Of a stretch of 13,252 nucleotides of DNA, positions 1-13,252 are shown piece by piece. The notes beneath the pieces were generated by a model that was given only the letters and a program-made list of their open reading frames with translations, ran no database searches and had not been told where the DNA came from. Position numbers and translations under genes: made by a program. The DNA is from Candidatus Avelusimicrobium ruminicola (GTDB taxonomy: Bacteria > Elusimicrobiota > Elusimicrobia > Elusimicrobiales > Elusimicrobiaceae). The stretch covers positions 1-13,252 of the forward strand of contig ONQH01000009.1 of assembly GCA_900319885.1 (NCBI GenBank), given 5' to 3'. Every line of letters begins with the position of its first letter. Position 1 is the stretch's first letter.

Positions 1-2
1 AA

Positions 3-161
3 GCCATTTGTAAAGATGAAAAAGTTTATACAGACGAAGACGATTTCATGGAAGATATGGGTGAGTTTTTGGATTTTTTTGAGAGTATGACACTGGTTAT
101 GAGCTTATCCCAAGCGTTGATTAGTATTAAACGCATTATGGATAAATTTAAAGAATTATGA
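3..161 (+). CDS. C-terminal 52 residues of an unknown acidic protein (partial)
   Basis: An open frame enters from the left edge and ends at a TGA at 159-161. It reads as 52 residues beginning AICKDEKVYTDEDDFMEDMG and ending IMDKFKEL. The first half is very acidic and the second half looks like an amphipathic helix with a basic end. I recognise no family. The GAGGAG ribosome binding site of the next gene (160-165) overlaps this stop codon, so the two genes are closely coupled and probably co-transcribed. The reading frame is credible because of that junction and the lack of internal stops, but too little is present to assign a role. Confidence 0.6.
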   Translation, partial: AICKDEKVYTDEDDFMEDMGEFLDFFESMTLVMSLSQALISIKRIMDKFKEL

Positions 162-171
162 GGAGACGCTT

Positions 172-513
172 ATGTTCTTCCTATTGGTGATAGTTGTTTT
201 GATAGTCATATGGTTTATCTATACATCCCGCATTGCTTATTGCAATATGAAACTGTTTGATTATGCGTTATCCGGGGATGAATATCGTGTGCGCGAGTTG
301 TTGCGTACCAATGCAGATGTAAATATGCACGAGCCAAATGGTCTTACCCCTTTAATGGTGGCGGCTCAAAGAGGCCATATTCGTATTGTGAAATTGTTAT
401 TGGATGCCGGGGCAAATCCACGTTTAACTGATAACAAAGGATTTAATGCCCAATATCATGCCATGTGGTATGGCCATCCGGAAATAGCTGCTTTGATTGA
501 TCAGTATATGTAA
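172..513 (+). CDS. Membrane-anchored ankyrin-repeat protein
   Basis: A 113-residue protein. Residues 2-17 form one strongly hydrophobic segment (FFLLVIVVLIVIWFIY), most likely a signal anchor. The rest is ankyrin repeats: a degenerate one at about 26-54, a canonical one at about 57-86 (GLTPLMVAAQRGH, then IVKLLLDAGAN), and a partial C-terminal one at about 90-113. Ankyrin repeats bind proteins and have no catalytic activity, so this is probably a small membrane-tethered adaptor or an inhibitor/immunity-type protein; the partner is unknown. The ATG at 172 follows GAGGAG (160-165) with 6 bases between. The start is well supported because the membrane segment begins immediately after it. The stop lies at the very beginning of the large structured RNA region. 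Confidence 0.85.
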   Translation: MFFLLVIVVLIVIWFIYTSRIAYCNMKLFDYALSGDEYRVRELLRTNADVNMHEPNGLTPLMVAAQRGHIRIVKLLLDAGANPRLTDNKGFNAQYHAMWYGHPEIAALIDQYM

Positions 514-1101
514 AAGGAAGCGTAGTGGAAGGCAAGAGATAGGGCTTTTGCTCAATATGCGTTTCGCAGTAAGTTACTAGGCAACGGTTGCTCCAAGGTT
601 CGTTGCACCAAGGGCGGTCCGTTACAGAAGGGCGACTTGAAAATGTCCCTGCTTATTATCCCTGATTGGGTATTTGTAGTTATGCGGTATTTTCATATTT
701 AGTGAGTTAGAAGGTTAACCGGATGTGTAATTAACTTTCTGCTGGGAAAGGAAACTCTGAGTTTGTTAACTGCCCCGAAGTTTCAGTTAACAGCGGGTTT
801 TACGGAACCTGTCATATTGAGTATACAACCGTTTAATCGGAAGCCTAAAATTCCTGATTATATGCGTGTAATTGCAAAGAGAGGATGACCCGTAATAAGA
901 GCCGAGAGCCGTGCTATAAAGGGCTCCGGTAGGGCTCCGGCCAAGCATATTTTATTCCACTGCTTGGTGTCTAGTAGGCAGATTTTACGAATACAATGTC
1001 AGAAAATGCCAGATTTATGTTTATAGTGTAGGGGGCCACACCCGGTAGGGAGTAATCCCATAGTTGGCATATCTTACGTACTACCTTTACCCAAGGGGTA
1101 C
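511..1101 (+). ncRNA. Candidate large structured noncoding RNA (about 590 nt, ROOL/GOLLD-like in size and style)
   Basis: This stretch holds no credible gene but many perfect or near-perfect stems. They are TGCG/CGCA (558-561/565-568); GCAACG/CGTTGC (581-586/601-606); an 11-bp hairpin 708-718/731-741 with two G-U pairs; GTTAACTG/CAGTTAAC (765-772/784-791); GCCG-a-GAGCC (901-910) with GGCTCCGGC (933-941); CCAAGC/GCTTGG (942-947/961-966); ATGCCA/TGGCAT (1006-1011/1065-1070), which closes a 3' domain containing GTGT/ACAC (1026-1029/1038-1041) and GGGA-GTAA-TCCC (1048-1059) with a GNRA tetraloop. A possible terminal helix joins 513-524 to 1075-1088. The CCCC in the 773-783 loop could pair with the nearby GGG at 744-746 or 795-797. 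The size and many branches resemble the ROOL and GOLLD classes known from phages and rumen or gut bacteria, but I cannot confirm membership from memory. Plus strand is inferred from G-U pairs, the tetraloop and flanking gene direction. It lacks a terminator and leads directly into the NYN gene, so it could also be a very long 5' leader. Confidence 0.7.
1078..1101 (+). promoter_or_regulatory. Hairpin directly before the NYN-gene ribosome binding site
   Basis: GTAC (1078-1081) and CCTT (1084-1087) pair with AAGG (1093-1096) and GTAC (1098-1101) around a TACCC loop, with a small internal loop. The hairpin ends 4 bases before the AAGGAG at 1106-1111. Its left arm overlaps the 3' strand of the proposed long-range helix (1075-1088), so the two pairings exclude each other. 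A regulatory role is inference. Confidence 0.35.
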
Positions 1102-1117
1102 AACTAAGGAGATGTAT

Positions 1118-1513
1118 ATGACAAGTCTTATCATTGATGGATCCAATGTCGTTCGTTCGGCTTATGGCCTGCAAGGCAAGCCAAATTTTGATCTAGAAGC
1201 CCGGTTATCAGACCAATTAGTTGACTATGTGTCCAGTTTTAATACGGACTCTTCCAGAGAGATTGAATGTTATTTTGATGGTTATAAACGCGCCATTTCC
1301 CGCCCGCATGGAATGAGTGTGTTCTTCTCGGCTCGCCATAAAGCCGATAAACTCATCATCAATTCCATTTATGAGCATACCCAACAATATGGCCGCGATG
1401 TTTGCGTGGTTACGGCAGATAATGAAATTATCCAAGTAGCACGCGCTTGTGGTGCCGATGTGCAATACACATATTCTTTTTTAAAGGGTTTTTGGCCCTA
1501 TATCAATTTCTAA
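1118..1513 (+). CDS. NYN/YacP-like PIN-fold nuclease domain protein
   Basis: A 131-residue single-domain protein of the NYN (PIN-like) fold, closest in feel to the YacP family of RNA endonucleases. It starts with SLIIDGSNVV (acidic residue D7), followed by CYFDGYKR (D54), KADKLIINSI (D77) and VVTADNEI (D101). These are the four acidic positions expected for the metal-dependent active site, so it should be an active ribonuclease. At 131 residues it is shorter than typical YacP (about 170). I chose ATG 1118, not the upstream in-frame ATG at 1064, because AAGGAG (1106-1111) sits 6 bases ahead, the NYN fold begins right there, and 1064 lies inside a predicted RNA stem. Its stop TAA overlaps the AAGGAG of the helicase gene, so the two are coupled. 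Processing of the upstream structured RNA is an attractive but untested role. Confidence 0.82.
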   Translation: MTSLIIDGSNVVRSAYGLQGKPNFDLEARLSDQLVDYVSSFNTDSSREIECYFDGYKRAISRPHGMSVFFSARHKADKLIINSIYEHTQQYGRDVCVVTADNEIIQVARACGADVQYTYSFLKGFWPYINF

Positions 1514-1523
1514 GGAGATTATT

Positions 1524-2864
1524 ATGACACAGCAAATTATTTCTTCCGAATTGGAAATGACACCTGAAATTAAAAATGCTATTTACCACATTAATCACGG
1601 AGACAACGTGTTTATTCATGGCCGCCCCGGTACAGGGAAATCAACCTTCCTAAAAGGGCTTCGCGAGCATTTAAACGTGAAAAGCAAAAATGCTATGTTT
1701 GTGGCTCCCACGGGTATTGCAGCTTTGAACATTCATGGGCAAACCATTCATTCTTTCTTTCATCTTAATCCAAGTGATATCCATGCACCGCTCGACTATG
1801 CCAACCGCAATGCTTTAAAAACTGCATGGCGTAATTTGGATATTTTAGTCGTTGACGAAATTTCCATGGTTCGAGCCGATATTTTCGATAAAATGAATCA
1901 ACGCTTGCAAGAGGTGTTAGAGGACGAACGTCCCTTTGCCCACAAACAAGTTATTGTCGTAGGCGATTTAAACCAACTGGCTCCGGTGCTTAATGAGAAG
2001 TCCAACCTACAACAGGATAAATTGTGTAAAGAGAATTATAACACCTCCTACGTATTTGAAGCAAAATGCTGGAAAGAAATGAATTTTAAGCATATTTTCT
2101 TTACCAAGATTTTCCGCCAAACCGATAAAGAATTTACAAGCCACCTGGCTGCTTTGGAATCGGCGCAAGGCTCAAACTTTAGCAAAGCCCTTGATTATTT
2201 TAATAAACGGGTAACGGATAAACGTCCGCAAGAAGCCGTGTGTTTATGTGCGCGTAAAATTGACGCTCAGCACATTAACCAGGCAGAACTGGACAAATTA
2301 CCACAACCGACTTATCGTATCCCGGCATATCAAAGTAGTCGTTACGATAACGATTGGAAAGAGGCTAATTGCCCTGCCCCCAAGGTGTTGTACCTTAAAA
2401 TTGGTGCTAAAGTGATGTTCGTACGCAATGATGAAGAAAAACAATTCGTGAACGGTATGATAGGGCGAGTAAAAAGCATCAATTGTGTTAAAGAGCGTGC
2501 GATTAAAAGCATTACGGTTGAAATTGCGCCTGGGCGTGATGTGGAAGTACGTTGCTGTACGTGGTATAAGATGGTGCTTAATAAAAAAACCGGACGGCAA
2601 GAAGCTGACTTGGAAAATTACTTTTGCCAGTTCCCTTTACAATTGGCATGGGCAACCACTATCCACAAAGCCCAGGGTATGACTTTTGACTCTGCTTATG
2701 TGGACATGGGTGAAAAAGGAGCATTTAGTATCGGGCAAACTTATGTGGCTTTGAGCCGTGTACGCACCATAGAAGGATTGTGGCTTAAAAAACCGCTCAA
2801 AGAAACGGATATTTTGTCTAATCCAGCCGTAGAAAAGTTTTATCAAGAGATTAGGAATAAATGA
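1524..2864 (+). CDS. Pif1-like SF1B DNA helicase
   Basis: A 446-residue superfamily 1 helicase with all main motifs in order: Walker A GRPGTGKST (33-41); motif Ia APTGIAALNIHGQTIHSFF (61-79); Walker B VVDEISM (109-115); motif III GDLNQLAPV (147-155); FRQTD (197-201); and the C-terminal RecA-like motifs TIHKAQGMTFD (379-389) and YVALSRVR (407-414). This pattern is that of Pif1/RecD2-type 5'-3' ATP-dependent helicases, which unwind duplex DNA, RNA-DNA hybrids or G-quadruplexes. Compact stand-alone versions are frequent in phages and mobile elements. The ribosome binding site AAGGAG (1512-1517) overlaps the stop codon of the NYN gene, with 6 bases to the ATG, so nuclease and helicase are made together. 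No extra domain is visible. The family call is firm; the substrate is unknown. Confidence 0.93.
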   Translation: MTQQIISSELEMTPEIKNAIYHINHGDNVFIHGRPGTGKSTFLKGLREHLNVKSKNAMFVAPTGIAALNIHGQTIHSFFHLNPSDIHAPLDYANRNALKTAWRNLDILVVDEISMVRADIFDKMNQRLQEVLEDERPFAHKQVIVVGDLNQLAPVLNEKSNLQQDKLCKENYNTSYVFEAKCWKEMNFKHIFFTKIFRQTDKEFTSHLAALESAQGSNFSKALDYFNKRVTDKRPQEAVCLCARKIDAQHINQAELDKLPQPTYRIPAYQSSRYDNDWKEANCPAPKVLYLKIGAKVMFVRNDEEKQFVNGMIGRVKSINCVKERAIKSITVEIAPGRDVEVRCCTWYKMVLNKKTGRQEADLENYFCQFPLQLAWATTIHKAQGMTFDSAYVDMGEKGAFSIGQTYVALSRVRTIEGLWLKKPLKETDILSNPAVEKFYQEIRNK

Positions 2865-2865
2865 C

Positions 2866-3039
2866 ATGAGAAAATCTACTACCGGCATCCCAGGCCTGGC
2901 TTTTTCTTGGCGGCGAGCTATTGGAATCAGCAAAATGAAACAAAAGATCTCTCGCAAAACGGGAATCCCCATGACCAAAAATGGGTTGGAACGCAAGTTG
3001 GGGCGTTTTGTTATCAATTTAATTATAAAGAAAAAATAA
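2866..3039 (+). CDS. Small highly basic protein, 57 residues
   Basis: This short frame begins one base after the helicase stop codon and ends at TAA 3037-3039. It begins MRKSTTGIPGLAFSWRRAIG and continues with ISKMKQKISRKTGIPMTKNG, ending in KLGRFVINLIIKKK. It carries many lysines and arginines and only a single acidic residue, so it would bind nucleic acid or membranes. The core FSWRRAIGISKMKQKISRKTGIP followed by a basic tail resembles a widespread family of tiny hypothetical proteins with an FSWKRALGIS-type start, which I recall from bacterial genomes but whose function I do not know. A weak AGGA (2853-2856) precedes the ATG. Translational coupling to the helicase (stop and start separated by one base) supports a real gene. 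Confidence 0.6.
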   Translation: MRKSTTGIPGLAFSWRRAIGISKMKQKISRKTGIPMTKNGLERKLGRFVINLIIKKK

Positions 3040-3056
3040 ATGTTAAGGAGAATGGT

Positions 3057-3908
3057 ATGTATAAGAAACTTTTTGTAGTTCTGTTAAGTAGTTTATTTTT
3101 TGCCTGTGGGCCCAAATTGCCTACGGTCAATAATAGTAGTCCAAGTGTCTATAGAGAATCCTTCAAGCAAGTAGAGAAATCCGTTCCACTGGAGGAAAAA
3201 GATGCGTTTAATTTATCCCTGAACATGCTGACAATGGAAAATATGAAGGCATATTTAGGCCATGGTGCAATTATTATGAATGATGAGGAAGAGGAAAAAG
3301 TTAAAAAGCAGTTTCATAAGAATCTGCATGGCAAAAATTATAAACAGATTATGAGTGAAGCTGATAAAATGATGCTTTCTAAAATGAAAAATGCCCAAAA
3401 ACAGTATGTTGAGGTACTGCAAGAAGAGGGGAACAATTTACTCTCTTTTGGCACTGAGCCACAATTTCAAGAATTGATTATTTCTCAGAATTCTTTAACA
3501 AAGAAACAAGCCTCTTTAACGGTAAAGAACGTATCCAAAACGGAGATTGCAGCATTTATGTTGGGAGCAATAGATATGAGTGAAACGATTCCTTTTGTCG
3601 CTGTGACGGGCATAGAACTCGAGCAGCCATTACGGCCTCATAAAAGCCGTGTAATTACACTTGAGTTGGACCCAAGCCTCGGTTGGGATAAATTTATTAC
3701 CGGCAAACAGCAAGTTGCATCAGCCAAGTGGATTGTGGTTGGTATTGAATATACAAACGGAAAAGAACTGATAAATGAGAAATTTTTAACGAGCTTGGAT
3801 GTGTTCCTGCAATTGCGCAGAAATTATGAATCTTTACTGGAAAGCAAGAAAGATTGGCGTTCTGCTTTTAATGTGGACAATGTAGCCAAAGGATTTTTCC
3901 CGCTATAA
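3057..3908 (+). CDS. Putative lipoprotein of unknown function
   Basis: A 283-residue protein with an N-terminal signal of lipoprotein type: MYKK, a hydrophobic run to residue 16, and the lipobox-like FFAC with cysteine at position 17. Lipidation and anchoring at the inner or outer membrane are expected, with the rest in the periplasm. The lipobox is not ideal because phenylalanine is at -3, with leucine at -4. The mature part has a charged, probably helical segment at about 45-130 (DEEEEKVKKQF region) and a more beta-rich C-terminal half. I recognise no domain. The start at ATG 3057 is favoured over an open extension back to 2907, because AAGGAG (3045-3050) lies 6 bases upstream, the signal sequence begins there, and the extension overlaps the small basic gene in another frame. 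Confidence 0.75.
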   Translation: MYKKLFVVLLSSLFFACGPKLPTVNNSSPSVYRESFKQVEKSVPLEEKDAFNLSLNMLTMENMKAYLGHGAIIMNDEEEEKVKKQFHKNLHGKNYKQIMSEADKMMLSKMKNAQKQYVEVLQEEGNNLLSFGTEPQFQELIISQNSLTKKQASLTVKNVSKTEIAAFMLGAIDMSETIPFVAVTGIELEQPLRPHKSRVITLELDPSLGWDKFITGKQQVASAKWIVVGIEYTNGKELINEKFLTSLDVFLQLRRNYESLLESKKDWRSAFNVDNVAKGFFPL

Positions 3909-3936
3909 GGGACAATACATAAATGGAGGTGAAAAT

Positions 3937-4779
3937 ATGGAAGTACAAATGACTTTAGATATTCCGGGTGCATATAATGCGACAGGTGTTCATTTAATGG
4001 AATGTGCCAAAAAGAATAATTACTTGTGTCCACAAGATTTTTCTTTCAGAAAGACACGTCCGGCTACTTTCTCCTATTTTGATATGGCTATTCGGTATAA
4101 AAATCGCTTTTATGCCATACTTATGGATATTCGTCATAATGATTTAAGCATAATTCCGGATTTTTCGGAACGAAAAGAAAAATTTATCAAATTTTGCCAA
4201 GGGAACAATCTGGTGCCTTGTATGTTTCCGCTAGACATGTCTTTAGGTAAACAAAACGGGCCTCACGGGTATGGAACATATTTTGGTGGTGGGTATGGTA
4301 TATCACAAATATTTACTCCACACAATAAAGAGAATTGGAATTTGTTTCATGCCGAAACAAGTAAACTTATAAATCCTAGTGAGGGAGCCACAGACGAACT
4401 AACGCCCATGTCCGAATATGAGAAATATTATTTTGCTACGGATGTTGCCAAGAAAATCGTTGAGGAAAAATATGGGAAAATTGTGGAGTGGTATGATGTG
4501 CTGCCCGGGAATGATCCGCAACTCATATACATAAATAAACATCATAATACAAAAGAGTGGTGTTGCGTTCGAGTGGTTGATAAGCCAATTAGTGAACTCA
4601 CGGAAAGTGAGGTGGCACAGGCCACGAAGAATATGCATATTTTCAACCCCATATTTAGTCACAACGGCCTTTTCTTTTTAATTTACATTGAGAAAAGTGA
4701 TGACAGAACGGCTCTGGGATATCACTACAAATACAAGATTAAGGAATCTTTCCGTACCTCATATGAAATTATAGATTAA
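3937..4779 (+). CDS. Conserved-looking protein of unknown function, 280 residues
   Basis: A soluble protein without signal peptide or membrane segment. A strong GGAGGTGA-type site (3925-3932) precedes the ATG at 3937, with 6 bases between GGAGGT and the start. It reads MEVQMTLDIPGAYNATGVHL at the N-terminus and has a glycine-rich, aromatic stretch HGYGTYFGGGYGISQIF at about residues 109-125. The C-terminal half (from about 150) looks like a separate alpha/beta domain. No catalytic signature or known family is recognisable. It follows the lipoprotein gene by 28 bases and is probably in the same transcript. Cargo of the island is the most that can be said. Confidence 0.72.
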   Translation: MEVQMTLDIPGAYNATGVHLMECAKKNNYLCPQDFSFRKTRPATFSYFDMAIRYKNRFYAILMDIRHNDLSIIPDFSERKEKFIKFCQGNNLVPCMFPLDMSLGKQNGPHGYGTYFGGGYGISQIFTPHNKENWNLFHAETSKLINPSEGATDELTPMSEYEKYYFATDVAKKIVEEKYGKIVEWYDVLPGNDPQLIYINKHHNTKEWCCVRVVDKPISELTESEVAQATKNMHIFNPIFSHNGLFFLIYIEKSDDRTALGYHYKYKIKESFRTSYEIID

Positions 4780-4804
4780 GGTATTTTATTGATATTTAAC
4801 TTGA

Positions 4805-4823
4805 CTTCTTGCCCTAGAAGAAG
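4805..4823. promoter_or_regulatory. Inverted repeat upstream of the recombinase operon
   Basis: CTTCTT (4805-4810) and AAGAAG (4818-4823) form a perfect 6-bp inverted repeat around a 7-base spacer, in the 68-base gap ahead of the DUF2924-recombinase operon. A TTGACT at 4801-4806 could serve as a -35 box, but I see no good -10 at the proper distance. It could be an operator or a leader hairpin; the evidence is weak. Confidence 0.25.
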
Positions 4824-4847
4824 CGTGAATGTGTATAGGAGATAAAT

Positions 4848-5231
4848 ATGCAAAACTATACACAATTAACCGCACGGGAATTACGTCTAAAATGGGCCGA
4901 GATCATAGGCCGGCCCATACCGCCAATCGGGCGAAGTCTAATTATCAAATATCTATTATGGTATGAACAAGCCAAGCATGAGAAACTTTCTCCACTTGGC
5001 TTTTTTCATGAAGTAGCCCAAGCCACCAAGGGAGCAGATAAACGCCCAAAAGCCACTCTTGAGATAGGCTCTAAACTAATCCGGTCCTATCAAGGGCTTA
5101 AATACGAAGTAGAAATCGTTCCACAAGGGTATCTATATGAGAATAATCTCTATAAAAGTCTATCCGGTGTAGCCAAGGCTATCACAGGTAAAAGCTGGAA
5201 CGGGAATGTATTCTTTGGAGTGAAGAAATGA
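4848..5231 (+). CDS. DUF2924 family protein, recombinase-associated
   Basis: A 127-residue basic protein matching the DUF2924 pattern. It has an N-terminal helix with LRLKWAEIIGRPIPPIGRSL, a helical middle, then GSKLIRSYQGLKYEVEIVPQ and the conserved C-terminal block with YKSLSGVAKAITGKSWNG followed by FFGVKK. DUF2924 genes are known as direct upstream partners of a particular group of large serine recombinases, so it is probably an accessory or directionality factor, or a DNA-binding helper; the precise function is not established. ATG 4848 follows AGGAGA (4837-4842) at 5 bases. Its stop overlaps the recombinase start (ATGA at 5228-5231), a classic sign of translational coupling. Confidence 0.85.
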   Translation: MQNYTQLTARELRLKWAEIIGRPIPPIGRSLIIKYLLWYEQAKHEKLSPLGFFHEVAQATKGADKRPKATLEIGSKLIRSYQGLKYEVEIVPQGYLYENNLYKSLSGVAKAITGKSWNGNVFFGVKK

Positions 5232-6847
5232 GTGATAAGAAAATACGTTGTGCTATCTATACGCGCAAATCAACGGAAGAAGGCTTGGAGCAAGAGTTCA
5301 ATAGCTTACAGGCCCAGAGGGAAGCGTGTGAGGCATACATTAAAAGCCAAAAGCATGAGAATTGGCAATTATTGCCTACTGAATATGATGACGGCGGGTA
5401 CTCAGGTGGCAATATGGAACGTCCGGCCTTAAAACGACTTTTATCTGATATTAAATCCGGCCTTGTTGATATTATTGTTGTCTATAAAATAGACCGCTTA
5501 ACCCGTAGTTTAATGGACTTTAGCAAAATAGTAGAGATATTAGACAAGCATAATGCCTCGTTTGTATCTATCACCCAACACTTTAATACCACTACCAGTA
5601 TGGGGCGGCTCACATTAAATATGCTACTCTCCTTTGCCCAATTTGAGCGGGAAGTAACAGGGGAACGCATAAGGGATAAGATTAGTGCCAGTAAGAAAAA
5701 GGGTATGTGGATGGGTGGAAAACCACCATTAGGATATTACCGCAAAGATAAGAAGATATACCCAGATGAAGAAAAATCAGCCCTAGTGCGCTCTATCTTT
5801 GAAAAGTATACTGAACTCAAGAGCACTACCTTGTTAAAAGACTGGCTAAATAAACAAGGGTACGCTATTTCAGTAGGGAACTTAAATTGTATCTTGCGCA
5901 ATAAGGCCTATATTGGTATGGTGGGACATAAAGGCATATGGTATCAAGGGGAACATCAAGGGATAATCCCAACCGAACTATTTGAGCAGGTACAAGCGGT
6001 AATGGTGGCCAACCGTATTAACCGTCAACATTATGACCCCAAGAAAAGTCTTTTGTCCGGCAAATTATATGATGATAAAGGAAACGCCATGAGCCCCAGT
6101 TGGAGTACAGGTTGTAGCGGTAAAACATACCGTTATTATGTGAGCCAGGCCATTATCCGCAAAGAGCCAAGCAAACTAGGCAAAATCGGCAAAGTGTCCC
6201 TACCACAATTAGAGAATTTCATAGATAGTTGGTTTGAAAGATTCTTACGCGAAAAGCAAAAGATACACCCATATATCCAACATTTTGAAGTTGCTAAGCA
6301 GAAGAAATTACTAAAACAACTATCGGCGTACACAATGACCCGAGACATAGAAAAAGCATTGATTAAGCGAGTCCAATTAAACCCAAACAAAGTAGAAATA
6401 ACCTTACATACAGAACAAGTATTGGAGTTATTTAATACCATTTATGAAAACCGGGAAATGCGCCAACTCAAACCCGAAGAATTGAAAACTGAAAATACCT
6501 ATACGGAGCCGTATCATATCGGTATAATAGCCAACGGAGAAAAGATAATCGTAGGACAGTTTGTAGAGCCAAAGAAACGCCCTAATAGCGAACTTATCAA
6601 AATCTTAAATCAGGCCTACACATGGCACCAAGACGTAATCAGTGGTACAAGCACACAAGATATAGCTAAGCGAGATAAAGTATGCGTGCAATATGTCCGC
6701 CGGATCCTCAATTTAAGTTTTTTGTCCCCTAAAATTGTCCGTTCTATCTTAAACGGTACCCAGCCGGCAGATTGCACACTCAAAAAATTGCTCTCAATAA
6801 AATCCCCGAATTGGCAAGAACAAGAAGGAAAAATAATTAAATACTAA
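5228..6847 (+). CDS. Large serine recombinase (integrase/resolvase family)
   Basis: A 539-residue site-specific recombinase. The catalytic resolvase domain spans about residues 6-155: YTRKSTEEG carries the nucleophile S15, a DDGGYSG motif lies at 54-60, KIDRLTR at 87-93 supplies catalytic arginines, and FAQFEREVTGERIRDKI (136-152) forms the long E helix. The Recombinase domain follows (GKPPLGYY at 164-171 onward). The region corresponding to the zinc ribbon (about 285-320, with RYYVSQAI) lacks paired cysteines, as I believe is usual for the DUF2924-linked subgroup. A C-terminal helix-turn-helix-like part (about 475-510, DIAKRDKVCVQYVRRILNLS) probably helps DNA binding. The protein is intact. 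It should cut and rejoin attP/attB without a tyrosine intermediate, mobilising the island. Confidence 0.93.
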   Translation: MSDKKIRCAIYTRKSTEEGLEQEFNSLQAQREACEAYIKSQKHENWQLLPTEYDDGGYSGGNMERPALKRLLSDIKSGLVDIIVVYKIDRLTRSLMDFSKIVEILDKHNASFVSITQHFNTTTSMGRLTLNMLLSFAQFEREVTGERIRDKISASKKKGMWMGGKPPLGYYRKDKKIYPDEEKSALVRSIFEKYTELKSTTLLKDWLNKQGYAISVGNLNCILRNKAYIGMVGHKGIWYQGEHQGIIPTELFEQVQAVMVANRINRQHYDPKKSLLSGKLYDDKGNAMSPSWSTGCSGKTYRYYVSQAIIRKEPSKLGKIGKVSLPQLENFIDSWFERFLREKQKIHPYIQHFEVAKQKKLLKQLSAYTMTRDIEKALIKRVQLNPNKVEITLHTEQVLELFNTIYENREMRQLKPEELKTENTYTEPYHIGIIANGEKIIVGQFVEPKKRPNSELIKILNQAYTWHQDVISGTSTQDIAKRDKVCVQYVRRILNLSFLSPKIVRSILNGTQPADCTLKKLLSIKSPNWQEQEGKIIKY

Positions 6848-6869
6848 TATGAAGTCTCTTTTTGTAATT

Positions 6870-6878
6870 TGCTAAAAT
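6870..6878 (+). promoter_or_regulatory. Extended -10 promoter for the SIR2 operon
   Basis: TGCTAAAAT (6870-6878) is a full extended -10 element (TGn plus TAAAAT). The -35 region 17 bases upstream (TGAAGT, 6850-6855) is poor, as is common for extended -10 promoters. It would start transcription around 6885, giving a very short leader before ATG 6899. This makes the SIR2 pair independent of the recombinase transcript. Confidence 0.45.
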
Positions 6879-6898
6879 GGGATGAGAATAGGAAAGCT

Positions 6899-7855
6899 AT
6901 GTCCAATCCGAATATTATCTTAGATATTCCCAATTTCCCCACTCATTTAAAACACGATATATTGAATGGGAAGACAATTATATTTGTCGGTTCTGGCTTC
7001 TCGAGGCTGGCAGGAATGCCCTCTTGGAAGGAGCTAGCAAAAAGGCGGTTGGAAGAGGTGCGGAAACGAGAATTAATATCCTACGAAACCTATCATCATT
7101 TACTAAATGAAAAACCACTAAAGATTTTATCAATTTGTGAAAATTTTTTAGACAGAGAAAAGTGGCACGATTGTTTATGTGCAGGGCGTGACCGTGAGAG
7201 AGAAAAACAAATAGCTGCACTCCTGGCACCTTTTGACTCGGGATTTATCACAACTAATTATGATGATTTATTAGAATTAGTTCCCATAGAAAATCCTTCG
7301 AATGCAGTAACAAAATTTCATAAACCTCATACGGGAACAAAAAATTATCATGTGAAAGAAGAAACCACCTTTGATTCTTTTCTAATTCAACCAAAACATA
7401 AAGTATATTACCTTCATGGAAAAGACTTGTCTGACACCAATCCTCCAATTTGTACCCTTCAAGATTATTTTAAGCATTATAGACGGGAAGGAAAAGGGAG
7501 GCAAATACTAGAAGAATTGTGTGCTAAAAAAAGCATATTATTTATTGGTGTAGGGCTGGAAGAATTCGAAATATTAGAACATATACATATGTCAAGATAT
7601 GAAAATCAGCATTATGCATTGATTCCTATGTTTTTATATGAAGAGAAAATTTTAAAGCAATATCGAGCCTATTATGGAATTTTAAATATAGATATCTTGC
7701 CATATAACATTTCTAAAAATGGATATGAACAACTAGAAAATGTTTTGAAGGAATGGGGACAAATTTTGCTTCATGAAAAAGATTCCTTCGACGATGTATC
7801 CAAACATTTACAGAACAATGTTTTAATAGATGGAGTTGCGCATGGTTTGGACTAA
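6899..7855 (+). CDS. SIR2-like domain protein, probable NAD-consuming defence effector
   Basis: A 318-residue protein of the SIR2-like fold. Visible motifs are IIFVGSGFSRLAG (27-39, the nucleotide-binding GxGxS loop), FITTNYDDLLE (116-126, with the conserved N120), VYYLHG (169-174, with the catalytic-type H173) and FIGVGLEEFEI (215-225). Many bacterial proteins of this type are not deacetylases. They degrade NAD+ on phage infection (Thoeris ThsA, DSR, SIR2-Argonaute systems), and the order and spacing here fit that group. Nothing resembling a SLOG, Argonaute or STAND module follows the SIR2 domain, so sensing probably lies in the next gene, whose start overlaps this one. I chose ATG 6899 with AGGA at 6890-6893; a TTG at 6869 in the same frame lies on the promoter. 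Codons are AT-rich (many ATA, AGA), unlike the right-hand chromosomal genes. Confidence 0.85.
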   Translation: MSNPNIILDIPNFPTHLKHDILNGKTIIFVGSGFSRLAGMPSWKELAKRRLEEVRKRELISYETYHHLLNEKPLKILSICENFLDREKWHDCLCAGRDREREKQIAALLAPFDSGFITTNYDDLLELVPIENPSNAVTKFHKPHTGTKNYHVKEETTFDSFLIQPKHKVYYLHGKDLSDTNPPICTLQDYFKHYRREGKGRQILEELCAKKSILFIGVGLEEFEILEHIHMSRYENQHYALIPMFLYEEKILKQYRAYYGILNIDILPYNISKNGYEQLENVLKEWGQILLHEKDSFDDVSKHLQNNVLIDGVAHGLD

Positions 7856-10853
7856 AACACATCAGAAGGTTCTAGACTTAATAGTAAAAGATGAGTATGC
7901 CCGAGAGTATTTTTTTCAAACAGCATCATCCCCTTTATTTCTTCTACCATTATTTAAGCGGGGGTTTTTTTCATCTGAATCTATCCCTGAATATCCTGTA
8001 TCATGGTTTCAATATAAATATCTGACCGAAGTCGCGAAAGAAATTCAGGAACATATAGTAGAAGACAAACGATATGATAAGTACGTAGCTGAATTGCTAT
8101 CAATTTTAAAATACTTTTCTCAGGGAACAGAAGCCCTCTCCCCTGAGAAGGTACTTTTGGTCTTTGAGTGTTTTTGTGATATATTTAAATTGCTACCAAC
8201 CGATAATATTCCCTTAGTTTCTATTAAGGAATTGGTTTCTTTATGCCCTTATTTAAATCATTTGAATTTGGTTACTTACCGTATTAAGGAGTTGATCCAG
8301 AAATTTCTGAAAAATAAGGGATATAAAAAGGCGCAGGAGTTATTTCAAGATTTTTTACCGATTCTTCTCCAATCAGAATTGAAAGAGAGTGACAAAAAAT
8401 ATTTTTTACAAGAAATAAGCAAAATTCCTTTTTTTATCAGGGGAAATGGTAGTCTCTTTCGATTTCTTCTGAACATTATATCCGAGAGAAGAGAACCAAG
8501 AGATATAATAGACTATCAATTTGGTAGTATTCTGATTTCTTTGATTCATAGAAAAAATGTAATTTTAGGGAAAGTGACTTCTAAAAAGGGGACTTTTACA
8601 TTCGAAATACCTATTATTCCATACAAAAATAGGAACAATCTAGTTTCATTAGTTTGTAAAAAAATTATAAAAATCCCCAAAAATGAAAGAAATAAGATTG
8701 CTGATGAAATAAAATCTTTGTACTATACGCATCTTTGGAAAAGGCATTACGGCATTCATTCTCTAATATCTCTGGAGAAAGGAGAGCAATACGTTTGTAC
8801 TGTGGATGAACAATTGATGCTTTTGGTGTCCGTTATGTTAAATCAGCAAGCAAACATTCAGCCTCTTTATCAGTTTAAAACACAATTTTTAAACCCATTA
8901 TATGGCATAGGCTTAGAAATAGGATGGAGGATTCTTCTTTTCTTTTTTGGGAAAATATCACCTAGATATAATAGCAGTGCAATTACCTTTTTGAAAAGGC
9001 ACAAGGAATTACTGTTTGTTGATAGTATGTTTGAGGGGGAAGTTTTTGATTTGCTTCTTCTTTTGGCATCTTCCTGTAAGGGGGAAAAACAGAAAAAAGC
9101 ATTGGTCGATTTGGTCAAGAAGGGACCGTATCTCGAATTTGTCGGAAGTGTTTCTAAAAAAGCGAATTACGAGCAATTTTGGAAAAAGAAATGGCTTGCA
9201 GCTTTGTTGGCGATACCTGAGTGCAAAAAAGCATATCAGGAATTATCAAATATTCCTAAGGAATGGATTAATTCTAGAGATGCGCAATCACGAGAAATTA
9301 TTTATCAATCTCCATTTGCACAAGAATATATTTTAGATGAAGCTGATACTAATACAGATAGGTTGATTAATAAAATTCAAGAATTTGATATGCAGTATCA
9401 ACCGGATACTAGAGATTTTTTTTATGAAAAACCATCACCCGAAGGTTTAGCGGAGGCATTGGAGAAAGCGGCACAAAAATATCCTCAAATAATGGCCAAA
9501 ATATTGGGCCAATTTGATCAAATAAATTTTACATATATTGAAGCAATTTTAAATGGAATAAGACGTAGTGGAAATAAGATAGATTCGAACTCTTGGAAAA
9601 TGATTTTTGCCGATATAGCGAAAATACTAAAAAAGATATTTTCTACTTCTTTTGTCGGTTCTCCACAGCAAAAAGAACGTTTGATAACGATAATATTGGG
9701 GATAATTTCAGAAAAATATAATGAGTTTAAGGGACAAGGTGCTTATTTGCAGATTATGGATATTGTGGAGTTTATTTATCATCAATACAAAGCTCCCGTT
9801 TCTTCACTAGAGAAAAATAGTTATGATAGTTATCTCACGGCATCTTTGAATTCTGTTTGGGGATTATTGGCACAAGCAATCATTGGCCTGTCATTAAGTG
9901 TTTCTCCTTTTCGGAATGCTTCGCATAAAAACATTTGGGAAAAGAAAGCGCAGCAGTTATACAGTGAGTTGCTATCTTCCAATATTCCTGAAGCCTATGT
10001 CTTCTTAGGATTCCATTATGACTGCTTTTTCTTTCTAAATAGAAGATGGTTAAACACAAAAATAAAAAGTATCGCTCAAAAAACAGCGGAAAGAATTTAT
10101 TTCTTTAGTGGTTATCTTTATTTGAAAGTATTTTTCCCTGATGAATTACATAATTTTAAGAATGATTATCACTCTTTGGTGCAAAAAGAGGTATTTTCTC
10201 CTTCAACACAAGAAATAGCTGCTGAACGATTGGTAACTTTACTAATTAACCAAGAAAAAGTTGAGGATGCTAAGAATGAAATGGAATGGATAGTTAAACA
10301 TGCTTATCCCTTGTTTCTATCTTATATTGCTCATTCTTTGCATAACTTATTAACATTTGGAAAGTATCGAATAACGAAGGGAGAAAATGCGGTCAAGAAA
10401 ACAGAAATAGTTTTTCATTTTTGGAATCAAGTATATCGAAAATTTAAAGATAATGAATTGAACACTGATGAAAGACGTGCAATGGTGTCTTTATTGTCTT
10501 TGTTGCCTCTTATACCTCGAATGAATCACCAATATCGAAATATGCTTTCTGTTTCGCTTAAATATTGCGAAAATCAACCTCCAATCTCATTTCTGGACAA
10601 TTTATTGAAAATTACGAAAATCACTCCAAAAGACTGTAAAAGATTCTGTGGAGAAGTCCTAAATGATTACATAAAGACATTTCCAGTAAACATAGCAGGG
10701 CATACTGAAATCTTACTACAACTAGTAGATATGATCTACGAAAAGGACAATCATTCACAACCCTTTCAAAATTTACTTCAAATATTACAGCAAATACATG
10801 CCCACGAATTAGCTAGCAAAATTGCGCGTCGATTTGAACTTAAGTTCAAATAA
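7842..10853 (+). CDS. Large helical protein of unknown fold, partner of the SIR2 gene
   Basis: A 1003-residue protein that appears helical almost throughout (alternating leucine-rich and lysine/glutamate-rich stretches), suggesting an alpha-solenoid or repeat scaffold. A short beta-rich insert is likely around residues 235-260 (GKVTSKKGTFTFEIPIIPYK). I see no Walker A motif, no nuclease motif, no membrane segment and no signal. It overlaps the SIR2 gene: ATG 7842 lies inside the SIR2 coding end (stop 7853-7855), with GGAG at 7832-7835 six bases ahead. An in-frame ATG at 7830 is possible but would place its ribosome binding site badly. Single-chain SIR2 defence proteins carry long helical C-terminal sensor regions, so this may be the same architecture split in two. 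The C-terminal part (near 890-940, with FHFWNQVYRK) faintly recalls DUF4020 of SIR2-linked proteins; this is a guess from memory. Confidence 0.8.
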   Translation: MVWTKTHQKVLDLIVKDEYAREYFFQTASSPLFLLPLFKRGFFSSESIPEYPVSWFQYKYLTEVAKEIQEHIVEDKRYDKYVAELLSILKYFSQGTEALSPEKVLLVFECFCDIFKLLPTDNIPLVSIKELVSLCPYLNHLNLVTYRIKELIQKFLKNKGYKKAQELFQDFLPILLQSELKESDKKYFLQEISKIPFFIRGNGSLFRFLLNIISERREPRDIIDYQFGSILISLIHRKNVILGKVTSKKGTFTFEIPIIPYKNRNNLVSLVCKKIIKIPKNERNKIADEIKSLYYTHLWKRHYGIHSLISLEKGEQYVCTVDEQLMLLVSVMLNQQANIQPLYQFKTQFLNPLYGIGLEIGWRILLFFFGKISPRYNSSAITFLKRHKELLFVDSMFEGEVFDLLLLLASSCKGEKQKKALVDLVKKGPYLEFVGSVSKKANYEQFWKKKWLAALLAIPECKKAYQELSNIPKEWINSRDAQSREIIYQSPFAQEYILDEADTNTDRLINKIQEFDMQYQPDTRDFFYEKPSPEGLAEALEKAAQKYPQIMAKILGQFDQINFTYIEAILNGIRRSGNKIDSNSWKMIFADIAKILKKIFSTSFVGSPQQKERLITIILGIISEKYNEFKGQGAYLQIMDIVEFIYHQYKAPVSSLEKNSYDSYLTASLNSVWGLLAQAIIGLSLSVSPFRNASHKNIWEKKAQQLYSELLSSNIPEAYVFLGFHYDCFFFLNRRWLNTKIKSIAQKTAERIYFFSGYLYLKVFFPDELHNFKNDYHSLVQKEVFSPSTQEIAAERLVTLLINQEKVEDAKNEMEWIVKHAYPLFLSYIAHSLHNLLTFGKYRITKGENAVKKTEIVFHFWNQVYRKFKDNELNTDERRAMVSLLSLLPLIPRMNHQYRNMLSVSLKYCENQPPISFLDNLLKITKITPKDCKRFCGEVLNDYIKTFPVNIAGHTEILLQLVDMIYEKDNHSQPFQNLLQILQQIHAHELASKIARRFELKFK

Positions 10854-10862
10854 TGTTTGAAT

Positions 10863-10897
10863 GTTCCTTTTTTAAAACAAAGATTGGGATAAGGAAC
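10863..10897 (+). terminator. Weak stem-loop after the SIR2 operon
   Basis: GTTCCTT (10863-10869) and AAGGAAC (10891-10897) form a perfect 7-bp stem around a 21-base loop, starting 9 bases after the stop codon. No T-run follows, so it is a poor intrinsic terminator. It could instead be part of a recombinase attachment site, since the island ends about here. Confidence 0.25.
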
Positions 10898-10903
10898 GGA
10901 AAT

Positions 10904-10984
10904 TTAGACCACTTCATCCCCAACCTCGTCAGCATAAAAACGTAAGATTTTGCACAATTCCCAAAAATCAGCCAAAAAGCGCAT
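10904..10984 (-). CDS. Possible 26-residue small ORF or gene remnant
   Basis: The minus strand reads MRFLADFWELCKILRFYADE and then VGDEVV before TAA. The composition is protein-like: an amphipathic helix followed by an acidic end. It lies in the 150-base gap between the SIR2 operon and the tRNA terminator, pointing away from the tRNA. There is no clear ribosome binding site and a stop codon sits five codons upstream in frame. It may be a tiny gene or the cut-off 3' end of a gene interrupted by island insertion. Apart from this and the two hairpins, I see nothing in 10854-11064. Confidence 0.25.
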   Translation of the reverse strand: MRFLADFWELCKILRFYADEVGDEVV

Positions 10985-11000
10985 GCTATCAGTCGTTCAT

Positions 11001-11040
11001 AAAAAAATCCCCGTCGGGCGCGTTGCCTAGCGGGGATTTA
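11001..11040 (-). terminator. Intrinsic terminator of the tRNA-Asp transcript
   Basis: Read on the minus strand, AAATCCCCG (11039-11031) pairs perfectly with CGGGGATTT (11013-11005). An inner GGC/GCC extends the stem, and the 3' side runs straight into a seven-T tract. This is a textbook rho-independent terminator, 25 bases past the mature tRNA end. Confidence 0.85.
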
Positions 11041-11064
11041 TGCTATAAATTCAAAACTAAAATA

Positions 11065-11139
11065 CGGAGCCGACGAGATTCGAACTCGCGGTCTCTGCCT
11101 TGACAGGGCAGCGTGTTAACCAGGCTACACCACGGCTCC
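11065..11139 (-). tRNA. tRNA-Asp (anticodon GTC)
   Basis: On the minus strand the acceptor GGAGCCG pairs with CGGCTCC, followed by discriminator G. The D arm is GTGT/ACAC with loop AGCCTGGTTA. The anticodon arm is CTGCC-CTGTCAA-GGCAG, giving anticodon GTC for aspartate. The T arm is GCGAG-TTCGAAT-CTCGT. A G at the discriminator position is typical of bacterial tRNA-Asp. The 3' CCA is not encoded, so it must be added after transcription. The gene is intact, with its own promoter upstream and terminator downstream. tRNA genes are favourite borders of islands, and this one lies about 210 bases from the last accessory gene, but serine recombinases do not usually target tRNA genes themselves. Confidence 0.96.
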
Positions 11140-11153
11140 TTAACTACCTATAT

Positions 11154-11182
11154 AGTATATCTTATTTTTGGGGGCGCGTCAA
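11154..11182 (-). promoter_or_regulatory. Sigma-70-type promoter of tRNA-Asp
   Basis: On the minus strand TTGACG (11182-11177) is followed after exactly 17 bases by TATACT (11159-11154), a near-consensus promoter. Transcription would begin about 7 bases downstream, shortly before the tRNA 5' end at 11139. The -35 box lies only 7 bases past the murB stop codon. Confidence 0.8.
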
Positions 11183-11188
11183 ATTTCC

Positions 11189-12091
11189 TTATTCAAATTC
11201 GCCCCACAGAATTTGTTCCAGTTCCAACTCTACGCCAAACTGTGCTTTTACTTTTTCACGCACTTGGTCCATCAGGGTCTTAATATCTTGGGGGGTGGCG
11301 TGATTAAAATTAACAATAAATCCGGCATGCTTTTCGGATACTTTTGCACCGCCTACCGATAAACCGCGTAACCCCGCGGCATCAATCAGGCGCGAAGCGT
11401 AATCGCCTACTGGGCGTTTGAACACACTGCCGGCAGAAGGAAATTCCAACGGTTGTTTCTCCACGCGGGCGTGTTGCACGTTACCGCGGGCTGCTAAGAG
11501 TTGCGTATAGTTTCCCGGTTTAAGCATAAATCCAGCGGACAAAATAATGCAGGGGGGTAATCCATCCACATGACGGTAGGCAAATTGTACGTCCTCTTTT
11601 AGTAATGTAGCGGGGCGGCCTTCCCAGTCAATAATATCAAAATACTCCAAGCAGTCGGCCGTTTCTTGCCCGTAGGCTCCGGCGTTCATAAATACAGCTC
11701 CGCCTACACTGCCCGGTATGCCGGATAATTTTTCCATGCCGGCTAGGCCAGCTTTGCAGGCCAGCTCACATACTTTATCTAACGGAGCCCCGGCCTGTGC
11801 AGTAATGCGGTTTGCGTCCACTACAATGCGGTTCATTTTTTTGGTAGAGCACGTAATGCCGCCAATCCCTTTCGCGCTAACTAAAATGTTGGAGCCAAAC
11901 CCCACCACACGTAACGGGATATTTTCGGTTTTGGAAAGTTTAAGTACAAAGGCCCATTGTTCCGGCGTTTGCGGATAAAGATATACTTCCGCCGGGCCGC
12001 CGGTGCGGCAAGTAGTGTGCGTGTTCATGGGTTCGTTGAACAAGCAGTCATCCCCAAAAAATTCTTTTAATGTGTCTTTGTAATTTGCCAT
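11189..12091 (-). CDS. murB: UDP-N-acetylenolpyruvoylglucosamine reductase (MurB)
   Basis: A 300-residue cytoplasmic FAD enzyme that reduces the enolpyruvyl group of UDP-GlcNAc-enolpyruvate with NADPH to give UDP-MurNAc, the second committed step of peptidoglycan synthesis. Hallmarks in order are NTHTTCRTGGPA near the N-terminus, GFGSNILV, the FAD-binding block LSGIPGSVGGAVFMNAGAYG, FAYRHVDG, the catalytic serine segment PSAGSVFKRP, then DAAGLRGLSVGGAKVSEKHAG and FIVN. The length and order fit the shorter type II MurB. I give ATG 12091 as the start. A GTG at 12097 in frame directly abuts the stop of the upstream barrel gene and is equally possible; neither has a strong ribosome binding site. 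Lack of a gap suggests co-transcription and coupling with the outer-membrane gene. Confidence 0.95.
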   Translation of the reverse strand: MANYKDTLKEFFGDDCLFNEPMNTHTTCRTGGPAEVYLYPQTPEQWAFVLKLSKTENIPLRVVGFGSNILVSAKGIGGITCSTKKMNRIVVDANRITAQAGAPLDKVCELACKAGLAGMEKLSGIPGSVGGAVFMNAGAYGQETADCLEYFDIIDWEGRPATLLKEDVQFAYRHVDGLPPCIILSAGFMLKPGNYTQLLAARGNVQHARVEKQPLEFPSAGSVFKRPVGDYASRLIDAAGLRGLSVGGAKVSEKHAGFIVNFNHATPQDIKTLMDQVREKVKAQFGVELELEQILWGEFE

Positions 12092-12097
12092 TTGCAC

Positions 12098-12799
12098 TTA
12101 GAAACTAAGACCTACACCCCCGGTAAATCCGTGGCTGTCTTTGGTAATGGTATATGCTACAAAACCGGTCAAAAGCGGGAAGGGATGAATATTTAACCCG
12201 ATCATCCCGCGGGGGGTACCGTCGGAGACGGATTCGTTAGGTGTACATTTGCGGGTTTTTAGTTTGCCATAGTCATACCCCACGCCTACATACGGAGTAA
12301 AAATAAGGACGCTGGTGGAAGCAATGGCAGAGGCGGAATAGTGGTCGTTTCTATACCAATCGGTGCGGCCATTATCATAGAAGGCCCCAAACGATAAGTT
12401 CAAAAATTCAATCAGTGTCATCTGGTAAGTTAAACCGCCACCGAGCGAGCGATAGCCATTTACATCCGTTCCGCGGGCCACCACCCCAATACCCAGATAG
12501 GGGATTTTGGTTTCGGCCACCAAAAAGGGCAACACAGTATAACTGTCGGAAGAGATATTATTATCGGAAGAAGGTTTGAAAACGCTTACGTTGGCGCCTA
12601 AATTGACGCCCGGGAACATTTTGGCTTTTCCGGTGTGGAAATCTACCATACCTACCAAGCCGTTCAAATCGCGGTTGTAGGCTTTGAGGTTGGATTTCCC
12701 GGCTACATAATGGTCATGGAAATCATCTCCCATATTGGCGGCGTGTGTTAACAGGGGGGACACGCATAACATAGCAAGTAAAAATACTAATTTTTTCAT
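12098..12799 (-). CDS. Outer-membrane beta-barrel protein with signal peptide
   Basis: A 233-residue secreted protein. MKKLVFLLAMLCVSPLLTHA is a clear Sec signal peptide, with cleavage likely after THA (residue 20). The remainder alternates short amphipathic strands (for example VNLGANVSVF, IPYLGIGVVARG, FTPYVGVGYDYG) and ends in GGVGLSF, the terminal aromatic residue recognised by the BAM machinery. This fits an 8- to 10-stranded outer-membrane barrel. The specific function is not recognisable. GGAG (on the minus strand, about 10 bases before ATG 12799) supports the start. The gene ends immediately before murB on the same strand, so the two probably share a transcript. Confidence 0.82.
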   Translation of the reverse strand: MKKLVFLLAMLCVSPLLTHAANMGDDFHDHYVAGKSNLKAYNRDLNGLVGMVDFHTGKAKMFPGVNLGANVSVFKPSSDNNISSDSYTVLPFLVAETKIPYLGIGVVARGTDVNGYRSLGGGLTYQMTLIEFLNLSFGAFYDNGRTDWYRNDHYSASAIASTSVLIFTPYVGVGYDYGKLKTRKCTPNESVSDGTPRGMIGLNIHPFPLLTGFVAYTITKDSHGFTGGVGLSF

Positions 12800-12810
12800 A
12801 GGCTCTCCGT

Positions 12811-12839
12811 TTGCAAAAAAATAAGATATATACTATGAT
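12811..12839 (+). promoter_or_regulatory. Promoter of the phosphoglucomutase gene
   Basis: TTGCAA (12811-12816) and TATGAT (12834-12839) are separated by exactly 17 bases on the plus strand, in the gap between two divergent genes. The predicted start near 12846 leaves a leader of about 48 bases. Confidence 0.6.
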
Positions 12840-12853
12840 AGAAAATGACGCAA
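12825..12853 (-). promoter_or_regulatory. Possible divergent promoter of the barrel-murB operon
   Basis: On the minus strand TTGCGT (12853-12848) and TATATC (12830-12825) are 17 bases apart. It overlaps the plus-strand promoter face to face, so the two transcripts might compete. An alternative, TTGAAA-18-TATCAT slightly upstream, cannot be excluded. Confidence 0.35.
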
Positions 12854-12893
12854 GATTTTTTCAACCCCGATATATTTTACCCTTGGAGGATGT

Positions 12894-13252
12894 ATGGTTA
12901 GCGAATTGGCAGGCACTCTTACGACTCACAGAATTGACACAGCAAAATTACGGGAGGCTTTTTTCAAGCCAGAGGGGGTCCCGGTGCCTGTAAAATTCGG
13001 TACATCCGGTCACCGCGGTCAGTTAGGGACAGGGTTTTGTGCTTTGCACGCCCGGGCGATAGCGCAAGCGGTGGCGCAGATCCACTTGGAAGAACATATC
13101 TCCGCGCCCATTTTAGTAGGGGGCGATACACGGCTGATGAGCCGCGAAACGGCACGCCTATGTGCGGAAGTGTTGGCCGGGAACGGACTAACGGTCGTTT
13201 TGCCGGAAATCCCGGTGCCGACGCCGGTATTTTCCTTTGAAATTTTAAGCGG
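12894..13252 (+). CDS. pgm: Phosphoglucomutase, N-terminal part (runs off window)
   Basis: The frame opens at ATG 12894 with GGAGG (12885-12889) just ahead and is still open at the window edge (119 complete codons). It starts MVSELAGTLTTHRIDTAKLR and contains KFGTSGHRG, the hallmark of bacterial alpha-D-phosphoglucomutases of the Pgm type, then ARAIAQAVAQIH and ILVGGDTRLMS. The enzyme interconverts glucose-1-phosphate and glucose-6-phosphate through a phosphoserine in the catalytic loop further along, feeding glycogen and sugar-nucleotide synthesis. The catalytic serine region and later domains are outside the window. The order around FGTSGHRG resembles E. coli Pgm more than GlmM or ManB. Confidence 0.88.
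   Translation, partial: MVSELAGTLTTHRIDTAKLREAFFKPEGVPVPVKFGTSGHRGQLGTGFCALHARAIAQAVAQIHLEEHISAPILVGGDTRLMSRETARLCAEVLAGNGLTVVLPEIPVPTPVFSFEILS

What the first reader, a model, noticed from the sequence alone, without database searches (positions are those of the whole stretch)
511..1101. Large ornate structured RNA with no coding content
About 590 bases separate two well-defined genes, hold no plausible protein, and contain at least nine independent perfect or near-perfect stems, including an 11-bp hairpin at 708-741 and an 8-bp one at 765-791, plus a GNRA tetraloop and a possible 11-bp end-to-end helix (513-524 with 1075-1088). This density is far above what a random spacer would show. The size and style fit the giant bacterial RNA classes ROOL and GOLLD, which are phage- or island-linked and of unknown function. 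It may be a member, a divergent relative, or a new class.
Basis: partly seen in the sequence, partly recalled or inferred. Interest (0 to 1): 0.85.

Follow-up and report, generated by a model that had tools for sequence, protein, structure and literature searches.

The report
New large island-borne structured RNA
A stretch without a protein gene in a mobile, defence-carrying island of an Elusimicrobium-type bacterium encodes a large folded RNA (about 460 letters here, up to about 585 in relatives) that matches no RNA family in the Rfam library.

Summary
A structured RNA lies at about 517-973 (+). Homologues occur in 9 of 340 genomes of the phylum, all in one genus. Across nine copies, 94% of cells of a 112-pair structure pair, and 40 pairs show double-sided changes against 20 in shuffles. 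The consensus fold has z = -15.8 on the + strand, -7.4 on the - strand. Single-sequence folding was unremarkable (z = -1.2), so comparison carries the proof. A 5'-hairpin internal loop pairs with a 3'-hairpin loop (7 bp, covarying), tying the ends together. Positions 974-1117 are promoter motif and leader of the next gene. No Rfam family matches credibly; the ROOL model finds ROOL on its known plasmid but not here. Seven copies sit in mobile islands just before NYN-nuclease and Pif1-helicase genes; two sit elsewhere. Best reading: a discrete, trans-acting, island-borne RNA of a new class. Expression and function are inferred, not shown.

The parts
517..973 (+). large structured RNA (457 nt here; about 553-584 nt in the copies that keep an extra domain)
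   Evidence: homologues in 8 further genomes, alignment A1, pair counts, consensus fold on both strands
518..564 (+). 5' hairpin: P1a 518-523/559-564, internal loop 524-530, P1b 531-538/545-552
   Evidence: 96.3% and 97.2% of cells paired, 3 and 4 pairs with changes on both sides
524..530 (+). 5' arm of long-range pseudoknot PK1 (AGTGGAA), pairs with 955-961
   Evidence: 7 of 7 pairs formed in all nine copies, 3 pairs with changes on both sides; found by exhaustive helix search
955..961 (+). 3' arm of PK1 (TTCCACT), in the loop of the 3' hairpin
578..582 (+). 5' arm of closing helix P2, pairs with 969-973
   Evidence: 93.3% paired, 2 pairs with changes on both sides
969..973 (+). 3' arm of closing helix P2; 3' end of the conserved RNA
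   Evidence: conserved similarity to the two copies without NYN stops just after it
596..650 (+). arm P4/P5 (596-598/648-650, 602-604/642-644, 608-611/637-640, 617-620/630-633)
   Evidence: 88.9-92.6% of cells paired, compensatory changes in each of the four helices
652..899 (+). central domain closed by P6 (652-659/892-899) and P8 (673-683/868-878)
   Evidence: 100% of cells paired in both helices; P8 has 3 pairs with changes on both sides
698..702 (+). 5' arm of loop pseudoknot PK2 (TTTAG), pairs with 845-849 in the loop of P11
   Evidence: 100% paired, 1 compensatory pair, 4 invariant pairs
   Evidence: 93.8% paired, no compensatory change
   Evidence: 93.8% paired, 5 compensatory pairs; insert in 6 of 9 copies
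941..967 (+). 3' hairpin P14 (941-946/962-967) carrying the PK1 loop
   Evidence: 100% paired, 1 compensatory pair
995..1027 (+). island promoter-like motif (AATGTCAGAAAATGCCAGATTTA ... TATAGT) in front of NYN
   Evidence: same motif, up to 5 of 23 mismatches, upstream of NYN in 7 of 7 islands and upstream of the DUF805 and nuclease genes
1028..1117 (+). leader of the NYN gene, strongly conserved among NYN-linked copies
   Evidence: 974-1117: 113 of 137 aligned bases identical to L020, against 307 of 445 in the RNA
172..513 (+). upstream gene: ankyrin-repeat protein with N-terminal hydrophobic segment; stop 3 nt before the RNA
1118..1513 (+). NYN_YacP-domain protein (putative RNA endonuclease)
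   Evidence: Pfam PF05991 E 4.6e-12
1524..2864 (+). Pif1/Dda-like helicase
   Evidence: Pfam PF05970, phrog_325
5228..6847 (+). serine recombinase (probable integrase of the island)
   Evidence: Pfam PF00239, PF07508, phrog_95 integrase
6902..10853 (+). cargo: SIR2-domain protein plus 1007-aa protein, together like a split Dsr1
   Evidence: PADLOC Dsr1 E 8e-48 and 3.8e-29
11065..11139 (-). tRNA-Asp at the island's end
   Evidence: second partial copies of this region at the far end of two islands

Best explanation
Positions 517-973 encode a discrete, trans-acting structured RNA of a class not in Rfam, carried by small integrative islands of one genus of Elusimicrobiota. Shown by comparison: it folds as + strand RNA into a closed multi-helix body whose 5' hairpin (internal loop) and 3' hairpin (loop) lock onto each other. 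Inferred: it is transcribed either at the end of the DUF805/ankyrin transcription unit (its 5' end follows that unit's last stop codon by 3-10 nt in the seven NYN-linked copies) or from its own promoter (the two stand-alone copies), persists as a stable particle because its ends are tied up, and serves the island as an RNA scaffold or regulator. Its steady neighbours in seven of nine copies, the NYN nuclease and Pif1 helicase, are the first candidates for partners, but two copies exist in genomes without a close NYN, so the RNA cannot depend strictly on them.
For: Homologues: 9 of 340 genomes in the phylum, one genus. Pair counts on nine copies: 94.2% of cells paired, 40 pairs with changes on both sides against 20.2 +/- 2.5 in shuffles (0 of 500) and 3-8 in slid controls; covariation score 0.311 against 0.188. 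Consensus fold z -15.8 (+) against -7.4 (-), 0 of 60 shuffles each. Structure trained on the seven island copies and tried on the two others: 104 of 123 and 96 of 115 pairs stand, slid controls 47-60 of 121-123 and 46-58 of 112-114. Not a coding stretch. Discrete unit: it occurs with different upstream and downstream genes, and conservation with L022 and L023 starts and stops at the same points. A promoter-like pair of hexamers ends 6-7 nt before the conserved 5' end in both stand-alone copies.
Against: No expression data at all. Promoter-like sites are no more frequent than in shuffles (2 against 2.5 in L023, 7 against 7.7 in L022), and no such site stands right before the RNA in the window. 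No terminator was found after the RNA in the three loci scanned. In all nine copies a gene on the same strand follows, within about 30-145 nt, so a leader role is not excluded. The count of further pair types does not exceed shuffles (75 against 72.5, 135 of 500 reach it). Nine copies amount to about four lineages. Helices P12 and P13 (75% paired) and P3 (84%) are weak, chiefly in the window's own clade. The pair structure was drawn on the same alignment on which it was counted.
Confidence: 0.7

Rival explanations
1. A very large cis-acting leader: the RNA regulates whichever gene follows it (NYN-Pif1 in seven copies, a small membrane protein in L022, a 160-aa membrane protein in L023).
For: A co-directional gene follows in 9 of 9 copies: about 140 nt on in the seven NYN copies, about 30 nt in L022 and about 50 nt in L023, with a Shine-Dalgarno-like sequence.
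Against: The downstream genes of the three contexts are unrelated. In the seven NYN copies a promoter-like motif shared with other island genes lies between RNA and NYN, so NYN would not need the RNA in its message.
Confidence: 0.17
2. A member or remote relative of ROOL (or GOLLD), i.e. the same homo-oligomeric cage RNAs.
For: Size, ornate fold, mobile-element and tRNA association, and a dispensable internal domain resemble what PMC12286853 reports for ROOL and GOLLD.
Against: No Rfam match at gathering score in five of the nine copies' loci or below it in three; ROOL control positive on its plasmid; R1 finds only noise there. Architecture differs: ROOL's ends form one long helix in its model, whereas here a hairpin stands outside a 5-bp closing helix and is tied in by a pseudoknot.
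Confidence: 0.06
3. A DNA-level element (replication origin, transfer or recombination site) folding as single strand.
For: It lies on a mobile island and has long inverted repeats.
Against: Strand asymmetry of the consensus fold (z -15.8 against -7.4); 78 G-U against 13 A-C cells in the pairs of six copies (biased, because helices were chosen with G-U allowed). Stand-alone copies lack the island.
Confidence: 0.04
4. A spacer whose stems are chance, or a decayed protein gene.
For: Single-sequence folding is not significant.
Against: Compensatory changes, consensus z and hold-out; no shared ORF.
Confidence: 0.01

Closest known systems
ROOL RNA (Rfam RF03087)
   Same: size class (model 574 positions), ornate fold with pseudoknots, mobile-element location near tRNA genes, a region that varies freely between homologues (PMC12286853, section 6)
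   Different: no covariance-model match; different closing architecture; no sequence motif in common that R1 can see
GOLLD RNA
   Same: large ornate RNA of phages and prophages, variable linker (PMC12286853, sections 8-9)
   Different: no match at gathering score in the window and four relatives nor to E = 10 in three copies; no tRNA inside this RNA
OLE RNA
   Same: large structured RNA; small membrane-protein genes beside it are reminiscent of the OLE/OapA pair (analogy only)
   Different: no Rfam match; the neighbours with a Pfam name are DUF805 and ankyrin
HEARO RNA
   Same: structured RNA of a mobile element
   Different: no Rfam match; no HNH/IsrB-type gene among the nine window proteins scanned
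Large noncoding transcripts of phage ICP1 and its PLE satellites
   Same: abundant large ORF-less transcripts in a phage and in satellite islands (PMC7567579, one passage read)
   Different: those are defined by RNA-seq; I made no sequence comparison with them

Membership tests
ROOL (RF03087) | covariance-model score at or above 99.1 bits | tested here: not met
   no match in window or in 21 genomes of the lineage; positive control 130.4 bits
ROOL (RF03087) | long helix joining the 5' and 3' ends, everything else inside | tested here: not met
   model structure: here a 5-bp closing helix with the 5' hairpin outside it
ROOL (RF03087) | carried by phages, prophages or other mobile elements, often near tRNAs | tested here: met
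   island ends at tRNA-Asp; not specific to ROOL
ROOL / GOLLD | homo-oligomeric nanocage | not testable with these tools
   needs cryo-EM or mass photometry
GOLLD | covariance-model match | tested here: not met
   no positive control run for this family
OLE | covariance-model match | tested here: not met
   no positive control run
OLE | OapA partner gene | not tested
   no OapA model was searched by name
HEARO | covariance-model match and an HNH/IsrB-type gene nearby | tested here: not met
   no positive control run
conserved structured RNA (any class) | compensatory base changes above controls | tested here: met
   R-scape itself not available

The most novel reading that the evidence does not exclude
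A new class of large ornate RNA, the signature RNA of a family of defence-carrying mobile islands, whose 5' internal loop and 3' loop lock together, within one molecule or between molecules, into a compact or multimeric particle that the island needs, possibly as cofactor or cargo of its NYN nuclease and Pif1 helicase.
Probability: 0.3. Interest if true: 0.82.

Novelty: new variant of a known kind. Interest (0 to 1): 0.62.

Why it matters
Bacterial RNA classes above 450 nt with conserved structure are few (ROOL, GOLLD, OLE and a handful more, recalled), and for ROOL and GOLLD no function is known (PMC12286853). This one comes with steady gene neighbours on a small island instead of a large phage, exists in a compact form (457 nt) and in a form with one extra domain, and has a sharp prediction (the end-to-end loop pairing) that simple mutants can test. 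It would add a third, apparently unrelated line to the question why mobile elements carry big RNAs.

Tried and rejected
Rejected: ROOL, GOLLD, OLE, HEARO membership. Below-cut-off Rfam matches judged chance: PhotoRC-I (11 bits, cut-off 45, minus strand), mir-9256 (19.1, cut-off 80) and ZFAT-AS1_3 (12.3, cut-off 70), SraB (18.8, cut-off 130, minus strand).

Searches for wider kin that led nowhere: phage and plasmid records by blastn with the window and with L020: no match. The NYN protein in viral contigs: no relative. DNA patterns in viral contigs: 1, 6 and 1 stretches; L024 falls inside a coding ORF, and L066-L070 and L072 were tried with R1: best L070 at 19.8 bits, whose alignment lacks most of the conserved blocks; judged chance. 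Pattern in genome contigs: 22 stretches, of which 7 are real by R1 (125.7-176.7 bits), the other 15 not. L034 (G114), a 29-base blastn match, was judged chance after reading its sequence. G016 has a 42% identical NYN with kinase and Pif1 genes nearby but no R1 match within 16 kb (best 8.9 bits). The automatic consensus mispaired P9 and parts of P11; replaced by a curated structure.

Limits: R1 covers only window 612-756, and searches of more than 40 genomes use stricter filters, so distant copies may be missed. Literature: two searches combining Elusimicrobi with structured noncoding RNA (0 papers) or noncoding RNA (7 papers, listing only, none by title on this subject), and one on NYN, Pif1, defense island and serine recombinase (0 papers with three of the four terms). 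The library holds no subscription papers, and the paper I recalled as the original ROOL report is not held.

Full report
Where it is. The window is one whole contig (C115, 13,252 bases) of a 1.2 Mb draft genome, 83% complete. Named relatives found by a pattern scan and confirmed by the RNA model are five 'uncultured Elusimicrobium sp.' records, one 'uncultured Elusimicrobiales bacterium' and one 'uncultured bacterium'. That the RUG names of the five are rumen genomes is recalled.

Is it real? Folding of the single sequence says little: z = -1.21 on + and -0.71 on -. Relatives decide. blastn finds the region in 9 of 101 related genomes: two at 97-98% identity (L016, L017), four at 72-80% over parts (L018-L021), and two far ones (L022, L023). 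A covariance model (R1, window 612-756) finds the same nine in 149 genomes of the order and in 340 of the phylum, each with E at most 5.6e-28, and nothing outside one genus.

The structure. An exhaustive search for helices on six of the nine rows and a curated structure of 112 pairs in 19 helices, counted on all nine rows, give 94.2% paired cells (shuffled 88.0), 40 pairs with changes on both sides (shuffled 20.2 +/- 2.5; slid controls 3-8) and covariation score 0.311 (shuffled 0.188); none of 500 shuffles reaches these. The number of further pair types does not stand out (75 against 72.5; 135 of 500 shuffles reach it). The RNAalifold energy of six rows is -91.0 against -29.7 +/- 3.9 in 60 shuffled alignments on the + strand and -46.5 against -18.9 +/- 3.7 on the - strand, so it is the + strand that is shaped by selection. 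A structure computed from the seven island copies alone fits L022 in 104 of 123 pairs and L023 in 96 of 115, slid controls being about half that. Among pairs where the held-out copy shows a base unseen in training, however, the excess is small or absent (13 of 29 for L022, 23 of 41 for L023, against 10-19 and 15-28 in slid controls); pairs new on both sides are 4 (controls 0-3) and 10 (controls 1-4). All rows were aligned together, which helps such a test.

Anatomy in window coordinates. P1a 518-523/559-564 and P1b 531-538/545-552 form the 5' hairpin; its internal loop 524-530 pairs with 955-961 in the loop of the 3' hairpin P14 (941-946/962-967). This seven-pair contact is complete in all nine copies and three of its pairs covary (A-U, U-A, C-G and U-G at the first position). 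P2 578-582/969-973 closes the body, P3 585-591/933-939 follows (weak in the window's clade), then the arm P4/P5, then the core P6 652-659/892-899 and P8 673-683/868-878 with 100% of cells paired. PK2 (698-702/845-849) ties a loop of the core. Between P9 and P10 six of nine copies carry an extra domain that the window's clade lacks. By coordinates the length from P1a to P2 is 457 nt here, 554 in L018, 584 in L022 and 553 in L023.

What it is not. No shared ORF. Not an Rfam family: gathering-level scans of the window and of L018, L020, L022, L023 give tRNAs only; permissive scans of the window, L023 and L020 give only far-below-cut-off matches. The ROOL model works as a control on plasmid pMP118 (130.4 bits).

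Surroundings. In seven copies the RNA begins 3-10 nt after the stop codon of a DUF805 gene (L018-L021) or an ankyrin gene (window, L016, L017) and is followed by NYN_YacP, Pif1 and a DUF6694 lipoprotein gene. DUF2924 and serine recombinase genes lie within the fetched stretch in six of the seven; in the seventh, G049, a recombinase of 85% identity lies about 19 kb away on the same contig. Two islands show both ends, with repeats of the tRNA-Asp region: L018 (about 15.6 kb) and L020 (about 12.9 kb). Cargo differs: split Dsr1-like (window, L019), patatin plus CD-NTase as in CBASS (L017), caspase and TIR-like (L021). No capsid or terminase was among the proteins scanned (19 in Pfam; 10 in PHROGs). 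A 23-base motif (AATTGTCARAAAATGCCAGATTTA-like, up to 5 mismatches) lies upstream of NYN in 7 of 7, of the DUF805 unit in 6 of 6 islands whose stretch shows it (35 to about 250 nt upstream), and of the SNase gene in 5 of 5; two further matches, one in L017 and one inside a cargo gene of L019, do not fit this rule neatly. I read it as the island's shared promoter or operator; its end in front of NYN places NYN's own start after the RNA.

The two stand-alone copies. L022: beside a tRNA-Leu, after a 45-codon ORF read by eye and before a small membrane-protein ORF that resembles the 74-aa island gene, then a Sel1-like lipoprotein. L023: after a divergent gene and 440 nt, before a 160-aa gene, a Sel1-like gene (30% identical to that of L022) and an SNase gene 63-65% identical to the islands' SNase. 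Neither genome has an NYN match at E <= 0.001. So the RNA is a unit that moves or survives without NYN and Pif1, yet belongs to the same gene pool. In turn, G016 has a 42% identical NYN with kinase and Pif1 genes but no R1 match; close NYN (E below 1e-60) and the RNA coincide in 7 of 7 genomes.

How it may work. Shown: a conserved + strand RNA fold with tied ends. Inferred: a discrete stable transcript acting in trans as scaffold or regulator for the island. GOLLD and ROOL assemble into cages that surround a variable linker (PMC12286853; abstract and sections 6, 8 and 9 read), and the variable domain here invites the same question, but nothing I ran tests oligomers. PMC7567579 (one passage read) reports abundant large noncoding transcripts in a phage and its satellites, so such RNAs are not confined to large phages.

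Verdict. A genuine, apparently undescribed class of large island-borne RNA; new within a known kind. Interest 0.62: strong structural proof, narrow distribution, no expression data.

Noticed in passing
window 995-1027; L016-L021 as: A 23-base motif with TGTCA/TGCCA half-sites stands upstream of NYN (7 of 7), the DUF805 unit (6 of 6) and SNase (5 of 5): a likely shared promoter or operator of the island.
   Followed up: partly
window 1028-1117: The NYN leader is more conserved than the RNA itself between clades and holds a GGGA-GTAA-TCCC hairpin and a hairpin just before the Shine-Dalgarno sequence; it may be a regulatory leader in its own right.
   Followed up: partly
window 6902-10853; L019 5173-9133: SIR2-domain protein plus a 1007-aa protein match the two halves of Dsr1: a split Dsr1-like defence system.
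   Followed up: partly
L018 4047-9011 and counterparts; L094 3866-7822: A 620-aa protein without any Pfam, PADLOC or PHROG match sits beside a Ser/Thr kinase with TPR repeats; with NYN and Pif1 they may form an undescribed module (also in G016 without the RNA).
   Followed up: partly
L017 16682-19183; L021 15271-16658: Other islands of the same kind carry CBASS-like (patatin, CD-NTase) and caspase plus TIR-like cargo at the same place.
   Followed up: partly
L022 8106-9020; L023 11636-13251: Both stand-alone RNA copies are followed by small membrane-protein genes and a Sel1-like lipoprotein gene (30% identical to each other).
   Followed up: partly
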